This document shows positions 1 to 64,000 of a DNA stretch of 64,000 nucleotides, one piece after another. The stretch's first letter is position 1; every line of letters starts with the position of its first letter. Source of the DNA: Lentibacillus sp. JNUCC-1 (GTDB taxonomy: Bacteria > Bacillota > Bacilli > Bacillales > Amphibacillaceae); assembly GCF_009741735.1 (NCBI RefSeq), contig NZ_WHOH01000001.1, positions 868,001 through 932,000 on the forward strand, given 5' to 3'. The position numbers and the translations under genes were made by a program. The notes beneath the pieces are model-generated. The model was not told where the DNA came from. It saw only the letters and a program-made list of their open reading frames with translations, and searched no databases.

Positions 1-75
1 CCTTTGACCGTAACAGCACTATCGGCGGCGAGAGCAATTCCTGCTGTATTCATAATCGCTATTTCAAGTGTCATG
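1..75 (-). CDS. Proteasome-like (Ntn-hydrolase-like) protein, N-terminal fragment at window edge
   Basis: Only the first 25 codons lie in the window, reading MTLEIAIMNTAGIALAADSA and then VTVK. The pattern 'IA..GIALAADSA.T' recalls N-terminal strands of proteasome/HslV-like Ntn hydrolases, but a short stretch cannot prove this. An AAGGAG ribosome binding site lies 8-13 bases before the ATG. Removing the IS4-family element brings this start to 20 bases after the stop of the TPR gene (1630-2244), so both belonged to one minus-strand operon, and the element now separates this gene from its promoter. Confidence 0.55.
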
Positions 76-100
76 TAATTTACTCCTTTTTACTTAAAAA

Positions 101-1629
101 CTCAACTTTCGCACCAAAAAAGTCTTAATGAATTCAACGCCTATCAGGACCCGTTGGGTCTGACATATAGAGCTTGACTTTTGACTTTAACATGAAAAAA
201 CACCTCAACTTTTGGTATAGTTGATTTGATGAGAATCACATACCATACAGAAGAGGTGCTCTCTATATGATAGCGAAAAACAACTCGAATAATCAACTGC
301 CAAATGAAATAAATTCAACATTTAAGGAATTAAAAGTGCTCAAGCACTTGCGTAACGCTGGCATTACAAAATCCTTTGGCTTTTCGTGTGCTTACATTTT
401 CCAGCTAATCTTTAGTCTGATCTTTGAAAATAAAAATTGGTTTCGAACGCTGGAAGGCAAAAGAGCCGCGGATGTTCCGGCTAAGGATACTATTTACCGG
501 TTTCTGAATCAGTCGACGTTTAATTGGCGCCGATTTTTGCTTTCACTAGTCGCTTATACCATAAGTAAGGTATCAAAGCTCACTCGTCATGACCGTCCAA
601 AAGTGCTCATCTTAGATGATTCGTCTTATGATCGGAACCGAAGTAAACATGTAGAACTTCTGGCTCGTTGCTTTGATCATGCATCACAGAAAATGCGTTT
701 TTACAAAGGGTTTCGCATGCTGACACTGGGATGGTCTGATGGTGCTACATTCCTGCCTGTTGATTTTTCGCTGTTAAGTTCGAAAAAAAGCAAGATTAAT
801 GGGATCTCTGAAAGTATTGATAAACGTAGTTCTGGTTACAAGCGTCGTCAAGAAGCGTTGCAAACAGCGCCTGAACAGATTCCAGGTATGATTAAACGTG
901 CGATGAACGCTGGTATCGATGCTTCCTATGTACTGATGGATTCATGGTTTACACAACAGCCCCTTGTTAAAGACCTGACAGAACAAGGTCTTGACGTGAT
1001 TGGCATGGTAAAAAAACTAAAGCAGCGTTATCTGGTAGATGGCAAACGTGTTAGTCTGGATGAATTGTATCGTATAGCTGCCCCAACTGATGGCAAAAGA
1101 GGCATTTTACGCTCCATCCACACAACGCAAGCAAATGGTGTGCCGATTAAAATCGTGTTCGTACGCAACCGAAATAAGAAAAGTGATTGGTTGGCTATTT
1201 TGAGTACAGACTGTACATTAAGTGACCGGGAAATTATTCGAATTTACGGCATGCGCTGGGATATTGAAGTTTTCTTCAAAACGACAAAATCACTTTTAAA
1301 ACTCCAAAAGGAGTTCCAGAGTCGCTCTTATGACGCTCTTATTAGCCATACAACCATTGTGTTTGCAAGGTATATTGTCTTATCATGGCAAAATCGTTGT
1401 AGTACAGATGACCGCACATTGGGCGGTATATTTTATGAATTATGTGATGAAGTTAATGACCTCGATTGGGCTGTGGCTTTACAGCAGTTATTCGAGCTTC
1501 TTGAAGATACCTTGAAAAAGACGAATAAGAAAATGCAGCAACTCATCAAAAGTCAACTACAACAATGGATTGCGGGTCTGCCGAGTTATATCAAGGTTTA
1601 CCTGCCTATTTCAGTCTGCGAAAGTTGAG
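101..1629 (+). mobile_element. IS4-family insertion sequence with 7-bp target repeats
   Basis: The element is 1529 bp. Its ends are perfect inverted repeats (CTCAACTTTCGCA at the left, its complement at the right). It is flanked by a direct repeat TTAAAAA at 94-100 and 1630-1636, which is the target duplication. It carries one transposase. The insertion falls exactly in the stop codon of the TPR gene, and the duplicated target rebuilds that TAA stop, so the gene product is unchanged. The intact ends and target repeats suggest a recent insertion. Confidence 0.93.
267..1628 (+). CDS. IS4-family DDE transposase
   Basis: This 453-aa DDE transposase mobilises the surrounding element. Visible family marks are the first catalytic Asp in 'LILDDSSYDRNRSKHVE' (about residues 113-130), the second in 'YVLMDSWFT' (about 219-227), and the C-terminal Y-2-R-3-E-6-K signature in 'YGMRWDIEVFFKTTK' (about 325-339). 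The frame is full length with no frameshift, so it is probably active. An AGAGGTGC Shine-Dalgarno stands before the ATG. The stop codon overlaps the right terminal inverted repeat, which is common in compact IS elements. Confidence 0.93.
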   Translation: MIAKNNSNNQLPNEINSTFKELKVLKHLRNAGITKSFGFSCAYIFQLIFSLIFENKNWFRTLEGKRAADVPAKDTIYRFLNQSTFNWRRFLLSLVAYTISKVSKLTRHDRPKVLILDDSSYDRNRSKHVELLARCFDHASQKMRFYKGFRMLTLGWSDGATFLPVDFSLLSSKKSKINGISESIDKRSSGYKRRQEALQTAPEQIPGMIKRAMNAGIDASYVLMDSWFTQQPLVKDLTEQGLDVIGMVKKLKQRYLVDGKRVSLDELYRIAAPTDGKRGILRSIHTTQANGVPIKIVFVRNRNKKSDWLAILSTDCTLSDREIIRIYGMRWDIEVFFKTTKSLLKLQKEFQSRSYDALISHTTIVFARYIVLSWQNRCSTDDRTLGGIFYELCDEVNDLDWAVALQQLFELLEDTLKKTNKKMQQLIKSQLQQWIAGLPSYIKVYLPISVCES

Positions 1630-2244
1630 TTAAAAATAAATATCCGTTACATTTTGCCGATCCAATTGATCCCACTGCACATCAGCCATTAGAAACTTTT
1701 GACCTGATGGTATGTAAAACTCTTTATCTATTGTCATTTGATCATCAGGTGTGTAACCATACCGATTGAGCACGTTACCATGGGACCCGTCACCTAAAAT
1801 GCTGGCTCTGTAAATCTCTGCAAACGGCATTAAATCCGTTCTCTTTTCCATGATATCCGGGGAAAGGTCAACCATTGAATGTGCCACATGTCTTGGCGTA
1901 TTGCTGTCTATTAAAATAGCAAAAGCCGATTTCCGCGGTAATTGCCGCAATTCTTCCTCTGTGAATTGTCCATACGCCATCTGCAAGTAAGACGGTAATT
2001 GATCAGGCTGATGGATTGTGCGTTCGATCGGTTCAAGCATGAGATGTGTGGCCGCCAAATAACATCTTGCGGCCAAGTTTTGTTGTTTTAACAGATGTGC
2101 CGTTTTGCCAATGCTGATAAATAGCTTCATGTTGGTCGGGTCTATGTCAATGGCTTGCAAATAACAGTTGAGTGCCCCTTCCAGATCCCCTTCTCTTTTT
2201 AAGGTGACGCCTTCCGTGATTAATTGCTGAACTTTATTTTCCAT
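1630..2244 (-). CDS. TPR-repeat protein of unknown function
   Basis: This is a 204-aa soluble protein. Residues 1-60 form tetratricopeptide-like helices ('AINCYLQAIDIDPTNMKLFISIGKTA'-type spacing), a protein-interaction fold. The rest (about 75-204) is a conserved-looking domain I do not recognise, rich in acidic and aromatic residues. It follows the 179-aa gene by 37 bases and precedes the proteasome-like gene at 1-75, so a TPR adaptor serving those two is plausible but inferred. Its stop codon is the copy of TTAAAAA made by the IS insertion; without the element the same stop exists, so the protein is unaltered. Confidence 0.7.
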   Translation of the reverse strand: MENKVQQLITEGVTLKREGDLEGALNCYLQAIDIDPTNMKLFISIGKTAHLLKQQNLAARCYLAATHLMLEPIERTIHQPDQLPSYLQMAYGQFTEEELRQLPRKSAFAILIDSNTPRHVAHSMVDLSPDIMEKRTDLMPFAEIYRASILGDGSHGNVLNRYGYTPDDQMTIDKEFYIPSGQKFLMADVQWDQLDRQNVTDIYF

Positions 2245-2281
2245 TTAAAATACCCCCTGTGTATTCATGTTTTGCTAACTT

Positions 2282-2821
2282 CTAGTCATCCATTTCCGAA
2301 AACGGATCCCGGATCATGATGCCTTGTTTATACAATCTGCGGTATTCCTCTGTGATGAGTTTCTCAACGAGGCTGCTGTTGGTATCTGTGCCTTCCTGCA
2401 GCATCAATTCCAGATACCAATTTGCTTTTTCGGACAGGTATAACTTCTTTTGAATCTTTTTCTCGCCTTGCCCTTCAACCAATTCGGGAAAGTACTTGCG
2501 AATCATGTTCTTTTCTGACTTTGAGTCAGCTGAAATCTCGCTTGCGAACTGCAGCGCTTTCTCATAGGAAACTGGGATGATTTGCTCGTCAATCACTTCC
2601 TGTTCTTCAAACTCCGGAAAAATATCATCATTATTAACGACAACCGGTGTTGTGAATTCGCTTTTCACATAAAAGAAAAATTTATTGCTCCTTGTCCTAA
2701 ACAATTGCTGTAACTGTTTAACGTTAGCGCCTTTTTCATGTTTGGGTTCATGTGTAAACCGTTCACAAATCTTTTGAGCCGTTTTCGTATTATAAACGGC
2801 TCCTTCAATGGTTTTTTTCAT
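2282..2821 (-). CDS. Hypothetical protein, 179 aa, first gene of the TPR operon
   Basis: I do not recognise the family. The protein is soluble and charged, with no signal peptide or membrane segment. The N-terminal third ('EGAVYNTKTAQKICER') is basic, and the C-terminal half is helical and acidic and ends in DPFSEMDD. A good AGAGGTGA ribosome binding site lies before the ATG. It is the first gene of the minus-strand set that continues into the TPR protein. A perfect 14-bp inverted repeat (2847-2885) sits just upstream and may be its operator. Confidence 0.65.
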   Translation of the reverse strand: MKKTIEGAVYNTKTAQKICERFTHEPKHEKGANVKQLQQLFRTRSNKFFFYVKSEFTTPVVVNNDDIFPEFEEQEVIDEQIIPVSYEKALQFASEISADSKSEKNMIRKYFPELVEGQGEKKIQKKLYLSEKANWYLELMLQEGTDTNSSLVEKLITEEYRRLYKQGIMIRDPFSEMDD

Positions 2822-2846
2822 TGTAAGTCACCTCTTTCCAATTAAA

Positions 2847-2885
2847 GTACTAACGTTAATTCATATATTATATTAACGTTAGTAC
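2847..2885. promoter_or_regulatory. Perfect inverted repeat, candidate operator
   Basis: The arms GTACTAACGTTAAT (2847-2860) and its exact complement (2872-2885) are separated by 11 AT-rich bases. The repeat lies between the start of the 179-aa gene on the minus strand and mcrB on the plus strand. Its core AACGTTA is itself palindromic, as in operators of dimeric TetR- or MarR-like repressors. No regulator gene is adjacent, so the binding protein is unknown. Confidence 0.6.
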
Positions 2886-2966
2886 CAAGTCAACAATAAT
2901 GACTACTTCCTTTTATTTTTCCTTTCATGTACTATTTATGTAAACCTTAATTGGGAGGAATTTACA

Positions 2967-4445
2967 TTGGATCATAATTGCATTTTCTATGGCCCTCCAG
3001 GAACAGGGAAAACCCATGCCGCCACAAGAGAGGCTGTGCACGTGGTGGCCAACCAACCAGCAGACCAGGATCACCGTCACCTCTATGAACAATTTCTCGA
3101 GTCAGGCCACATCCAATTGTGCACGTTTCACCAGTCGTTAAGCTATGAGGAATTTATTGAAGGCATTCGAATTGGTGAAGATGGACAATTCAAAACCGAA
3201 GACGGCATGTTTAAACGCATCAGTCAGCAGGCCGAAGCAGCGTATAATGCATACCAGCACCGCCGATTCATCCAAATGTCACTTGGTACGACGGGCGATA
3301 CATATCTCGAATATGGGCTTGAACATAATATGGTCTCAACCAATATATGCACAATTGACAGCGACAAAATGGCTGAAGAAACCTATCAGCAAGAACATCA
3401 GACATACGATACGCCGGAAAAACTTGCAGCGATATCCAAGGATCACTGGGAAGGATCTGCGCCTTATTTGCATATTTTTAAAAACGTCATCAAGCCAGGT
3501 GACATTATCTTCATTTCCGATCATGACAACAAAGATACCGTCCATGCGATCGCCAAAGTGGTTGGCGATTATGAGTATCAGTCAGAAAAGTTCAATGAGC
3601 ATTATAAACACATGCGTAAAGTGGAGTGGCTATGGACAGATCCCATCAATGTCAGTGACATCTACAAAGCTGACCAATTTGACTATCAGATCAAGCAATT
3701 GAGCGAGCTGAAACGGGAAGACTTTAAGCCCGCTCATCATGTTATCCAGTTAATCGATCCTTTGGAAAAATATGTCCTGATTATTGATGAAATCAACAGA
3801 GGGAATATCGCACAAATCTTCGGGGAACTCATCACTTTGATTGAACCGAACAAACGCCTTGGCACAAAAGAAGCCACAACGGTGACCCTCCCTTATTCCA
3901 ACAAGCCATTTGGCGTGCCGGAAAATCTGTACATGATCGGCACCATGAATACAGCGGACCGTTCGATTGCTCTTATGGATACAGCGCTGCGGCGACGTTT
4001 TACTTTTAAAGAGGTTATGCCTCAATCGGACTTGCTTAAAGATATTCCGATGGAGAATGGCCGTGGTCCAATCCGTCTGCCCAAGATTCTTGATACGATC
4101 AACCAGCGGATTGAATTTTTATATGATCGTGAACATACAATCGGACATGCCTATCTTATGGATTGCCACAGTGTGGACGATGTTTTGAATGCTTTTACGA
4201 AGCGCATTATACCGCTGTTGCAGGAGTACTTTTACGGCGATTGGCGCCAAATCGAACATATTCTGGGCGGCGCCACACAAGACGAGACAGATAAAAGCTA
4301 TTTTTTATTTAAACAAGAGATCACACCGGCAACCATTTTCAATGACACAGTGCAAGGCGAACTGCAGCCAAAAGTAATGTATGAACGCGTTGAAAAACCT
4401 GAAGCGGAGGCGCTGTTCCGGATCGGGAAATGGTCATCCAAATGA
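2967..4445 (+). CDS. mcrB: McrB-like AAA+ GTPase subunit with inserted PUA/EVE-like domain
   Basis: This is the motor subunit of a modified-cytosine-dependent (McrBC type) restriction system. It starts with TTG at 2967, ten bases after GGGAGGAA. The Walker A motif GPPGTGKT is at residues 9-16, so there is no N-terminal DNA-binding domain. Walker B and the McrB signature IIDEINRGN are near residue 270, and sensor 1 IGTMNTADRS is near 322. Between Walker A and B lie about 140 extra residues (about 105-250; 'VIKPGDIIFISDHDN', 'VVGDYEYQSEKF') that look like a PUA/EVE-type modified-base reader. The reader therefore appears to be inserted inside the ATPase domain instead of fused to its front. It is followed by the nuclease subunit with a short overlap. 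Confidence 0.88.
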   Translation: MDHNCIFYGPPGTGKTHAATREAVHVVANQPADQDHRHLYEQFLESGHIQLCTFHQSLSYEEFIEGIRIGEDGQFKTEDGMFKRISQQAEAAYNAYQHRRFIQMSLGTTGDTYLEYGLEHNMVSTNICTIDSDKMAEETYQQEHQTYDTPEKLAAISKDHWEGSAPYLHIFKNVIKPGDIIFISDHDNKDTVHAIAKVVGDYEYQSEKFNEHYKHMRKVEWLWTDPINVSDIYKADQFDYQIKQLSELKREDFKPAHHVIQLIDPLEKYVLIIDEINRGNIAQIFGELITLIEPNKRLGTKEATTVTLPYSNKPFGVPENLYMIGTMNTADRSIALMDTALRRRFTFKEVMPQSDLLKDIPMENGRGPIRLPKILDTINQRIEFLYDREHTIGHAYLMDCHSVDDVLNAFTKRIIPLLQEYFYGDWRQIEHILGGATQDETDKSYFLFKQEITPATIFNDTVQGELQPKVMYERVEKPEAEALFRIGKWSSK

Positions 4446-5710
4446 GGCACCTCACCATCCAGGAAAACCACCCGGTACCGATCACGTCTGGATCAGATGC
4501 GGGCGGGGTCTCCTTAACCCGTGAAGAAGCGAGTCAATTAGAAGTGTATATTGAGGAGAATCATTTAAATAGGGATTTCATTGTTTGGGGGAATCGTTCC
4601 ATTCGGTTGATCAATTATGTCGGTTTTATCCAATGTCCTTATTTTTCCATGGAAATTCTGCCAAAACTGAGCTTGGACGAAGACACTCTGAGATCCCGGC
4701 ATACATTGCTGATGATGCTGGATGAAGTCTATCAATTCAACATCACTGCAACCGCGAGCAGTAGATTGAGTGCTCAGCCCTATTCATTGTTTCATATTTT
4801 TGCGAAGATGTACGCGGAGGAACTTCTGTTTGAGTTCAAAAGGGGCATCCATGGCCAATATCGCACAACGGAAAGAAATGGCCATTATGTCAAAGGGAAA
4901 GTTAATATTCAAAAGCACGTGAAACACAACATGCTGAAAAAACGGCCACACCGCGTATACTGCTCGTTCGCGGAACACAGTCACAACAACGTGATCAACC
5001 AGCTGTTTCTGGCCACGAACAGACTGTTGCAAAAGCATGTTAAGCAAGGCGACGTCCTTTCCCAGCTGCACCAGCTCAACCAACAGCTGTTTGACGTCGA
5101 TCAGGTGAAATTCACCCCTGATATGCTGCAAAACGTCATCATCGACAGAAATTTGTCCCGGTATCAAACAGCCATTCACCTAGCGATTTTATTTCAAAAA
5201 CAGCTGACGGGCGGCTTAATGATCGGACGGAACGAAGCATTCTCACTCTTATTCGATATGTCCGATCTCTATGAACAATACACCGCAACACTATTCCAGC
5301 GGTATCTCCCAGTCGACATATCGGTCCAGGACAATACACACGCGTTATTTAATAGAAACGGAAGACCGGCTGCGCGCATCCTTCCAGATATCGTGATCAA
5401 ACAGCCAGACAATACAGTGATCATCATCGATACAAAATGGAAAGCTTATCATTCCGGCCGCGGCATTGAGGAAAGAGACCTCGTCCAAATGTACAAATAT
5501 CTAAACACCTATCCCAATTGCCAGTGCGTGTATGTCTTATATCCACAAGCCGGAACATCAGCAGTGCTAAGTAATAATGTATACACCCTACGTAACGATC
5601 GAAATAAAAAAGTCATCGCTAAAACAATCCCATTAACAGACAAACAAACCAGCATCCAGTTTTTAGAACAAATGACCCTGCAAGAACATTCGACAAAATT
5701 CGGGGAGTGA
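4430..5710 (+). CDS. mcrC: McrC-like nuclease subunit of the McrBC restriction system
   Basis: McrC stimulates McrB GTP hydrolysis and supplies the DNA cutting site. The C-terminal region has a PD-(D/E)xK nuclease core: 'RILPDIVIK' near residue 320, then 'VIIIDTKWKAY' about 13 residues later. The length (422-426 aa) is somewhat longer than E. coli McrC. The start is uncertain: ATG at 4430 overlaps mcrB by 16 bases, while ATG at 4442 makes an ATGA overlap with the mcrB stop; neither has a strong ribosome binding site, so translational coupling is likely. No methyltransferase or specificity gene is adjacent, which fits a system that cuts modified DNA. Confidence 0.87.
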   Translation: MVIQMRHLTIQENHPVPITSGSDAGGVSLTREEASQLEVYIEENHLNRDFIVWGNRSIRLINYVGFIQCPYFSMEILPKLSLDEDTLRSRHTLLMMLDEVYQFNITATASSRLSAQPYSLFHIFAKMYAEELLFEFKRGIHGQYRTTERNGHYVKGKVNIQKHVKHNMLKKRPHRVYCSFAEHSHNNVINQLFLATNRLLQKHVKQGDVLSQLHQLNQQLFDVDQVKFTPDMLQNVIIDRNLSRYQTAIHLAILFQKQLTGGLMIGRNEAFSLLFDMSDLYEQYTATLFQRYLPVDISVQDNTHALFNRNGRPAARILPDIVIKQPDNTVIIIDTKWKAYHSGRGIEERDLVQMYKYLNTYPNCQCVYVLYPQAGTSAVLSNNVYTLRNDRNKKVIAKTIPLTDKQTSIQFLEQMTLQEHSTKFGE

Positions 5711-5718
5711 CAGGCACT
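5693..5718 (+). repeat. R3 dispersed element (GTGACAGGCAC half-copy)
   Basis: The sequence TTCGACAAAATTCGGGGAGT followed by GACAGGCACT overlaps the 3' end of mcrC. The same element recurs near 29695, 31988, 33540, 37366, 39258 and 41740. Here it supplies the last codons and stop of mcrC, so the McrC C-terminus may have been reshaped by the repeat. Confidence 0.6.
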
Positions 5719-5738
5719 TTTCCCTCTATAATGAAAAA

Positions 5739-5763
5739 GAAGCACAGGAACTTCCTGTGCTTC
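5739..5763 (-). terminator. Rho-independent terminator of the yhf operon
   Basis: GAAGCACAGGAA and TTCCTGTGCTTC form a perfect 12-bp stem with a one-base gap. On the minus strand it is followed by CTTTTTCATT, giving a usable T-tract. It lies 37 bases beyond the yhfT stop. Confidence 0.7.
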
Positions 5764-5799
5764 TCCACTCTATATATGCTTGTCATATGACTTATTAAT

Positions 5800-7086
5800 T
5801 TATAGCGACATAATCCCTAATCCTACTAAAATATTAGCAATTATCCCAACTGCAATTGCCCCAACCGGACCAACGGCCATGCGGACAATTGGTCGACCTG
5901 CAATTTCATTTAGTAAGTAGAATCCTGCTATAAAGAAGAATCCAAATCCGGGTGCAATCATGTTTGCTGCGTTCGCACCACCGATTAATAAAGCAACTTC
6001 CAAAATTTTAGTCATGGCGCTACGAATATTCTCACCAGAGTTACGGACACCAGGGTATTTATCCAAGAACTTGGCAATGGAGCTTAGCAACATGACCTCT
6101 GCGAAGATCACTACAGCGCCAATAAGAACCGCTAACCAGACGTTTGGCATAAACAACCCAACTACGAAGATCAACGTAAAACCTACCGGGCTATAAACAC
6201 CAGTTGCAATAGCGGTACTTGCTACGAGTGGTATAAAGCCAATTGCTCTTGCAGCTGCAGCTATACCTGCATCTGTTTGTTTACCATCAGCCAGTAAATT
6301 TAGTGAAATAGGGTCACCAGCCATTAGTAACAAATTCGTGGCGCCTGCGATCAATGCCCCTATAATCATGAAGAAGACTACATTCTTTCTGATAGACTTA
6401 ACCTTTTCACTAAACACGGACGCGAGATCTACAGATGCGTCACCCTCAGGCTTTTCATTCATAGCATAAGCGAATAAGAAAATCATTCCTACTATTAATG
6501 CCATACCTTCTTGGTTCAGAGAAACTGCATTATCACCAATTTGAATTAAGCCTTGTTCATTTACAAAAACAGCCAGCTGTCTAGCAATTGCAGAAACAAC
6601 GAAAGTCAAAATACCTTTTTTGACGCCGTATTGCATAGCTACAGCTAATGCCGGGAATGCCATGAATGTTACGACTACAGGTGTTCCAACTTCTCCAAGC
6701 GGTTCCAAGAAGTTAACAGGAAGGTAATCAAATAGCTTAACAAATCCTTCTAACCCTGAAAGGAGCCCCCAACCATAAAGCGCCCCCACTATCGCGGCTA
6801 CAGGCGTTCCCCACCTGTTTTTGGGTGCAATCAAACCAATGATGTCAGTCCCTAATAAAATACTATGAATTAGAATAATACTTGCCGATAAGGTAAATGG
6901 TATCCCGAAACCGATTACCAATCCGAAACTCATGGCAAAGGCTGTTAGACCGAGTTCTCTGCGTTTCAGCCTTCCTTCAACATGTTCAGATACAATTGGG
7001 CGTAAACCGTCATTAAAAACAGCAATATTCCTGTTAGCCAAAACTGCGGCCACTGCCCCGATAAGAACTACAAAGATTGTCTCCAT
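5800..7086 (-). CDS. yhfT: YhfT-like membrane transporter
   Basis: This is a polytopic membrane protein of 428 aa, close to the length of E. coli YhfT. It has about 11-12 hydrophobic segments and starts METIFVVLIGAVAAVLANRN. It is presumed to import the unknown substrate of the yhf pathway. It is last in a minus-strand set, 17 bases after yhfU, with GGAGG before the ATG. The homology call rests on overall pattern and on neighbours that match yhfU, yhfY, yhfX, yhfW, yhfS, php and yhfZ. The substrate is not known. Confidence 0.82.
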   Translation of the reverse strand: METIFVVLIGAVAAVLANRNIAVFNDGLRPIVSEHVEGRLKRRELGLTAFAMSFGLVIGFGIPFTLSASIILIHSILLGTDIIGLIAPKNRWGTPVAAIVGALYGWGLLSGLEGFVKLFDYLPVNFLEPLGEVGTPVVVTFMAFPALAVAMQYGVKKGILTFVVSAIARQLAVFVNEQGLIQIGDNAVSLNQEGMALIVGMIFLFAYAMNEKPEGDASVDLASVFSEKVKSIRKNVVFFMIIGALIAGATNLLLMAGDPISLNLLADGKQTDAGIAAAARAIGFIPLVASTAIATGVYSPVGFTLIFVVGLFMPNVWLAVLIGAVVIFAEVMLLSSIAKFLDKYPGVRNSGENIRSAMTKILEVALLIGGANAANMIAPGFGFFFIAGFYLLNEIAGRPIVRMAVGPVGAIAVGIIANILVGLGIMSL

Positions 7087-7103
7087 GTTTTATCCTCCAT
7101 TCG

Positions 7104-7463
7104 TTATAAGTTGTTTTTAATTACTTTCAAAATCATCGGAACTGCCGTCTCCATATGGTCACCGGTAAAACCAAATGCCACTTTACCATTCTTAACTGCT
7201 TCGACAACATTTTCTTCAACAGGCTTTTTGCCAGGCATTGAAACGGTTTCACATTTGTCCCGCCCAATCATAGCAATAGCCATTGCCAAAGCGCCTCCAC
7301 CACCAGTATGACATGCCCCTAAATAGTAATCTGCTTGCCCTGTTTTAATTGCCATTGCTGCATCCAAATCTGATTTTATAACCGTTTCGATTGACGAATC
7401 TTGTTCTTTAATCAGTCTTTCAATCTCCTTTTTTTCCACCTGTCCACCAATAACTATTTTCAT
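7104..7463 (-). CDS. yhfU: YhfU-like DUF2620 protein
   Basis: This small soluble protein (119 aa) matches the DUF2620/YhfU family: it begins MKIVIGGQVEKKEIE and has a glycine-rich core GACHTGGGGALAMAIAM near residues 50-66. Family function is unknown. The two-component-like arrangement, a small glycine-rich protein just before a membrane protein, suggests a partner of YhfT, but this is inference. A strong AGAGGAGGAA ribosome binding site precedes the ATG. Confidence 0.82.
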   Translation of the reverse strand: MKIVIGGQVEKKEIERLIKEQDSSIETVIKSDLDAAMAIKTGQADYYLGACHTGGGGALAMAIAMIGRDKCETVSMPGKKPVEENVVEAVKNGKVAFGFTGDHMETAVPMILKVIKNNL

Positions 7464-7518
7464 TTGTATTCCTCCTCTTATTTATAAAGGCATAAAGCCT
7501 TTTGCTAATTCTGATCAA

Positions 7519-7869
7519 TTACCGTTGTGTAATGCATATATAAATATTGTCGTTCGCCATCAGGGAGTCCTTCCCCCATTTTCTTTCAACGAAATCCACT
7601 TGTGCTTGAGCTGTATCGAAGTGCTCTGACGCGCGAACTTCTTCCATGATGGCATCATTGGGCTTTTCCACTTCTTCACCGGAATTGGTTCTCGTTAATG
7701 CCATTGGCAGATGCGTAAATAGCATCTCTGCTTGTGTAATGTCCGACTTCCCAAGGATTTTTGTCAATTCATCAAAAGCAGAAAAGGCAACATCATAAGC
7801 TGTTTTCGTAATAACACTTTGTTCTATCAATATATCCAGTCGTTTTCTATAATCTTCCATATTCATCAT
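7519..7869 (-). CDS. yhfY: YhfY-like PRD-domain protein
   Basis: The 116-aa product resembles a single PRD (PTS regulation domain), as in E. coli YhfY. The segment 'LFTHLPMALTRTNSGEEV' (about residues 50-67) is a PRD-type His-containing core. It carries no DNA-binding domain. A stand-alone PRD could sense a PTS phosphorylation state or sugar supply and act on the regulator YhfZ; that link is inferred. It lies between the amidase-like gene and yhfU in the same orientation. ATG at 7869 or 7866 could each be the start. Confidence 0.75.
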   Translation of the reverse strand: MMNMEDYRKRLDILIEQSVITKTAYDVAFSAFDELTKILGKSDITQAEMLFTHLPMALTRTNSGEEVEKPNDAIMEEVRASEHFDTAQAQVDFVERKWGKDSLMANDNIYICITQR

Positions 7870-7917
7870 ATATCCACCCTTTAATTCTATTCTTAACAGA
7901 AAAACAGTTACTCTATT

Positions 7918-8964
7918 TTAATCTGGTTTCAGAAAGTATCGATTCCAAATGTCTGGTAAATGGATTGCATCCTCCAACTTCTGCGCCAAATCAAAAGCAA
8001 ACCCACAGTGTTTTATACCTGGCTTCGCGATAATAACCATTCCGCTTGCCAATTCGTTAATTGGTACAGTCATTGCTGTAGTCTGACACATATTAGCTGC
8101 CCTGATCAGACATTTTCCATGATGTTTTGTTATTGCTATGCCTGTATCCCCAAAAAATTGAGGGATCGTTTCTCCATATCCATAAACATCTACTGGTCCC
8201 TCACAGGTCAAAATCATATCTGCTTGCTTTTCTTTAAAGCTCTTGTTTATTGTTTCAATAGCCACACTGCGCTCCTCTATGCCACACATATCCATTTCTT
8301 CAATGATATACGAAGCATTATTAATGGAAGATAGAACATGCATTACTTTTTCATGCATATCCTTTTTATCTGGGGTTGTTACAGAACCTTTTTTGGGAAC
8401 GATGATTTTCAGCTTCTTATCTTCCAATCCACCTATACCGCACCCTATTACAGACTCCATTACATTATTTAATCGGGAAACTTTTTTTCCGATAATACCG
8501 ATACTGGCTTTAAAATGTATCCCATCTGTGGAGGTTTTATGATTTTTTACAAGGAGACCTACACCAGCACCAATCACGGACGGCAGGTGACAGCTTAACG
8601 CTGGACCTAGCACTGATCCTCCTCCATCGGTACCGATTGCAAAGTCATTTATTCCTTTTAGTATATTAATCGGTCCCCCACTGCTGGAACCAGTCATGAC
8701 TCTATAAGTAATCGGGTTAATCAAATCTGTGTCTATTGCTCTCCCTTTATCAGAGCCTTTGTCAATTGTAAGTAAGGCGTATTCAAGGTGTCTTCGGAGG
8801 ATTTCAATAATTTCAGCAGGAATTTGGTCGGTATCCTTAACTCCAAAGTATTGTACATCTTCATTTTTTTCTTTTACTTCATGAAAAACCTTATTATTGA
8901 TCCGAACTACTGATCGTCTAAGCTCTTTTTGCGCCTTTTCGAATCTATCTTGGACACCCATCAT
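7918..8964 (-). CDS. Amidase-signature-like protein embedded in the yhf locus
   Basis: This 348-aa protein has the glycine/serine core of the amidase-signature family: 'TGSSSGGPINILKG' near residues 90-103 and 'IGTDGGGSVLGPALSCHLPSVIG'-type spacing near 109-131, with an upstream Lys in 'TIDKGSDKG' (about 72-80). It is shorter than typical amidases (about 450-500 aa), so peripheral elements are missing. E. coli yhf has no such gene. It is first of the downstream half-operon (amidase, yhfY, yhfU, yhfT), which has its own upstream motif at 9003-9021. It probably hydrolyses an amide in the pathway substrate; this is inferred from context. Confidence 0.7.
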   Translation of the reverse strand: MMGVQDRFEKAQKELRRSVVRINNKVFHEVKEKNEDVQYFGVKDTDQIPAEIIEILRRHLEYALLTIDKGSDKGRAIDTDLINPITYRVMTGSSSGGPINILKGINDFAIGTDGGGSVLGPALSCHLPSVIGAGVGLLVKNHKTSTDGIHFKASIGIIGKKVSRLNNVMESVIGCGIGGLEDKKLKIIVPKKGSVTTPDKKDMHEKVMHVLSSINNASYIIEEMDMCGIEERSVAIETINKSFKEKQADMILTCEGPVDVYGYGETIPQFFGDTGIAITKHHGKCLIRAANMCQTTAMTVPINELASGMVIIAKPGIKHCGFAFDLAQKLEDAIHLPDIWNRYFLKPD

Positions 8965-9002
8965 AGATCATTCCCTTACTGGACCTTTAATTATAATCAC
9001 CG

Positions 9003-9021
9003 TACAAAATATAGTATATTG
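9003..9021 (-). promoter_or_regulatory. Candidate operator shared by the two yhf half-operons
   Basis: On the minus strand this reads CAATATACTATATTTTGTA. At 14429-14447 on the plus strand, upstream of yhfZ, is CAATATACTATTTTTCGTA: 17 of 19 positions agree. Both lie just upstream of the first gene of a yhf transcription unit, so a common regulator (YhfZ is the obvious candidate) is likely. Confidence 0.55.
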
Positions 9022-9068
9022 TAATTATAACGCTTTCATGCTTCGCTTTCAATACGTTTATAGAATAA

Positions 9069-10229
9069 CTAATAAGTGCCTTTCAGTAAATTGCCGGATG
9101 AATCATAAATCCCCATGAGTTTCGGGTTGCTTTCTAAATCCTTGATGAGAGCCACTCGTGAATTTGTTACAAAGATTTGTGTACGAAAGGCGTACAAGGC
9201 CGTCTCCCCCACACTCACCTCACTCGTCTTCAGAGTGCCATAATAATCAATCGCTGATGGATCATTTTCACTTACGGACACTTTTTTTAAATTATTTATG
9301 TCTGTACCGACGAGTGCACTCTGCATTCGAGACCTTGGATAGAATCCTCCGCCAAACGTATATGCATTTTGGTTGTAAACATGAGACACCTCTGACACAT
9401 AAACCATTGCAGGCTTTTCGGGTAATTTCTTTGTTGCGTGTAGTGGTGTTGTGCCCGTCAGAGCATGGCCTGGTTCACCTTGTGTTGCACCCATTTCGTT
9501 TAGTAACTTTAATGTTGCACTTGAGGTTGCACTAGGCATATTCATTTCAATCTGTGTATAACCTTGTTCTTCTAATATTTTTTTAGCTTTCATCATGGAA
9601 TATACATTAGGTGTTGCCTTAGCCTCATAATCTTCAATGAGTAAACAAGGAAAGCTGGTTAGCCCTGAAATTTGAATACCAGGGAGTTCTCCTATTTGGC
9701 TTACTTCCTTACGCAGTGTGTTAATTGTAAAACCACCGGCTTGACCCTCATAAATAAAATCTTCATGATCAGCTATACGTAAGAGAATCTTCTGCTTCAT
9801 GTTCAGCTCCTTGGCTGCGTCACTAATTTGGCGGGCTTTTTCAAAACTAAAAACAGTTACATAATCCGGTGTAAGTTTTAATATAGCTTTAATCATGTGC
9901 TTAGGAATCTGAACAAGGTGCCCGACATGCCCAATTTTAATTCCGTGTTGATGCAGTACAAGTGCTTCCCAAGGGTCCACTGCCACTGCTTTTTCAATCC
10001 CCCCACTTACAATAGCTTTTGCAGCAAGTTCATTTCTGGCAAGTTGTTTAGTCATGAAGAATAACTCTATATTCTCTTTTTTAGCTTCTTGGGCTAAAAT
10101 GGCGGCATTCTCTTCTATGGAATCTAAGTCCAACACATACGTATTTGGAGTAATGATGCCTTGCTGATGTAAGTCAATGGCTGTACTCATAAGTTGTTTA
10201 TTTCTTTCTAGCGTGATATCTAAGAACAT
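9069..10229 (-). CDS. yhfX: YhfX-like PLP-dependent enzyme (alanine racemase fold)
   Basis: This is a 386-aa fold-type III PLP enzyme, matching E. coli YhfX in length. The N-terminus 'YVLDLDSIEENAAIL' leads to 'LFFMTKQLARN' (about residues 55-65), where the Lys is expected to bind PLP. It is annotated in relatives as an amino-acid racemase or decarboxylase-like protein of unknown substrate. It follows yhfW by 13 bases, so the genes are probably co-translated. An AAGGAGA ribosome binding site lies before the ATG. Product and substrate cannot be read from the sequence. Confidence 0.85.
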   Translation of the reverse strand: MFLDITLERNKQLMSTAIDLHQQGIITPNTYVLDLDSIEENAAILAQEAKKENIELFFMTKQLARNELAAKAIVSGGIEKAVAVDPWEALVLHQHGIKIGHVGHLVQIPKHMIKAILKLTPDYVTVFSFEKARQISDAAKELNMKQKILLRIADHEDFIYEGQAGGFTINTLRKEVSQIGELPGIQISGLTSFPCLLIEDYEAKATPNVYSMMKAKKILEEQGYTQIEMNMPSATSSATLKLLNEMGATQGEPGHALTGTTPLHATKKLPEKPAMVYVSEVSHVYNQNAYTFGGGFYPRSRMQSALVGTDINNLKKVSVSENDPSAIDYYGTLKTSEVSVGETALYAFRTQIFVTNSRVALIKDLESNPKLMGIYDSSGNLLKGTY

Positions 10230-10242
10230 AATAGTCTCCTTC

Positions 10243-11457
10243 CTATCTTCTCTTCATAAAAGGAAGAAATGATGACCCATTCTCTGTTTGTTCTAGCCCA
10301 AGATAGCCTGCTCCCGTAGCCGCAATATCAGATAAAGTATCTCTTTCACCAAGATCAACGGATCGGCACTTTTTCTGATAGGCAAGAAGATAGGTCTTTT
10401 CCCTTGTATGCTGATTATGTCCTATAGTCGGATCATTACCATGATCAGCACTCATTATAAGAAGGTCTTGATCCGTCATTTCTTCAAAGATTTGCGGCAA
10501 AAAATTATCAACCAGTTGAATTCGATTGGCATAACGTGCGGAGTCTTGGGCATGTCCTGCTAAATCAGTTTCTTGGACAGTGGCAGCAATAACACCTTTT
10601 TGAACGGATTTCATTTCTTGCAATATATCTTTCATAACATTCTCTGTATCAACACCTGGACGCTTTGTCGCACCTTCACAATATATGACGTCCTGCATCT
10701 TACCAACCAAAGACACTTCCAGTCCTGCCTTTTTTGCTATAGTAGGTAACTGATGTTCAGGTGAAATGCCATATCCTAAATGGCGAACTTGATATCCCTT
10801 TTTGTAAACATTAGATTTAGGAGAGTTTACACCTACCAAGCCGTCTTCCCTTCTCTCAATAGAATTCTTTAAATGGTTCGGTGTCACATTCTCTCCACCA
10901 AGTGCAATAACCCTATTTACTCTTACATTTTTGCGTACGCACTTCCCGATCTTTAAGACGTCATCGAAGGAAATATGGTCAAGTGGTGCACTTACATTGT
11001 AAATTTGCCCGTAATCAGTTTCAATATTGTCAGCGACAATGACAAGGTCATTAACCAATAGATACGGCAGATCATGGTCAGGTATTTTAACATCATAACC
11101 TTCTGCTTCTAGGGCACTTTTGACTTCCATCATGTTTTCAACAAATGGAGCTTGGTATGTTTTCTTAGGTTTGCTGCCCATTATTTCGTTATGACCTTCA
11201 AAGCTGTCCGCCCCTCTATGCATAAGATTCAGTTTTCCAAAGCTTGCCAGCGGTTGAATTTCTTTATTCAAGTTAGGATGCTGCAAAATCTGGTTAATAC
11301 CCAGCTTTTCGAAGTTTGGTATCTCAATCGATGGATTTGAATCAATAACATGATGAAATGTATGAGCACCCACATCTTGAGGGTGATAGTTTTTTGCATC
11401 TGCCATATATCCAACGCCTAGACTATCTAAGATTAATATGATCACTCTTTTGTTCAT
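10243..11457 (-). CDS. yhfW: YhfW-like phosphopentomutase-family protein
   Basis: This 404-aa protein belongs to the alkaline phosphatase/phosphopentomutase superfamily. The metal-binding start 'VIILILDSLGVGYMADA' is at residues 4-20, and the C-terminal 'MSADHGNDPTIGHNQHTRE' motif (about residues 333-351) carries the second set of Asp/His ligands. It probably moves a phosphate within a sugar phosphate, as phosphopentomutases do. The ATG at 11457 is preferred over the TTG three bases upstream, given GGGAGAG at suitable spacing. It lies between yhfS and yhfX. Confidence 0.85.
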   Translation of the reverse strand: MNKRVIILILDSLGVGYMADAKNYHPQDVGAHTFHHVIDSNPSIEIPNFEKLGINQILQHPNLNKEIQPLASFGKLNLMHRGADSFEGHNEIMGSKPKKTYQAPFVENMMEVKSALEAEGYDVKIPDHDLPYLLVNDLVIVADNIETDYGQIYNVSAPLDHISFDDVLKIGKCVRKNVRVNRVIALGGENVTPNHLKNSIERREDGLVGVNSPKSNVYKKGYQVRHLGYGISPEHQLPTIAKKAGLEVSLVGKMQDVIYCEGATKRPGVDTENVMKDILQEMKSVQKGVIAATVQETDLAGHAQDSARYANRIQLVDNFLPQIFEEMTDQDLLIMSADHGNDPTIGHNQHTREKTYLLAYQKKCRSVDLGERDTLSDIAATGAGYLGLEQTENGSSFLPFMKRR

Positions 11458-11475
11458 CAAATTTCTCTCCCTTCT

Positions 11476-12588
11476 TTATTTGGAATGTCTAACACGGTCT
11501 ACACTGTCAGAAAGTATCCGGATCACTGTGTCAGCACCACTTCGCATAGGATTAATTCGAATCATTGTTTTACCTAAACGTGCATCTGAAGCAAGGAAAG
11601 TTCCAGAGACTTTATAAAACATAGGCACAAATTCATATTTGGATTCTGCTCCGACAGGATGAGGCGCTGCTCCAAGTTCATTTGCATAGTGGAGAACATC
11701 TTGAGCAATAGGTTGTTCGAATTCAACTAATAATACTTTTGATTGTGCATTTGCCAGAAATGCCTTTTTTATTCCTTGAACCTCATTCTGATTTAAACGT
11801 CTTACGAGTTCTTCATTGACGTTAGCTTGAATGGCCAGCATGACAGGGGCGTAAATTAGACCTCTCAAAGCTTCTAGTGCTTCATACCCTTGTACCTGAC
11901 TACCACCAGAATAATTAAGCGCTTCAATCTTTTCAATTAAATCAGCACTGCCTAATATAATTCCTACGCCTTCGGGACCTAGTAATTTAAATAGGGAAAA
12001 TGTGGACAAATCTGCTCCTAATTGTGCACCAATGTAATTCGTTTTCATAGCAGCGTAATTGTCATCCGTAATCGTTTTTAAATGGGGGCTTGTTGCTTTG
12101 ATCAGCTTTATAACGTCACGTAATTCATAATAGTCGTCTATTTGTTGACGTGTATGCTGAATTAATGCTCCTTTTAGCTCCGGATGCTTTGAGATAACCT
12201 TTTTCACAGCCTCCTGATCATTAAAATCAGCAAAGATTGGAATGATGCCCATATGATCCAGTGTTGTTTTACTCGTTGGGTATATCGGAGCATCATGGAG
12301 AAGGATTTTATCATTTGGTTTTAGAAAACTCATGAAGCCGTACCTTAAAGCACCGGTTCCTGCTCCCCGAACAAGTTTAGCTTTTTCAACCCCAAAGAAT
12401 TCAGCAAGCACTTCTTCAACCTTTTTGGTGTAATTCGGTTTATTTTGCCCCTTTACGACTCCCAAATCCCCTAGCGATAGAATGTCATCCCCTCGAAAAT
12501 GTTTTGTAATGGTGTCAATCAACCGAAATTGATCGTTCTGAGCTTGGTCTAATGTGAGACTTTTCAATGGTGAAGTTTCCATTGTCAT
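11476..12588 (-). CDS. yhfS: YhfS-like PLP-dependent aminotransferase-fold enzyme
   Basis: This 370-aa protein is a fold-type I PLP enzyme like E. coli YhfS. Evidence is 'RGAGTGALRYGF' (PLP phosphate site, about residues 79-90), 'TDDNYAAMKT' (Asp facing the PLP pyridine), and 'STFSLFKLLGPEGVG' (about 195-209) with the expected Schiff-base Lys. It is likely an aminotransferase or lyase of the pathway. Its ATG lies two bases after the TGA that ends php once the php frameshift is corrected, showing tight coupling. Confidence 0.84.
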   Translation of the reverse strand: MTMETSPLKSLTLDQAQNDQFRLIDTITKHFRGDDILSLGDLGVVKGQNKPNYTKKVEEVLAEFFGVEKAKLVRGAGTGALRYGFMSFLKPNDKILLHDAPIYPTSKTTLDHMGIIPIFADFNDQEAVKKVISKHPELKGALIQHTRQQIDDYYELRDVIKLIKATSPHLKTITDDNYAAMKTNYIGAQLGADLSTFSLFKLLGPEGVGIILGSADLIEKIEALNYSGGSQVQGYEALEALRGLIYAPVMLAIQANVNEELVRRLNQNEVQGIKKAFLANAQSKVLLVEFEQPIAQDVLHYANELGAAPHPVGAESKYEFVPMFYKVSGTFLASDARLGKTMIRINPMRSGADTVIRILSDSVDRVRHSK

Positions 12589-12589
12589 G

Positions 12590-13464
12590 TCACCCTTTCA
12601 TAAATGCGATTGGGTTTTTAACGAGCATTTTATCAATCGACTCGCTAGTAATTCCATTTTGCTCTAAAAGTGGTATAAACGTATCTAAAAGGTAGGCGTA
12701 ACCTAACCCCCTTGATATTCTAGATGAGACTTCCTTGTTATATCCATGGATAATAACACTTGATCCATATACCCTTTTCTTTGTATTTCTTTAAGTATAT
12801 CGGCACGAACTTGGTCTGGCATATAATTTTCTTTTCCGATGGTGTCGAATTCAACAAACGCTCCCTCTTTCAACACATGAAGGATATAATCAGCATCTCC
12901 GGTTAAATCGAGGTGGCCAATAATAACACGGTTCAAATCGACTTCATTATTTTTAAAAAACGCAACCTGCTCATGCCCAAGCGTACCTAATGTAGTATGA
13001 GTCGTGATCGGGGCACCTGTTTCTTTATGCGCAATCACAACTGCATCAAATACTTTCTTCTCCGTATCCGTCCATTCGTTGTAGCTAGTGCCAATCTCAC
13101 CAATGATACTTGCTTTTACATTTGTGCCTTTAATACCCGCGGTTATTTCTTTAATCATTCTGTCTGCAAGTTGTTCTTTCGTTTCCCTAAATACTTGTAT
13201 CGGGTAAAACTTTTCTTGATAATAGCCTGTTGCATGGACAATATTAATTCCTGTCTCTTCTGCAACACGTTCAACATATGGGATATTTCTCCCCATACCA
13301 AAATTCGTGACATCTACAATGTTTCGAACTCCTTTTTTATAAAGTTTTTTGTACTCCTTAACTGTTTCTTCATACGCATCTAATTGGCAATCTTCATTAT
13401 TTTTTACCTCTGACAGATTAATCGTTGTGTGTTCATGCATATAGGTCATTCCGTTAACGAGCAT
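12590..13464 (-). pseudogene. php: php (yhfV), phosphotriesterase-homology protein, frameshifted near its 3' end
   Basis: A metal-dependent hydrolase of the phosphotriesterase family. All ligands are visible: HEH in 'MTYMHEHTTI', Glu in 'IGEIGTSYNEW', His in 'PITTHTTLG', His in 'IIGHLDLTG', and Asp in 'LLSMDITRKSHL'. The open frame stops at 12703 soon after 'SHLEYQGG'. One extra G in the G5 run (12707-12711) would continue in frame as LGYAYLLDTFIPLLEQNG to a TGA at 12590, two bases before yhfS, which matches the E. coli C-terminus. The start at 13464 (ATG) has AAAGGAAG nine bases away. Loss of about 39 residues may be real or a base-calling error. Confidence 0.82.
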
Positions 13465-13485
13465 CGCCTTCACCTTCCTTTAAGG

Positions 13486-14411
13486 TTAATATCTTGGCAT
13501 TTTCGAACCTTTTTCAACTTGTGCCTGAATGCTTAAAATTTGTTTTATATCAACTGAACCCCATTTTCTGCTAATTTCTTCCTCCCGATCTGCATCAATC
13601 ATAATAACGGCCTCCGAAGTCTCTTTTGATATTTCTTTCGCTTTTTCAGATTGAAAATCAGCTGATTTGAATGTTTGTATGATACGTCTATCATCTGTAT
13701 TCCAAACTGCAACATCTATTTGCTTGGTATGCAGCATTTCAAACAACTGCATATAATTGATATGTTTGAAATCTGGTTCCAGGCCCTCGAATTCACTGAA
13801 AGTTAATTCCATCTGGTCAGGGGAGTCCATATCTACCCCAACGCGCATTCCTTTTCGTAACGAAGGTTCTTCAGGGTTGGCAAAGAAAATTCTGTGAGCC
13901 GATACATAACTGCCATTTCCTAGCTCCTTCATCACCTTTACGTTATGATACTTTGAAAGACTATTATAAGCCGTCATTTTAGAAACAATCGTAAAGTCAC
14001 TCCGCTTTGTACGAACCGCTTCAACCCGGTTCATCCCTCCCCTCATATAGGAGAGACCAACCTTTTTACCTGCTTTTTGGAAAGCTTCCACAATTCCTGT
14101 AGCAAGCCCCTCATACTTCCGGGAATATGGAAGTGGCATCGTACCAATTAAAGGAGAGATACCGGCAATTTCTTGCAGCAATTGAATGTCCTTGTCTACA
14201 AGATATGTACCCAGATGTCCTCTTGGTTCCAAGCGTATGGCTTTTAACTCTTCTAGTAACTTCAATGCGATTTGAACTGTCCCCGGCCTATCCCAAGCCT
14301 CTCGCTATAGTCTGAAACGCGAGGAATCTTCTTTCCAATATCCAAATCTAATATTTCTATGGCAATATTCTTGGCAGTTAAACCGTTTTTAGAATATAGT
14401 TTTTCCCACAT
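13486..14411 (-). pseudogene. yhfZ: yhfZ, GntR-like winged-helix regulator, frameshifted after the HTH
   Basis: The likely regulator of the yhf locus. The long open part (13486-14265) is the C-terminal ligand-binding domain with solute-binding-like folds. Upstream on the same strand, ATG at 14411 (ribosome binding site AGAGGTGT) opens MWEKLYSKNGLTAKNIAIEI and then a helix-turn-helix (VSDYSERLGIGRG). The frames join as 'GRGTVQIALKLLEEL' if one base is added to the C4 run at 14281-14284. The repaired product is about 308 aa, like E. coli YhfZ (about 300). Without the repair the DNA-binding domain is cut off. An inverted repeat lies just upstream. Confidence 0.8.
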
Positions 14412-14428
14412 AAACTACACCTCTTATC

Positions 14429-14470
14429 CAATATACTATTTTTCGTATATTAATAGTATAAGCGTTTACA
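14429..14470. promoter_or_regulatory. yhf operon control region: inverted repeat, shared motif and cre-like site
   Basis: TATACTATT (14432-14440) and its exact complement (14452-14460) are separated by 11 bases. The left arm lies in the 19-base motif shared with 9003-9021. Next to it, 14457-14470 reads on the minus strand TGTAAACGCTTATA, one mismatch from the Bacillus CcpA cre consensus. The region lies just upstream of yhfZ. Autoregulation by YhfZ plus catabolite control is a reasonable inference. Confidence 0.5.
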
Positions 14471-14784
14471 TTGTGGAAATCAAACATGTCGATCAATGTA
14501 CGGTATACTGTATACTCAGTGTAACTCTTCCCTTATAAAAATGCAAGGCGGATTTAACTTTGTTTGATTATTTACCGATGCAATCTCTGCTGACTTTTAA
14601 TAGTTCTTGCATACTCTGAAAGGCTATATAACCAAACCGATATCTGTCCAAATTCTAACGAGTCACCTAAAAGTCACTCATTTCCACAGTCCACCATCTT
14701 CCCAAAGCAAAAATAATTTCATTGGTTTTTTAAAGTAAATATGTTAATATAAATATAAGTTAATAAATTCGGACCGAGAAATGG

Positions 14785-14838
14785 AGAGCCGCAAACGCTT
14801 ATGCAATTTTGCATAAGTGCTTTGGCGGCTCTTTTTTT
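14785..14838 (+). terminator. glpD leader terminator, probable GlpP antitermination target
   Basis: AGAGCCGC (14785-14792) pairs with GCGGCTCT (14825-14832). An inner stem CTTATGC/GCATAAG strengthens it, and seven T residues follow. It lies about 45 bases before the glpD start. In Bacillus, glpD transcription ends at such a leader hairpin unless GlpP with glycerol-3-phosphate is bound. A glpP gene lies directly downstream of glpD here. The preceding ACCGAGAAATGGAGAG segment would be the part GlpP contacts (inferred from the B. subtilis system). Confidence 0.8.
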
Positions 14839-14884
14839 GTTCGCCGACCAGTTACACTGGAGTACTTATAAAGGAGATAAAGCC

Positions 14885-16462
14885 ATGGTTGAATTTTCTA
14901 GTTATAAGAGAAACACAATTATTGAAGCCATTAAACAAGAAAATCTGGACATTTTAGTAGTTGGTGGAGGAATAACCGGAGCGGGGATCGCATTGGATGC
15001 CACTACTAGAGGGTTGAACGTCGCAGTCATCGAGATGCAAGACTTTGCAGCAGGCACTTCAAGTAAATCTACCAAACTCGTTCATGGGGGACTGCGTTAT
15101 CTACAGCAATTTGAAATTAAACTAGTAGCTGAAGTAGGTAAAGAAAGAGCAATTGTGTATGAAAATGGACCCCATGTTACCAAACCCGAATGGATGATGC
15201 TTCCCTTTCACAAAGGCGGAAACTTCGGGCCACTCAGTACTAGTGTTGGATTGAAGGTGTATGATTTTCTGGCAGGTGTAAAAAAAGGCGAAAGACGTCA
15301 AATGCTAAATCCTAAAGAAGCGATAAACAAAGAGCCGCTCATTAACCAAAACGACCTTAAAGGGGCAGGATACTATGTTGAATATAAAACAGACGATGCC
15401 CGATTAACCATAGAGGTTTTGAAAAAAGCAATTGAACAAGGGGCACATGCTGTTAATTACATGAAAGCGGTGAACCTTCTATATGATGAGTCCGGTAAAG
15501 TATGCGGGATCAAAACGCACGATGAGATTAGCGGTGAACTGCATGAGATTCACGCAAAAAAAATTGTCAGTGCCACAGGTCCATGGCTCGATGAATTACG
15601 TGAAATTGATCACTCCAAAAAGGGCAAAACTCTTCATCTTACTAAAGGAGTTCACCTTGTCTTTAGCCAGAAGGACTTCCCTTTAAAACAAGCGATTTAT
15701 TTTGACAGCCCTGATGGCCGCATGATTTTTGCCATTCCTCGGCAGAAAAAAGTTTACGTCGGCACCACAGACACCTATTATAAGGCTGATGTAATCGATC
15801 CTAAAACAACTGTTGAAGACCGCGATTATGTGATCAATACCATTAACAGCATGTTCCCGTCTTTGAGAATAAATAAAGATCATGTTGAATCGAGTTGGGC
15901 AGGCGTTCGCGCTTTATTCTCTGATGGTAATGACGAAAAGCCGGGTGAAATATCAAGAAAAGATGAGATATTCATTTCCGAATCAGGCCTGATTTCAATG
16001 GCAGGCGGCAAATTGACCGGATATCGGAAAATGGCTGAGGAAGCTGTGAATACCGTGCTTAAGGAACTGAAACACGAAGACTTACTATATGATGCCCCTT
16101 CACAAACACGGCATCTGCCTATATCCGGCGGAGACGTCGGAGGCTCTGAAGGGTTTAAGATATTCAAGCAGGAGAAGTTAAAAGAAGGAATGGATCTTGG
16201 TCTTTCTAAAGACACAGTTACGAGACTCATTGATCTATACGGCAGTAATATCTCAATACTTTTTAATATCTATCAAGAAAGCATAGAGAACGAGGCGGAC
16301 ATAGACCCGCTTGTGCTGGCTGAATTGAAGTACGGTTTAAACTATGAGCTTGTCTATAAACCCGTAGATTTCTTTGTCCGGAGAACAAGTGCATTGTTTT
16401 TTGATATTGATTGGGTGAAACAGCACAAACAAGCCGTGATAAATTATATGGCCTATCACTAA
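14885..16462 (+). CDS. glpD: Aerobic glycerol-3-phosphate dehydrogenase, 3' end frameshifted
   Basis: This FAD enzyme at the membrane oxidises glycerol-3-phosphate to dihydroxyacetone phosphate and passes electrons to menaquinone. FAD-binding 'ILVVGGGITGAGIALDA' is near residues 20-36, and 'SSKSTKLVHGGLRYLQQFE' follows near 62-80. ATG at 14885 is chosen because AAGGAGAT lies just upstream; an upstream ATG at 14801 is inside the leader hairpin. The frame ends at 16462 after MAYH. With one more base near 16452 it would run on as LSLKWTDDQKEQYTEELD to a TAA at 16539, giving about 551 aa as in B. subtilis. So the last 25 residues are lost or miscalled; the catalytic core is whole. Confidence 0.9.
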   Translation: MVEFSSYKRNTIIEAIKQENLDILVVGGGITGAGIALDATTRGLNVAVIEMQDFAAGTSSKSTKLVHGGLRYLQQFEIKLVAEVGKERAIVYENGPHVTKPEWMMLPFHKGGNFGPLSTSVGLKVYDFLAGVKKGERRQMLNPKEAINKEPLINQNDLKGAGYYVEYKTDDARLTIEVLKKAIEQGAHAVNYMKAVNLLYDESGKVCGIKTHDEISGELHEIHAKKIVSATGPWLDELREIDHSKKGKTLHLTKGVHLVFSQKDFPLKQAIYFDSPDGRMIFAIPRQKKVYVGTTDTYYKADVIDPKTTVEDRDYVINTINSMFPSLRINKDHVESSWAGVRALFSDGNDEKPGEISRKDEIFISESGLISMAGGKLTGYRKMAEEAVNTVLKELKHEDLLYDAPSQTRHLPISGGDVGGSEGFKIFKQEKLKEGMDLGLSKDTVTRLIDLYGSNISILFNIYQESIENEADIDPLVLAELKYGLNYELVYKPVDFFVRRTSALFFDIDWVKQHKQAVINYMAYH

Positions 16463-16556
16463 AATGGACCGACGATCAAAAAGAACAGTATACAGAAGAA
16501 CTCGATGTGGCTATTAAAGAAGCAGAGTTAGATACTTAATTCTTGATTTCAACAAT

Positions 16557-16602
16557 AAAAACCACAGGGATCACCTATTTGGTAATATCCTGTGGTTTTT
16601 TA
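16557..16602 (+). terminator. glpD terminator
   Basis: AAAACCACAGG pairs with CCTGTGGTTTT around a loop of about 20 bases and is followed by a T-tract. It comes just after the repaired glpD stop at 16539, which supports that stop as the true end of the gene. Confidence 0.75.
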
Positions 16603-16714
16603 GTGTGCCAAAACAAGTAATTACCGCCATAAATCTCCATCCCGATTACAATATTCAAATTGTGGATATTTTTATGATACAATATACATAATTCCATTAA
16701 TAAGGAGAATAAAA

Positions 16715-17281
16715 ATGCCGAGCATTGTAGATATGGTTCAATCCCAAATAATTGCGTCTGTTAAAAAAGAATCTGATATTGAGAAAGCAAACAATTCCAG
16801 TGCAAATATAACATTTTTGCTAACAGGGAACTTGCAAACTACGAAAGAATATATTGATAGGTTAAAAGCTGCAAACAAAGTAACATTTGTACATATAGAC
16901 TTCATTGAAGGGCTATCAAATTCACATAGTGCCATCAAGTATATTGCTGATTATTGGAAACCTGATGGCATTATAACAACTAAAAGTAATTTAATTAAAT
17001 ATGCCAACGAAGAAGGCTTAAAAACGATTCAACGCATCTTTTTGATAGATCATAATGCAATAAAAAGAGGTATAGATATATCCCACTCTTGCAAACCACA
17101 TGCCATAGAAGTCCTGCCTGGTATCATGCCGAGTGTTATTGATGAACTAACAAAATCAACCCACCTGCCGATCATAGCTGGTGGGTTGATAAAAAACAAA
17201 CAAGAAATATTGGAGGGCTTAAAAGCGGGGGCTTTGGCCATTTCATCCGGTAATTCTAAGTTATGGAATATGGATATCTAG
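16715..17281 (+). CDS. glpP: Glycerol-3-phosphate-responsive antiterminator GlpP
   Basis: This RNA-binding antiterminator (188 aa) binds glycerol-3-phosphate and lets RNA polymerase pass the glpD leader hairpin. The family's TIM-barrel-like marks are visible: 'VHIDFIEGLSNSHSAIKYI' near residues 68-86, 'PDGIITTKSNLI' near 91-102, 'AIEVLPGIMPSVI' near 138-150 and 'LPIIAGGLIKNKQEI' near 157-171. Length equals B. subtilis GlpP. It has its own extended -10 (TG-A-TACAAT, 16675-16683) and an AAGGAG ribosome binding site. Its position downstream of glpD is unusual compared with B. subtilis, where it heads the glp cluster. Confidence 0.93.
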   Translation: MPSIVDMVQSQIIASVKKESDIEKANNSSANITFLLTGNLQTTKEYIDRLKAANKVTFVHIDFIEGLSNSHSAIKYIADYWKPDGIITTKSNLIKYANEEGLKTIQRIFLIDHNAIKRGIDISHSCKPHAIEVLPGIMPSVIDELTKSTHLPIIAGGLIKNKQEILEGLKAGALAISSGNSKLWNMDI

Positions 17282-17283
17282 TG

Positions 17284-18059
17284 CTATAACGTCACAACTT
17301 CTTTAATACTGTCTAGAACGAACCGTGGTTTTTCAAAGGTTTCGTCTAACATCGCTTGATCCGTAATACCAGTAAGCACGAGTACGGATTGAATACCGTA
17401 ATCATTTCCCATTTTTATATCCGTTTCAAGCCTATCTCCCACTATGTAACATTGTTCAGGAGGTATACCGAGCAATTCTTTTACGATGAAGTCAGTTGCC
17501 AGTAAGGAGGGCTTTCCGAGAATCGCTTTAACTTTCTCACCAGTTGCACCTTCCACAGCTCCGATAATAGCACCGCAATCAGGAATCTGCCCCCATGAAC
17601 TGGACATGTTCTATCCGGATTAGTTGCCACAATCTGAGCTCCATTGCTCCAAGCTTGGAATGCCTGGTTTATTTTTTCGTAGGTGAATTCGCGATCCCAC
17701 CCAAGCACTACATAACTTGCCTTTTGAGGATCCTCTGTAAAAGGGATCCTCAACTTGTTCAATTCGTCATATAAGGGTTGCTCCCCGATGACCAGGACAC
17801 TTTCTTCCTCCTTCATAACTGAAGCTAAATATTTAGCAGCAAGTAAGTTGGAGTTCACTACATCAGTCATAGTCGCTTCGATTCCCAGCCTGTTTAATTT
17901 ATCCACATAGCTCGAAATGGATTCGATAGATTTATTAGTAAGAAAAACAACCTTGTCCCCGCGTTCCCTTAAATGGTTAATCGCCTCAGCAGCACCATCT
18001 ATTATTTTATTATCTACATACACAGTACCATCCAAATCAAAAATAAACCCTTTCACCAA
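17284..18059 (-). pseudogene. HAD-IIA (NagD-like) phosphatase, single-base frameshift
   Basis: A HAD-superfamily phosphatase of the NagD/p-nitrophenylphosphatase type. The N-terminal part has the nucleophile motif 'GFIFDLDGTVYVDN' (residues 4-17), motif II 'VVFLTNKS' and the C2 cap; the C-terminal part has motif III/IV 'LGKPS' and 'YIVGDRLETDIKMGNDYG'. The two parts are in different frames and join as 'TCPVHGGQIPDCGAIIGAVEG' if one base is added to the C5 run at 17590-17594. The intact product would be about 258 aa. It is last in the ABC importer operon, so it may dephosphorylate an imported phosphoester such as glycerol-3-phosphate. The start is TTG 18059 or GTG 18056. Confidence 0.82.
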
Positions 18060-18083
18060 AATATCTTCCTCTCAATGAACTCT

Positions 18084-19790
18084 TTATGTTTGATCACTTC
18101 CACCTGTTAGACGGGAAGCAATTGCCTGTAATACCAGCACCAATACGATCAATATCACAGACATAGCTGCAGCTGAATAGTACTCTGCTCTCAGGATGTT
18201 CTGAAAAATTGCTAGACTCATGGGAGCCCAATCTGCAGGTGCCATTAATATGGAAATACTTGTTTCTTTAATGACTGTAATAAATACCAGTATTGAACCT
18301 GCTGCGATACCAGGAAGCATTAGCGGCCCAATAACGGTAATTGCTGCAGTAAGTGTTGAAGCGCCAAGGTTAACCGCTGCTTCTTCAATATCAGCTTTAA
18401 TAGACTGCATTGTTCCCACAGTAGACCTAACCATATATGGGAGACGTCGAATAGTATATGCAATGATCAAAATCGTCGCTGTACCTGTTAACTGCAAAGG
18501 CGCTGTATTAAAGGTTTGGATCAATGCAATACCAAATGCAATACCGGGAACAATCAATGGAATAGTCGTCATAAAGTCCAAAGTTCCGGAATTCTGTCTT
18601 ACAACAAAATACGATACAAATGTAGCAATAACAATACTCAATACCAATGCTCCGGCAGCCAGGATCAAACTATTTTGTATATTACCCAGTGACGATGAAA
18701 AGATATCTTTGTAATGTTGCAATGTATACCCTGAAGGTAAAGGATCCTTACCCCAAGTTTTTGCAATAGACTGCATGAACACAGTAAGCATTGCAAACAG
18801 AGGAATCAATACAACAAACCCTGCGAATGCAGATAAAGACCTGCCCAACAATTTACTTTCATTTAATTTAATTTGCTTAGGCTTTCCAGAAACAGAATCA
18901 TAATTCTTTCCTTTAAAAAAGAAGTTCTGCAACCAGAATACGAATCCAGCAACCGCAATCATAATTACTGTCAAGATAGCCGCGCCGCCCCAGTTGAAGA
19001 ATCCAGAGATCTCTCTATATGCTTCTACAACCAACAAGTTAAGATCCGTTGGCGCCAAAATAATTGGAGTACCAAAGTCAGAAAAACTAACGGCAAATAT
19101 AACCAAAGCTGTAGAAAGCATTCCTGGGACTACCAAAGGAAATGTTACCGTAGAAAATGTAAGCCAGCTTTTAGCCCCCATGTTTCTTGAAGCCTCTTCC
19201 AACGAAACATCGCTTACTTTAAATGCGGCAACCATTGGCCATAAAGCATAAGGGAAAAAGAAGAATACTTGAACAAGCACAATCCCTGTAAAGGAATATG
19301 GATCTATCAAAAATCCCTCTCCACCCAATGATTGATAAATATATGTTACCCATCCCGATCTTCCAAACATTATGATAAAGGCATAAGCCGAAATAAATGT
19401 AGGAACAATCAACGGGAGTGTACAAAGAGCACTGATCGTCTTTTTAAAGGGCATTTTTGTTCTTGCGATTCCATATGCAATAGGAATACAGACTATCAGC
19501 ACTATAATAGACACGAGTAATGATAAGTAGAGACTGTTCCCAAGAGCATCATAATAAGTGCTGTTGGATAAAATGGCTTTAAAATTGTCCAATGTAGAGT
19601 TCTTAAATTGATCAATCGTTGTTTGCAGGGTGTCCATACTAATTAATGAACCGAATAAATTAATGGGTTCATCAGTGAAACTAACTAAAAAAACAGATAT
19701 TAAAGGTAAGATCAAAAACAATAGGAAAAACCCGATTATTAGATACTTAACAATATTAATACCTGTTAAGTGTTTTTTAATCCATTTCAT
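18084..19790 (-). CDS. ABC importer permease, two fused membrane domains
   Basis: This 568-aa inner membrane protein has two binding-protein-dependent permease domains in one chain (about residues 15-290 and 320-560), each with an EAA-type loop ('EEASRNMGAKSWLTFSTVTFP' split type near 195-215; 'EEAAVNLGASTLTAAITVIGP' near 468-488). The layout is that of FbpB/ThiP/phosphonate-type importers. Its ATG overlaps the ATPase stop by four bases. Substrate is not determined: iron-type and 2-aminoethylphosphonate-type systems share the fold, while neighbours (GDPD, HAD phosphatase, GlpP, GlpD) favour a phosphorylated glycerol compound. Confidence 0.82.
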   Translation of the reverse strand: MKWIKKHLTGINIVKYLIIGFFLLFLILPLISVFLVSFTDEPINLFGSLISMDTLQTTIDQFKNSTLDNFKAILSNSTYYDALGNSLYLSLLVSIIVLIVCIPIAYGIARTKMPFKKTISALCTLPLIVPTFISAYAFIIMFGRSGWVTYIYQSLGGEGFLIDPYSFTGIVLVQVFFFFPYALWPMVAAFKVSDVSLEEASRNMGAKSWLTFSTVTFPLVVPGMLSTALVIFAVSFSDFGTPIILAPTDLNLLVVEAYREISGFFNWGGAAILTVIMIAVAGFVFWLQNFFFKGKNYDSVSGKPKQIKLNESKLLGRSLSAFAGFVVLIPLFAMLTVFMQSIAKTWGKDPLPSGYTLQHYKDIFSSSLGNIQNSLILAAGALVLSIVIATFVSYFVVRQNSGTLDFMTTIPLIVPGIAFGIALIQTFNTAPLQLTGTATILIIAYTIRRLPYMVRSTVGTMQSIKADIEEAAVNLGASTLTAAITVIGPLMLPGIAAGSILVFITVIKETSISILMAPADWAPMSLAIFQNILRAEYYSAAAMSVILIVLVLVLQAIASRLTGGSDQT

Positions 19791-20908
19791 AGTAGTAACA
19801 CCCTTTCAGGTGACACTCCTAATTTCACTGTCGCTCCATTTTCCATGATGCTATCGCCAGATTCATAGATTGTATCTGCAACAACATTATATTCGCCTAC
19901 TGTGATGTCATACCTAACAGTCGACCCTAAATAAGTCGCGAATTGAATAACACCTTCAAAGTAGTTATCATACTCCATCGAGTGTTTATTAATAACATTA
20001 ATGCTCTCTGGTCTTATGACCACTTGTACATCTTCCTTGTCCAAATCGACTACTGTTTGCACCTCTTGTTCCCCAAATCGAACAACAGAATGCCCGTTTT
20101 CTTTACGAACTACTTTTCCATTGAAAATATTCGATGTCCCAACAAAATCTGCAATAAATGGTGATTTAGGGTTACTATACAAATCAGTCGGTGTCCCAAT
20201 CTGCAATATTTCACCTTTATTCATTACTGCTACACGGTCAGCCATGCTCATCGCTTCTTCCTGATCGTGTGTTACAAAAATTGTGGTGATTTTCAAATCT
20301 TGTTGTATCTTTCTAATCGTATTTCTCATAGAATGTCTTAACTTCTGGTCTAAATTGGATAAAGGCTCATCCATCAGAAGAACTTCCGGTTCCATAATAA
20401 GCGCTCTTGCTAAGGCAACTCTTTGCTGTTGTCCCCCTGAAAGCTCACTGGTTAATTTATTTGCATGCTCTGTTAATTCCACATATTCAAGTATACTCAT
20501 TACCTTTTTCTCAGTTTCCTTCGAATATTTAACGAGTTTACTATTAAGCATTCTTGTATACACACCAAACTTCTTAAAGATGTTGCTGTCTCTAAGTTGT
20601 TTCACATTTAAGCTATATGCAACGTTATCGAAAACGTTCATGTGTGGGAACAAAGCATAGCTTTGAAACACCATACCGCAGTTTCTATTGTTTGGCGCTA
20701 TGTCATTCACATTGTTACCGCCAATTTTTATGACCCCTTTTGTTGGTTGTTCAAAACCGGCAATACATCTCATTGTCGTTGTCTTCCCACAACCTGAAGG
20801 ACCCAAGAGGGCAAAAAACTCGCCCTCTTCAATGTCCAAACTTATATCGTGCAGTACAGTTGTACCCGAAAAGTCTTTTCTTAGCTGTTCTACTACCACT
20901 GACCCCAT
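19787..20908 (-). CDS. ABC importer ATP-binding protein (PotA/FbpC type)
   Basis: This ATPase (about 373 aa) energises the adjacent importer. Walker A GPSGCGKTT is near residues 37-45, the Q-loop 'VFQSYALFPHM' near 80, the signature LSGGQQQR near 156, and Walker B 'VLLMDEPLSNLDQKL' near 178. The C-terminal 110 residues form the TOBE-type regulatory domain. The ATG at 20908 is preferred because AAAGGAAG lies nine bases upstream; a TTG at 20917 is too close to it. It follows the binding-protein gene by about 15 bases. Confidence 0.88.
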   Translation of the reverse strand: MGSVVVEQLRKDFSGTTVLHDISLDIEEGEFFALLGPSGCGKTTTMRCIAGFEQPTKGVIKIGGNNVNDIAPNNRNCGMVFQSYALFPHMNVFDNVAYSLNVKQLRDSNIFKKFGVYTRMLNSKLVKYSKETEKKVMSILEYVELTEHANKLTSELSGGQQQRVALARALIMEPEVLLMDEPLSNLDQKLRHSMRNTIRKIQQDLKITTIFVTHDQEEAMSMADRVAVMNKGEILQIGTPTDLYSNPKSPFIADFVGTSNIFNGKVVRKENGHSVVRFGEQEVQTVVDLDKEDVQVVIRPESINVINKHSMEYDNYFEGVIQFATYLGSTVRYDITVGEYNVVADTIYESGDSIMENGATVKLGVSPERVLLL

Positions 20909-20923
20909 TGAAATCAACTTCCT

Positions 20924-21961
20924 TTAATTAATATTAGCTTTCCACTCATCACGGATCCGGTCATAATTTTCGTTTACCCAGTCAATATCCAGATCAACAG
21001 CATTCTCCTTCAAATTATCGAGAGTTAATGGTGTTTTTGATTCAACATCTGGGTTAATCGGGATATGGTACCAATCCGCCAGTATTTCTTGTGCATCTTC
21101 ACTTAACATAAAGTCCATGAACTTCTTTCCGCCCTCTGGGTTAGGACCATCTTTTACAAGAGTCATAGGATTAACCAGGATAGGCGTTTTTTCTGGAACA
21201 ATAAAATCAACTGTTTCCCCATTGTTTTTATGTTCATAAGCCATGAAGTCAAATCCAACAGCAATATGGGCTTCTCCCATTGCAGCACCTTTAGTTGGAC
21301 CAGAGCCAGAGTCAGGAATTGAGTTTGCCTGGTCTGCTAAAGCCTGGAAATATTCCCAACCTTCTTCCTCACCATGCTGCATCATATAACTTAACACCAT
21401 AAGTGTAGCTGTTCCTGACGCAGCAGGATTCGGGAATTGAATTTTTCCTTCCCATTTTGGATCCAGTAAATCTTCCCATGTTTTTGGTGCTTCCTCTTCT
21501 GAAACCAACTCAGTATTATAGGCAAATCCCAGAACAAACATTTCTGCTCCTACATAATAACCATCTTCATGTTTCATCTTGATACCGTTTTCAACAACTT
21601 CCCAGTCTTCCGCATTTTCTGGAATATATGATGTAATGATATCTTTATCTACTGCAGCCTCAAACGGCAGTATGCCTCCGCCTCCGTACCACACATCGGC
21701 TTTTGGATTTCCTTTTTCAGCCATCATCTGATTGACCAATACGTTTGTGCCTGCATAATGGACGTCAACTTTACCCCCGTGCACTTCCTCATACTTTTGT
21801 GCCAATTCCTTTGATAAGTCAGGTGTCTCCGGTGAGTAAAGTGTTATTGACCCGCCATCGCCATCTCCTCCACCATTAGAAGAGGAACTGTCATCACCTG
21901 CGCAGGCACTAAGAAATAACACCAAGAAAAGTGCCGATAAAAACACAGTAAACTTCTTCAT
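20924..21961 (-). CDS. Substrate-binding lipoprotein of the ABC importer (FbpA-like)
   Basis: A lipoprotein that captures substrate outside the cell. From ATG at 21961 it has MKKFTVFLSALFLVLFLSAC, a lipobox ending in Cys, then an acidic Gly/Ser linker. The mature fold is type 2 periplasmic-binding ('ITLYSPETPDLSKELAQKYEE' type start; 'ADVWYGGGG' hinge; 'WEDLLDPKWEGKIQFPNP'), typical of iron and phosphonate binders. Absence of the paired tyrosines expected in Fe-binding FbpA could not be settled by eye. It is the first gene of the operon and is transcribed separately from the GDPD gene upstream, which has its own terminator. Confidence 0.83.
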   Translation of the reverse strand: MKKFTVFLSALFLVLFLSACAGDDSSSSNGGGDGDGGSITLYSPETPDLSKELAQKYEEVHGGKVDVHYAGTNVLVNQMMAEKGNPKADVWYGGGGILPFEAAVDKDIITSYIPENAEDWEVVENGIKMKHEDGYYVGAEMFVLGFAYNTELVSEEEAPKTWEDLLDPKWEGKIQFPNPAASGTATLMVLSYMMQHGEEEGWEYFQALADQANSIPDSGSGPTKGAAMGEAHIAVGFDFMAYEHKNNGETVDFIVPEKTPILVNPMTLVKDGPNPEGGKKFMDFMLSEDAQEILADWYHIPINPDVESKTPLTLDNLKENAVDLDIDWVNENYDRIRDEWKANIN

Positions 21962-22216
21962 AAATCCAACCCCCATTTTATTTTTTATGAATTCTCTAAA
22001 AACAAAAAGAAGAAAAATAAACACAGACCCATTCGCGAGGAAAGGGTTTTCATTTATTTCTCTTCTCCTGGATTCTCTTAGAGATATTCAATTGCTTACA
22101 GTTTAGCAAAGATTTTACCTTTTGTAAACAAAAATTTTAAAATACTTAAAAGCAATATTATTTTCACAGACATCATGAAATATCTCATGCAGGATCTTTT
22201 ACAGTGTGCGTAAAAT

Positions 22217-22266
22217 AAAACACCCCGAAGGCAGAACCAAATATTCTACCTTTTGAGGTGTTTTGA
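22217..22266 (-). terminator. Terminator of the GDPD gene
   Basis: AAAACACC and GGTGTTTT form the outer stem, with further pairing inside (GAAGGCAGAA/TTCTACCTTTTG). It lies directly after the stop of the GDPD gene on the minus strand and separates it from the ABC operon. Confidence 0.65.
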
Positions 22267-22276
22267 TTAGTCTCAG

Positions 22277-24574
22277 TTAACGTGATACATTAACTCTTAT
22301 GGGTTTAGAAACCAGATTCCATTCTTCACCGATCATATCAAATGTGTGGATCGCGAAGACATCGGCTTGTCCAGGCGACAACGCGGTTATGGTGTTCTTA
22401 TTCACGTCAACAACATTCAAGTTCCCCTCAGTAAACAAGGTCGTTTCGATGTTTTTCTTTTTATCTGCTCGATAATTTACAAATGTTTTAGCTTTGATTG
22501 TTGCAGATTTGCCAACTTTGAGGTTACGCTTCTTGATAGGTGTCTCAATGATTGTTGGTGCATCTGTAAGCCATTGTGTGTAATCAGTAATCGGTCCAAT
22601 GAGACCTTTTTTCAACAGGTCTTCAAGTGGCGGCTGTGAACGGAAAGTCCAATGCATACTGATCATGCCGCGTTGTCTAAGATAAGTAACAGACTCCTCC
22701 GAAAGGCTGCGATGACTAGAATTTAGTCTTGCACCAATTGCAGTTGCATAATTCATCATTTGTTGCGCATCTTCTACTCTCGCCTCAGGGGTGGCAGCTA
22801 CTGACGAAGAATACAAATAACCAACACTCATTTCGGGAGCTATTTCTCTGAACTTCTTGACATGTTCAACGGAAAAGCTTTGCAAGACCACTTTATCTTC
22901 AATTCCTGCATCTTTTATCTCTTGTAAAACCGCTTCTTCAATATTGTCTGCTTTTAATTCGACCAGTAGTACTACGTCTTTCTTCTTGAAACCATCTAGG
23001 AACTCTTTGAATGTTGGCACTTTTTCTCCTTCAAAATCTGGACCGAAAATAATTCCTGCATCTAATTGTCGAATTTCATTCAATGTCAAATCTGATACTT
23101 TTCCTGTACCATTTGTTGTTCGATTAACGGTGCTGTCATGCATAATGATCAAGTGCCCATCTTTTGTTTGTTGAATATCTGTTTCAATTAAGTCTGCACC
23201 TAAGTCATAGGCCAAATTGTATCCAGCCATAGTATTTTCCGGTGCTAATGATGGCACTCCACGATGGGCAACTACGATGGGGCGCTGAACCAATGTCTTT
23301 TCCGGATATTGGCTAAATGCATTAACAGTCGATGACGGACTCGATGTAACGATTCCATCTACACCATTATGGATCAAAGAGTGTATATCATCTCCGATAC
23401 CCCATACCGCAATTGCGCGTGCATGAAAGAAATGAACAGTGTCAGTTGTAATTAATTTTTCCGGAAGAGCTACAGTCATTGAATTTGTCAAATTCGCATC
23501 TTCAACAAGCTTTTGCAAATCATGCTTGTTTAGGTGATTTTTTTCATATAATACAGTTCCGCGTACTGTAGGATGTGCTTCCTTAATTTCTCTAATTATG
23601 TCAAGGTTTGATGACAGTACATGGGCATCGTTTATGGACGCTGAATCCAAAACATCAATAACACCAGGGACCGCATTAACATCCTCGACTTTTATAACAG
23701 GAATAAACTTTCCACGGATTTCATCAAGAAGGTCTGTCAATAGTTGATCTCCAACTGATATGTCACCGCTTTCATTTAGTTCAGCAGGAAGCAACGTTGA
23801 GGAAACCCCTTCCAACTGTGAGATTTCGTTTGGAATATAACTGGATATAACCGTTGGCGCATTCAGCATATTGGTTTCAGGTTCATCAGGTAAGAAAGCA
23901 TTATTATCTTCCATGGGCGGCAAATCTTCTGTCCTCGTCTTTACAAGTACATTGTCAAATTCAACAGTTGCCCCGGAAACCTGGAAGCCAAGATCACCTT
24001 CATACCATGTATCTGCCAAGTCCGTATCAATTACCAATTGTCCATTAACAAAGTGCTGAACACGATTATCTTTTACGATCACCTTCAAACGGTGTGTATC
24101 ACCATATTGAAAGTCTTCAGGGTAGAAGGTTTTTTCTGGAACATTCCAGGAATTGGATTCTGTCCGAATGGCGAATTCCAAACCATTAAGGGCGGAAGTA
24201 CCACGTCGTACAGCAAACTGGTAATAAGGGTAATCCTCATTTTGAACACGGTACATCAATGAAGCCCAGCGAGCGTCATTTACAGCGGATTTAAATGTCA
24301 TATCAGCTTCAAATACATAATCACCAGTGCCCTTAGGCATTGGAATTAGAACACGAGATGGATTAGAAATATTCGGTGATGTTAATAAAAGTTTGCTGTC
24401 AGTTACTTCTGCGTTTCCTTGAATCACATTCCAATTCTCAGGCATGGTACCCTGATCAAAGTTTTCATCAATTAACTTCTCTCCACTCGCTGAAGCAAAC
24501 TGTTTCTCTACTGTACTAAAACCCAAAAAAACGATTGCTGCCATAGATACAATCCATACCATTTTTTTAAACAA
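22277..24574 (-). CDS. Large secreted glycerophosphodiester phosphodiesterase (GlpQ-like)
   Basis: A 765-aa exported enzyme that hydrolyses glycerophosphodiesters to glycerol-3-phosphate and an alcohol. It starts with TTG at 24574, seven bases after GGAGG. Domains: signal peptide (1-30); a concanavalin/LamG-like beta domain (about 33-215, 'LIDENFDQG' to 'VEFDNVLVK'); a linker domain (about 235-430); the GDPD TIM barrel (about 434-680) with catalytic 'VVAHRGVPSLAPENTMAGY', 'LIETDIQQTKDGHLIIMHD' and 'VNRTTNGTGKVSDLTL'; and a C-terminal Ig-like tail. Standard GlpQ is about 290 aa, so this is a multi-domain form, perhaps wall- or polymer-targeting (teichoic acid is one possible substrate). Confidence 0.88.
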   Translation of the reverse strand: MFKKMVWIVSMAAIVFLGFSTVEKQFASASGEKLIDENFDQGTMPENWNVIQGNAEVTDSKLLLTSPNISNPSRVLIPMPKGTGDYVFEADMTFKSAVNDARWASLMYRVQNEDYPYYQFAVRRGTSALNGLEFAIRTESNSWNVPEKTFYPEDFQYGDTHRLKVIVKDNRVQHFVNGQLVIDTDLADTWYEGDLGFQVSGATVEFDNVLVKTRTEDLPPMEDNNAFLPDEPETNMLNAPTVISSYIPNEISQLEGVSSTLLPAELNESGDISVGDQLLTDLLDEIRGKFIPVIKVEDVNAVPGVIDVLDSASINDAHVLSSNLDIIREIKEAHPTVRGTVLYEKNHLNKHDLQKLVEDANLTNSMTVALPEKLITTDTVHFFHARAIAVWGIGDDIHSLIHNGVDGIVTSSPSSTVNAFSQYPEKTLVQRPIVVAHRGVPSLAPENTMAGYNLAYDLGADLIETDIQQTKDGHLIIMHDSTVNRTTNGTGKVSDLTLNEIRQLDAGIIFGPDFEGEKVPTFKEFLDGFKKKDVVLLVELKADNIEEAVLQEIKDAGIEDKVVLQSFSVEHVKKFREIAPEMSVGYLYSSSVAATPEARVEDAQQMMNYATAIGARLNSSHRSLSEESVTYLRQRGMISMHWTFRSQPPLEDLLKKGLIGPITDYTQWLTDAPTIIETPIKKRNLKVGKSATIKAKTFVNYRADKKKNIETTLFTEGNLNVVDVNKNTITALSPGQADVFAIHTFDMIGEEWNLVSKPIRVNVSR

Positions 24575-24680
24575 CCAAACGCCTCCTTTATTTTTAAGAA
24601 ATCTATGCAGGTATCTAGGGGTGATGTTAAAAACGAATAGACTTTAGAAGTGTCACCTCCTCTAAAATTTGGCAGAAAAA

Positions 24681-24738
24681 GAGAAGTTGCCGAAAATAGC
24701 CCTGTCTATAACAAGGGTATTTTGCTTGGCAACTTCTC
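24681..24738 (-). terminator. Leader hairpin upstream of the GDPD gene, possible attenuator
   Basis: GAGAAGTTGCC and its exact complement GGCAACTTCTC enclose a loop with extra pairing (CCCT/AGGG), and on the minus strand the stem is followed by TTTTTC. It lies about 110 bases before the GDPD start, so it would end transcription in the leader. With glpP nearby, GlpP-dependent antitermination is a fair guess; B. subtilis glpQ is controlled this way. Sequence match to the glpD leader is only partial. Confidence 0.55.
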
Positions 24739-25009
24739 CTCGACTCCACCAAAATATGAACTTACATATAGACTACTACCAATTAATTGTTTGGTCTATA
24801 GGAAAAAGGTAGTGTTTTCTGAATTTTGAAAGTAGTAGTTTAGTAGGAAGCAATAGAAACTTGAAGCTTATTATTCCAGTGTTGAAGTACGCTTACCACC
24901 AACATTCCTTCTTAGAATTGCTTCCTCGCTATTTAATGTTGAGTCTAAAGTTTCATAACACTGTCTATACTGGGTAAAAACTATAAAATTACCCAGGAGA
25001 TGATTCGTT

Positions 25010-26242
25010 ATGCAAGATTTTCAAGAGCGGTATGATGTGTTTCAGTCAGCACTGGAAATACCTGAACCATGGTACGTATTTCATCATGAACTGGCCAAAG
25101 AAGAAAACACGTTGCACATTTATATTGAATATAGGTCAGGGGCCGAATTTTCCTGCCCCAACTGCGGTAAATCTGGATGTAAAGTTCATGATACCCTGGA
25201 TCAAGATCGGACATGGAGACACCTTGATTTCTGGCAGTATCAAACCCTGCTTCGGGCAAGAATGCCACGAGTAAAGTGCGATGCTTGTGGTAAAATACGT
25301 ACAGTGCACATTGACTGGGCACGCTCTGGTGCCGGATTTTCCTTTCTTTTTGAACAACATCTTTTATCGTTAATGATTGAGATGCCTGTTGCCGCAGTCG
25401 CTCGTAAAGTTGGTGAACATGATACTCGCCTTTGGCGTGTGTTTAATTATTATGTCAATAAAGCAATGGAAGACATGGATATATCGGAATTAAAGCGCGT
25501 TGCCATGGATGAAACGTCTCGCGCCAAAGGGCATAAATATATCACGCTTTTTATTGATATGGACACAAAACGCTTGATATTTGCCACCAAAGGAAAAGGC
25601 GCGGACGTTCTACAGGATTTCTGCCTCCATCTTGATCATAAAGGGGTCTCACGCTCCCAAATTGAGGATATCTGTTGTGATATGTCTCCATCATTTATAT
25701 CAGGTATTGAAAAGAACTTCCCAAATGCTTCAATTACTTTCGATAAATTTCATGTAATGAAATTGGTCAATGAAGCGTTGGATCAAGTACGTAGAGAAGA
25801 ACAAGCAACACAACCGGAACTCAAAAATTCACGCTACGTATGGTTGAAAAACCAGGGAAATCTAACTAAAAAGCAGGAAGCTCAATTTCAAAAACTCAAG
25901 GACATGGACTTAAAAACAGGACGCGCATACCGCATGAAGTTATCGCTTCAAAACATGTGGACACGGTCTTACATTATTTCCAAACTCTACTTTAACGAAT
26001 GGTACAATTGGGCAACACGTTCCCAACTTAAACCAATGATTGATGCCGCCAAATCTTTAAAGAGGCACCAGGATGGTATCTTAAGGTGGTTCGAAAGTAA
26101 GATGACCAACGGTCTGATTGAAGGGACTAACAGTCTGATTCAAGCGGCCAAAAGAAAAGCCCGAGGTTATCGTACAGCCGAGAATTTTATTGCCATGGCA
26201 TATGCGACAGTCAATAAGCTGGATTTGATCAAACAATCATGA
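25010..26242 (+). CDS. ISL3-family transposase
   Basis: A 410-aa transposase, full length. The N-terminal zinc ribbon is visible: 'FSCPNCGKSGCKVHDT' near residues 44-59 and 'VKCDACGKIRTVH' near 86-98. The DDE domain follows, with 'VAMDETSRAKGHKYITLFID' split near 165-184, 'DICCDMSPSFISGI' near 222-235 and the Glu in 'GLIEGTNSLIQAAKRKARGY' near 370-389. The ribosome binding site CAGGAGATG lies before the ATG. Confidence 0.94.
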   Translation: MQDFQERYDVFQSALEIPEPWYVFHHELAKEENTLHIYIEYRSGAEFSCPNCGKSGCKVHDTLDQDRTWRHLDFWQYQTLLRARMPRVKCDACGKIRTVHIDWARSGAGFSFLFEQHLLSLMIEMPVAAVARKVGEHDTRLWRVFNYYVNKAMEDMDISELKRVAMDETSRAKGHKYITLFIDMDTKRLIFATKGKGADVLQDFCLHLDHKGVSRSQIEDICCDMSPSFISGIEKNFPNASITFDKFHVMKLVNEALDQVRREEQATQPELKNSRYVWLKNQGNLTKKQEAQFQKLKDMDLKTGRAYRMKLSLQNMWTRSYIISKLYFNEWYNWATRSQLKPMIDAAKSLKRHQDGILRWFESKMTNGLIEGTNSLIQAAKRKARGYRTAENFIAMAYATVNKLDLIKQS

Positions 26243-26250
26243 CTGCAGTT

Positions 26251-26360
26251 ATTCCTTTGTTTGCTTGACGACCACTACCTTGTATGCATTAGAGCTTGTC
26301 AAGTGGGTTCCTTGACTAGCTCTAATGCATACAAGACAATGCAAGCCGCAAACAAGGAAT
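26251..26360. repeat. Long compound palindrome at the 3' end of the ISL3 element
   Basis: CTTGTATGCATTAGAGCT (26279-26296) pairs perfectly with 26318-26335. Inside the loop GTCAAG/CTTGAC pairs again, and further out ATTCCTTTGTTTGC pairs with GCAAACAAGGAAT (one bulge). The whole can fold into a hairpin of over 100 bases between the transposase stop and the right IS end. It has no T-tract, so it is not a classical terminator. Confidence 0.7.
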
Positions 26361-26508
26361 GATAGGTTCGCAGTGTTACTACTATTTTGTTTTTTCAATA
26401 CTAAATAGCGAAGAGCCTTAGAATTTAACTTATATTGTGAATAACTAAACTAAACCCAGTTTCCTATCATAATAGTTTAACACCCTAACATTTATTGTTG
26501 AGCCTAAA

Positions 26509-26542
26509 AAACGCACCCTCACATATACACGAGGATGCGTTC
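26509..26542 (-). terminator. Terminator of the betaine-binder operon
   Basis: AACGCACCCTC pairs with GAGGATGCGTT (one mismatch), followed on the minus strand by TTTTTT. It lies about 50 bases after the stop at 26595. Confidence 0.8.
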
Positions 26543-26594
26543 ATAATTCCCTATAACATTCTAACGCTCTTCAAGTAGCCTAACGCCTTGAAGC

Positions 26595-27497
26595 TTACTC
26601 AGTTTCCCCAACCCATTCATCAATCAGATCCTGATTATCATCTATCCAGTTCTGGGCGCCTTCTTCTTCTGATTCAGCTTCATTCAGTTCCGCCATGAGG
26701 CTGCCAAGCTGGTCGTCATTGAGTTTGAAGTTATCAAACCATTCAACGACCTCAGGATATTCGTCTTCAAATCCCAGGCGAATCCCATAATGAATATCTT
26801 CTTGGTCACCGTAGATGTTTTTGTCGTCTTCAAGTAATTTTAAATCCATTTCTGCAAACACCCAATGTGGCTTCCAGAGCGTGACAACTATCGGTTCTTC
26901 GTCTGCCATTTTCTTCTGTAATTCCGAAATCATGGCTGGTTCAGATGAGGAGACCAAGTTGTAATCGAGCCCGTATTCCTCGATCACATCCCCAGTCAAC
27001 TCCATAATGCTTGAACCAGGGTCAATGCCGATGATTTCGGAGTCCAATTTCGCTTCCATGCCTTTTAAATCTTCAATGCTGTTGATGTCTTCCATATACT
27101 CTGGAACAGCTAAAGCTAAATCCGTCCCTTCATACCATGGCTCACGCAAATCGATTTTATCTTCATGTTTTTCGTAGTATGGTTTATCGGTTATTGGCAT
27201 CCAGATTTCCATACCGATATCAACATCTTTTTGAGATAATCCTTCATAAAGGATCGCTTTTTCGACGGCTTTGAGGTCAACCTCGTAGCCTTTATTCTCT
27301 AAAATGATTTTCCACATGTTAGACACAGCGACGTTTTCAGCCCAGTTGTTCATTCCAATCGTAATAGGTGCTTTATCTTCTGGTTTTGCGTCGTTTCCAT
27401 TTGCGCCGTCATTGGCATTTTCGTCTCCGCTACAAGCAGCAAGTACTAAAATCATTCCTAATAATGTAGTGAAAAGTAGTTTTTTAATATTTTTCAT
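26595..27497 (-). CDS. Glycine betaine/DMSP-type substrate-binding lipoprotein (OpuAC family)
   Basis: A 300-aa lipoprotein that binds a quaternary-ammonium or sulfonium compound. The signal peptide ends with the lipobox LAACSGDENAN. The mature part is an OpuAC/ProX-type fold: 'ITIGMNNWAENVAVSNMWK' near residues 45-63, 'DIGMEIWMPITDKPYY' near 97-112, and 'VVTLWKPHWVFAEMDLK' near 209-225. Tryptophans at these points are those expected to form the aromatic cage around a positively charged head group. No permease or ATPase genes are adjacent, so it must use one encoded elsewhere. It follows the DddP-like gene by 31 bases, pointing to uptake of that enzyme's substrate. Confidence 0.87.
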   Translation of the reverse strand: MKNIKKLLFTTLLGMILVLAACSGDENANDGANGNDAKPEDKAPITIGMNNWAENVAVSNMWKIILENKGYEVDLKAVEKAILYEGLSQKDVDIGMEIWMPITDKPYYEKHEDKIDLREPWYEGTDLALAVPEYMEDINSIEDLKGMEAKLDSEIIGIDPGSSIMELTGDVIEEYGLDYNLVSSSEPAMISELQKKMADEEPIVVTLWKPHWVFAEMDLKLLEDDKNIYGDQEDIHYGIRLGFEDEYPEVVEWFDNFKLNDDQLGSLMAELNEAESEEEGAQNWIDDNQDLIDEWVGETE

Positions 27498-27528
27498 AAA
27501 AAATCCCCCTTTTGTATGTCAGTTCCGT

Positions 27529-28743
27529 TTATTTTAAAAGTCTTTCTTCAAATGGGAATGAAGAAAAGTTTTCCACGCCATCACTTGTGACGAGTAGTTG
27601 TTCTTCAAGTTTCACGCCTTCTTTTCCGCCGGGTGAACCAATATAGCTTTCAACAGAAATGACCATGTTTTCTTCAATGATCCCATCATAACCAACTTGG
27701 TCAAAATCCTGAGGATGGACAATGTATGGATATTCGCCACTCAACCCTGTTCCATGGGCAACGGTAAAATAACGATTTGGGACGAATTCTTCAGGTATTT
27801 TCCAGCTTTTATCGGAGTACTCTTTAAAAGTCATTCCCGGTTTAAGCAAATCGATATTATATTGAACCTGTTCATAGGCTAATTGATAAAGGCGTTTTTG
27901 TTCATCTGTCGGTGGGCGTTCGCCACAGTAAAATGTTCGGCTGATGTCTGTGAAATACCCGAATGGTCCGTTCATGTCGGTGTCGAATCCTACCAGATCA
28001 CCTTCCTGGATGACTCTGTCACTACATTCCTGAAACCATGGATTCGTTCTTTCCCCTGAACTTAGCAAACGGGTTTCAACGTAATCTCCACCTTGCGCGA
28101 TGTTGACTTGATGAAGATAAGACCATAATTCATTCTCAGTGATACCAGGCTGCAAATTCTCAACCATGCGAATCATGCCCGCTTCAGCTGTTCTGACCGA
28201 TATTTTCATGGCGTCAATTTCTTCGGGGGACTTGATGCTTCGTGCATGCTCAACAGGTTCCTGTCCGTCAACGACGCGCATGCCTTCTTTCGCTAAAGCA
28301 ATTGCACCTGCAGGATTGATGCGATCGATAGCGATTTTGTTATTATCTCCTGCATATTGACGCATAAGATCAGCTATTTCCTGTGCCCATTGCTTGGATA
28401 CACTTTCAAGATGTTCTCCAGAGGCGACGTAGGACATGGTTAATGCCGGGCGCACTTCGTCTATGGTTTCTATTCCTTCTGATAGATGTTCGCAATTCGG
28501 GAAGTCGAATAAAACGACGGGGCCTTCCGTGGGAATAAATGTATAACGGGCGGGGTTACGTAACATAAACACTTGCATGTTACGGCTACCAGTAGCGTAT
28601 CGCAAATTCACCGGATCAAAAAGCACGATCCCACCATACTCTAATGATTTTAACTGTTCACGAACACGATTCAGACGATATTGACGCATTCTTGCTAAGT
28701 CTATTTGTGTTTTGTCATGACGAATGCTATTAATTTTTTCCAA
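27529..28743 (-). CDS. M24-family metalloenzyme resembling DMSP lyase DddP
   Basis: A 404-aa M24 (pita-bread) protein. TTG at 28743, preceded by GAGGTG, is the best start; the frame itself opens 23 codons earlier. From memory of DddP sequences, long stretches agree: 'MRQYRLNRVREQL', 'GGIVLFDPVNLRYATGSRNM', 'ETRLLSSGERTNPWFQEC'. All metal ligands are present: D and D in 'GFDTDMNG', D in 'FTDISRTF', H in 'TVAHGTGL', E in 'ISVESYIG' and E in 'KLEEQLL'. However the Asp proposed as catalytic base of DddP (six residues after the His) is Gly here ('HGTGLSGEYP'). So the substrate may be DMSP or a related betaine or peptide. The OpuAC binder and GntR gene belong to the same locus. Confidence 0.75.
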   Translation of the reverse strand: MEKINSIRHDKTQIDLARMRQYRLNRVREQLKSLEYGGIVLFDPVNLRYATGSRNMQVFMLRNPARYTFIPTEGPVVLFDFPNCEHLSEGIETIDEVRPALTMSYVASGEHLESVSKQWAQEIADLMRQYAGDNNKIAIDRINPAGAIALAKEGMRVVDGQEPVEHARSIKSPEEIDAMKISVRTAEAGMIRMVENLQPGITENELWSYLHQVNIAQGGDYVETRLLSSGERTNPWFQECSDRVIQEGDLVGFDTDMNGPFGYFTDISRTFYCGERPPTDEQKRLYQLAYEQVQYNIDLLKPGMTFKEYSDKSWKIPEEFVPNRYFTVAHGTGLSGEYPYIVHPQDFDQVGYDGIIEENMVISVESYIGSPGGKEGVKLEEQLLVTSDGVENFSSFPFEERLLK

Positions 28744-28791
28744 AAAAGTCACCTCACAAAATGTTAATTCCTGTCTTTGAAGACGTAACTT

Positions 28792-28827
28792 ATTATAACA
28801 TGTATCAATCATATTGCAACATGTTAT
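28792..28827 (-). promoter_or_regulatory. Sigma-A promoter with overlapping inverted repeat (candidate GntR operator)
   Basis: On the minus strand TTGCAA (28814-28819), 16 bases, then TATAAT (28792-28797) make a near-perfect sigma-A promoter for the M24 gene. ATAACATGT (28795-28803) and ACATGTTAT (28819-28827) form a perfect inverted repeat that covers both promoter boxes. Binding there would block RNA polymerase. The adjacent GntR regulator is the obvious candidate. Confidence 0.7.
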
Positions 28828-28862
28828 TCAATACGTGTCCTAGGTGGGAGGTGATCGATACG

Positions 28863-29573
28863 TTATTCGTAACCGATTTCGATGCGATAATTAAAGTGTT
28901 CAGGCAGGTATTTTGTTTTTGAAAACTCGATCGGCTGGCGGTCAGTGCCAAGGGTCACACGGTTAATACCGATTAACGGATCCCCGCATGAAATACCCAA
29001 TAAGTCCGCTTCATGTTGATTGACTAATGAAGCAGTCACATCTTCTTTGATATTTGAGTATGTCACGCCATTCATACCGAGCAGAGGGAAAATATCAAAC
29101 CATGAAGCTGCTTTCTCTTCAATCAGGTGACCAATCTTGGCGGGGGTATAGAGCTGCTGAATACCGATTGGGACGTCATCTGCCAAGCGGACACGTTCAA
29201 GAAAGTATATGGATTTGTTTTCTTGTTTTAATTGATGTTGCGCATAATAATGGTCAGATACATACTGTGATCTTAGAACTTTAGCAGAAAAGTCCGTACC
29301 GAGTTCATGGTGAACAATTCCCGGGTTTTCCATTTTATCATTAGGGGTTGTTTTTATACGTGCAACAGCCCCGCGGCGGGTTTCAATAATGCCTTCCTGT
29401 GTCAAATCACGAATGGCCTGCCGAATCGTTGTACGGCTTACATTAAACTGTTGCATCAGATCGCCTTCAGAAGGAAGCGGGTCCCCAGGCATCCATTCCT
29501 GATTTTTTATTCTTGCCATTAACTTCCCTTTTATTTGCACATACAGGGGGATTTTTCGCTGTTCTTTAGCCAT
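28863..29573 (-). CDS. GntR-family regulator, HutC/UTRA subfamily
   Basis: A 236-aa DNA-binding repressor or activator. The N-terminal winged helix (about residues 8-75) has the typical 'PLYVQIKGKLMARI', 'GDPLPSEGDLMQQFNVSRTTIRQAI' split motif and 'GIIETRRGAVARI'. The rest is a UTRA effector domain ('YFLERVRLADDVPIGIQ', 'GDPLIGINRVT', 'IEFSKTKYLPEHF'). ATG at 29573 has AGGAG at good spacing, and is preferred to an upstream ATG. It lies just upstream of the M24/OpuAC operon, whose promoter bears an inverted repeat, so local control is likely. Confidence 0.88.
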   Translation of the reverse strand: MAKEQRKIPLYVQIKGKLMARIKNQEWMPGDPLPSEGDLMQQFNVSRTTIRQAIRDLTQEGIIETRRGAVARIKTTPNDKMENPGIVHHELGTDFSAKVLRSQYVSDHYYAQHQLKQENKSIYFLERVRLADDVPIGIQQLYTPAKIGHLIEEKAASWFDIFPLLGMNGVTYSNIKEDVTASLVNQHEADLLGISCGDPLIGINRVTLGTDRQPIEFSKTKYLPEHFNYRIEIGYE

Positions 29574-29694
29574 TATGTCAACTCCTGAAAATATAATCAT
29601 AGACGACACTGCCACTTTGAGGTCGTTGTGATGTTAGCAACTTTATTCTACTTGACCCTCGTTTTATTGTCTAACGAAGCACCGGAAGCAGGAT

Positions 29695-29722
29695 TCGACA
29701 AAATTCGGGAAGTGACAGGCAC
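29695..29722 (+). repeat. R3 dispersed element
   Basis: Copy of the TTCGACAAAATTCGGGAAGT / GACAGGCACT element, in the same form as at 5693 and 33540. It marks the left edge of a repeat-rich intergenic stretch (29616-30353) that also holds a dead C45 gene piece and a 21-bp repeat array. Confidence 0.6.
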
Positions 29723-29805
29723 TACATGGGTGAGTGTCATGGATTTAAGATTATTTCTTGCGATGTAATCGGCAACTCCTTTTTCACACAGTTAAATTTT
29801 TACGG

Positions 29806-29948
29806 AATCGGACTTTATGATACGAAATTAAGACATCCATCCGGTGGGCTACGAGGGGAGATATGGCTTCAAGGGAGGATGTGCATGTGAAAAAGATAAA
29901 AGTGAGTTGGCGTATACGAAGGCGTTTCTGAATATGGAGAAATTGTAG
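29806..29948 (+). pseudogene. Remnant of the C45-type hydrolase gene (copy 1)
   Basis: The stretch matches two separate parts of the intact gene at 32140-33186: TTTATGATACGAAATTAAGA to GGGGAGATATGG corresponds to the middle (near the VRNYDSHPVGYEGRYV codons), and GGATGTGCATGTGAAAAAGA to the TAG corresponds to the 3' end. The middle is deleted and frames are broken. Like the intact gene, it is followed at once by a 21-bp repeat array, so gene and array were copied together. Confidence 0.7.
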
Positions 29949-30009
29949 CCTATTACTTCCCGCAATTAAAGCTGATCTTCCTCAGACAGTTCCAAATGAC
30001 GCTTCATGC

Positions 30010-30163
30010 GATAGTAGTGGATCTTGCTTGGATAGCAGTACCTCTTCGTTGGATAGAAGCCGTTTTTGCTTGGATAGACCTCCCATCTCCTTTGATAGAA
30101 GCCTCCCTTGCTTGGATAGAATCCCTTCTTCGTGCGATAGAACGCGCGCTTCCTTTGATAGCC
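30010..30163. repeat. R1 array: eight GATAG units at an exact 21-bp period
   Basis: GATAG recurs every 21 bases at 30010, 30031, 30052, 30073, 30094, 30115, 30136 and 30157. Units alternate between endings GCTTG, CGTTG, CCTTT and CGTGC. Because 21 is a multiple of three, open frames appear on both strands as seven-residue repeats (DRxxxxL-like), but there is no start signal or coding bias, so these are not genes. The same unit order is found at 33237 and 37462. Confidence 0.85.
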
Positions 30164-30304
30164 ATTTTGATCATGCATTAAAGAGCAAAAAAACGCCAAG
30201 AGAAACAGCAACATTCATCGAATGACTTTCCCCTTGTTCTTATGGCGATCCCAGCGTTTAAGTTGTTACCCGTGGTGTATCGTATCTTAAATACAAATTG
30301 ATGG

Positions 30305-30324
30305 CTTATCATAATTATGATAAG
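30305..30324. promoter_or_regulatory. Perfect 20-bp palindrome upstream of toxin-antitoxin copy 1
   Basis: CTTATCATAATTATGATAAG is a perfect palindrome about 30 bases before the antitoxin ATG. Phd/YefM antitoxins bind such palindromes to repress their own operon. The second locus keeps the same palindrome at 38462-38479. Confidence 0.7.
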
Positions 30325-30353
30325 CTTATACTATAAAAATGGAGAGTGGTAAT

Positions 30354-30641
30354 ATGCGCCACATTAGACCCATATCTGATTTACGAAATCACTTTGCGGA
30401 TAATTCCAAAACAGTTCATGAAGATCAAGAACCTGTCTATCTTACAAAAAATGGCTACGGTGATATGGATGTCATGAGTATTGAAGCTTATGAACAAAAG
30501 CTGTTTGAAAGTGACATATATCAGAAGCTGAAAGAAGCAGAGTTAGATGCAAAATCGACTCAAACACGACACACGCACGAAGATGTTTTTCATAGTATAC
30601 GAAAAGGACTTTCCGAAAAAAGTGGTGGTGAAAATGTATAA
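30354..30641 (+). CDS. Phd/YefM-family antitoxin, copy 1
   Basis: A 95-aa antitoxin: the N-terminal DNA-binding Phd/YefM fold ('MRHIRPISDLRNHFADNSK', 'PVYLTKNGYGDMDVMSIEAYE') and a C-terminal toxin-wrapping tail. It is nearly identical to the copy at 38511-38798. ATG at 30354 has GGAGAG before it. The toxin start overlaps its end by 8 bases, but that toxin is dead, so this antitoxin may persist as an antidote for the second locus. Confidence 0.85.
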   Translation: MRHIRPISDLRNHFADNSKTVHEDQEPVYLTKNGYGDMDVMSIEAYEQKLFESDIYQKLKEAELDAKSTQTRHTHEDVFHSIRKGLSEKSGGENV

Positions 30642-30913
30642 AATTAAATATCTTCCAATCGCTAAAAAGGATTTGCTAGAGATAACAAGATATATTAAGG
30701 ATGAGTTGCATGATTCATTGGCAGCATGAACTTGATTGACGCTTTCGATTCGTCCATTTCGCGTATCAGGAATTCCCATATTCCTGCAAGGTTTATCAGT
30801 CAACTGCTCAACTGGATACAGAATACAGAGTTCTCACTGTTAAAAAATATTTGGTATTCTATACTGTACTCGAACACCAGGTAGAAATTCATAGAATCAT
30901 TTATGCTAATTAA
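30634..30913 (+). pseudogene. RelE/ParE-family toxin, copy 1, inactivated
   Basis: It begins as the intact toxin at 38791 (MYKIKYLPIAKKDLLEITRY...) but stops after 31 codons. Compared base by base it has lost single bases near 30728 (GCAGCC became GCAGC) and near 30768, and lacks about 20 bases just before the stop. The scattered changes show real decay, not a single reading error. Confidence 0.85.
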
Positions 30914-30979
30914 ATAGTGGTATGTATATGTCTCGTTAGCAAGCGAAAATGCCAGTCCCTCATCATAACGCAAGCTAAA

Positions 30980-31009
30980 ACACCAGCTCACGTTTTTATG
31001 AGCTGGTGT
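30980..31009. terminator. Bidirectional terminator between the dead toxin and the DoxX gene
   Basis: ACACCAGCTCA pairs with TGAGCTGGTGT around a nine-base loop (CGTTTTTA). T-rich sequence follows on the plus strand, and GTTTTAGC follows on the minus strand. It lies seven bases after the DoxX stop. Confidence 0.75.
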
Positions 31010-31015
31010 CTTTAT

Positions 31016-31543
31016 TTAAGCAGTTGCCAAATCTGGTTTGTGTGTCTTGTTGTGTTTTCTATTGCCAATATGTCTTTTTAGAAATGGCATTGCCCAGCGG
31101 TCTAAACCGTAACGACCTGCATTGGCTCCGGCGATGATCAGGAAAATGGTAAGCAGGACCATTTGTGCATTCGTGCTAACTGTACCACTGAACAAGAAAG
31201 CAAAGTTCATTGTGATGCCCATAAGTGCGGCGAAATTCGTAAATAAACCAAGTATAAGAGCGATTCCTACTAACACTTCACCCCAAGCGACCATAAAGCT
31301 AAATACACCTGCATTCGGCAAGGCAACATTTTCTAAAAAAACAGCCCACCAGCCTTGTACGGCAGGGTGCTCTCCACCCGCGCCCGCGATGGCCCCTTGG
31401 ATAAAACCACTTGCATCAAAACCGGCACTCACTTTCCCAAGTCCCGCAGTCAGCCAAGCTAAACCAATATAAATGCGAACAAATGCTAAAATCCCTGCGA
31501 CAATTTTATTATTGCGAATGACGTTCATGATCATGGTCCCCAT
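31016..31543 (-). CDS. DoxX-family membrane protein
   Basis: A 175-aa protein with four transmembrane helices (about residues 14-34, 78-98, 100-120, 123-143), typical of DoxX. Conserved family features include 'RIYIGLAWLTAGLGKV' near residues 23-38 and 'GEVLVGIALILGLFTNFAAL' near 87-106. Some members work in redox or sulfur stress defence, others have unknown jobs. ATG at 31543 has AAGGAGATGGGGACC upstream; ATG codons at 31534 or 31531 are also possible. It stands alone. Confidence 0.85.
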   Translation of the reverse strand: MGTMIMNVIRNNKIVAGILAFVRIYIGLAWLTAGLGKVSAGFDASGFIQGAIAGAGGEHPAVQGWWAVFLENVALPNAGVFSFMVAWGEVLVGIALILGLFTNFAALMGITMNFAFLFSGTVSTNAQMVLLTIFLIIAGANAGRYGLDRWAMPFLKRHIGNRKHNKTHKPDLATA

Positions 31544-31679
31544 CTCCTTTTTCCAACATCATGCTCAACACTTCACATTATGTTGTATAAAATTTCTTTA
31601 CACCTATATTATATACACATTAGCACCGTGTGTATATACATTTGTTCACAGTTTCACAATGTTGTAACATATATAGTTT

Positions 31680-31965
31680 TGGAAACTATCCCCCGCACAC
31701 CACTCAAGCGGTTCATCGAGCGATAAATAAATCATCATTGTGCCTGGGCCATGTGTATAGCACTCAGCCTTTTTCGCCCGAATATACGACCCGTCGCCGA
31801 GATACACACCAAGGGCTCTTCCTTTTTACTTTAACCTGATCGACATGCGAATTGAGGGGTACATTGCCGCCCCGGGCTTCGATCTATTTCACAACGCTGT
31901 CGATCATTATTTGAATGCCGCACTTTTGAAATCACCATGCCATTACGCTGATTCAAGATCGATTC
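31680..31965 (-). pseudogene. Remnant of an FAD-dependent desaturase/oxidoreductase (CrtN-like)
   Basis: On the minus strand, broken frames spell 'IEARGGNVPLNSHVDQVKV' and, after a frameshift, 'LGVYLGDGSYIRAKKAE' and 'YLSLDEPLEW'. These match the pattern of phytoene-desaturase-type flavoproteins ('GGxVRLNSxVxxI', 'GVxLxDGxxIxA'). Stops and shifts interrupt it and no start or FAD-binding N-terminus remains. It explains the gap between the DoxX gene and the C45 gene. Confidence 0.5.
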
Positions 31966-31987
31966 AAGAAACGGAAACACGGCACCA

Positions 31988-32047
31988 TTCGACAAAGACC
32001 GGGAAGTGACAGGCACCTTTCGCCCGAAAGGTGCCTGTCACTTCCCG
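31988..32047. repeat. R3 element, full palindromic form, may act as terminator
   Basis: From 32000 to 32047 two 23-bp arms are perfect complements with a two-base loop (left arm begins CGGGAAGTGACAGGCACC). T-rich ATTTTTATTTTT follows on the plus strand. All other R3 copies in the window contain only one arm. Confidence 0.8.
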
Positions 32048-32139
32048 ATTTTTATTTTTCATATTAAGCAATGTAATTCCTTTTCTTTCCCCCATCACTT
32101 AAACTGACTCTAAGATCTCTACGACAAGGAATGATTCCC

Positions 32140-33186
32140 ATGAACTACTACACCGATGTGCTTCAATATAGAGGAAATCACTATGATTTTGGCTATTACC
32201 AAGGCGAATTGCTAAAGCATTCTCCAATTATCTCTAACCGTCAAAAACAATGGGGGCCAAAGAAAGATCGCCATTTTATTGTTGATGAAAAACTTTATGG
32301 ACGTATTATGGGTAAGTTTTCTCCTGCTATCTTGGAAGAAATTCACGGGCTTGCGGATGCGCTTGAGATGAATCTCACGGAGGCATACCGGCTGTTTGGC
32401 GGTTATTATCGTGAGTTTGTTCGAAGTGGGTGTTCGATTTTTGCGGATCCGGATTTTATGGTGCGAAATTATGACAGTCATCCGGTGGGCTATGAGGGAA
32501 GATATGTGTTTTATCAGCCCACTGATCAGGGTTATGCGGTTCTCGGGCCGTCGATGCAGATCACTGGCCGTATTGACGGGATGAATGAAAAGGGGCTTGT
32601 GCTCGGTTATAACTTCACCCATAGCAAAAAATCAGGTGACGGATTTCTGTGCAATATGATTGGGCGGATCATTTTGGAGAATTGCGCAAATGTGGACGAG
32701 GCGATCGACTTACTGAAGGAACTGCCCCACCGGCACTCATTCAGCTATGTGATTTTGGATCCCGATGGTGAGTCCTATGTCGTGGAGGCTTCTCCGCGAG
32801 AGGTTGTGGCACGGCAGTCGAATGTGTGCACCAATCATTTTCACGTGCTCGATGAGGAAAATCGCTACCGACAAGCGGAAACGAGACAGCGTGAGGAGAC
32901 CATTCTGGAGCAGCAACAGCACGCGACAAATCCGCTGCAGGCGTTTCAAGTCATGAACGATCCGCAATATGATGTTTTTTCAAAGAAATACGATGCATCG
33001 GCTGGCACGATTCATACAGCTGCTTATTTTCCAAAAGAAATGAAAGCTTGGTTTGCGATCGGTCCCAATCGTATGCCTGTTATTTTTGACTTTGAAAAAT
33101 GGCTTCGGGGGAAGGACGTGCATGTGAAACGGATTAAAGGTGAGTTGGCTTATATGAGGGCGTTTGTGATTATGCGAGAATTGTAG
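32140..33186 (+). CDS. C45-type (acyl-CoA:6-APA acyltransferase family) hydrolase
   Basis: A 348-aa Ntn-hydrolase-like protein of the penicillin acyltransferase/choloylglycine group. The nucleophile Cys is in 'FVRSGCSIFADPDFMVRNYD' (about residues 92-111); precursors are cut just before this Cys. Other marks are 'GRIDGMNEKGLVLGYNF' (about 147-163), 'HSFSYVILDPDGESYVVEASP' split near 197-217 and 'VCTNHFHVLD' near 225-234. AAGGA nine bases before ATG 32140 favours it over ATG 32131. Substrate is unknown; amide bonds of acylated amino compounds are usual. Two dead 3' pieces of the same gene lie at 29806 and 50941. Confidence 0.82.
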   Translation: MNYYTDVLQYRGNHYDFGYYQGELLKHSPIISNRQKQWGPKKDRHFIVDEKLYGRIMGKFSPAILEEIHGLADALEMNLTEAYRLFGGYYREFVRSGCSIFADPDFMVRNYDSHPVGYEGRYVFYQPTDQGYAVLGPSMQITGRIDGMNEKGLVLGYNFTHSKKSGDGFLCNMIGRIILENCANVDEAIDLLKELPHRHSFSYVILDPDGESYVVEASPREVVARQSNVCTNHFHVLDEENRYRQAETRQREETILEQQQHATNPLQAFQVMNDPQYDVFSKKYDASAGTIHTAAYFPKEMKAWFAIGPNRMPVIFDFEKWLRGKDVHVKRIKGELAYMRAFVIMREL

Positions 33187-33236
33187 GTTATCATTTTCCC
33201 GTTATGTCTGGGATAATCCCAACCGACGCTTCGTGC

Positions 33237-33389
33237 GATAGAAGTGGATCTTGCTTGGATAGCGGCACCTCTTCGTTTGATAGAATCCATTATTGCTTGG
33301 ATAGAATCCCCAGCTCCTTTGATAGAAGCCGCGCTTGCTTGGATAGAACCCTTCTTCGTGCGATAGACCGCGTACTTCCTTTGATAGCC
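33237..33389. repeat. R1 array: eight GATAG units, 21-bp period
   Basis: GATAG units repeat every 21 bases from 33237 to 33383, with one 20-base unit. Unit endings (GCTTG, CGTTT, GCTTG, CCTTT, GCTTG, CGTGC, CCTTT) follow nearly the same order as at 30010. It starts about 50 bases after the stop of the C45 gene. Confidence 0.85.
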
Positions 33390-33482
33390 ACTTTCAAACA
33401 TTTATGACGAGATGGATCAGAATAAGATGATTAAATAGTAGCATGTATATGTTGCCTCATTAGCAAAAGTCATGAACGACAA

Positions 33483-33567
33483 AGGAAGCACGAGTACCGT
33501 CCCCATGCTTCCTCGAGGACGGTTCCCACACTTCATTTTCGACAAAATTCGGGGAGTGACAGGCACT
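33483..33567. repeat. R4 and R3 elements
   Basis: 33483-33512 is an R4 copy (GGAAGCACGAGTACCGTCCC then CATGCTTCC), whose two ends are complementary (GGAAGCA/TGCTTCC). 33540-33567 is an R3 half-copy. The intergenic stretch 33187-33683 is filled by the R1 array and these elements; I see no gene in it. Confidence 0.65.
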
Positions 33568-33683
33568 TTCTATCTATCACCTAATCTTCGTTTATTCAAG
33601 GAACTCTACCACCAATCAGTATCAACACACCGAAACTTTTGATATAATCTTCATAGAATGGTATTTGAAAGGAGCAACCTGCA

Positions 33684-34247
33684 ATGGCCTGGTTCTTTGG
33701 GAAAAAAGAGAAAGCACCTGATCCTGTTATTGATGAAATAAACGCCTTAAAACAGCAATCACATACAACAGAAGACAAACTTACAAGCCTTGAACAACAC
33801 ATGCAGAAATTAACCAGACTACAATATAAAACAAGTAAATCCATGGAAGACAAGCTGGACCATTTAGTGGCAAAGCAGACCAAACAACAGTCCAAAACGT
33901 CTGATCACACTACTCAGCACCAGCTCGTCAGCCATTTAATCAGTCAAATCGATGACATGGATATGGTCTATAATCAACTGTCCAATGATCCTCAATGGGC
34001 CGGATTGCTGGAAAAATGGATTGAATCATCACTAAAGACGCTCGCAACGATTGGCATAACGGAAACGATTCAAATAGGAAATACCTTTGACCCTAGTCGC
34101 GCTGAGGCGGTCGAAACCATTCCACCGACTGGACAGCACCAGCCTTTTGAAATCAGTGCCATTCACAAACGCGGCTTTGCCTATGCGGATGGATCGATCT
34201 ATCGAAAAGCACAGGTCACAACCGTAAAAGAGGAGGACAAATCATGA
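33684..34247 (+). CDS. GrpE-like nucleotide exchange factor of an auxiliary Hsp70 system
   Basis: This 187-aa protein has GrpE architecture: an N-terminal charged tail, a long coiled coil (about residues 15-75) and a C-terminal beta domain ('[20 protein letters not shown]' then '[20 protein letters not shown]', about 118-175) like GrpE's FDP...GY...R.A.V. GrpE releases ADP from Hsp70. Sequence is far from the housekeeping GrpE. AAAGGAG precedes the ATG, and the TGA stop overlaps the ATG of the Hsp70 gene, so the two are coupled. Confidence 0.75.
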
Positions 34248-36064
34248 CACAAGATGCGACAACCAATCAATCTTTTCGCCCCATCATTGGCATTGACCTG
34301 GGGACGACCAACTCGGCCGCTGCCTACATACATAACCAAAATCCAGCCATGCTTGAGATGAACAATGCTTCATTCATGCTGCCTTCAGTCGTGTTACGTG
34401 ATCCAAATGGTCAGGTGATTGTCGGTGATGATGCCAGGAGCGCGCTTGTGGCCATGCCCCAGTACACCAAATCAGCCGTCAAACGGGAGATGGGCCAGGA
34501 TACACGCATTGAGCTGGGGAACCAATCCTACAGACCTGAAGAAATTTCCGCCATGATTCTGAAGGAAATTAAAAAGCAAGTTGAAAGCCAGCTCTCAGAA
34601 GGGGAAATTGAAGCGGTCATCACTGTCCCAGCTTATTTTACAAACCAGCAGCGCCAGGCAACCAAAGAAGCCGGTGAACTGGCCGGATTCGTTGTGGAGC
34701 GCATTATCAACGAACCAACTGCTGCTGCGCTGGCTTATGGCATACAGAACATGAAAAACGACGGTCATATACTCGTCTATGATCTTGGTGGCGGGACATT
34801 TGATGTCTCTGTCGTCGAGCTTATGGACGGCATTCTTGAAGTCAAAGCTTCTGCCGGTAACCACCGATTGGGGGGTGAAGATTTTGACTGGGCACTTGTG
34901 GACTGGTTCGCTGAAAAAGTAATCGATGAACATCAGATCGATCCTAGAGAAGAACCGCGGGCAAAAGCTCGATTGAAAGAAGAAGCGGAGCATGTGAAAA
35001 AGCAATTATCTTTTAAAGAAGCCGTTGATGTTTCCATCCCGGTTGCTACTGTCAGTGGCAACCGTCCAATCGGCCTGGAAACAACCATTACGCAGGAGCA
35101 GTTTGTCCATTTGATCAAACCGTTCCTCGCTGAAACTCAATATAATCTTGAATATGTCTTGGAAGAAGCCGGGCTCGCCCGCGCAGACATTGATGACGTC
35201 ATCCTCGTTGGCGGATCGACCAGAATTCCCAACGTTCAAAAACTTGTAACGGATTTCTTTGGCAAGACCCCGCATTCTGAGATCAACCCGGACGAGGCAG
35301 TTGCACTCGGGGCTGCCGTTCAGGCTGGCATCAAAGCTGGAACACTTCAAGACAGCGGACTGATCATTACCGACGTTGCCCCTTTTTCCATGGGTGTTGC
35401 AGTAGCGGGAGAAATTGAGCGCGAGCTGGTCCCAGGGCAGTTTCACGCAATTATCGATCGAAACACAACAATCCCTGTTACACGGACACACACCTTTTCA
35501 ACGACGTTCGATCATCAAACAGCTGTCACTGTTGAAATTTACCAGGGGGAAAATGACTGGGTCACAGATAATTACTTCCTAAATGAATTTTCACTCGAAG
35601 GACTTCCAGCAAAACCAGCCGGACATGAAGCCGTTGACATCACATTCCGCTATAACATTAATGGCATTCTGGAAGTCACTGCCAAGAATGCGTCCAGTGG
35701 CAATGAAATGACCGTGACAATCGAGGATGCTATTGATCGCAGTTCGGATGATGCGTTTGCAGACAGTCTTGCCAATATTGAAGCTGCTTATGGACAAGGG
35801 GCCGACAATACCCAGCAACTTGATCATTGGAGCGAAATCGATGTAACAGATGCGATGGAATCCCATGCTGATTTGCTCAAAGAAGCACGTGATTGGAAAG
35901 ACCGCTTGCAAGAAGCGTTCAACAGTAATGTTGACAACGATCAAAGCGCCTCATTGCAAGATGTGATCAACCAACTGGACGCCGCGATCCAATCCAAGAA
36001 TGCCATAACACTGAACGACGCAATCGAAAACGCGATTGACCTGGCAATCAATCTGGAGCTTTAA
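34244..36064 (+). CDS. DnaK-like Hsp70 chaperone (second, non-housekeeping type)
   Basis: A 606-aa Hsp70. Signatures: '[15 protein letters not shown]' near residues 15-29, '[16 protein letters not shown]' near 183-198 and '[17 protein letters not shown]' near 318-334. The substrate-binding beta domain follows (about 385-500), and the helical lid (about 505-606) is shorter than in DnaK and lacks the acidic EEVD-like tail region. The protein does not have the fixed DnaK loop 'GERKMAxDNK' ('[20 protein letters not shown]' is found instead). Neighbours are a GrpE-like and a J-domain/TPR gene, so this is a self-contained chaperone machine, perhaps for stress or envelope work. Confidence 0.9.
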
Positions 36065-36077
36065 GGAGGGCCTGCCA

Positions 36078-37322
36078 ATGTCGAAGCAAGACCAAAGCTA
36101 TTATAAAATCCTGGGCACTACCGCAAACATTAGCCAGCGTCGCATTAAAGAAAAGTATATTAGCGCCGTCAAACAACATCCACCGGAAACAGATCCCGAG
36201 CAATTTGAAAAAATACGCGAAGCCTATGACACATTAAAAGACCCTGTTAAACGTAAACAATACGATCTATCGCGCAAGTACGGCGGCGACATTGAAAAAA
36301 TGCTGGAGAAGGCTGACAAACTGACCATCAATGAAAACTACGAAAAAGCGGAAAAAGTACTCCTTGACGTATTGCAGATTGATCCGGATATCTTGAGCGC
36401 ACAACTTGGTGTCATATTCGTCCGATTACGTCTCAACCAAATCAACAAGGCACATCAGATGTTGGAAAAGCTGCTGTCCTCACCAGCTTTGTATGAAGAT
36501 GAAGACCTTACACCCGCCATGGTGTACGCCGCTTTCGGCAAGGTCTTGATAGACCTCGGTCACATCGATGAAGCGATTCATTTTTTGGAGCAAGGGGTTG
36601 AACAATTCTCTGATGAAGGCCGTGAAATAAATGACCTATTAACAATTACTTATTTAGATACTGGTCAGGATCAAAAAGCCATAGAAACCGCTGAAAAAAA
36701 CGTACCGCCAGCAGACCTCCAACCATCTATTGATGATTTTGACCGTTACGTTAACTGGTTGTATGCCATTCTTAATACCAACAGTTGGCCAGAACTTTCA
36801 AAAGTGAAGGCCCGTTTTCGGAAGTACTTGAAAAATCTGCAGGACCCTCAAGAACGCGAAGAAGCATTTTCGGTGCTTTCAACCGAATATGTAGAATTGT
36901 CCGAAGTTTATCGTTACCGGGATGCAGAAGTCTTTTTGGAACTGGCAACCGTCACTAATCCACAGGACCAGGACGCAAAAAGCGCTCTAAAAGAAGCCAA
37001 ACAATTAGCCCGTGCCGAAAAAGAAATCGGCAAACTCGTTGGGGATGAAACCATTTTTCCACTGATGATCTATCATAGCGTTCATTGGTTTTATAATGAC
37101 GACGATTATCCCCTGGTTCGTGAACTTGATTATCTGTTCAATTCGGAGGCCATTAACGCACTAAAAGCAGAAACAGACTTTTACGCTGCAGGTATTCTAA
37201 AGCTGCAAAAAAACTATCCCGTCTTATATAATATGTTCAAGTCTGAATGGGACGCATTATACCAAGACCTCACTAAACACATGAACCGCGAAGCCAAACG
37301 CGAATTGAAAAAACTGATGTAG
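36078..37322 (+). CDS. J-domain/TPR co-chaperone with HPP in place of HPD
   Basis: A 414-aa protein beginning with a J-domain (about residues 6-70): 'SYYKILGTTANISQRRIKEKYISAVKQHPP' split, then 'FEKIREAYDTLKDPVKRKQYD'. The catalytic HPD tripeptide that triggers Hsp70 ATP hydrolysis is HPP here. The rest (about 80-414) is TPR-like helices ('NYEKAEKVLLDVLQIDPDILSAQLG'). AAGGAGGG lies upstream of ATG 36078, 14 bases after the Hsp70 stop. It may target clients through TPRs, while the changed motif suggests weak or altered stimulation of Hsp70. Confidence 0.83.
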   Translation: MSKQDQSYYKILGTTANISQRRIKEKYISAVKQHPPETDPEQFEKIREAYDTLKDPVKRKQYDLSRKYGGDIEKMLEKADKLTINENYEKAEKVLLDVLQIDPDILSAQLGVIFVRLRLNQINKAHQMLEKLLSSPALYEDEDLTPAMVYAAFGKVLIDLGHIDEAIHFLEQGVEQFSDEGREINDLLTITYLDTGQDQKAIETAEKNVPPADLQPSIDDFDRYVNWLYAILNTNSWPELSKVKARFRKYLKNLQDPQEREEAFSVLSTEYVELSEVYRYRDAEVFLELATVTNPQDQDAKSALKEAKQLARAEKEIGKLVGDETIFPLMIYHSVHWFYNDDDYPLVRELDYLFNSEAINALKAETDFYAAGILKLQKNYPVLYNMFKSEWDALYQDLTKHMNREAKRELKKLM

Positions 37323-37327
37323 CAGGC

Positions 37328-37402
37328 AGGGGAAGCATGGGGACGGTACTCGCGCTTCCTTTTTTCGACAAAATTCGGGAAGTGACAGTCACTTCCCGAA
37401 TT
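37328..37402 (+). repeat. R4 and R3 elements downstream of the chaperone operon
   Basis: 37328-37361 is an R4 copy (GGAAGCATGGGGACGGTACT then CGCGCTTCC) and 37366-37402 an R3 copy in which GGGAAGTGACAGTCACTTCCC forms its own hairpin with a T-rich tail (ATTTTATTT). This may end transcription of the chaperone operon. Confidence 0.6.
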
Positions 37403-37461
37403 TTATTTCAAGTAATTATTTTCCTGTTCTTCCTTGGATAGTGCCAACCGATGCTTCGTGC

Positions 37462-37573
37462 GATAGAAGAGGATCTTGCTTGGATAGCAGCGCTTCTTCG
37501 TTTGATAGAATCCATTATTGCTTGGATAGAACCCTTTCTTCGTGCGATAGACCGCAGTCTTCCTTGGATAGCC
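37462..37573. repeat. R1 array: six GATAG units, 21-bp period
   Basis: GATAG occurs at 37462, 37483, 37504, 37525, 37546 and 37567, exactly 21 bases apart. The flanks (GATGCTTCGTGC before, CCACTTTG after) match those of the arrays at 30010 and 33237, so all three share an origin. Here no C45 piece precedes it. Confidence 0.85.
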
Positions 37574-37607
37574 ACTTTGTTTATGCTTGATCAGATATGC
37601 TCATTAA

Positions 37608-37685
37608 TAGTACTCACTTTTCATTGCTAAAAAACCACAAGGATGCCTATCATATAGGCATCCCCGTGATTTTCACTGTCAAAGA
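37608..37685 (-). terminator. R5 hairpin element, terminator of the sigma-like gene
   Basis: The element AATAGTACTCACTTTTCA begins a module with a stem (ACCACAAGGATGCCTAT/ATAGGCATCCCCGTGAT) and ends with ACTGTCAAAGAA. On the minus strand the stem is followed by TTTTTTAGC. Similar modules lie at 39168, 47635, 51793 and 60730. Confidence 0.65.
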
Positions 37686-37725
37686 AAACATGTGGTAATG
37701 TGATTCACCCACACCATCCCCCCGC

Positions 37726-38303
37726 TCACTCCCCAATCTCCCACCCCACTTTCGCCCGAAACGCTTCATCCCGCAGCTTCTTCCTCACCTGTTTCCCCAG
37801 CTTTTCACAGCCTCGATTGAAGCCTTTTCAATCTGAGCAATCTCTTTCTGGGAAAGGTCCTCAATAATATACCCCTGGACCCATTTCCACTGGTTATCAC
37901 TCAAATGCGCTTTCAAATTGCCCCAGAGTTTATTGTCATCGGGTAATGGCATGCTGTTGTCTAGCGCTGGGAGCGGGTACGATTGGGCATTCCGCGAGAT
38001 ATGGTTGCCATCCATGGCTACTTTGCGCTGCTCCTCGACCGCCTGCTCCTGCGCCTCGACACTGCGCGATTCACTGCGGATGCGGTCAATCAGCCGGTTC
38101 CTAATTGTGTAATTAAAATATGTCGCCATCGGTCCCTTGTCCGGGGCATATTTTTCATACGCATTCCACAACGCACACAGCCCTTCCTGAAAATATTCCT
38201 GATGCGGGTCCCGGATATTCAGCCGATGGATATGATAATGAATCCGCCGCTCGTTTTGCTTAAACACCTCTTCAAACGTAAATGATTGCTTTGGCTTCGA
38301 CAT
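37726..38303 (-). CDS. Sigma-70-like factor, C-terminal frameshift
   Basis: A small sigma-70-family protein (about 192 aa after repair). Region 2-like sequence covers about residues 8-90 ('FEEVFKQNERRIHYHIHRLNI', split; 'YFQEGLCALWNAYEKYAPDKG'; 'TYFNYTIRNRLIDRIR'), and the C-terminal part is a region 4-like HTH ('LSQKEIAQIEKASIEAVKSWG'). The open frame ends at 37785 with GNR. One added base in the C4 run at 37795-37798 continues it as KQVRKKLRDEAFRAKVGWEI to TGA at 37726. ATG 38303 has GGAGG eight bases upstream. It is a paralogue of the gene at 63516; its targets are unknown. Confidence 0.75.
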
Positions 38304-38461
38304 ATGCGCTTCCTCCAAATCGCTTCTTTATATCTATAATCGAAACGAAAAGTGAAAAAGGGGCATGGTTGGGCGAAAAATTTTCGGCACATACTACAAA
38401 ATGCGTAATGATGAAAATTAGTAAGGAAGCACAAGTGCCTTCCTCATGCTTTCTTGATGAC

Positions 38462-38479
38462 TTATCATAATTATGATAA
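38462..38479. promoter_or_regulatory. Palindromic operator of toxin-antitoxin copy 2
   Basis: TTATCATAATTATGATAA is a perfect 18-bp palindrome about 30 bases before the antitoxin start, the same site as at 30305. Confidence 0.7.
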
Positions 38480-38510
38480 ACTTAAATCATTAAAATTGAG
38501 GAGTGGTAAT

Positions 38511-38798
38511 ATGCGCCACATTAGACCCATATCTGATTTACGAAATCATTTTGCGGATATTTCCAAAACGGTTCATGAAGATCAAGAACCTGTCTACCTT
38601 ACAAAGAATGGCTACGGTGATATGGTTGTCATGAGTATTGAAGCTTATGAACAAAAGCTGTTTGAAAGTGACATATATCTGAAGCTGAAAGAAGCAGAGT
38701 TAGATGCAAAATCGACTCAAACACGACATACGCACGAAGATGTTTTTCGAGATATACGAAAAGGGCTTTCCGAAAAGAGCAATGGTGAAAATGTATAA
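38511..38798 (+). CDS. Phd/YefM-family antitoxin, copy 2 (intact locus)
   Basis: A 95-aa antitoxin with the Phd/YefM N-terminal fold ('MRHIRPISDLRNHFADISK', 'EPVYLTKNGYGDMVVMSIEAYE') and a C-terminal tail that would cover the toxin. It differs at only a few residues from copy 1 (30354). GAGGAG lies before the ATG. The toxin ATG lies inside its last codons (8-base overlap), the usual layout for balanced expression. Confidence 0.9.
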   Translation: MRHIRPISDLRNHFADISKTVHEDQEPVYLTKNGYGDMVVMSIEAYEQKLFESDIYLKLKEAELDAKSTQTRHTHEDVFRDIRKGLSEKSNGENV

Positions 38799-39096
38799 AA
38801 TTAAATATCTTCCAATTGCTAAAAAGGATTTGCTAGAGATAACAAGATATATTAAGGATGAGTTACACGATTCATTGGCAGCCATGAATTTGATTGATGC
38901 TTTCGATGCGTCCATTTCGCGTCTTCAGGAATTTCCATATTCCTGCAAGGTTTATCAAACAACTGCTCCGCTGGATACAGAATACAGAGTCCTTCCTGTT
39001 AAAAAATATTTGGTATTCTATACTGTTCTCGAACACCAGGTAGAAATTCATAGAGTCATTTATGCTAAGATGGATCTGAATAAATTGATTAAATAG
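38791..39096 (+). CDS. RelE/ParE-family toxin, copy 2 (intact)
   Basis: A 101-aa toxin of the RelE/ParE fold: 'MYKIKYLPIAKKDLLEITRY', 'AAMNLIDAFDASISRLQEFP', 'TEYRVLPVKKYLVFYTVLE' and 'VEIHRVIYAKMDLNKLI'. The 'YRVL...YLVFYTV...V.I.RV.....D' core is that of the YoeB/ParE group. RelE-type members cut mRNA on the ribosome, ParE-type members poison gyrase; the sequence alone does not decide. It is reading-frame intact, in contrast to copy 1. Confidence 0.88.
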   Translation: MYKIKYLPIAKKDLLEITRYIKDELHDSLAAMNLIDAFDASISRLQEFPYSCKVYQTTAPLDTEYRVLPVKKYLVFYTVLEHQVEIHRVIYAKMDLNKLIK

Positions 39097-39167
39097 TGAA
39101 TAGCAAATGCGTTTAACCAGGACTTCAGGATCGAGTATGCTGGGGGATGTTAACTTGCTCATTCCTA

Positions 39168-39287
39168 AATAGTACTTACTTTTCACCACCAAAAACCACG
39201 GGGGTGCCTATCATATAGGCATCCCCGTGGTTTTACTGTCAAAAAAATCGTTGCGCCATTCGACAAAAACCGGGAAGTGACAGGCAC
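39168..39287 (-). terminator. R5 hairpin plus R3 element, terminator of the EEP-family gene
   Basis: 39168-39242 is an R5 module whose stem ACCACGGGGGTGCCTAT/ATAGGCATCCCCGTGGT is nearly perfect, with TTTTTGG following on the minus strand. 39258-39287 is an R3 half-copy (TTCGACAAAAACCGGGAAGT then GACAGGCAC). Together they lie directly after the stop of the minus-strand gene at 39304. Confidence 0.7.
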
Positions 39288-39303
39288 TTGTCGATTAACG
39301 CAC

Positions 39304-40065
39304 TCACCCGCCCACTTGGAACAGCTCAAACTCTGCAATCAGTATCGAGTGGTCGGAGTAGTTTTCTTCTCGTTCATGATGGGAAAATTGAGTGTCTGTC
39401 AGATGATTGGAAAGGCTGGGGGATAAAAACACATAGTCCAAGTGAAATCCATTCTGTTTATGACTGAACCAGCTGTAATCCAGGTTTTCTCCATGGATGT
39501 CCTTCCAGGCATCTGTCCATCCACCCTCCAAGAGCTGCATAATATAATCACTGAATTTACGTGGTGCACTGCTTTTTTCATCCGGCCTTGCCGTATTAAA
39601 ATCACCAACAATCATCGCGCGATCATTCCGACGACGATACGCATACCGAGTGATCTCTTCCCCAAAAAAGCGTTTGTCATATGTTTCATTCACATTTGGC
39701 ACATGAATGCCGAGCACATTTAAATCAAACGAAGGCAAATAAATCTCATGCCATCGATGCGAACCGTGTTTTTTTGAAAATGGCGCGGCGTGTGCTTCAA
39801 ACGGATAAACAGAAGCGATGAGAAGACCATTTTCCTTATTAGGCGGCTCTGAAGAAAGTGTATACGACCACCCAGCCTGCTTCAAAGTCTTCATAAGTCC
39901 CATCCCAGCTTCATGATCTTTGTATTCAGTAAGTACCACCAAATCCGCTTGATGAAAAAGAATCGCATCAGAAATCTGCTGCATAGCCTTTTTGCCACCC
40001 TGCCGAATGTTCCATGTCATGACTTTCAAAGATCCGATTTGAATCCACCTCCAACAAAAAAACAC
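39304..40065 (-). CDS. Endonuclease/exonuclease/phosphatase-family protein
   Basis: A 240-253-aa metal-dependent phosphodiesterase of the EEP fold (relatives: exonuclease III, DNase I, sphingomyelinase). Motifs: 'KVMTWNIRQGGKKA' (Asn/metal site, about residues 14-27), 'ADLVVLTEYKDHE' (catalytic Glu, about 40-52), 'RAMIVGDFNTARPDE' (about 149-163), 'HLDYVFLSPS' and 'YSDHSILIAEF' (catalytic Asp-His near 238). No signal peptide is seen. The start is uncertain: GGAGGTGG at about 40040-40047 suggests a TTG at 40029. Substrate (DNA, RNA or lipid) cannot be told. Confidence 0.82.
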   Translation of the reverse strand: MFFCWRWIQIGSLKVMTWNIRQGGKKAMQQISDAILFHQADLVVLTEYKDHEAGMGLMKTLKQAGWSYTLSSEPPNKENGLLIASVYPFEAHAAPFSKKHGSHRWHEIYLPSFDLNVLGIHVPNVNETYDKRFFGEEITRYAYRRRNDRAMIVGDFNTARPDEKSSAPRKFSDYIMQLLEGGWTDAWKDIHGENLDYSWFSHKQNGFHLDYVFLSPSLSNHLTDTQFSHHEREENYSDHSILIAEFELFQVGG

Positions 40066-40358
40066 ACGCAGCTAGTGTTTTTTATCCTATTATTAAAATA
40101 TAACACACGTACAGTGTGTTTTTTCTCAGTTATAAGCGAGATTAGGACGCATCCTACACTGACTGACCTCTTGTTGGACCTCCCTGCGCATTGTGATGGG
40201 TACAATAGGATATTGGGGTAACCCCCCGTACCTTCAGAGGAGGAAATTATGGTAAAATGGAACACACAACAGTAGTTTTCCTGTCCAAGGCATCTATGAC
40301 ACAATCCTGGCATTTGCCAACCAGTGTGTAAGACCAACATCCATAAAGAGGTGACATT

Positions 40359-40463
40359 ATGTATGTAAAATGCCCCGAATGCAAAAGTACAATTAAAATT
40401 AAACAAAATGGTCATGGTCACTGCAAGTGTGGAGCTCATGTAAAATTTTTGAATGAAAAGTAG
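40359..40463 (+). CDS. Zinc-ribbon microprotein, 34 aa
   Basis: A short frame with a strong ribosome binding site (AGAGGTGA, six bases before ATG). It encodes MYVKCPECKSTIKIKQNGHG and then HCKCGAHVKFLNEK. Two pairs, CPEC and CKCG, make a complete four-cysteine zinc ribbon with 14 residues between the pairs. Nothing else clear lies in the 40066-40684 gap. It might bind nucleic acid or a protein partner. No function is claimed. Confidence 0.6.
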   Translation: MYVKCPECKSTIKIKQNGHGHCKCGAHVKFLNEK

Positions 40464-40684
40464 AACAAAGATTGTATTCACTTAAATAATTGCGCAGTAA
40501 AAGGCAAGATTAATACATGCAATAACACTTTTAGACGAGAAAATATTGTTATCCATATCAACCCTTAACCCCAGCAATACAAAAATGAGGAAGCACGAGT
40601 GTCACCTCCATGCTCCCCAACCATAAAAATTCTTTTCCCATTTATTTCTCTCATTCTAATCCGCAAGCTTTTTTCCTTTCATAT

Positions 40685-41131
40685 CTATTTATCTTTGAGA
40701 TCTACATCAATAAGTTTAGTATCGTTTTTAAGTGATATTCCCTTTTTAGACTTATCCAGCTTAAATAGGTCTTCTACATCCATTCTTGAAGTTTTGTCCT
40801 TAACAAGGTCAACCGTTTTTTCTTCTAAATCAGCAAATTCTTTAGCTAGTCTCTGAAGTTCATTTATATTTTGCTCAGCTTGTTGTTTATAAAATTCTGC
40901 TTGAAACTTATATTCGTCTCTTTCTTTTTCTGTTTCAGCAGTGTATGCCTTATCCATATTTTCTTTAGCTTGGTTAAAATGTTCATGTGCTCTGTTCTTT
41001 TCCTTCTCGGACATGTGTGTGTAAAATGTCTTAACCAATCCCCTTACAATGTCCTCACCGTATACTTTTAATAAGTTAATGATTACTGGAAAAGCCACTT
41101 TTATAAACCACTTTTTAAGTTTACTCATCAT
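40685..41131 (-). CDS. Hypothetical coiled-coil protein, 148 aa
   Basis: I do not recognise the family. The N-terminus is amphipathic or weakly hydrophobic ('WFIKVAFPVIINLLKVYGEDI', split, residues 7-27) and could lie on the membrane. Residues 40-110 are a long charged coiled coil ('AHEHFNQAKENMDKAYTAET', 'FYKQQAEQNINELQRLAKEF'). The tail is Lys/Asp-rich. AGGGAGAGA lies before the ATG. Stand-alone gene. Confidence 0.6.
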   Translation of the reverse strand: MMSKLKKWFIKVAFPVIINLLKVYGEDIVRGLVKTFYTHMSEKEKNRAHEHFNQAKENMDKAYTAETEKERDEYKFQAEFYKQQAEQNINELQRLAKEFADLEEKTVDLVKDKTSRMDVEDLFKLDKSKKGISLKNDTKLIDVDLKDK

Positions 41132-41159
41132 TAATCTCTCCCTTTATATTACCACTCAC

Positions 41160-41362
41160 ATTTACTTACCCTAACTCCACCTCTCCAAACATCACCGACT
41201 TTAACGGTAGTCCTAAATAGGCAACATGCGGAGGGTTCTTTTCACAACGATATGAACATAATTGACCTACTGTAATGTATCGACTCTGAACCAGCCTTCC
41301 AGATTGAATATTTCCACAGCAATGGTTTAAAACAACGTCATCCAAGTTAACATCCGCTTTCT
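41160..41362 (-). pseudogene. Open-frame fragment without a start, unknown origin
   Basis: On the minus strand about 66 codons are open between stops and look protein-like ('VNLDDVVLNHCCGNIQSGRL', 'VGQLCSYRCEKNPPHVAYLG', 'VMFGEVELGK'). There is no start codon or ribosome binding site at its head, and it comes after a truncated toxin start. I regard it as the 3' remnant of an unrelated gene. Confidence 0.3.
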
Positions 41363-41383
41363 ATGACAGGCCTATATTTAAAC

Positions 41384-41641
41384 TTAAATTCCATATCTAT
41401 CCCTTAAATTGCCCATTGCAGTGTCTCCATCTACAGTTCGACCTGCTTTTACATCTTCCAAGCCTCCCATAACCACTTTAGCTTCACATATTTTCTGCAT
41501 GCTTCTTTCATAATGCTCAATATCCATAACTACCAAGTGGCTATAACCGTTTTTGGTTACAAACACAGAACCGTTTTCTCCAACACAACGCCGCTTCACT
41601 TCGGTCGTATTCTTCAAGCCGCACATAGGAATGATCTGCAT
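41384..41641 (-). CDS. Phd-family antitoxin, toxin partner truncated
   Basis: An 85-aa Phd/YefM-like antitoxin: 'MQIIPMCGLKNTTEVKRRCV', 'GSVFVTKNGYSHLVVMDIEHYERSM' split. ATG 41641 has AGAGAGGAT at good spacing and is preferred over an upstream in-frame start that lies in repeat sequence. On the minus strand a second ATG (41394) overlaps its end and opens MEFKFKYRPVIESGC before a stop, which looks like the beginning of a RelE-type toxin cut after 15 codons. So this is an orphaned antitoxin. Confidence 0.7.
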   Translation of the reverse strand: MQIIPMCGLKNTTEVKRRCVGENGSVFVTKNGYSHLVVMDIEHYERSMQKICEAKVVMGGLEDVKAGRTVDGDTAMGNLRDRYGI

Positions 41642-41739
41642 CAAATCCTCTCTTTTTTTGTAGCTATAATTATATCCCAAATATTGCCGTAAACCAACGA
41701 AATAAAGTAGAATATCACTGGTTAAAATTGCCCGACACC

Positions 41740-41770
41740 ATTCGACAAAAACCGGGAAGTGACAGGCACC
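41740..41770 (+). repeat. R3 dispersed element
   Basis: TTCGACAAAAACCGGGAAGT followed by GACAGGCACC, the same variant as at 39258. It lies between the orphan antitoxin and bceB. Confidence 0.6.
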
Positions 41771-41828
41771 ACCCGTGTTCGAACACCTAAAAAAAGAAAG
41801 CGTGGGGTCCCCCCCCGCGCTTCCCACT

Positions 41829-43718
41829 CTACAACACCGACTTAATCTGCCGGCTATACAAATACCTAACTACCACAAAGTAAACAATCTGTATCCCCAG
41901 GAACCCGCCCAAAACCAGCCCCGATTCTGTAAACAGCTGGTACTCAAAGAAATGTGCAAGGGCTGTGAGGGCTACGGCTCCGTGGATGAGTGCTACTGCG
42001 ATGGGGGCGAAGAACAGGATGGCGGTTTGTCTGTTGATGACTTTGCCGAGTTCTTTGTCTGTCAGTCCCATTTTTGCGATGGCGCTGAATTTGGCTTTGT
42101 CTTCGTCCAGGTCTGAGTACAAGCGGAAGTATAGGAAGCTTCCTGCTGCGACGAAGAAGACGATGCCGATGAACAAGCCAACGAAGAGGATTGGGCCATA
42201 GGTTTTGTTGATCATATACATGACGGCGTCAATGGCTTGGAATGCAAATGGCGGAACCTCGTCCATTAATTGGGTTCCGGCTTCCACGACTGCATCACTT
42301 TGTCCGTCTGCGGCTTTCCATACCCAGTTCTTTTCTGTGCTTTCCGGCTCTGGCAGTTGCTGATAATCCGCTTCGGCCACAATATAATAGCCTCTCAACT
42401 CTGGTAAAACTGCCTCATTTTCAATCGTCCGTGCTGGCGTCAGCTGGTCGCCATTTTGCAGCGAGATTGCATTGTTCAGCATATCTTTTTCTCCGCCATG
42501 CGCGGCTAACACCCGATCACTTGGCTGGACTGCGAGCGCCTCCCCGTTTTCAACAGAGACTTTGCCCGCCCCCATAACGTCAGCAAACTGATTGTACATC
42601 GACGCGCTGACAACAAGTGTACGCTCACCTGAAATCGTATAATACTGCAATTCGCTGGATGTTTTTTCAGCTTCAATATTGTATTGGTCCAGTGTGCTTT
42701 CAATGGTCTGGATATCTTTTTGCGGATCCGCCTCATCCTGCATGTCACCGTGAAAATAAGTGAATGAATACGGATTCGTTTCTTTCATTCCGGATGTCAA
42801 ATAGGTCTGGAATCCGAATAATGTACCAATGGCACTGAAAGCAACAGTGGAAATAACTGCAACCATGAAGAACGTTCTTGCATTATCTTTCATGCGGAAG
42901 GACAAGTCTGACAGCAGGAGCATATTTGTCTTCTTCCAAAAAACAGCTTTTCTTTTCTTCAAACGATGAATCAGGTACACACTCAGCTGTGTAAAAAATA
43001 AATACGTGCCAAGAATAACGACCACAATAACGGGCAGCATGACATAGATCACCATCGCGCCTTTTGCCCATAGCGCCGTCACATAGCCTGCACCCAGAAG
43101 CAGTGCGGCAATAATGGTCAGTGTGACAGATGCTTTTGGTTCCTCCTTAGGCTTCTGGCTGCCTTTGATCAGCTCGGTAAGTTTTCTAGAACGAAGGAAA
43201 AAGGTCACAAAGAAAGAGATGATCAAAAAGAGCAATGTAAACGAAACAAAGGTGATGATGATGGCAAGCAATGGAAAGTAAAAATGTAATGCCTGCTCGA
43301 TAATCAGCACTTTTTCAGCAATCATCAGGATCGCTTTGGCAAACAACAGGCCGATGCCAATGCCGATCACTGTCGCGAGCAGACCGATCAGCATATTTTC
43401 CAGGAATACCATCAGGCGGACTTGCCGCATGGACATGCCCTGCATCATGAGCAGCCCGAATTCCTTTTTCCGTGATTGTAGGAAGGCGCTCATCGAGTAC
43501 AGGACAAAGAATAATGAGAACACATAGATGATGCCGCCTGCGATTCCCATGCCATACATCACTTCTGATCTCATGGTGTCTCCCGTCAATGCGGGATGAA
43601 AAGCAAATATCGCAAACGTGAAAAATATCATGACGGTGAACATACTGCTCAGGAAATAGGCGGCATAGAGCCGTTTGTTGCGGAGGACGTTATTAACGAC
43701 GAACTGTCGGAAAGTCAT
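41829..43718 (-). CDS. BceB-type ABC permease (peptide antibiotic sensing and detoxification)
   Basis: A 629-aa FtsX/MacB-like permease of the BceB family with ten predicted transmembrane helices and a large extracellular loop (about residues 310-500) that faces the antibiotic. It starts MTFRQFVVNNVLRNKRLYAA. ATG 43718 is chosen because GGAGG lies eight bases upstream; an ATG six bases earlier is too close. Family members remove cell-wall-active peptides (bacitracin, lantibiotics) from their lipid targets and tell the kinase about flux. It overlaps the ATPase gene by 26 bases. Confidence 0.88.
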   Translation of the reverse strand: MTFRQFVVNNVLRNKRLYAAYFLSSMFTVMIFFTFAIFAFHPALTGDTMRSEVMYGMGIAGGIIYVFSLFFVLYSMSAFLQSRKKEFGLLMMQGMSMRQVRLMVFLENMLIGLLATVIGIGIGLLFAKAILMIAEKVLIIEQALHFYFPLLAIIITFVSFTLLFLIISFFVTFFLRSRKLTELIKGSQKPKEEPKASVTLTIIAALLLGAGYVTALWAKGAMVIYVMLPVIVVVILGTYLFFTQLSVYLIHRLKKRKAVFWKKTNMLLLSDLSFRMKDNARTFFMVAVISTVAFSAIGTLFGFQTYLTSGMKETNPYSFTYFHGDMQDEADPQKDIQTIESTLDQYNIEAEKTSSELQYYTISGERTLVVSASMYNQFADVMGAGKVSVENGEALAVQPSDRVLAAHGGEKDMLNNAISLQNGDQLTPARTIENEAVLPELRGYYIVAEADYQQLPEPESTEKNWVWKAADGQSDAVVEAGTQLMDEVPPFAFQAIDAVMYMINKTYGPILFVGLFIGIVFFVAAGSFLYFRLYSDLDEDKAKFSAIAKMGLTDKELGKVINRQTAILFFAPIAVALIHGAVALTALAHFFEYQLFTESGLVLGGFLGIQIVYFVVVRYLYSRQIKSVL

Positions 43719-44457
43719 TGTCATTCCCTCCCAACAAGGAAAGTGTGTCGATGATCTTCTGGAAAAATGCTTGCCGGCTCTCACCCTGATGGATCTCCGA
43801 GTAGAACTTGCCATCCCGGATGAAGACAACTCTGTCACAATAGCTTGCCGCCTGTGGATCATGTGTCACGAGCATCATCGTCGTTTTTTCCTTTTCATTA
43901 AGGGACACAAGCATTTCCATGACATCTTTGGAAGCTTTTGAATCCAGATTTCCCGTTGGTTCGTCTGCGAGCAATAGCTTTGGTGTATGGATCATTGCCC
44001 TGGCGATGGCTGCCCGCTGTGCCTGGCCGCCGGATATTTCATATGTCCGCTTATTCATGATAGGCGTGATCCCAAGTGTGTTTGCAATCGCATCGGCCTT
44101 GGCTTCCATATCCTTTACCTTTTTCCCGTCAAGGGTTAATGGAAGCACGATATTTTCTTTGACTGTGAGGGTGTGCAGCAAATTGAAATCCTGAAATACA
44201 AAGCCAAGTTCCCTTCTGCGGAACTGGGCCAACTGGTTTCGTTTCAAACGATGCGGATTTTCCCCTTCAATCTGGATGTTGCCTGTTGTTGGTTCATCAA
44301 TGGTGGCAATCAGATTGAGGAGCGTTGTTTTCCCGCTTCCGGACGGGCCCATGATCCCGACAAATTCGCCCTTGTCTATTTCCAGATTAATATCCGTTAA
44401 AGCTCTATATGCGACCTTTCCTTCATAAATTTTACTGACTTCGTTGACTTTTAGCAT
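43693..44457 (-). CDS. BceA-type ABC ATPase
   Basis: A 254-aa ATPase partner of the BceB-like permease. Walker A GPSGSGKTT is near residues 38-46, 'FVFQDFNLLHTLTVKENI' (Q-loop) near 83-100, signature 'SGGQAQRAAIARAM' near 143-156 and Walker B 'LLLADEPTGNLDSKASKDV' near 160-178. ATG at 44457 has AAAGGGG upstream; the frame opens 14 codons earlier without a site. It belongs to the MacB-like group typical of Bce modules. Confidence 0.9.
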   Translation of the reverse strand: MLKVNEVSKIYEGKVAYRALTDINLEIDKGEFVGIMGPSGSGKTTLLNLIATIDEPTTGNIQIEGENPHRLKRNQLAQFRRRELGFVFQDFNLLHTLTVKENIVLPLTLDGKKVKDMEAKADAIANTLGITPIMNKRTYEISGGQAQRAAIARAMIHTPKLLLADEPTGNLDSKASKDVMEMLVSLNEKEKTTMMLVTHDPQAASYCDRVVFIRDGKFYSEIHQGESRQAFFQKIIDTLSLLGGNDNDFPTVRR

Positions 44458-44571
44458 GTCAATACCCCTTTCTGTAGAGAAGCTGTTTCTTGAAAACAAC
44501 TCATAAAAAAGCTCTACAGATAGTGTAATCCGTTTTGTTCAAAGCTGCGATGGGATAACCTTTCATGAAGC

Positions 44572-44585
44572 TTACATTTTTGTAA
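44572..44585. promoter_or_regulatory. BceR-type binding site upstream of bceA
   Basis: TTACATTTTTGTAA fits the pattern described for BceR-like regulators (TnACA-N4-TGTAA) exactly. It lies about 115 bases before bceA and between the kinase gene and the ATPase gene, the position from which BceR-type regulators activate transporter genes. Confidence 0.75.
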
Positions 44586-44588
44586 GGA

Positions 44589-45590
44589 TTATAAGTCTAC
44601 AGTTTGTGATCGGGTAAACAGGATCCGGAACGTGCTGCCTTCCCCTTCTGTTGAATCCACCTCAATCGCATGTCCCAGGTAGTCCGCAACTTCCTTCGTT
44701 AAATACAGTCCCATGCCGGTCGATTCCCGGAAAAGGCGGCCATTGTCTCCGGTGAAAAAAGCCTGGAAAATGCGTTTCTGATCATGCCACGGAATGCCCA
44801 CGCCATAATCCGTTATTTCTAAAACGGCAGCGCCTTCCTCCGTTTTATCGAGCACAATTTCTACGCGGTTGCTTTTGCCGGAGGAGTACTTGACGGCATT
44901 TTGCACAAGCTGGTTCACAATAAAAAACAGCCACTTCTCATCCGTTTCGACGGCAACAGACTCACTGCGGATATGCAGTCGGGGATACACCTGGTTACGG
45001 ATGTAAAACCGTTTATTTTCTTGGTTAACTTCGTGCAGCAGCGCTTCAAGCCGGACAGGCTTCACATGGAAGTCATCCTGGATCGTGCGGAGCCGCGCCA
45101 TGTTTAATACGGTATGGAGCCCATTTTTAATCCGCTCGGTCTCCTCCCTGATATCAGAGGATTCAGGTTCATCGAGGTTCTGTGCTGTCAATTCAATGAC
45201 GGATAACGGCGTTTTCATCTGATGGACCCACCTGTCAATAAATTGGCGGTGTTCATCCTGGGCATCTTCCGCCTGCTTCAGCTGCTCCATAAACAGCATG
45301 TAATGACTTTTCGTCAATTGATCCAATGCCCTGCCGACCGGGGCATCACTGGTTTTTTCCAAAAGTTCCTCAAGCCGCTCTGCCTTTGCGGAAAGGCGCT
45401 TATAGACTTTGTGACGTGTGGCGTATTGAAAAATTAAATAACTGCCGAGAAAAAACACGGCTACGATGATGCCGTACAGGAGAACCGAGTAATCACGATA
45501 CCCGCTGATCAGCAACAGAAAAGTAAAAAAGGCAAACTGAACAATATGAAGGACAATTAACAGCGCATGTTCTTTCAGAAACAGTTTCAT
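44589..45590 (-). CDS. BceS-type intramembrane-sensing histidine kinase
   Basis: A 333-aa kinase with two N-terminal membrane helices (about residues 10-30 and 36-56) and almost no extracellular loop, so it cannot see the drug itself and is expected to sense the BceAB-like transporter. The phosphorylated His is in 'FIDRWVHQMKTPLSVIEL' (about residues 117-134). ATP-binding boxes are 'NQLVQNAVKYSS' near 217-228, 'EITDYGVGIP' and 'STGMGLYLTKEV'. It overlaps the regulator gene by four bases. Confidence 0.9.
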   Translation of the reverse strand: MKLFLKEHALLIVLHIVQFAFFTFLLLISGYRDYSVLLYGIIVAVFFLGSYLIFQYATRHKVYKRLSAKAERLEELLEKTSDAPVGRALDQLTKSHYMLFMEQLKQAEDAQDEHRQFIDRWVHQMKTPLSVIELTAQNLDEPESSDIREETERIKNGLHTVLNMARLRTIQDDFHVKPVRLEALLHEVNQENKRFYIRNQVYPRLHIRSESVAVETDEKWLFFIVNQLVQNAVKYSSGKSNRVEIVLDKTEEGAAVLEITDYGVGIPWHDQKRIFQAFFTGDNGRLFRESTGMGLYLTKEVADYLGHAIEVDSTEGEGSTFRILFTRSQTVDL

Positions 45591-46291
45591 TCATGGCTCT
45601 CCTCCCATGTCGGCCGCAAACGGTATCCCGCCCCGCGGACGGTTTCCACGGCCCCTTCAATACCAAGCTCCTGAAACTTTTTCCTGACCCTGGTAATATT
45701 AACGTTCAGCGTATTTTCATCGACATACGTCTGCTCGTCCCACAGCTTTTCCAGCAAATCCTCCCTGCCCGCCACACGCGGATGACGTTCCAGCAGCGTT
45801 GCCATAATATCACTTTCATTTTTCGTCAGCAGAACGGTCTGACCCCCAAACCGCAACTCGAATCTTTCCGGGAAAAGCTGAAGACCGCCCATTTCCAGTA
45901 TTCTCTCTCCCCGGTTCCTCGCATATTCACCGTATGCCCGCCGCAGTTGACTGCGAATTTTCGCCATGACAACATCCGAATGAAAAGGCTTGGTGATATA
46001 ATCATCCCCGCCATTTTCAATCGCCATCACCTGATCCATTTCACCCGTTCGCGCAGAAATGAAAATCACCGGACAAATCGATTCCTTTCGTATTTGCCTG
46101 CACCAATAATAGCCGTCAAAATACGGTAAATTGATATCCAGCAGGACAAGCTGGGGCTGGTGCTTCACAAAGCTTCCCATAATATGTTCAAAGTCTTCCA
46201 CAATCGCAACGTCAAATTCATATTTTTCAATATAACTTTTCAGATGGGAAGCAATTTTCGGGTCATCCTCTATGATCATGATTTTAGTCAT
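45587..46291 (-). CDS. BceR-type response regulator (OmpR family)
   Basis: A 234-aa two-domain regulator. The receiver domain (1-120) has acidic pocket 'MIIEDDPKI', phospho-acceptor Asp in 'VLLDINLPYFDGY' (about residue 52), Thr/Ser 'FISART' and Lys in 'YITKPF' (about 101). The C-terminal winged helix (130-230) contains 'NTLNVNITRVRKKFQELG'. It heads the regulator-kinase-ATPase-permease block and probably binds the TTACATTTTTGTAA site at 44572. Confidence 0.92.
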   Translation of the reverse strand: MTKIMIIEDDPKIASHLKSYIEKYEFDVAIVEDFEHIMGSFVKHQPQLVLLDINLPYFDGYYWCRQIRKESICPVIFISARTGEMDQVMAIENGGDDYITKPFHSDVVMAKIRSQLRRAYGEYARNRGERILEMGGLQLFPERFELRFGGQTVLLTKNESDIMATLLERHPRVAGREDLLEKLWDEQTYVDENTLNVNITRVRKKFQELGIEGAVETVRGAGYRLRPTWEESHE

Positions 46292-46371
46292 CGTACATCT
46301 CCTTGTTTCTGTGTCATGATGGATTGATTATAACATTTTCGGGGAGGGTGGGAGGAAACTCCAGTGATTAG

Positions 46372-46432
46372 CGCGCGAATTCCACTGATACGCTCACAAA
46401 CTTCAACGATAAATCGGAAAACTCCCTGAATA
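46372..46432. repeat. R2 repeat: three 21-bp units
   Basis: Units at 21-base spacing: AATTCCACTGATACGCTCAC, AACTTCAACGATAAATCGGA and AACTCCCTGAATACCAAGTT (each plus one base). They belong to the same family as the longer arrays at 47741 and 51901. The gap 46292-46724 otherwise holds a truncated open frame and a terminator (46589-46636). Confidence 0.65.
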
Positions 46433-46588
46433 CCAAGTTTGAGAAACCATGATACGGCACTCGCGTTTCCTCAAACATTTTAAAATCCTTGTAGATTTAA
46501 CAAGCAAAAAATGTTCATTTTGGTTTAACAGTTACACAAGGATTGTAGAAGATCAGTTGAGTGAAGCAGATTTTGTGGGAGAATGATT

Positions 46589-46636
46589 TAAAACACACAA
46601 CAGACCGGATGAGAAATCCAGACGTTGTGTGTTTTT
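46589..46636. terminator. Terminator of the HTH gene
   Basis: AAACACACAAC pairs perfectly with GTTGTGTGTTT around a 25-base loop, with TTTTTC following on the plus strand and AAAT-rich sequence on the other side. It lies about 90 bases after the stop at 46725 and serves the minus-strand gene, possibly both strands. Confidence 0.6.
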
Positions 46637-46724
46637 CTGTGTAGTAACTTTGTTATATTGCTCTACAACGATGTCGACCTCAGCAGGATAAAGAGGGGAA
46701 TTAACATCTCTTAGCTCTGTACGT

Positions 46725-47489
46725 TCAACCACCCGTCTGCTCCCCAAAAACTTGTTCTTCTAATTCCTGCCGCTCCTCTTCTAAACTCTCCCACTCATAA
46801 TAGTCTGTTAAAAGATCTGGTTTATCACCATCTACCTCTTTAATAGCCTTTTTAACTGTCCCTGCCTGATATTTTATTTGAAAAGATAAAATTTCTTCCA
46901 TAACCTCTTTTAACCGTTCTTCGGGTTTTTGATGAAGTAACTTTTGTTGTTGATACATCATTTGAATTTTAATACTATAAACGGGATCTTTCCATAATGG
47001 GATCATGTGTTTAGGAATTCGCCGATGTGAACGATGATTCATATATTCAAATCCGCGCTTCACATAATTATTAATCGTAACAGTCGATACACCAAGCTGT
47101 TCTGCAGCCTCACCAGGGGTAATTAGATATGAATCATGATATTCAAACTGTATATTTGTTCCGCCAATCTCATAAAACCACTTCTCAAAATCCACCTTAA
47201 ATTTACCAAATTCAATATCTTCAACGGAGCCATTGGTGATTGTATCAATCTGCTTTAGCCAATGCAATAAAGCTTCATGGTTTTTTTCAGAAGTAATAAA
47301 GGATTTGTTAAAATCCAGATGGTTTATATCTGGGACAACACGCTTAAGCCGATCTTTAAACAATTCCATCATGAACATAGCCACAGTACTTAGAATAGTA
47401 AAGGTTTCCTTTTCAATTTTTGATTGATTATTTTCTTTGTATGCAGCATCTATATCTTTGTCAAATTCCTCTAGTATAGCCACACTCAT
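46725..47489 (-). CDS. MerR/excisionase-like HTH protein of unknown role
   Basis: A 254-aa protein. The N-terminal half is helical and unfamiliar. A helix-turn-helix of the excisionase/MerR type is clear in the middle: 'LITPGEAAEQLGVSTVTINN' then 'YVKRGFEYMNHRSHRRIPKH' (about residues 122-161). The C-terminus is acidic and coiled. ATG 47489 is chosen because GGGAGTGGG precedes it. A second frame of about 64 codons (46553-46747) overlaps its end and runs into a terminator, so a downstream partner gene may have been lost. Such pairs can be toxin-antitoxin modules; not shown here. Confidence 0.6.
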   Translation of the reverse strand: MSVAILEEFDKDIDAAYKENNQSKIEKETFTILSTVAMFMMELFKDRLKRVVPDINHLDFNKSFITSEKNHEALLHWLKQIDTITNGSVEDIEFGKFKVDFEKWFYEIGGTNIQFEYHDSYLITPGEAAEQLGVSTVTINNYVKRGFEYMNHRSHRRIPKHMIPLWKDPVYSIKIQMMYQQQKLLHQKPEERLKEVMEEILSFQIKYQAGTVKKAIKEVDGDKPDLLTDYYEWESLEEERQELEEQVFGEQTGG

Positions 47490-47600
47490 AAATCCCACTC
47501 CCTTCTCACCTCCATTATAACTTATATTTACGATATGTAAAGATCATTAACTTTATGATAAATTATTATGGACAATAAACGTACAACATATACACCAGAA

Positions 47601-47710
47601 GGAAGCATGGAGACGGTACGTGCTTCCAAGCAAATAGTACGCACTTTTCACCACAAAAAAATCACAGGAATCCCTATCAAATAGGCATTCCTGTGATTTC
47701 TACTGTCAAA
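47601..47710 (-). terminator. R4 element and R5 hairpin, terminator region of the oxidoreductase gene
   Basis: 47601-47628 is an R4 copy (GGAAGCATGGAGACGGTACG). 47635-47710 is an R5 module with stem AAATCACAGGAATCCCTAT/AATAGGCATTCCTGTGATTT; on the minus strand seven T residues follow, a strong terminator. Confidence 0.65.
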
Positions 47711-47740
47711 GAAGCCATTAATTGGCTCTTAACCAATCAA

Positions 47741-47839
47741 AACTCCATAGATAAACCAATGAACTTCCCGGATACAAGCTCAAACTCCACGAATACACTC
47801 ACAAACTCCAGCGATACAACCGAAAACTCCCCGGATTCC
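47741..47839. repeat. R2 array: five units at exact 21-bp period
   Basis: AACTCC-type units start at 47741, 47762, 47783, 47804 and 47825, each with the form AACTCC-NNN-GATAC. The array abuts the 3' end of the oxidoreductase gene and directly follows an R5 module, the same order as at 51793-52041. Confidence 0.8.
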
Positions 47840-47846
47840 CAACACG

Positions 47847-48761
47847 TTATTCCTCAAGCAAGCTTTCCAAAACCCTTTGTGATTGCAGTGCTTGTTCCCC
47901 ATCAATCATTGGCTGCATGTCCTGCTGCAGACAATCTATAAAGTGTGTAACCGCCCCTGTAAAACCACGGGTTGTCAACATTGTTTCCCAGGTCCCCTGT
48001 TCTTCCCAATGCAGTATACCATCTTTTTCTGTTTCCACCGTGCGCATGTTTTTGACACGGGTGATGGAATCCAGGGCGACCACTTCCAATTGTTCCAGGT
48101 TGGTACCGGCTTGGCGGTGCATTCCGGTTTGGTAAACGATCTTGTCATCTGTTTCAAACGTATGCTGGGCATAAATGAGCTGATCTGCCTCATTCAATTG
48201 CAGCCGCGGATATACGAGCTGAATTTTCTTTCCTTCTGTTAACCAGCGCACGGTATCTATCAGATGAAGATAGTCATCAAGCATCGTCAACTTATAATCC
48301 GCTCCTATTCCATTCACATGATGTTTTTCAAAACGGACGGCAGAGGCATGGGGGATCTTTTGCTTTGCCTTTATGTATTGTGGTGCAAAACGGCGATTGA
48401 AGCCAACCATCAGCTTTCTGCCATGTTTTTTGCTTACTTCAACCAGCTCTTCCGCTTCTGTAACGGTTGCCGCCAGCGGATTATCCACATATACATCCTT
48501 GCCATCTCTCAATAACTCCGCTACCACTGCATAATGAGATGTAGTCGAACTATGCACAAAAACAGCATCACAGTCAGCAGCAAGCTTTTTCACACTGGCG
48601 TATTCCTCCATACGGTACTCACTGCAGATTAAATTTCGTTTCTGCACATTTGGGGTAAAAGCACCTGCAACCTCCCAATCAGTCTCCTGTGACAAAATCG
48701 GTAAATATGCCTTTTGGGCAATTCCACCGAGCCCTATAATCCCAATTCTTGGTTTTCTCAT
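47847..48761 (-). CDS. Gfo/Idh/MocA-family oxidoreductase
   Basis: A 304-aa NAD(P)-dependent sugar or inositol-type dehydrogenase. The Rossmann start 'IGIIGLGGIAQKAYLPIL' is at residues 5-22. The loop that usually reads EKPLA is 'VDNPLA' (about 94-99), losing the conserved Lys, so activity or substrate may differ. 'VGFNRRFAPQYIKAK' follows near 118-132. It stands alone. Substrate is unknown. Confidence 0.82.
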   Translation of the reverse strand: MRKPRIGIIGLGGIAQKAYLPILSQETDWEVAGAFTPNVQKRNLICSEYRMEEYASVKKLAADCDAVFVHSSTTSHYAVVAELLRDGKDVYVDNPLAATVTEAEELVEVSKKHGRKLMVGFNRRFAPQYIKAKQKIPHASAVRFEKHHVNGIGADYKLTMLDDYLHLIDTVRWLTEGKKIQLVYPRLQLNEADQLIYAQHTFETDDKIVYQTGMHRQAGTNLEQLEVVALDSITRVKNMRTVETEKDGILHWEEQGTWETMLTTRGFTGAVTHFIDCLQQDMQPMIDGEQALQSQRVLESLLEE

Positions 48762-48935
48762 GATTAGCCCTTCTTTCCAGCAGCATAACAGAACAGATTC
48801 CCCATACCTTTATGACATCGTATCATGGCAGTCCATTCCCTGCATCCCGAAAAAGTTCCATTCCTCTGTATCTATTATAAAAGATCATTGAGGAATTCTG
48901 AGCACCCCATTGTGCTTCCCCAGACAAAATTAAAA

Positions 48936-48979
48936 AACATGCCCTGTTATTCCTCAAGTTCAGGAAAACAGGGCATGTT
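48936..48979 (-). terminator. Terminator of the GatA-like amidase gene
   Basis: AACATGCCCTGTT pairs perfectly with AACAGGGCATGTT, and on the minus strand TTTTTTAATTTTG follows. It lies about 85 bases after the stop at 49062. The rest of the 48762-49061 gap shows nothing else clear. Confidence 0.75.
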
Positions 48980-49061
48980 ACCACTAAGCACAATGGTCGG
49001 TGTATCTCAACATAGTTGTTGTATTTAATAGAAGTTAGGGACCGACACCCTAAACCCTCTA

Positions 49062-50450
49062 TTACAAAATAGATGGCTTTGCGCCATTAAGCGGATTTGT
49101 CTGTTCAATGGCCAGTCCGGTATTGAGGACAAGGTCTTCTCTGAATTCGGGGCCTGTGATTTGAATTCCGCACGGCATGCCATCGATGAGACCGCATGGT
49201 ACGCTCAGTGAAGGGAGACCTGTCAGGTTCCCCGGGATCGTAAGTCTGATGACGTTGGTTAGGAAATCGACCTTTTCACCGTTCAAATCGGCTTGACTAT
49301 CCCCAATATTGATTGGCATTACCGGTGATGTTGGTGTTATGAGGACATCCACTTTCTTGAAGGTGTCCCGGAATTCCTTTTTGACCTGCTCCCTCACCTT
49401 TAACGCATCGGCATATGCCTGTGAGGAAGGGAAGGCGCCCATTTCCAGCATACCTCGGTTATCTGCACCAAAATCACCGGCGCGCTCCAGTACATTGTTC
49501 ATATGAACAGCAGAGCCTTCTGACAGTGTGATGGTAAATCCGGCATGACCCGTTTCTGACATTGATGGAATGCTGACCACTTCTACTCTGGCCCCCTGTT
49601 CAACAAGGGTATTTATGGTTTTTCGGACTAATGCGTCAATCCGGTTGTCAATCTGGTTGAAATAGAAATCTTCCTCAACACCGATAACCAAATTTTTCAC
49701 ATCCCCATCAAGGACACGATTGGAATCGGCTGGGTTTCCGTCCCCTTTTCCCGCGATAATGTTAAATAGACCCGCGGTATCTTTGACCGTTTTGGCCATC
49801 GGACCGACATGGTCATGTGTCCAGGAGAGCGGATAAACGCCATGTGTGCTGACACGTCCGTATGTAGGTTTTAAGCCTACGATACCGCAAAAAGCAGCAG
49901 GAATACGGATGGACCCGGCCGTATCGGTTCCGATGGATGCCATGCTTGCATGCGCTGCAATGGCAGCCCCTGAACCGCCGCTTGAGCCACCGGGGATTTT
50001 GCTGAGTTCCCATGGATTATGTACTGCTCCGTAATGCGGATTGTCGCTCGTCAGCCCCATCGCGTATTCATGCATATTCAACTTCCCGGTAAGGATGGCA
50101 CCCGCTTCCTTAAGTTTAGAAATGACACCGGCATCATAGGGCGCAATAAAATCCTGATGGATCTTTGAAGCCATGGTCGTGAGCTTATCTTTCATGAATA
50201 TGTTGTCTTTAATGCCCATTGGTATACCATGATACATCCCGCGATATGTCCCGTTTGCGATTTCCGACTCAGCCTGTTTTGCTGCAGTTTCTGCTTCTTC
50301 TCGATAAGATGAGATCGTCGCATTTAATTTTTCCTCACAAGCCTCGGCTTGATCCAGCACAGCCTTTGTCAATTCGACCGGTGAAACCGATTTTTCTTTA
50401 ATGAGTGGTGCCAGTTCTTCTACAGGTTTTACAACCAAATCATTTTTCAT
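49062..50450 (-). CDS. GatA-like amidase (amidase signature family)
   Basis: A 462-aa amidase with the full Ser-cisSer-Lys triad: Lys in 'MGIKDNIFMKDKLTT' (about residue 77), 'GGSSGGSGAAIAAHASMASIGTD' (split; cis-Ser and nucleophile region, about 152-174) and the Ser in 'DTAGSIRIPAAFCGIVGLKP' (about 176). It resembles GatA of the tRNA amidotransferase, but no gatB or gatC is nearby and 'PLSWTHDHVGPMAKTVKDTA' fits the solo amidase type. It likely hydrolyses a small amide. The start at 50450 is uncertain because no strong ribosome binding site is seen. Confidence 0.86.
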   Translation of the reverse strand: MKNDLVVKPVEELAPLIKEKSVSPVELTKAVLDQAEACEEKLNATISSYREEAETAAKQAESEIANGTYRGMYHGIPMGIKDNIFMKDKLTTMASKIHQDFIAPYDAGVISKLKEAGAILTGKLNMHEYAMGLTSDNPHYGAVHNPWELSKIPGGSSGGSGAAIAAHASMASIGTDTAGSIRIPAAFCGIVGLKPTYGRVSTHGVYPLSWTHDHVGPMAKTVKDTAGLFNIIAGKGDGNPADSNRVLDGDVKNLVIGVEEDFYFNQIDNRIDALVRKTINTLVEQGARVEVVSIPSMSETGHAGFTITLSEGSAVHMNNVLERAGDFGADNRGMLEMGAFPSSQAYADALKVREQVKKEFRDTFKKVDVLITPTSPVMPINIGDSQADLNGEKVDFLTNVIRLTIPGNLTGLPSLSVPCGLIDGMPCGIQITGPEFREDLVLNTGLAIEQTNPLNGAKPSIL

Positions 50451-50550
50451 TATCGTACCCCCAATTACTTTATATATTTTTTCATTAGCTATATCCGTCT
50501 ATTATCCTACCATTAGTAGGGTGCTTTGTATAGTAAATAGGGGGTGGAGA

Positions 50551-50670
50551 GCATGGGGACGGTATGAGGCTACTGAGAAAGATGACTTTTGCAGTGGCCT
50601 CGGATGGTGCTCGCGCTTCCTTACTCTTATGACTTGCTTAGGAAGCATGGGGACGGTACTCGTGCTTCCT
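50551..50670 (+). repeat. R4 elements, clustered copies
   Basis: A complete R4 copy at 50641-50670 (GGAAGCATGGGGACGGTACT then CGTGCTTCC) follows a split copy (50551-50570 and about 50609-50621) into which about 40 unrelated bases have been inserted. The 50451-51169 gap holds these, another R4 at 50910-50939 and a dead C45 piece; there is no intact gene. Confidence 0.65.
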
Positions 50671-50909
50671 TCCCTTATGATTTAATTGAGGAGAACCGTT
50701 GAATTTTATTTATGTAAATATGCTTAATCCTACTTGAAGGTTACACATGGTAAACACAATCGTACATCTGGTGAAAAAATTCGCACACAAGTCCCTTAGT
50801 GTTCAGAACTGGCATGAACTGTAAATTTTGGTGTGTCAGTTACAACCACTTTAGGATGACGTAGAATTGGCGTCAAATATATACTAAAACATAAGCAATA
50901 TAAGCACCA

Positions 50910-50939
50910 GGAAGCACCAGTACCGTCCCCATGCTTCCA
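50910..50939 (-). repeat. R4 element, inverted copy
   Basis: AGGAAGCACCAGTACCGTCC then CCATGCTTCC, the reverse orientation of the copy at 50641. Confidence 0.6.
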
Positions 50940-50940
50940 C

Positions 50941-51109
50941 AGCCGCTTATTTTCCAAAAAAGATGAAAGCTTGGTTCGTGACGGTCCCATTCTTATGCCT
51001 ATCATTTTTGACTTCAAAAAGTGGCTGCATGGGAGTGATGTTCACGTGAAAAGGATTAAAAGTGAGTAGGGGTATACGTGGGCGTTCGTATATATGGGGG
51101 GAATTGTAG
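50941..51109 (+). pseudogene. Remnant of the C45-type hydrolase gene (3' end, copy 3)
   Basis: From GCTTATTTTCCAAAAAAGAT to GGGGAATTGTAG the sequence aligns with the last 57 codons of the gene at 32140-33186 ('AAYFPKEMKAWFAIGPNRMP' region to the stop), with small deletions and an internal TAG. Nothing of the 5' part is left. A 21-bp array does not follow here, unlike copies 1 and 2. Confidence 0.75.
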
Positions 51110-51169
51110 ATTGACCGATTAGGGACCAACAGAGTTCGATGGCATGTTTTACCACCCGGGTCCACATGC

Positions 51170-51448
51170 CTATGCTCTGTTTTTTATTTTAAATATCTCT
51201 CGATCATGCTCAGTTATTTTCTTATCAAAATAAGTAAGATCTTCCTTTGTTGCAAGGTGTTCGAAGTTTTCTATTGTCTCAGTGTGGTATTCGGTAAGTT
51301 TCCCAGTTTGCTCGTAAATAATTTGTAATTTACCTTCCATGCTCGTCAGGCGACGGGATGTCTCTTTTTGTTCAGTCTTAACTTCAACCATTTCTTTTTT
51401 CAAATCCTGGATACCAGCTAAGATCTGTTGAAGCAATTCTTTTTCCAT
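51170..51448 (-). CDS. Hypothetical coiled-coil protein, 92 aa
   Basis: A short helical protein with heptad pattern through most of its length ('MEKELLQQILAGIQDLKKEM', 'RRLTSMEGKLQIIYEQTGKL'). There is no membrane segment. The family is common in Bacillaceae genomes as stand-alone small genes with no known role. The ribosome binding site (GGAGGCTGCTGTGA) is acceptable. Confidence 0.6.
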   Translation of the reverse strand: MEKELLQQILAGIQDLKKEMVEVKTEQKETSRRLTSMEGKLQIIYEQTGKLTEYHTETIENFEHLATKEDLTYFDKKITEHDREIFKIKNRA

Positions 51449-51759
51449 TCACAGCAGCCTCCTAGTTAATCAAATATTTGGGGAATAACAGCCTCTTGAA
51501 CAATACCAGCGTAACTTATTCCTCCATTATTTTTAGTTCTCCATATGTATTATAGCATAAAAGGTCTTAAGTCTTGTGAAGTATATATTTGGAGACATTT
51601 TTTAGATAGTGTGCGATTGACGGCAACTCGATGGATGCTATCTAACAACAGACACAAGGCATGGTAAACATAATCGCACACCTGGTAAAAGTCTTCTGTA
51701 AGTCCTTAGTATTCAGTTTTAACGAGCAAAAACTGTCCATTTTGGTTTAGCAGTAAGTG

Positions 51760-51870
51760 GGAAGCATGGGGGCAGTACTCGTGCTTCCAAACAAATAGTA
51801 CGCACTTTTCACCACAAAAAGTCGCAGGGATCGCTATCAAATAGACAACTCTGTGATTTCTACTGTCAAA
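51760..51870 (-). terminator. R4 element and R5 hairpin module
   Basis: 51760-51788 is an R4 copy (GGAAGCATGGGGGCAGTACT). 51793-51870 is an R5 module, a decayed copy of the one at 47635 (stem partly broken). It is joined to the R2 array at 51901 by the same 30-base sequence (AAAGAAGCCATCAACTGGCT) as at 47708. No gene is seen in 51449-52246. Confidence 0.55.
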
Positions 51871-51900
51871 GAAGCCATCAACTGGCTCTTAACCAATCAA

Positions 51901-52041
51901 AACTACATTGATAAATCAATGAACTTCCCGGATACTAGCTCAAACTCCATTGATGAACCAGTGAATTCAACTGATACCAGACAAAGCTCCCCAGATACGC
52001 TCACAAATTTCAGCGATACATCCGAAAACTCCCCGGAGACC
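51901..52041. repeat. R2 array: seven units at exact 21-bp period
   Basis: Units start at 51901, 51922, 51943, 51964, 51985, 52006 and 52027; the last (AACTCCCCGGAGACC) matches the last unit at 47825. The consensus is AACTCC-NNN-GATAC-N7. Open frames here are a result of the 21-base period. Confidence 0.8.
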
Positions 52042-52170
52042 ATAGAAACAGCATTCGCGCTCCCAAAAGTTTCAAAACATGGTGTTGAAGTTCAAGGTTA
52101 GACCCGGGACTTAAATCTTCTATGACCTCCACAGCATTACAGATTTAATGTTCTATTTTTATTATAAAAA

Positions 52171-52200
52171 ACCCCTTCAGTCCTTTAATCTGAAGGGATT
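52171..52200 (-). terminator. Terminator of the alcohol dehydrogenase gene
   Basis: AATCCCTTCA and TGAAGGGGTT pair on the minus strand around GATTAAAGGAC, followed by TTTTTATAAT. It lies about 50 bases past the stop at 52247. Confidence 0.8.
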
Positions 52201-52246
52201 TCTCAAACTTTATATTCGCATTCCAGTACTTAAACAACCAACCACC

Positions 52247-53332
52247 TTAAAACGTAATAATCGGTTTAATGGTTTTACCGCTCTTGGTATCCTCTAAAGC
52301 TTGATGTATTTCATCAAATGAATATTTCTGGATCAACTTATCAAAAGGAAACTTGCCCTGTTTATACTGTTCGATTAATTGCGGAATGAACAAGGAAGGA
52401 ATAGACAATCCTTCTGTTACTCCTACAATAGAACGATTTGGCATGACAAGGTCCTGATGAATATGAATGGGGACTTCTCCTCCGACAGCTACAACGGCTA
52501 CTACGCCGTCTACCGCCAAACACCGTATAGACTGAAGGACGATATCGGGTACACCTGTCGTGTCAAAGGCATATTGTGCGCCTCCGTTAGTGATTTTGGA
52601 AATCTCCTCGAGCGTATCTACTTTCTTGCCATTCAACGTATGGGTGGCACCCAATTCTTTCGCCAAATCAAGGCGTTCCTGGTTAATATCAACTACAATC
52701 ACATTCTCACAACCTAGCTGACTGGCAACCATCACGCCACTCAATCCAACAGCTCCGGCGCCAAATATAACGATGTCAGAGCCGTACTCCGGTTGTAATT
52801 TGTTCGCGACTGTCCCGGCACCCGTCTGAATGCCACAACCCAGTGGGCCCATTATGGACAGATCAACATCTTTATCGACCTTAACCAAGTTGCTTTTGTG
52901 CGAAACAGAATAGGTTGATAAAGAAGATTGACCAAACAGCGTGGCCACAGACTCTTCTTGTTGCCGCATGCGCATGGTTCCATCTCTCATTGTTCCTTCA
53001 AAATTTAGCTTCCCGAGGTTTTCACAGCTGCCTGGTTTACCTTTCTTACACATCTTGCATTCTCCACAAAATGCAAATGCAATAACCACGTGATCGCCTT
53101 TCTCAAACTCGGTTACCCCGGGGCCAACTTCTTCAACGATGCCGGCTCCTTCATGTCCCAACACAATTGGTAATGGTGTAGGCACTTCCTGGTTTAAAAC
53201 ACTCAGATCTGTATGACATATCCCAGTGCCAACTAACTTAATCAAAACTTCATCTTTATAAGGACCTTCAAGCTCGATGTTTTCTAATTTCACATTCTGA
53301 TTTTCATCTACTAGAGCACCTGTAACCTGCAT
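52247..53332 (-). CDS. Zinc-dependent alcohol dehydrogenase (medium-chain)
   Basis: A 361-aa MDR-family dehydrogenase that oxidises an alcohol with NAD. Catalytic zinc site: 'GTGICHTDLSVL' (Cys37 region) and 'VLGHEGAGIVEEVG'. Structural zinc: 'CGECKMCKKGKPGSC' (about residues 90-104). NAD-binding 'VIFGAGAVGLSGVMVASQLG' is near 187-206. It resembles class III/benzyl alcohol-type enzymes. The gene follows the aldehyde dehydrogenase by 47 bases, so the pair would oxidise an alcohol to an acid. The IS21 insertion upstream may have cut it from its promoter. A decayed copy lies at 60832. Confidence 0.88.
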   Translation of the reverse strand: MQVTGALVDENQNVKLENIELEGPYKDEVLIKLVGTGICHTDLSVLNQEVPTPLPIVLGHEGAGIVEEVGPGVTEFEKGDHVVIAFAFCGECKMCKKGKPGSCENLGKLNFEGTMRDGTMRMRQQEESVATLFGQSSLSTYSVSHKSNLVKVDKDVDLSIMGPLGCGIQTGAGTVANKLQPEYGSDIVIFGAGAVGLSGVMVASQLGCENVIVVDINQERLDLAKELGATHTLNGKKVDTLEEISKITNGGAQYAFDTTGVPDIVLQSIRCLAVDGVVAVVAVGGEVPIHIHQDLVMPNRSIVGVTEGLSIPSLFIPQLIEQYKQGKFPFDKLIQKYSFDEIHQALEDTKSGKTIKPIITF

Positions 53333-53379
53333 TTTGGTTCCTCCTTCATGTTTTAATCCATTTATTCTATCACGCCTAT

Positions 53380-53985
53380 TTAATCTGCAAATCCAATCGG
53401 TGGCAGATGATTCATGAGTGTGATCATTTTTGATTGAGTGTACATATCCAAGGCCTCTTTGCCATATTCACGGCCGAGTCCACTGTTTTTATAGCCGCCA
53501 AAAGGAGCGCCTGTTTGGAAATTATTGTATTCATTGACCCAGACATTACCCGCTTGGAGAAGGTTGGCTGTTTTCACTGCATTTTCCAGATTCGTTGTAA
53601 TCACCCCAGCGGCTAAGCCATATTCTGTGTCATTTGCTTCTTGAATCATTTGATCAAAATCGTTCCAGCGTATCACGGAAAGAACGGGGCCGAAAATTTC
53701 CTCCTGTGAAATTCTCATATCGTTTGTTGCCTCAAATATGGTCGGTTCAATGAAATAACCATAATCGTTACCCTCGACATCTACTTTATGTCCGCCTGTT
53801 ACTAGTTTGGCATTCTCTTGCTTACCGATATCAATATAATCCATAATACGCTTACCTTGTTTCTGGGAAATTGCACAGCTGATTTGCGTATTTGGATCTG
53901 CTGGATCACCTATTTTTAATGATTCAACTTTTTTAACCAGCTGCTCCATAAACTGATCATAGATGTCATCATGTAAAAATAATCG
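53380..53985 (-). pseudogene. Aldehyde dehydrogenase, 3' part, cut by the IS21-family element
   Basis: The C-terminal 40 percent of an aldehyde dehydrogenase, beginning in 'GTRLFLHDDIYDQFMEQLVK' and ending near 'PPIGFAD'. It includes 'FGPVLSVIRW' and 'GNVWVNEYNNFQTGAPFGGYKNSGLGRE'-type NAD/aldehyde site motifs (split). Joined to the 5' part (56446-57321) after removing the IS and one target copy, it gives an unbroken 495-aa frame. The gene is therefore otherwise undamaged, and the insertion is recent. Confidence 0.9.
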
Positions 53986-54065
53986 TGTGCCTGTATATGG
54001 TAACTTAAAAGTGAGCCACCATCGCAGTTGAAAATTGAGCCACTCTAATAGAAAATATACCCCTA

Positions 54066-55625
54066 ATGAAATATCAGGGGGTTGAACTCGGAGTGATCAC
54101 ATTGATGGAAAAACAAAAAATAATAAAATCATACTTGGAAGGAGTAAGTCAGAGAAAGATTGCCGAACAAACGGGAAAATCTAGAAATACGGTGAAAAGT
54201 TACATTGACGATTATGAGAAGAGCAGAAAGGAAGATGTAAGGGATCTTCCAATAGCTGAGAATATTGTAAAGGCGCCTGCATATAAAAAGCGGATTGGTA
54301 AAAAGAGAGTATTAACAGATGATATAAAGCGAATTTTGCGCGGCTATATAAAGGAAAATGAATGGAAGAGAAACCACTACATGGCCAAGCAGCAAATGAA
54401 AATGATAGATATGCATGAGGCGTTGTTGGATGCCGGACACGCCATTAGTTACACAACGGTGCGAAACTTTGTTAATAAAGAAGTGGCTAAATCAAGGGAG
54501 GTGTTTATCCGGCGGAATTGTGTACCTGGTTATGAGGCGGAATTTGATTGGGGCGAAATTAAGCTTGAGATTGATGGAGAAATCAAAAGTTATTCATTAG
54601 CAGTTTTCACATTAGCTCACAGCAATTATCGCTTCGCGAAGATTTATCAATCTGAGTCTCAGGTTTGTGTACTGGATGTTCATTCGGAGTTCATTCATCA
54701 TATCGGTTTTATTCCTAAGGTCTTTACCTATGATAACATGCGGACCGTTGTAAAATCTTTTGTAGGGACAGAGAAAACGGTCACAGATAGCATGATTAAT
54801 CTTTCCAATTACTATCAGTTTAAAATTCGTTTGTGTGAGCCACGGAAAGGCAATGAGAAAGGACATGTGGAACGGAGTGTAGAGTTTATACGGAGAAAAG
54901 CATTCTCAGCAATCTATTCATTTACGAGTTTACAAGAGGCGGAAGATCACCTCTCCTGTACACTTAAAAAGATCAATGAACGGTATCATCATGAACATCA
55001 AGTAAAGCATATAACGCTATTGGAAGATGAAAAGAAAGTCGCAAGACCTGCTGTTATGGCACCATTTGATAGCGCGGAGTTGGTTGAATGTCAGGTGAAT
55101 AAATATAGCACAGTGATGATTAAGCAAAATCATTATTCTGTGCCGGAGGGGCACGTTGGGAAATACATCAAGGCAAAGGCCGGTGCCACGTATATTAAGT
55201 TGTTTATTGATGGAGAGCTTGTAGCTGAGCATCAACGAAAATGGGGTGTGCATGAATGGCAAATGAATATTTATCACTATCTGAGTACCTTCCAAAAGAA
55301 AAAAGGTGCCATATCCCAAAGTGAATGTTTGAGACAGGCACCAACCCAAATAAAAGATATCTACAACAATTATTATATAGGAAAAGAGAAAGAATTCATA
55401 GAGCTGCTTCTTTACGTGAAAGAAAACAATAATCTGAAACGGGTCCTTGAAGCCGTAGAAGAACTAAGTGCCATCCGATTTGATCTCGTCACGACGGACA
55501 GCATCCTGTTTATTTGCGGACAATCCACGTCTACGACCAAAGCGTTCTCCGGTGGAGATGAAACCATGAATCAGTCTGTGAGCAACATGGAGGCATACGC
55601 AGACATGTTTAATCAAGTCGGATAA
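54066..55625 (+). CDS. istA: IS21-family transposase IstA
   Basis: A 519-aa integrase-type transposase. The N-terminal HTH ('YLEGVSQRKIAEQTGKSRNTVKSY' type, about residues 19-42) binds IS ends. The DDE catalytic core is visible with 'EAEFDWGEIKLEI' near 157-169, 'VFTYDNMRTVV' near 219-229 and 'GNEKGHVERSVEFIRRKAF' near 262-280. The C-terminus is the family's beta domain. The actual start may be the ATG at 54066 or at 54105. It is followed by istB after 13 bases. Confidence 0.93.
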   Translation: MKYQGVELGVITLMEKQKIIKSYLEGVSQRKIAEQTGKSRNTVKSYIDDYEKSRKEDVRDLPIAENIVKAPAYKKRIGKKRVLTDDIKRILRGYIKENEWKRNHYMAKQQMKMIDMHEALLDAGHAISYTTVRNFVNKEVAKSREVFIRRNCVPGYEAEFDWGEIKLEIDGEIKSYSLAVFTLAHSNYRFAKIYQSESQVCVLDVHSEFIHHIGFIPKVFTYDNMRTVVKSFVGTEKTVTDSMINLSNYYQFKIRLCEPRKGNEKGHVERSVEFIRRKAFSAIYSFTSLQEAEDHLSCTLKKINERYHHEHQVKHITLLEDEKKVARPAVMAPFDSAELVECQVNKYSTVMIKQNHYSVPEGHVGKYIKAKAGATYIKLFIDGELVAEHQRKWGVHEWQMNIYHYLSTFQKKKGAISQSECLRQAPTQIKDIYNNYYIGKEKEFIELLLYVKENNNLKRVLEAVEELSAIRFDLVTTDSILFICGQSTSTTKAFSGGDETMNQSVSNMEAYADMFNQVG

Positions 55626-55638
55626 GGAGCAGTGACCA

Positions 55639-56403
55639 ATGGATAAACAACAACGAATTATTGATCTATGTAAAGATTTGCGCTTACCAAGCATACGAAA
55701 AATCGTTCAGAATGAAGCTTTGGAACAACCAGCTCAAGCATTTGAAGTGTTACTTCAAGTGCTTGAACAAGAAAAAGCCGACCGGCAGGTGCGGGCAAAG
55801 CAAAATCGTATCCGTACGGCTAATTTCCCACAGAAGAAGCTATTGGAGGAATTGAGAGTAGAAGAATTACCGGAACAAGCCAGTCAAAAATTACCTCATT
55901 TAAAAACACTGGATTTCATAGAGGAAGGGCAAAATGTCATTCTGACAGGTTCATCGGGCACGGGGAAGACCCATATTGCGATTGGGCTTGGAATGGAAGC
56001 ATGCTTGGCAGGATACCGGGTATTCTACGCTACGGTCCCTTCCTTGATAAACCAGCTAAAGGAACATCGTTCAGAAAGAACCTTGCGCTCATTTGAGTTG
56101 AAGTTTGGGAAATATGACGTTGTTATCCTGGATGAATTAGGTTACATTTCTTTCGACAAGGAAGGTGCGGAGTTACTGTTTTCTCACCTCTCGCTACGGG
56201 CAGGTAGGAAATCAACAATTATCACCAGCAACCTGCCATTTACGAAATGGCAAGACATGTTTCATGACCCGGTATTGACGGCTGCGTTAACCGATCGTCT
56301 TACACATAAATCTCATGTCGTAAACATGATAGGGCCTTCTTACCGAATGAAGGAAACAGAAGCTTGGATCAAAATGAGTGGAAACAAAGTGGCTCAAAAT
56401 TAA
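55639..56403 (+). CDS. istB: IS21-family helper ATPase IstB
   Basis: A 254-aa DnaC-like AAA+ ATPase that helps IstA choose target DNA. Walker A 'LTGSSGTGKTHIAIGLGME' is near residues 101-119, Walker B 'VVILDELGYISF' near 164-175, and 'STIITSNLPFTKWQDMF' near 192-208 (sensor 1). Full length, with AAGGAG before the ATG. Confidence 0.94.
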   Translation: MDKQQRIIDLCKDLRLPSIRKIVQNEALEQPAQAFEVLLQVLEQEKADRQVRAKQNRIRTANFPQKKLLEELRVEELPEQASQKLPHLKTLDFIEEGQNVILTGSSGTGKTHIAIGLGMEACLAGYRVFYATVPSLINQLKEHRSERTLRSFELKFGKYDVVILDELGYISFDKEGAELLFSHLSLRAGRKSTIITSNLPFTKWQDMFHDPVLTAALTDRLTHKSHVVNMIGPSYRMKETEAWIKMSGNKVAQN

Positions 56404-56445
56404 ATTGCGAAATGGCTCACTTTTCACTTGCGAAATACATGTGCC

Positions 56446-57321
56446 ATTTAAACAACCCTGGCCGTTGTAGAAATAAAATCCGAATGCAACTGTCTCAACG
56501 GCACGCTCGATGTCATCCACATCCGGGAAGACAATGTGCGGACTTTTACCGCCAAGCTCAAGCGTGGCTGGTATTAACTTTTCACCTGCCGTTTTTCCTA
56601 CTTTACGCCCCACACCTGTACTTCCTGTGAAAGCAAGTTTATCGATGTCCGGGTGGTCCAAGATGGCTTGTCCTGCTTCATCCCCAAAGCCAGTGACAAA
56701 ATTAACAACACCTGCAGGAAGTATGTCTTGTAACAATTTAGCGAATTCCATAGTCGAGATACTTGCATCTTCAGCCGGTTTTAAAACCACCGTGTTTCCA
56801 GCAGCAATCGCTGGTGCCACTTTATAAGACAAAATCACCATCGGCACATTCCACGGAATAATTTGTCCACACACGCCAAAAGGCTCCCTCTGCACAACTA
56901 ACTGCCCATCATTTAAAGGACGGGACATCCCTTCAAAATTCAGTATGGCTGAGGCGAAATATCTGAACTGAGCAATCGCAATATTATAATCACCATAATT
57001 GGATTCGAATTCAGCAATTGGTCTGCCGGTGTCCAGACAATCTATTTTAGATAAACGTTCTTTATTCTCTTCAAGCGCATCGGCAACCTTGTGCAAATAC
57101 TGTGAGCGTTCTTCTATCGATGTATGAGACCATTCTGAGAAAGCTTCCCTAGCAGCACGAACCGCTTTGTCGACATCATCAGAAGAAGCACGTCCCATCT
57201 TGGTCAAAACATTTCCATTTGCAGGGTTAAGGACTTCAAAATAGTCGTTGGATGCCTTTTGAAGATTTCCGTTGATAAATAGGTCATATTTTTCGTCTAG
57301 TTTAACATCAAGATTAGCCAA
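56446..57321 (-). pseudogene. Aldehyde dehydrogenase, 5' part, cut by the IS21-family element
   Basis: The N-terminal 60 percent of a 495-aa NAD-dependent aldehyde dehydrogenase. Visible are 'GQIIPWNVPMVILSYKVAPA', 'AGNTVVLKPAEDASIST', 'LAFTGSTGVGRKVGKTAG', the catalytic Glu in 'TLELGGKSPHIV' and the catalytic Cys in 'NGQGCLNGT', after which the IS begins. TTG at 57321 (GAGGGA upstream) is the likely start. Without the IS it would oxidise the aldehyde made by the adjacent alcohol dehydrogenase. Confidence 0.9.
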
Positions 57322-57548
57322 TTTGATTCCCTCATTTCTGGTTATTGTATTATACAACTTATTTACCCGTGATTTTAGGAGCACAAACTGAAAAACCCAT
57401 AGGAATGCTTGTCTTATAAGCATTTCCCATGGGTTTTATTTGTAAAGATACATTTAGATAACAATCATTAAATTGGTTCTGTATAATCGGAAAATCTCCA
57501 GAATCCCCCGCCAGAACATCAAAATCTCAGTCTCAACATACGTGATTC

Positions 57549-57839
57549 ACATTTAGGAGTTCTTTCAAGAGGGACTATACGCCATGTGTGCTAGGTTAGG
57601 TTTGCGTAACGCACAACCCCGATAAAAGCCCAATGTCCACTTACATCAATTATACACGATCCGCCATTGCCTCATTGATCAACTTCGCAAACAGGATCGT
57701 GACCATTACCACGATAAACCTCCTGTTTAATCTAAAACCAGTGAAAATGGCTTTATTATGCCACCCTCTCAGAAAAACTTTCCCAAGGCATTGCCATTCA
57801 AGAAAATACAACTATTATTGTCACTGTAAAAAGCTGAGA
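57549..57839 (+). pseudogene. Remnant of a sigma-70-like gene
   Basis: The sequence follows the gene at 63516 base by base with many changes: TTTCAAGAGGGACTATACGC, then ATGTCCACTTACATCAATTA, then CATTGATCAACTTCGCAAAC, and finally ATTGCCATTCAAGAAAATAC and GTAAAAAGCTGAG. Several deletions and stops break it and the 5' end is missing. A hairpin (about 57385-57442, AACCCATAGGAATGCTT/AAGCATTTCCCATGGGTT) lies before it. Confidence 0.75.
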
Positions 57840-57895
57840 CTAACAAGCATGGATGAAGCTATACATCCCTGATATGAAACAAAAAAGCGTATATA

Positions 57896-58585
57896 TCAGA
57901 ATACAAACTCACAGTATTCCAATGCTTGAGGGCAATACAATTTCAAGGGGGCTTTTATGATTTCATTATCACTATTTTTCCATAAAACCCTGAACTCTTT
58001 TTGATAACCATATCTTTTTTCTTTAATTAAAAACGGTAATGACATTACAAATTCACTATCAAACTCAGTAAATACATTTTCTCTTTTGGAAACATACTCA
58101 CATGCACCGAAAGAATATGGCTGCTTTCCGATTTTAATCATCTCTCGGTTAATACTGAGCAAGAAGTTTTGAAAATCATTAATAACTAGGGTTGCACCCC
58201 CAAATTCCTTTTTTAATTTTTGATCACATTCTAAACTGGTACAGTACACGTAATAATTATTATCATCAATGTTTTGTTCTATTACTACATTTTCCAACGT
58301 AACATTATTTGCTTCTTCTCCAATGTGTATTCCTCTTTGCATAGAACGGAACGCTTGCTCAAAAATTGGGTTTTTAGGCTTCCCTTTATTAAAAGTGTAA
58401 TTACCAATGTTGAATTTTGTGTTTAGACGACCCTCATCATTATCTCCTATTTCACTACCTAACTTTTCCTCTGAATAATTGTTTAAATGGTTAATGAAAA
58501 ATGTCTTGCTGCCTTGTAATTCCTTTAATCGTTTCGGCTCCATAAATTTATATACCTTTTTAGGCAATGGTAGTCTTAAAAGCAT
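57896..58585 (-). CDS. Partner protein of the DUF6119 gene, 229 aa, unknown
   Basis: I do not recognise it with confidence. The layout, 'VYKFMEPKRLKELQGSKTFF' at the start, 'YVYCTSLECDQKLKKEFG' in the middle, and 'KEKRYGYQKEFRVLWK' near the end, weakly resembles the DUF2971 pattern seen in defence-linked proteins. ATG 58585 is chosen for its AGAGAGGG site. It follows the DUF6119 gene at once (33 bases after the distal stop), so both are one transcript. Proteins of this type found with sporadic families often serve in phage defence; this is inference. Confidence 0.55.
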   Translation of the reverse strand: MLLRLPLPKKVYKFMEPKRLKELQGSKTFFINHLNNYSEEKLGSEIGDNDEGRLNTKFNIGNYTFNKGKPKNPIFEQAFRSMQRGIHIGEEANNVTLENVVIEQNIDDNNYYVYCTSLECDQKLKKEFGGATLVINDFQNFLLSINREMIKIGKQPYSFGACEYVSKRENVFTEFDSEFVMSLPFLIKEKRYGYQKEFRVLWKNSDNEIIKAPLKLYCPQALEYCEFVF

Positions 58586-58618
58586 ATTAACCCTCTCTTT
58601 TCTTTTCAATTATCCATC

Positions 58619-60352
58619 CTAAGTTCCACGCTCAATCTCCATAAACTCCAACCTAAAGTCATAGTTCTTAATCGTTTCAGTTAATCCGATCATGGATAAC
58701 TTTGCAGCTGTGGATTCAATTGTTTCTGGTCTATTTAAGTCATGACTTTCAAGTGGTCGATAAGCAAACACAAACGTAATATTATTTTTGAGTGCCCTTA
58801 ACTGTTGACTGAAGCTCTATGAACACTGAAAATGGCTAATGAATTTTTGGGCTGCTCGTGATTGTTGCGTTTGAGATTCGTTATCACTTTTGATTTTTTG
58901 AACAATGCTTTCATAAAATTCTTTAAGTGTATCTATGTCATACTCTAACCCGTCTTGCAGTACTCTCATGGCATCTTCAATTTGGTTTACCAATACTCTA
59001 ACATCTCCAGACAAGCCATCCTTAACATGTATAAAGTATATTGCATCGTCTTCAACATATAGTAAATCACATATTTCTATATTACGGTATAGAATCTTGT
59101 CTAGGACAAAAATAGATGCGATTTCATTATGACAAAAGTTATAATCTCCTTCACTTTCTTTGTCCGGCCATGTATGTACTTTGTTTAATTTAAACTCATG
59201 ATCAAAATTTGTTGTTACTTTATTTACAAAATGTTTATTGAGTTCATCAATGAATGATCGACCCACTTTATACCAATTTCCATTCATGAGCCAGTATGAA
59301 GCATCGTCTAACCTTACCTTTACATCTAAGTGTTCATATAAAGTTTGCTTAGCCTCTTCATTATTTTCAACTTTTGCTGTTAAATAGGTGTTTTTTATGA
59401 TTGACAGAATATCTTCCGCTTCCTTATCCAAATCTACATGCTTCTTGAACAGCTCTGCAATATCATTTTCTGTTTCATAAGTTTCTGTGGTTTCGGGATC
59501 GTCATTTATTTTCATGTAGTGTGTATCATACACTTCGTAAAAAGGGATAATAGAAAAGTCCACATTGAAATTTTCCCCACTCAAATAATCAGTAAATCCT
59601 TGTACCAACCTCATATCCAATTCATCTGTTGTATGATCTTTATCATTCAATCTATAAAAAGGGTTGATATCATATCCTTGTGCTTTTAATAGACCTAAAA
59701 CCGAGCCTAACATGCTATCAAGCTCTTTCAGCGTCATGGCCTTACCGAGTTGTATTGAATCCTTCGCGAGAAACCTATAATCTTTTTTCTTGGTAGTTAT
59801 GTTGATTCCTAACTTTTTCGTAATTTTATCACTCGGCAATGCCACATAAATCTCATTAAAAAAATTATTGAAATCCGCTTCTGTGTTTATCGTTACTCTT
59901 CGGTTATATTGATAATTACCGCCTAAAATGTTTCCTGTGAAATATCTGTCGTTCACTCTCTTAATCACGTCATCATTTTGGCTTATTAGACGCGATAGCA
60001 ACTCTAAGCCAAAATTATAGTCTTTAACGCCTTCAAGCACTTGATAGCCATTGCCCCCCGTTGCTGCGAAACTTTCATCGCCTACTTTCAGAAACAAAAC
60101 AAACGATTGCCTTATGTTTTCAATTTCTCCTAAATCGTTCACCAGTTCTGATAAAGTTGCACCCCAATTAGGAGAGGTTTTTGCCACGCTAGTATATAAG
60201 CTGTAAGCCGATATGTTACGGAACCTGTATTCTCGATTAGTGTGGATAAAGAGATGTTCTTCTTCATCTTTGCCTTCATTGAAATCATTAATAATACTCT
60301 GCCAATTTCCACCACCATACAACCTATAAATGGTAAAATGGCTGGCACTCAT
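58619..60352 (-). CDS. DUF6119/TIGR04141-family protein with in-frame amber codon
   Basis: A sporadically distributed family that I place by its pattern ('FTIYRLYGGGNWQSIINDF', 'HTNREYRFRNISAYSLYTS', 'FVLFLKVGDESFAATGGNGY', 'RRVTINTEADFNNFF', 'ILYRNIEICDLLYVEDDAIY' then 'FIHVKDG'). The last part resembles a nuclease-type segment in some relatives. Translation from ATG 60352 (AAAGGTGGG) stops at TAG 58817-58819 after 511 codons. The same frame then runs 66 more codons ('FVFAYRPLESHDLNRPETIE', 'MIGLTETIKNYDFRLEFMEI') to TAG at 58619, which looks like the family's proper C-terminus. So the gene carries a single nonsense change, or makes a short and a read-through form. Confidence 0.65.
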
Positions 60353-60729
60353 AATATCCCACCTTTACATTAGGTTAAATAAAGGTACTTTTTACTGGTT
60401 TACTTCGTTCATTCCAAATGAAAAGCCCAAGCATAAAAAGTTCATTGTATGCTTGGGTCTTGGTGTGATTGATATATAATAGTTTAAATTAACATGAAAG
60501 ACATAGAGACTATAAAGATGTAAATAATGCTTCTGCAAATCTTTAACCCAAGACTATTATACTATACATTTCGACATATTCCAACAATTACCTTAAATAG
60601 GGTTTTAAGTTATCCCAAATATCTTAAAGAAACATTGAGACGGTAATCGTGCTTCCTCAAGCATCCCAGGAGGCCTACTATCAAAACGCTAGCGATATAC
60701 TTTCAACCTTCCTGGAATCTCTAAACATA

Positions 60730-60813
60730 AATAGTACTCACTACTAAATTCTAAAAAACCCCAGGAACGCCTCCATTTCAGCGCTCCTGGGGTTATCACT
60801 GTCAAAGAATACC
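60730..60813 (-). terminator. R5 hairpin module
   Basis: AACCCCAGGAACGCC pairs with GCGCTCCTGGGGTT; on the minus strand TTTTTTAG follows. The module begins AAATAGTACTCACTAC and ends ACTGTCAAAGAA like the other R5 copies. It ends transcription coming from the abiE genes. Confidence 0.7.
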
Positions 60814-60831
60814 TTAAATAAGCAATCACTT

Positions 60832-61118
60832 TAAAAAGCAATAATCGGTTTAATGGTTTACCGCTTTTGGTATCCTCTAAAACTTGATGTATTTCATCAA
60901 CTTGCGTTGTTTATATTGTTCGATCAATTGTGGGGTGAACAAGAATGGGATCCACAATCCTTCTGTTACCCCCAAAATTGATCGAGTTGGCATGACGAGC
61001 TACTGATGAATATGAATGGGGACTTCCCCTCCGACAGCAACAACGGCTATTACACCAGCACGCCGCTCAATCGAGCAGCTCCAGCACCAAATATAACAAT
61101 GCCAGAGCCAAGCCGCCC
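60832..61118 (-). pseudogene. Decayed copy of the zinc alcohol dehydrogenase gene
   Basis: The sequence matches the gene at 52247-53332 in its 3' third (ATAATCGGTTTAATGGTTTA, then TGATGAATATGAATGGGGAC, then CAGCTCCAGCACCAAATATA) with frameshifts and deletions. It has no start and no intact frame, so it is a second, dead copy. It directly follows the R5 module, as the active gene follows the repeats at 51760-52041. Confidence 0.75.
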
Positions 61119-61132
61119 GGGCGTTTCTTACA

Positions 61133-61984
61133 CTAACTTTCCAGGTTTTCCAAAATTACATTCCATAACCTAATAAGTGCACCATTTATATCTTCCCAGG
61201 AAATATCATCAGCATAACGATATTTACCTTGATAATTTAACCAGTGCCGTTGTAGGCCATCATCAAATCTAACCTCATCGAGAATAGCTTGTCCACTAAA
61301 CAAAGTAGAAACAGACCCTCTTTTTTCTGCAGTCTTTCTAACCGCTTCACCCAAGACATCATTCTCGATTCGGTGCCCTTGTAACTTAACAAGAATGTAG
61401 ATATCGTAAAAGTCTCTCATTCTTGTATTAGTAATGCCTCTTGTTAATATAGTTTCAAATTTTTCAGCAATAACCGTTTCAATGTTATATGCTAGGATAT
61501 CAATACTTCTGTGCTCAAGTAATAAATCAAATGTATAAATAACTTCCTTTGGTGTGATTTCATCTCCAGTGGTAATATCAACTCTTATAGGAATTTTCGC
61601 ATCGTCCATAACAGCTTCAATTGACACTCGGTAACCGCTGTACTGGTCCTCATCCCTTATCTCCTCTATTCGTTTTAGTGTCATTTTCACTCCGTCATCT
61701 AATGGCACGCCTAGAATTACCCTAAATACAGCTTCAATCGATTCCATATCAACAGGAAAAGATTTAATCGTTGCATCCATGTCTATTGTTGAACGCATAT
61801 CTACACCAACTAGGGCAGCTACCAACATGCCACCCTTTAAAATGAAATTTTCTTTATGCTCTGATCTGGAGATTCTTTCTAGAAGTCTCTCCAACATATA
61901 GTTCCTCAATAGTATTTGTGCATTTATTTCCTTTTCTTTTGCAAGATTTCTTATTAAGGCTTTTATTTGAGTTGAACTCTTCAT
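61133..61984 (-). CDS. AbiEii/AbiGii-type nucleotidyltransferase toxin
   Basis: A 283-aa toxin of the AbiE system that stops growth of phage-infected cells by transferring nucleotides to a target such as tRNA. Motifs: 'FILKGGMLVAALVGVDMRST' (motif I GG, about residues 46-65) then 'IDMDATIKSFP' (catalytic Asp pair, about 66-76), 'IPIRVDITTGD' (motif III, about 131-141) and 'ETVIAEKFETILTRGITNTR' with 'RDFYDIYIL' (motif IV, about 168-196). Its ATG overlaps the antitoxin stop (ATGA), so the two are co-translated. Confidence 0.9.
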   Translation of the reverse strand: MKSSTQIKALIRNLAKEKEINAQILLRNYMLERLLERISRSEHKENFILKGGMLVAALVGVDMRSTIDMDATIKSFPVDMESIEAVFRVILGVPLDDGVKMTLKRIEEIRDEDQYSGYRVSIEAVMDDAKIPIRVDITTGDEITPKEVIYTFDLLLEHRSIDILAYNIETVIAEKFETILTRGITNTRMRDFYDIYILVKLQGHRIENDVLGEAVRKTAEKRGSVSTLFSGQAILDEVRFDDGLQRHWLNYQGKYRYADDISWEDINGALIRLWNVILENLES

Positions 61985-62573
61985 AGTAGAATCTCCATAT
62001 AATTTCTTAGGATTTTTTGAACCCGTAACGCTTTAGCGTATTTCATTAATAAAGAAATATTTTTATCTTTACGAACGAGGTATCTCTTCAATGCATCATT
62101 TAAGATAGCAATATCCATGTTATTTCGATTTCGAATAATATCACAAATGGTTCTTTCCTTGTTGTAGGCTGTGACCTTCCTTCCAAAAAAAGTTTCCACC
62201 TCAGTAGTTCCCATTAAATGTAATGTTTTTTTACAGAGTATACTTGAATGCCTGAATTCCTTAACTTTGTGGCGTTGTATCCATTTGGTACGGTTACAGA
62301 CCATTCAAGTGGATCCCTATCCGTTAAATCATGGCAGAATAATGCTGTTTCATGAGAGAATACCACTTTTGGTCTTTTCATCTGAAGCATATACATTTCA
62401 TCTTCAAAGGCATCAGGTGTTACATAAACCCCATGTGATACCCGATCCAATTTCCCCTCTCGCACAAGAGGCGTTAAATAATGACGTGGGATACCTCGTT
62501 TTTCCACTTCATTCGTTACTACGATTCCATTGTTATCTGCAATTAAACGCTCTAATTGTTCACGATACCTCAT
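61981..62573 (-). pseudogene. AbiEi antitoxin, single-base frameshift
   Basis: AbiEi neutralises the toxin by repressing the operon. The first part has the N-terminal winged helix ('IADNNGIVVTNEVEKRGIPR', 'HYLTPLVREGKLDRVSHGVYV'). The second part, in another frame, begins KKTLHLMGTTEVETFFGRKV and ends near LLMKYAKALRVQKILRNYME. They join at 'GIQVYSVKKTLHLMGTTEV' if one base is added to the T7 run at 62226-62232. The repaired length, about 198 aa, fits the family. A cell with an intact toxin and no antitoxin would be at risk, which argues that the run is miscalled or that the break is leaky. Confidence 0.82.
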
Positions 62574-62585
62574 AATATCGACCTC

Positions 62586-62635
62586 GTTTTGCTTTTATGC
62601 TTTAATTATATACTATTTAAGCATAAACGCAAAAC
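62586..62635. promoter_or_regulatory. AbiE operator (inverted repeat)
   Basis: GTTTTGCTTTTATGCTT (62586-62602) and AAGCATAAACGCAAAAC (62619-62635) are complementary with one mismatch and 16 bases between them. It lies just upstream of abiEi. AbiEi proteins bind inverted repeats at such positions to repress the operon. AT-rich sequence between the arms (TTAATTATATACT) could hold the -10 box. Confidence 0.75.
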
Positions 62636-62841
62636 AATACTTGTAAACCATCGGAATCATACCTGCTTTTGTACTCAGCTCTCCTCCAACTCTGCACAAT
62701 CAAATCACCATTCTCCTTATCTTCATATTGCATTTGTAAAAGATGTACAAGGCTCAAATTACTTAGCAGTGACAAAGAACGTATAGGACCTTTCGGCCCG
62801 ACTCCACATTTACTTCAAAGAACAATGGGTTCACTCCACTG

Positions 62842-62879
62842 ATTCTAGAACAAACTCAAGCGATACATCCAAAAACTTT
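62842..62879. repeat. R2 repeat: two degenerate 21-bp units
   Basis: CACTCCACTGATTCTAGAAC and AACTCAAGCGATACATCCAA are 21 bases apart and match the R2 consensus. The 62636-63015 gap holds this and, near 62936-62960, an AACACTCGTTTCGTGTGTT inverted repeat that may be an operator of the XRE gene. No gene is seen. Confidence 0.5.
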
Positions 62880-63015
62880 CCTATTACCTTACCAAAAACA
62901 CACACCACAAGTGTTTCACCCCCCATCCACAAAAAATAACACTCGTTTCGTGTGTTTTCCCTATTTATCAGTTATTTTGTGGTATTTTTTAAGCGTGTAG
63001 GGAGAGGTGTTTAGT

Positions 63016-63396
63016 ATGAAAGGACTGGGGCAGCGCTTGGCGAGCCTTCGCGACAGCTCCGATTATTCGCAAAAAGAACTTAGTGCGCTCATCGGTTACT
63101 CACATAATGTGTATGGTACATATGAACGGGAAGCGAGTACGCCTTCTGTGGAGACGATCGAGAAGCTTGCGGATATATTTCATGTATCGACGGACTATTT
63201 GATCCGCGGCAAAGATTATAATCCAAACGAGAATCTGCCAACCGACATGTTGAATCTCTTACGTCTGTCGAAATTATACAGGAAGCACGGCTTCGAAAAC
63301 CATGCCATTTTAGACTATAAAGCCTGGTCTGGATTATCTTATAAGGACCTGCAACTTATGGACGACTTATTTAAAAGTGTGCTGAAGTCAAAATAA
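63016..63396 (+). CDS. XRE-family HTH transcriptional regulator
   Basis: A 126-aa Cro/C1-type DNA-binding protein. The HTH is in 'RLASLRDSSDYSQKELSALI' and 'GYSHNVYGTYEREASTPSVE' (about residues 6-46), with 'DIFHVSTDYLIRG' after it. The C-terminal 55 residues are a helical tail. ATG 63016 follows GGAGAGGTG (63001-63009). It lies 119 bases before a sigma-70-like gene, and may control it; the window shows remnants of this pair elsewhere (near 40104-40150 a promoter-like copy, at 57549 the sigma piece). Confidence 0.8.
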   Translation: MKGLGQRLASLRDSSDYSQKELSALIGYSHNVYGTYEREASTPSVETIEKLADIFHVSTDYLIRGKDYNPNENLPTDMLNLLRLSKLYRKHGFENHAILDYKAWSGLSYKDLQLMDDLFKSVLKSK

Positions 63397-63515
63397 GCGA
63401 GATAAGGACGCTTGCGCCACGGCGTCCCTTCTGACATCCATGACTCAGGCTTCCGGTGTCCTCGTTACGATCCTATCCCCATTTCCCTTCCAATCCCATT
63501 TAAAGGAGCCAGACC

Positions 63516-64000
63516 ATGACAAGAACGTTTACATTTGAAGAAATTTACGAGCAAAACAAACGCCGCATTCATTATCAGATCCACAAGCTCAACATTCATG
63601 ACCCACATCAGGAATACTTTCAGGAGGGACTATGTGCCATGTGGCAGGCCTACGAAACACACAATCCGAATAAAGGGCCGATGTCCACTTACTTCAATTA
63701 CACGATCCGCAACCGCCTCATTGATCAGCTTCGCAAACAGAATCGTGACCATCACTATCAGGAAACACATTTGCAATCAGCCAAGCTTCACCACCAGCAG
63801 CAGATCTTCAGCTCAGTCACACCACTCACAGACCTCATGTCAGACGATCCTGCCTTCTGTACGCAATTAAAATCCCATTTAACAGAAAATCAATGGAAAT
63901 GGTTTTATCATGCCATCATTCAAGAGCAGCCTTATCAAGACATTGCCATTCAGGAAAATACAACTGTCGCTGCTGTAAAAAGCTGGGGCCAACAAGCACG
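63516..64000 (+). CDS. Sigma-70-like factor, partial at window end
   Basis: The frame is open from ATG 63516 (AAGGAG eight bases before) to the last base, 161 codons. It begins MTRTFTFEEIYEQNKRRIHY and has sigma region 2-like 'YFQEGLCAMWQAYETHNPNK', 'TYFNYTIRNRLIDQLRKQNR' and, at the end, region 4-like 'QPYQDIAIQENTTVAAVKSW'. It is a clear paralogue of 37726-38303, which supports the frame repair there (both have 'VKSWG' followed by about 25 codons). Its targets are unknown; XRE regulator upstream suggests a regulated accessory role. Confidence 0.8.
   Translation, partial: MTRTFTFEEIYEQNKRRIHYQIHKLNIHDPHQEYFQEGLCAMWQAYETHNPNKGPMSTYFNYTIRNRLIDQLRKQNRDHHYQETHLQSAKLHHQQQIFSSVTPLTDLMSDDPAFCTQLKSHLTENQWKWFYHAIIQEQPYQDIAIQENTTVAAVKSWGQQA

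What the first reader, a model, noticed from the sequence alone, without database searches (positions are those of the whole stretch)
26595..29573. DddP-like enzyme with a betaine/DMSP-type binder and GntR control
The M24 protein resembles DddP (DMSP lyase) over its length and keeps all six expected metal ligands, and the gene after it encodes an OpuAC-type lipoprotein with aromatic-cage tryptophans. This would be a locus for taking up and breaking down DMSP or a related onium compound in a Gram-positive. The proposed catalytic-base Asp of DddP is Gly here (HGTGLSGEYP), so it may be a new activity: a different lyase, a betaine-type hydrolase or a dipeptidase.
Basis: partly seen in the sequence, partly recalled or inferred. 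Interest (0 to 1): 0.75.

Follow-up and report, generated by a model that had tools for sequence, protein, structure and literature searches.

The report
Betaine-linked relative of DMSP lyase
A probably salt-loving Gram-positive bacterium carries a small, self-regulated gene pair that most likely captures and breaks down a betaine-type osmolyte, using an enzyme from the same family as a marine DMSP lyase but with a rebuilt active site, so what it acts on is unknown and worth testing.

The parts
28863..29573 (-). GntR/UTRA (HutC-type) regulator, ATG at 29573
   Evidence: PF00392 69.5 bits and PF07702 66.7 bits. Adjacent to the M24 gene in 25 of 27 Bacilli loci, i.e. 23 of 24 distinct genomes, once on the opposite strand.
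28808..28825 (.). operator box 1 (1 mismatch to AACWTRTTRYAAYAWGTT), over the -35 element
   Evidence: Tandem boxes in 22 of 27 loci and 0 of 5400 single-base shuffles.
28787..28804 (.). operator box 2 (1 mismatch), over the -10 element
   Evidence: At one mismatch or fewer these two are the only such sites in the genome, but the reversed control pattern also finds two.
28792..28819 (-). predicted promoter TTGCAA - 16 - TATAAT with TG before the -10
   Evidence: 10 of 12 matches. The region holds no more such sites than shuffles do (8 against a mean of 9.8), so the position and the operator overlap carry the weight.
27529..28743 (-). M24-fold, DddP-like enzyme, Gly-type subfamily, 404 aa, TTG start
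26595..27497 (-). OpuAC-type betaine-binding lipoprotein without a permease or ATPase gene beside it
   Evidence: PF04069 237.5 bits. 45-52% identical to the binders of 12 Halomonadaceae M24 loci, at most 39.6% to 9 of its 11 own-genome paralogues.
26509..26542 (-). terminator-like hairpin closing the M24-binder unit
   Evidence: 13-bp stem then U run, -22.7 kcal/mol, z -3.9. Not reported by the simple scanner.

Best explanation
The locus is a ligand-inducible unit for one betaine-type onium compound. Inferred working: GntR sits on a tandem operator over the promoter of the M24-binder operon and lets go when the compound or a product appears. The lipoprotein cages the cationic head between tryptophans and hands the compound to an OpuA-type transporter encoded elsewhere. 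In the cytosol the M24 enzyme holds the substrate's carboxylate on its binuclear metal site and breaks or rearranges a bond next to it. I favour lyase or isomerase chemistry over hydrolysis, because the family lacks the active-site His of the M24 hydrolases it was compared with. With Asp377 gone, Tyr325 (DddP Tyr366) or a metal-bound water would have to be the base; Arg62 and aromatic residues 221, 264, 326 and 340 reshape the pocket for something other than DMSP. Shown here: genes, family, fold, residue switch, gene linkage, conserved operator-like boxes. Inferred: GntR binding and induction, transport partner, substrate class. Unknown: the substrate and the reaction.
For: Fold and family. 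Metal ligands and Tyr366 invariant in 78 of 78 rows. Gly336 in 34 rows goes with Arg62 (34 of 34, against His in 29 of 32 Asp-type non-DddP rows), Tyr/Phe221 (34 of 34, against Trp in 32 of 32) and Tyr/Phe264 (34 of 34, against Cys in 28 of 32). Gene linkage, counted as a homologue anywhere in the locus: of 81 loci (26 Gly-type, 54 Asp-type including two DddP loci, 1 untyped), a HalD-like 2OG oxygenase in 23 of 26 and 1 of 54; OpuAC of this kind in 12 of 26 and 2 of 54; MttB in 2 of 26 and 26 of 54; Rieske alpha in 0 of 26 and 6 of 54. OpuAC directly after M24 in 6 of 24 distinct Bacilli genomes; on the same strand after M24 in 12 of 12 Halomonadaceae loci, directly in 9 and with one ORF between in 3 Chromohalobacter loci; and about 2 kb from M24 in genome G691 of another Bacillota lineage. 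The window binder is closer to the Halomonadaceae binders (234-254 bits) than to 9 own paralogues tested (at most 192 bits). Betaine transport genes lie beside three Pontibacillus M24 loci (BCCT), and a whole betaine-type ABC transporter (ProV-like ATPase, two permeases, OsmF-like binder) lies directly upstream of GntR in L146. Operator. Missing His.
Against: No substrate, binding or activity data exist. 18 of 24 Bacilli genomes lack the binder directly after M24, so the pair is not obligatory. None of the 21 Bacilli genomes searched that have the enzyme has a HalD-like oxygenase (control genome G427 positive), so the proteobacterial pathway cannot simply be transferred. The window binder has no permease or ATPase next to it. 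Pseudomonas Gly-type loci (10) carry an SBP_bac_5-type transporter instead of OpuAC, and amidase-family neighbours in L088/L096 (isochorismatase family) and L156 (carbon-nitrogen hydrolase) hint at a different chemistry in part of the subfamily. One row inside the Bacilli clade (P0042) has Ser, not Gly. Many loci come from a few genera (Mesorhizobium, Pseudomonas, Halomonadaceae), so the counts are not independent events.
Confidence: 0.6

Rival explanations
1. It is a functional DMSP lyase: a divergent DddP that makes DMS and acrylate from imported DMSP, with Tyr325 as base.
For: DddP fold and all six metal ligands plus Tyr366 kept. Tyr366 was itself proposed as an alternative base (PMC4108388 passages). 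Divergent functional DddPs exist: the fungal FgDddP, 32% identical to RdDddP, and Oceanimonas DddP2 and the scallop-symbiont DddP (PMC10989825 passages). OpuAC-type proteins can bind DMSP (recalled).
Against: Asp377, called invariant in DddP lyases, is Gly in this clade, with one Ser row. Equivalog score 376 of 600. Outside the Roseobacter DddP clade. No AcuI equivalog over cut-off in the genome: best 77.5 against 297 bits. Relatives' loci hold oxygenase or N-demethylation genes; acrylate genes were not searched for in them.
Confidence: 0.12
2. It releases a compatible solute or nutrient by hydrolysing a betaine conjugate (amide, ester or guanidino compound); one step would be enough for a halophile.
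For: No operator-like sites were found outside this locus, so a single enzymatic step may suffice. The names of many hosts suggest halophiles or alkaliphiles. Amidase-family neighbours in Gly-type loci L088, L096 and L156.
Against: The active-site His of the compared M24 hydrolases is absent. No direct substrate clue.
Confidence: 0.17
3. It is an ordinary M24 dipeptidase, creatinase or ectoine hydrolase.
For: Shares the pita-bread fold and Pfam domains.
Confidence: 0.07
4. The binder's place beside the enzyme is accidental, or it is a sensor rather than an uptake protein.
For: No transporter genes beside it in the window; not directly after M24 in 18 of 24 Bacilli genomes. The genome holds 12 OpuAC-family proteins.
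Against: The same binder subtype (NNWAEN, E(I/V)WxPxTD, WYxxT, TLWxPH) recurs near Gly-type M24 in Halomonadaceae and another Bacillota lineage.
Confidence: 0.12

Closest known systems
DddP DMSP lyase (RlDddP 4rzy, RdDddP 4b28)
   Different: Asp377 to Gly, His98 to Arg, Trp262 to Tyr, Cys305 to Phe here (Tyr or Phe across the Gly-type rows), shorter N-terminus, separate clade, score far under the equivalog cut-off.
Uncharacterised 'Xaa-Pro peptidase family' proteins in betaine-demethylation loci (Mesorhizobium MttB/DMGDH-type/BHMT; Rhizobium and Caballeronia Rieske loci; Terrarubrum)
   Same: Same DddP-like M24 family, about 43-51% identity to the window enzyme, beside betaine transport or N-demethylation genes.
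   Different: Asp-type active site in the rows named; different partner enzymes; LysR or GlxA regulators annotated near the plasmid loci.
HalD-like oxygenase - M24 - OpuAC loci of Halomonadaceae
   Same: Closest linkage: Gly-type M24 (about 51-53% identity) followed by the same OpuAC subtype (45-52%).
   Different: A HalD-like 2OG oxygenase (PF23169) precedes M24; no homologue in 21 Bacilli genomes with the enzyme. LysR-type genes lie beside it where Bacilli have GntR.
OpuAC / ChoX betaine- and choline-binding proteins
   Same: PF04069, three cage tryptophans aligned.
   Different: Best NCBIfam is ChoX at 137 of 379 bits; no cognate permease or ATPase in the operon.

Membership tests
DddP DMSP lyase | NCBIfam equivalog NF043017 at or above 600 bits | tested here: not met
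   375.9 bits
DddP DMSP lyase | six binuclear metal ligands | tested here: met
   D254 D256 D266 H330 E365 E380, invariant in 78 of 78 rows
DddP DMSP lyase | Tyr366 | tested here: met
   Tyr325, 78 of 78 rows
DddP DMSP lyase | Asp377, favoured catalytic base | tested here: not met
   Gly336; invariance in DddPs stated in PMC4108388
DddP DMSP lyase | inside the Roseobacter DddP clade | tested here: not met
   DddP rows form their own 11-row clade; window sits with Bacilli sequences. Oceanimonas DddP2 and fungal DddPs were not in the tree.
DddP DMSP lyase | DMS and acrylate from DMSP | not testable with these tools
   needs an enzyme assay
Prolidase / aminopeptidase P | active-site His of the PH motif | tested here: not met
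   Phe237 here; no His in 78 of 78 family rows; His in all 10 prolidase-type and DoeA-type outgroup rows
Prolidase / aminopeptidase P | placement in the prolidase clade | tested here: not met
   SH-aLRT 99
Ectoine hydrolase DoeA | TIGR02993 at or above 613 bits | tested here: not met
   33.8 bits; separate clade
Creatinase | closest relative by sequence | tested here: not met
   46.8 bits against 299 for DddP; no creatinase was in the tree
OpuAC-type betaine-binding protein | PF04069 domain over cut-off | tested here: met
   237.5 bits against 21.2
OpuAC-type betaine-binding protein | three cage tryptophans | tested here: met
   W52, W99, W208 aligned with OpuAC tryptophans; that these form the cage is recalled
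OpuAC-type betaine-binding protein | permease and ATPase in the same operon | tested here: not met
   hairpin after the gene
HutC/UTRA GntR regulator | GntR plus UTRA domains | tested here: met

The most novel reading that the evidence does not exclude
DddP is one late branch of a large, uncharacterised family of metal-dependent betaine-cleaving (or enolising) M24 enzymes. The Gly-type branch is a new enzyme class: a lyase for a nitrogen betaine with a base other than DddP's Asp, often served by its own binder, and passed between Proteobacteria and Bacillota.
Probability: 0.3. Interest if true: 0.78.

Novelty: new variant of a known kind. Interest (0 to 1): 0.52.

Why it matters
Homology searches with DddP also meet these proteins. 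If most of the family acts on nitrogen betaines, dddP counts that rest on loose homology would overstate DMS production, and DddP's origin becomes a testable question: the Asp/Gly switch and its partner positions can be swapped and assayed. The subfamily also gives an entry to how halophilic Bacilli use or recycle betaines, with a ready handle (operator, binder, enzyme) for finding the substrate.

Tried and rejected
DMSP-specific reading: tested by model score, residue, clade and AcuI check; kept only as a rival.

Prolidase, DoeA and creatinase readings: rejected on clade, motif and score.

Truncated transporter operon: an ISL3 transposase (25010-26242) follows the binder gene, so I asked whether the insertion cut off permease genes. 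A terminator-like hairpin lies between them. Of the other loci, only a few genes after the binder were scanned and none is a permease (L146 ATP-grasp; L046 one without a domain and one LysR). I dropped the idea, but it is not excluded.

A wider GntR regulon: the operator pattern at one mismatch or fewer gives only the two local sites in the genome, equal to the reversed-pattern control count, so no further members were found.

Betaine N-demethylases in the host: no MttB and no Rieske alpha subunit; other demethylase types were not searched.

HalD-like oxygenase in Bacilli hosts: none in 21 genomes, positive control found; an earlier run without control was set aside.

Early trees used wrongly cut outgroup reading frames and were replaced. 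That tree left out family rows P0047, P0050, L061, L088, L090, L093 and L096 (most for long branches, L096 as a near copy of L088) and the outgroup DoeA_L134. The first binder tree used wrongly cut paralogues and was replaced (without F_L146_up5167, R_L086, R_L088 and R_L093_proX; also without own_L123, own_L127, own_L129 and R_L091). Two of the 11 own paralogues had no locus and were not compared.

Oceanimonas DddP2, the scallop-symbiont DddP and fungal DddPs were not fetched, so their residue at position 377 and their place in the tree are untested. A search of viral contigs with a DddP found nothing. The plain Foldseek search was not run.

Literature: ten searches of the open PMC library. 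Those meant to find an M24 or DddP-like enzyme in betaine catabolism or in Gram-positives listed nothing that I recognised as a description of this subfamily; only listings were read apart from passages or one section of the four papers named. PMC12478193 (passages only) has no 'peptidase', 'M24' or 'Xaa-Pro' in its main text.

Full report
WHAT IS THERE. On the minus strand lie a GntR/UTRA regulator (28863-29573), an M24-fold enzyme and an OpuAC-type lipoprotein (26595-27497). The M24 reading frame listed by ORF calling starts at 28812, but most close orthologues are 404 aa and the window's own record in the protein set starts at the TTG at 28743. Between the binder gene and an ISL3 transposase (25010-26242, PF01610) lies a 13-bp hairpin with a U run (-22.7 kcal/mol, z -3.9), so the operon most likely ends after the binder.

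ACTIVE SITE. The six metal ligands and Tyr366 are invariant in 78 of 78 family rows (ligand list from PMC4108388 section 8). DddP Asp377, the favoured base and, with Tyr366, 'invariant throughout DddP lyases' (PMC4108388 passages), is Gly in 34 rows, Asp in 43 (11 DddP and 32 others) and Ser in one (P0042, within the Bacilli clade). With Gly go Arg62 (34 of 34; His in 29 of 32 Asp-type non-DddP rows), Tyr or Phe at 221 (34 of 34; Trp in 32 of 32), Tyr or Phe at 264 (34 of 34; Cys in 28 of 32), Phe326 (31 of 34; none of 32) and Tyr340 (31 of 34; none of 32). I call this the Gly-type. Where 10 of 10 prolidase-type and DoeA-type outgroup rows have a His (mostly in a PH motif), the family has RTNPW followed by Phe in 71, Leu in 3, Met in 2 and Tyr in 2 of 78 rows, and no His (one row has a His one position further on). 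That argues against peptidase or ectoine-hydrolase chemistry. The role of that His in M24 hydrolases is recalled, not tested.

GENE LINKAGE IN PROTEOBACTERIA. There are 26 Gly-type, 54 Asp-type and 1 untyped. Counted as a homologue anywhere in the locus, a HalD-like 2OG oxygenase (PF23169) is in 23 of 26 Gly-type and 1 of 54 Asp-type; OpuAC like the window's in 12 of 26 and 2 of 54; MttB in 2 of 26 and 26 of 54; a DMGDH-type FAD protein in 2 of 26 and 28 of 54; betaine-homocysteine methyltransferase in 0 of 26 and 23 of 54; the Rieske alpha subunit in 0 of 26 and 6 of 54. The loci are heavily redundant by genus. In the 12 Halomonadaceae loci the binder follows M24 on the same strand, directly in 9; in 3 Chromohalobacter loci an ORF lies between, and the two scanned (L072, L077) are a second 2OG-Fe(II) oxygenase (PF03171). 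Annotated plasmids show the betaine theme plainly: Rieske oxygenase plus an iron-sulfur reductase plus M24, with 4-hydroxyproline epimerase and a glycine-betaine transporter in Rhizobium; MttB, an isochorismatase-family protein and a glycine-betaine binder in Sinorhizobium; MttB and betaine-homocysteine methyltransferase in Terrarubrum. A second HalD-M24 pair in Vreelandella subterranea (L156) is also Gly-type and lies beside an OsmF-like binder with transporter genes and a carbon-nitrogen hydrolase.

GENE LINKAGE IN BACILLOTA. OpuAC follows M24 directly in 6 of 24 genomes (window, L007, L140, L141, L145, L146). Pontibacillus loci L015, L143 and L150 have a BCCT transporter gene upstream. In L146 a whole betaine-type ABC transporter lies directly upstream of GntR: two permeases, an ATPase best matched by ProV (317 bits, just under its cut-off of 327) and an OsmF-like binder. 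In an order-wide sample the enzyme is in 21 of 397 genomes and 11 of 136 genera, and the one sampled congener lacks it. In a phylum-wide sample it is in 2 of 398: this genome and G691. G691, of another Bacillota lineage, has a Gly-type M24 (HGCGMTGEYP) overlapping a radical-SAM gene, and an OpuAC with the same NNWAEN signature about 2 kb away.

THE BINDER TRAVELS WITH THE ENZYME. The window binder is 45-52% identical (234-254 bits) to the binders of 12 Halomonadaceae loci, but at most 39.6% (192 bits or less) to 9 of the 11 other OpuAC-family proteins of its own genome. The G691 binder shows the same pattern. In the tree with six own paralogues, the binders from M24 loci stand apart from them (21 rows, 91/96, below the star level).

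REGULATION. Comparing the GntR-M24 gaps by eye gave a palindromic box AACWTRTTRYAAYAWGTT in tandem about 20 bp apart. Two boxes at three mismatches or fewer, 19-23 bp apart, occur in 22 of 27 loci (20 of 24 genomes) and in 0 of 5400 single-base shuffles. The consensus was drawn from these same loci, so the count is descriptive. The one genome without the GntR neighbour (L016=L152) has no box better than 7 mismatches; L142, L145 and L146 have one box but no tandem. In the window the boxes are 28787-28804 and 28808-28825 and cover the -10 and -35 of a predicted promoter. At one mismatch or fewer there are no other sites in the genome; the reversed control pattern also finds two, so genome-wide rarity alone proves nothing. 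That GntR binds these boxes is inferred.

HOW IT MOST LIKELY WORKS. See Best explanation. The step from 'betaine-type' to a particular compound cannot be made from these data. The host has 12 OpuAC-family proteins, no MttB, no Rieske alpha subunit and no AcuI equivalog over cut-off, and none of 21 Bacilli genomes with the enzyme has a HalD homologue. In Bacilli the enzyme therefore seems to act alone on what is imported, or with partners not yet recognised.

LITERATURE. PMC4108388: passages and section 8. PMC6309047: passages; in 2018 its authors knew of no functional ddd or dmdA gene in any Gram-positive. PMC10989825: passages on the symbiont DddP, 55% identical to Oceanimonas DddP2. PMC12478193: passages. 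Everything else was seen only in search listings.

Noticed in passing
25010-26242 (+): ISL3-family transposase (PF01610, 252 bits) just downstream of the binder gene, on the other strand.
   Followed up: partly
22277-24574, 20924-22024, 19787-20917 (-): Glycerophosphodiester phosphodiesterase followed by an SBP_bac_6-type binder and an ABC ATPase, possibly a separate uptake operon.
   Followed up: no
30339-30641 (+): Phd/YefM-type antitoxin gene upstream of the GntR gene.
   Followed up: no
32131-33186 (+): Protein of the acyl-CoA:6-aminopenicillanic acid acyltransferase (AAT) family, 216 bits.
   Followed up: no
34244-37322 (+): Hsp70-like protein followed by a J-domain-like protein, judged from the sequence only; looks like a non-canonical DnaK/DnaJ pair.
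   Followed up: no
L156:8004-10274: Second HalD-like oxygenase plus Gly-type M24 pair in Vreelandella subterranea beside an OsmF-like binder and a carbon-nitrogen hydrolase.
   Followed up: partly
L157:8491-9315: A third HalD-like oxygenase (PF23169) of the same genome next to genes that look, from their sequence alone, like histidine-utilisation genes.
   Followed up: no
L077:9155-10219, L072:9171-10214: In Chromohalobacter a second 2OG-Fe(II) oxygenase gene (PF03171) lies between M24 and the binder gene.
   Followed up: partly
L182:7569-10212: In genome G691 a radical-SAM gene overlaps the M24 gene; Halomonadaceae have a HalD-like oxygenase gene before M24 instead.
   Followed up: partly
L091:7497-20912: Rhizobium plasmid locus with Rieske oxygenase, M24, 4-hydroxyproline epimerase, glycine-betaine transporter, FAD oxidoreductase, aldehyde dehydrogenase and DHDPS-like gene: looks like a hydroxyproline-betaine pathway in which the M24 step is unassigned.
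   Followed up: no
L094:7857-9206: Paracoccus yeei gene annotated dddP sits beside alcohol-dehydrogenase-, mandelate-racemase-, DMT-transporter- and hydantoinase-family genes.
   Followed up: no
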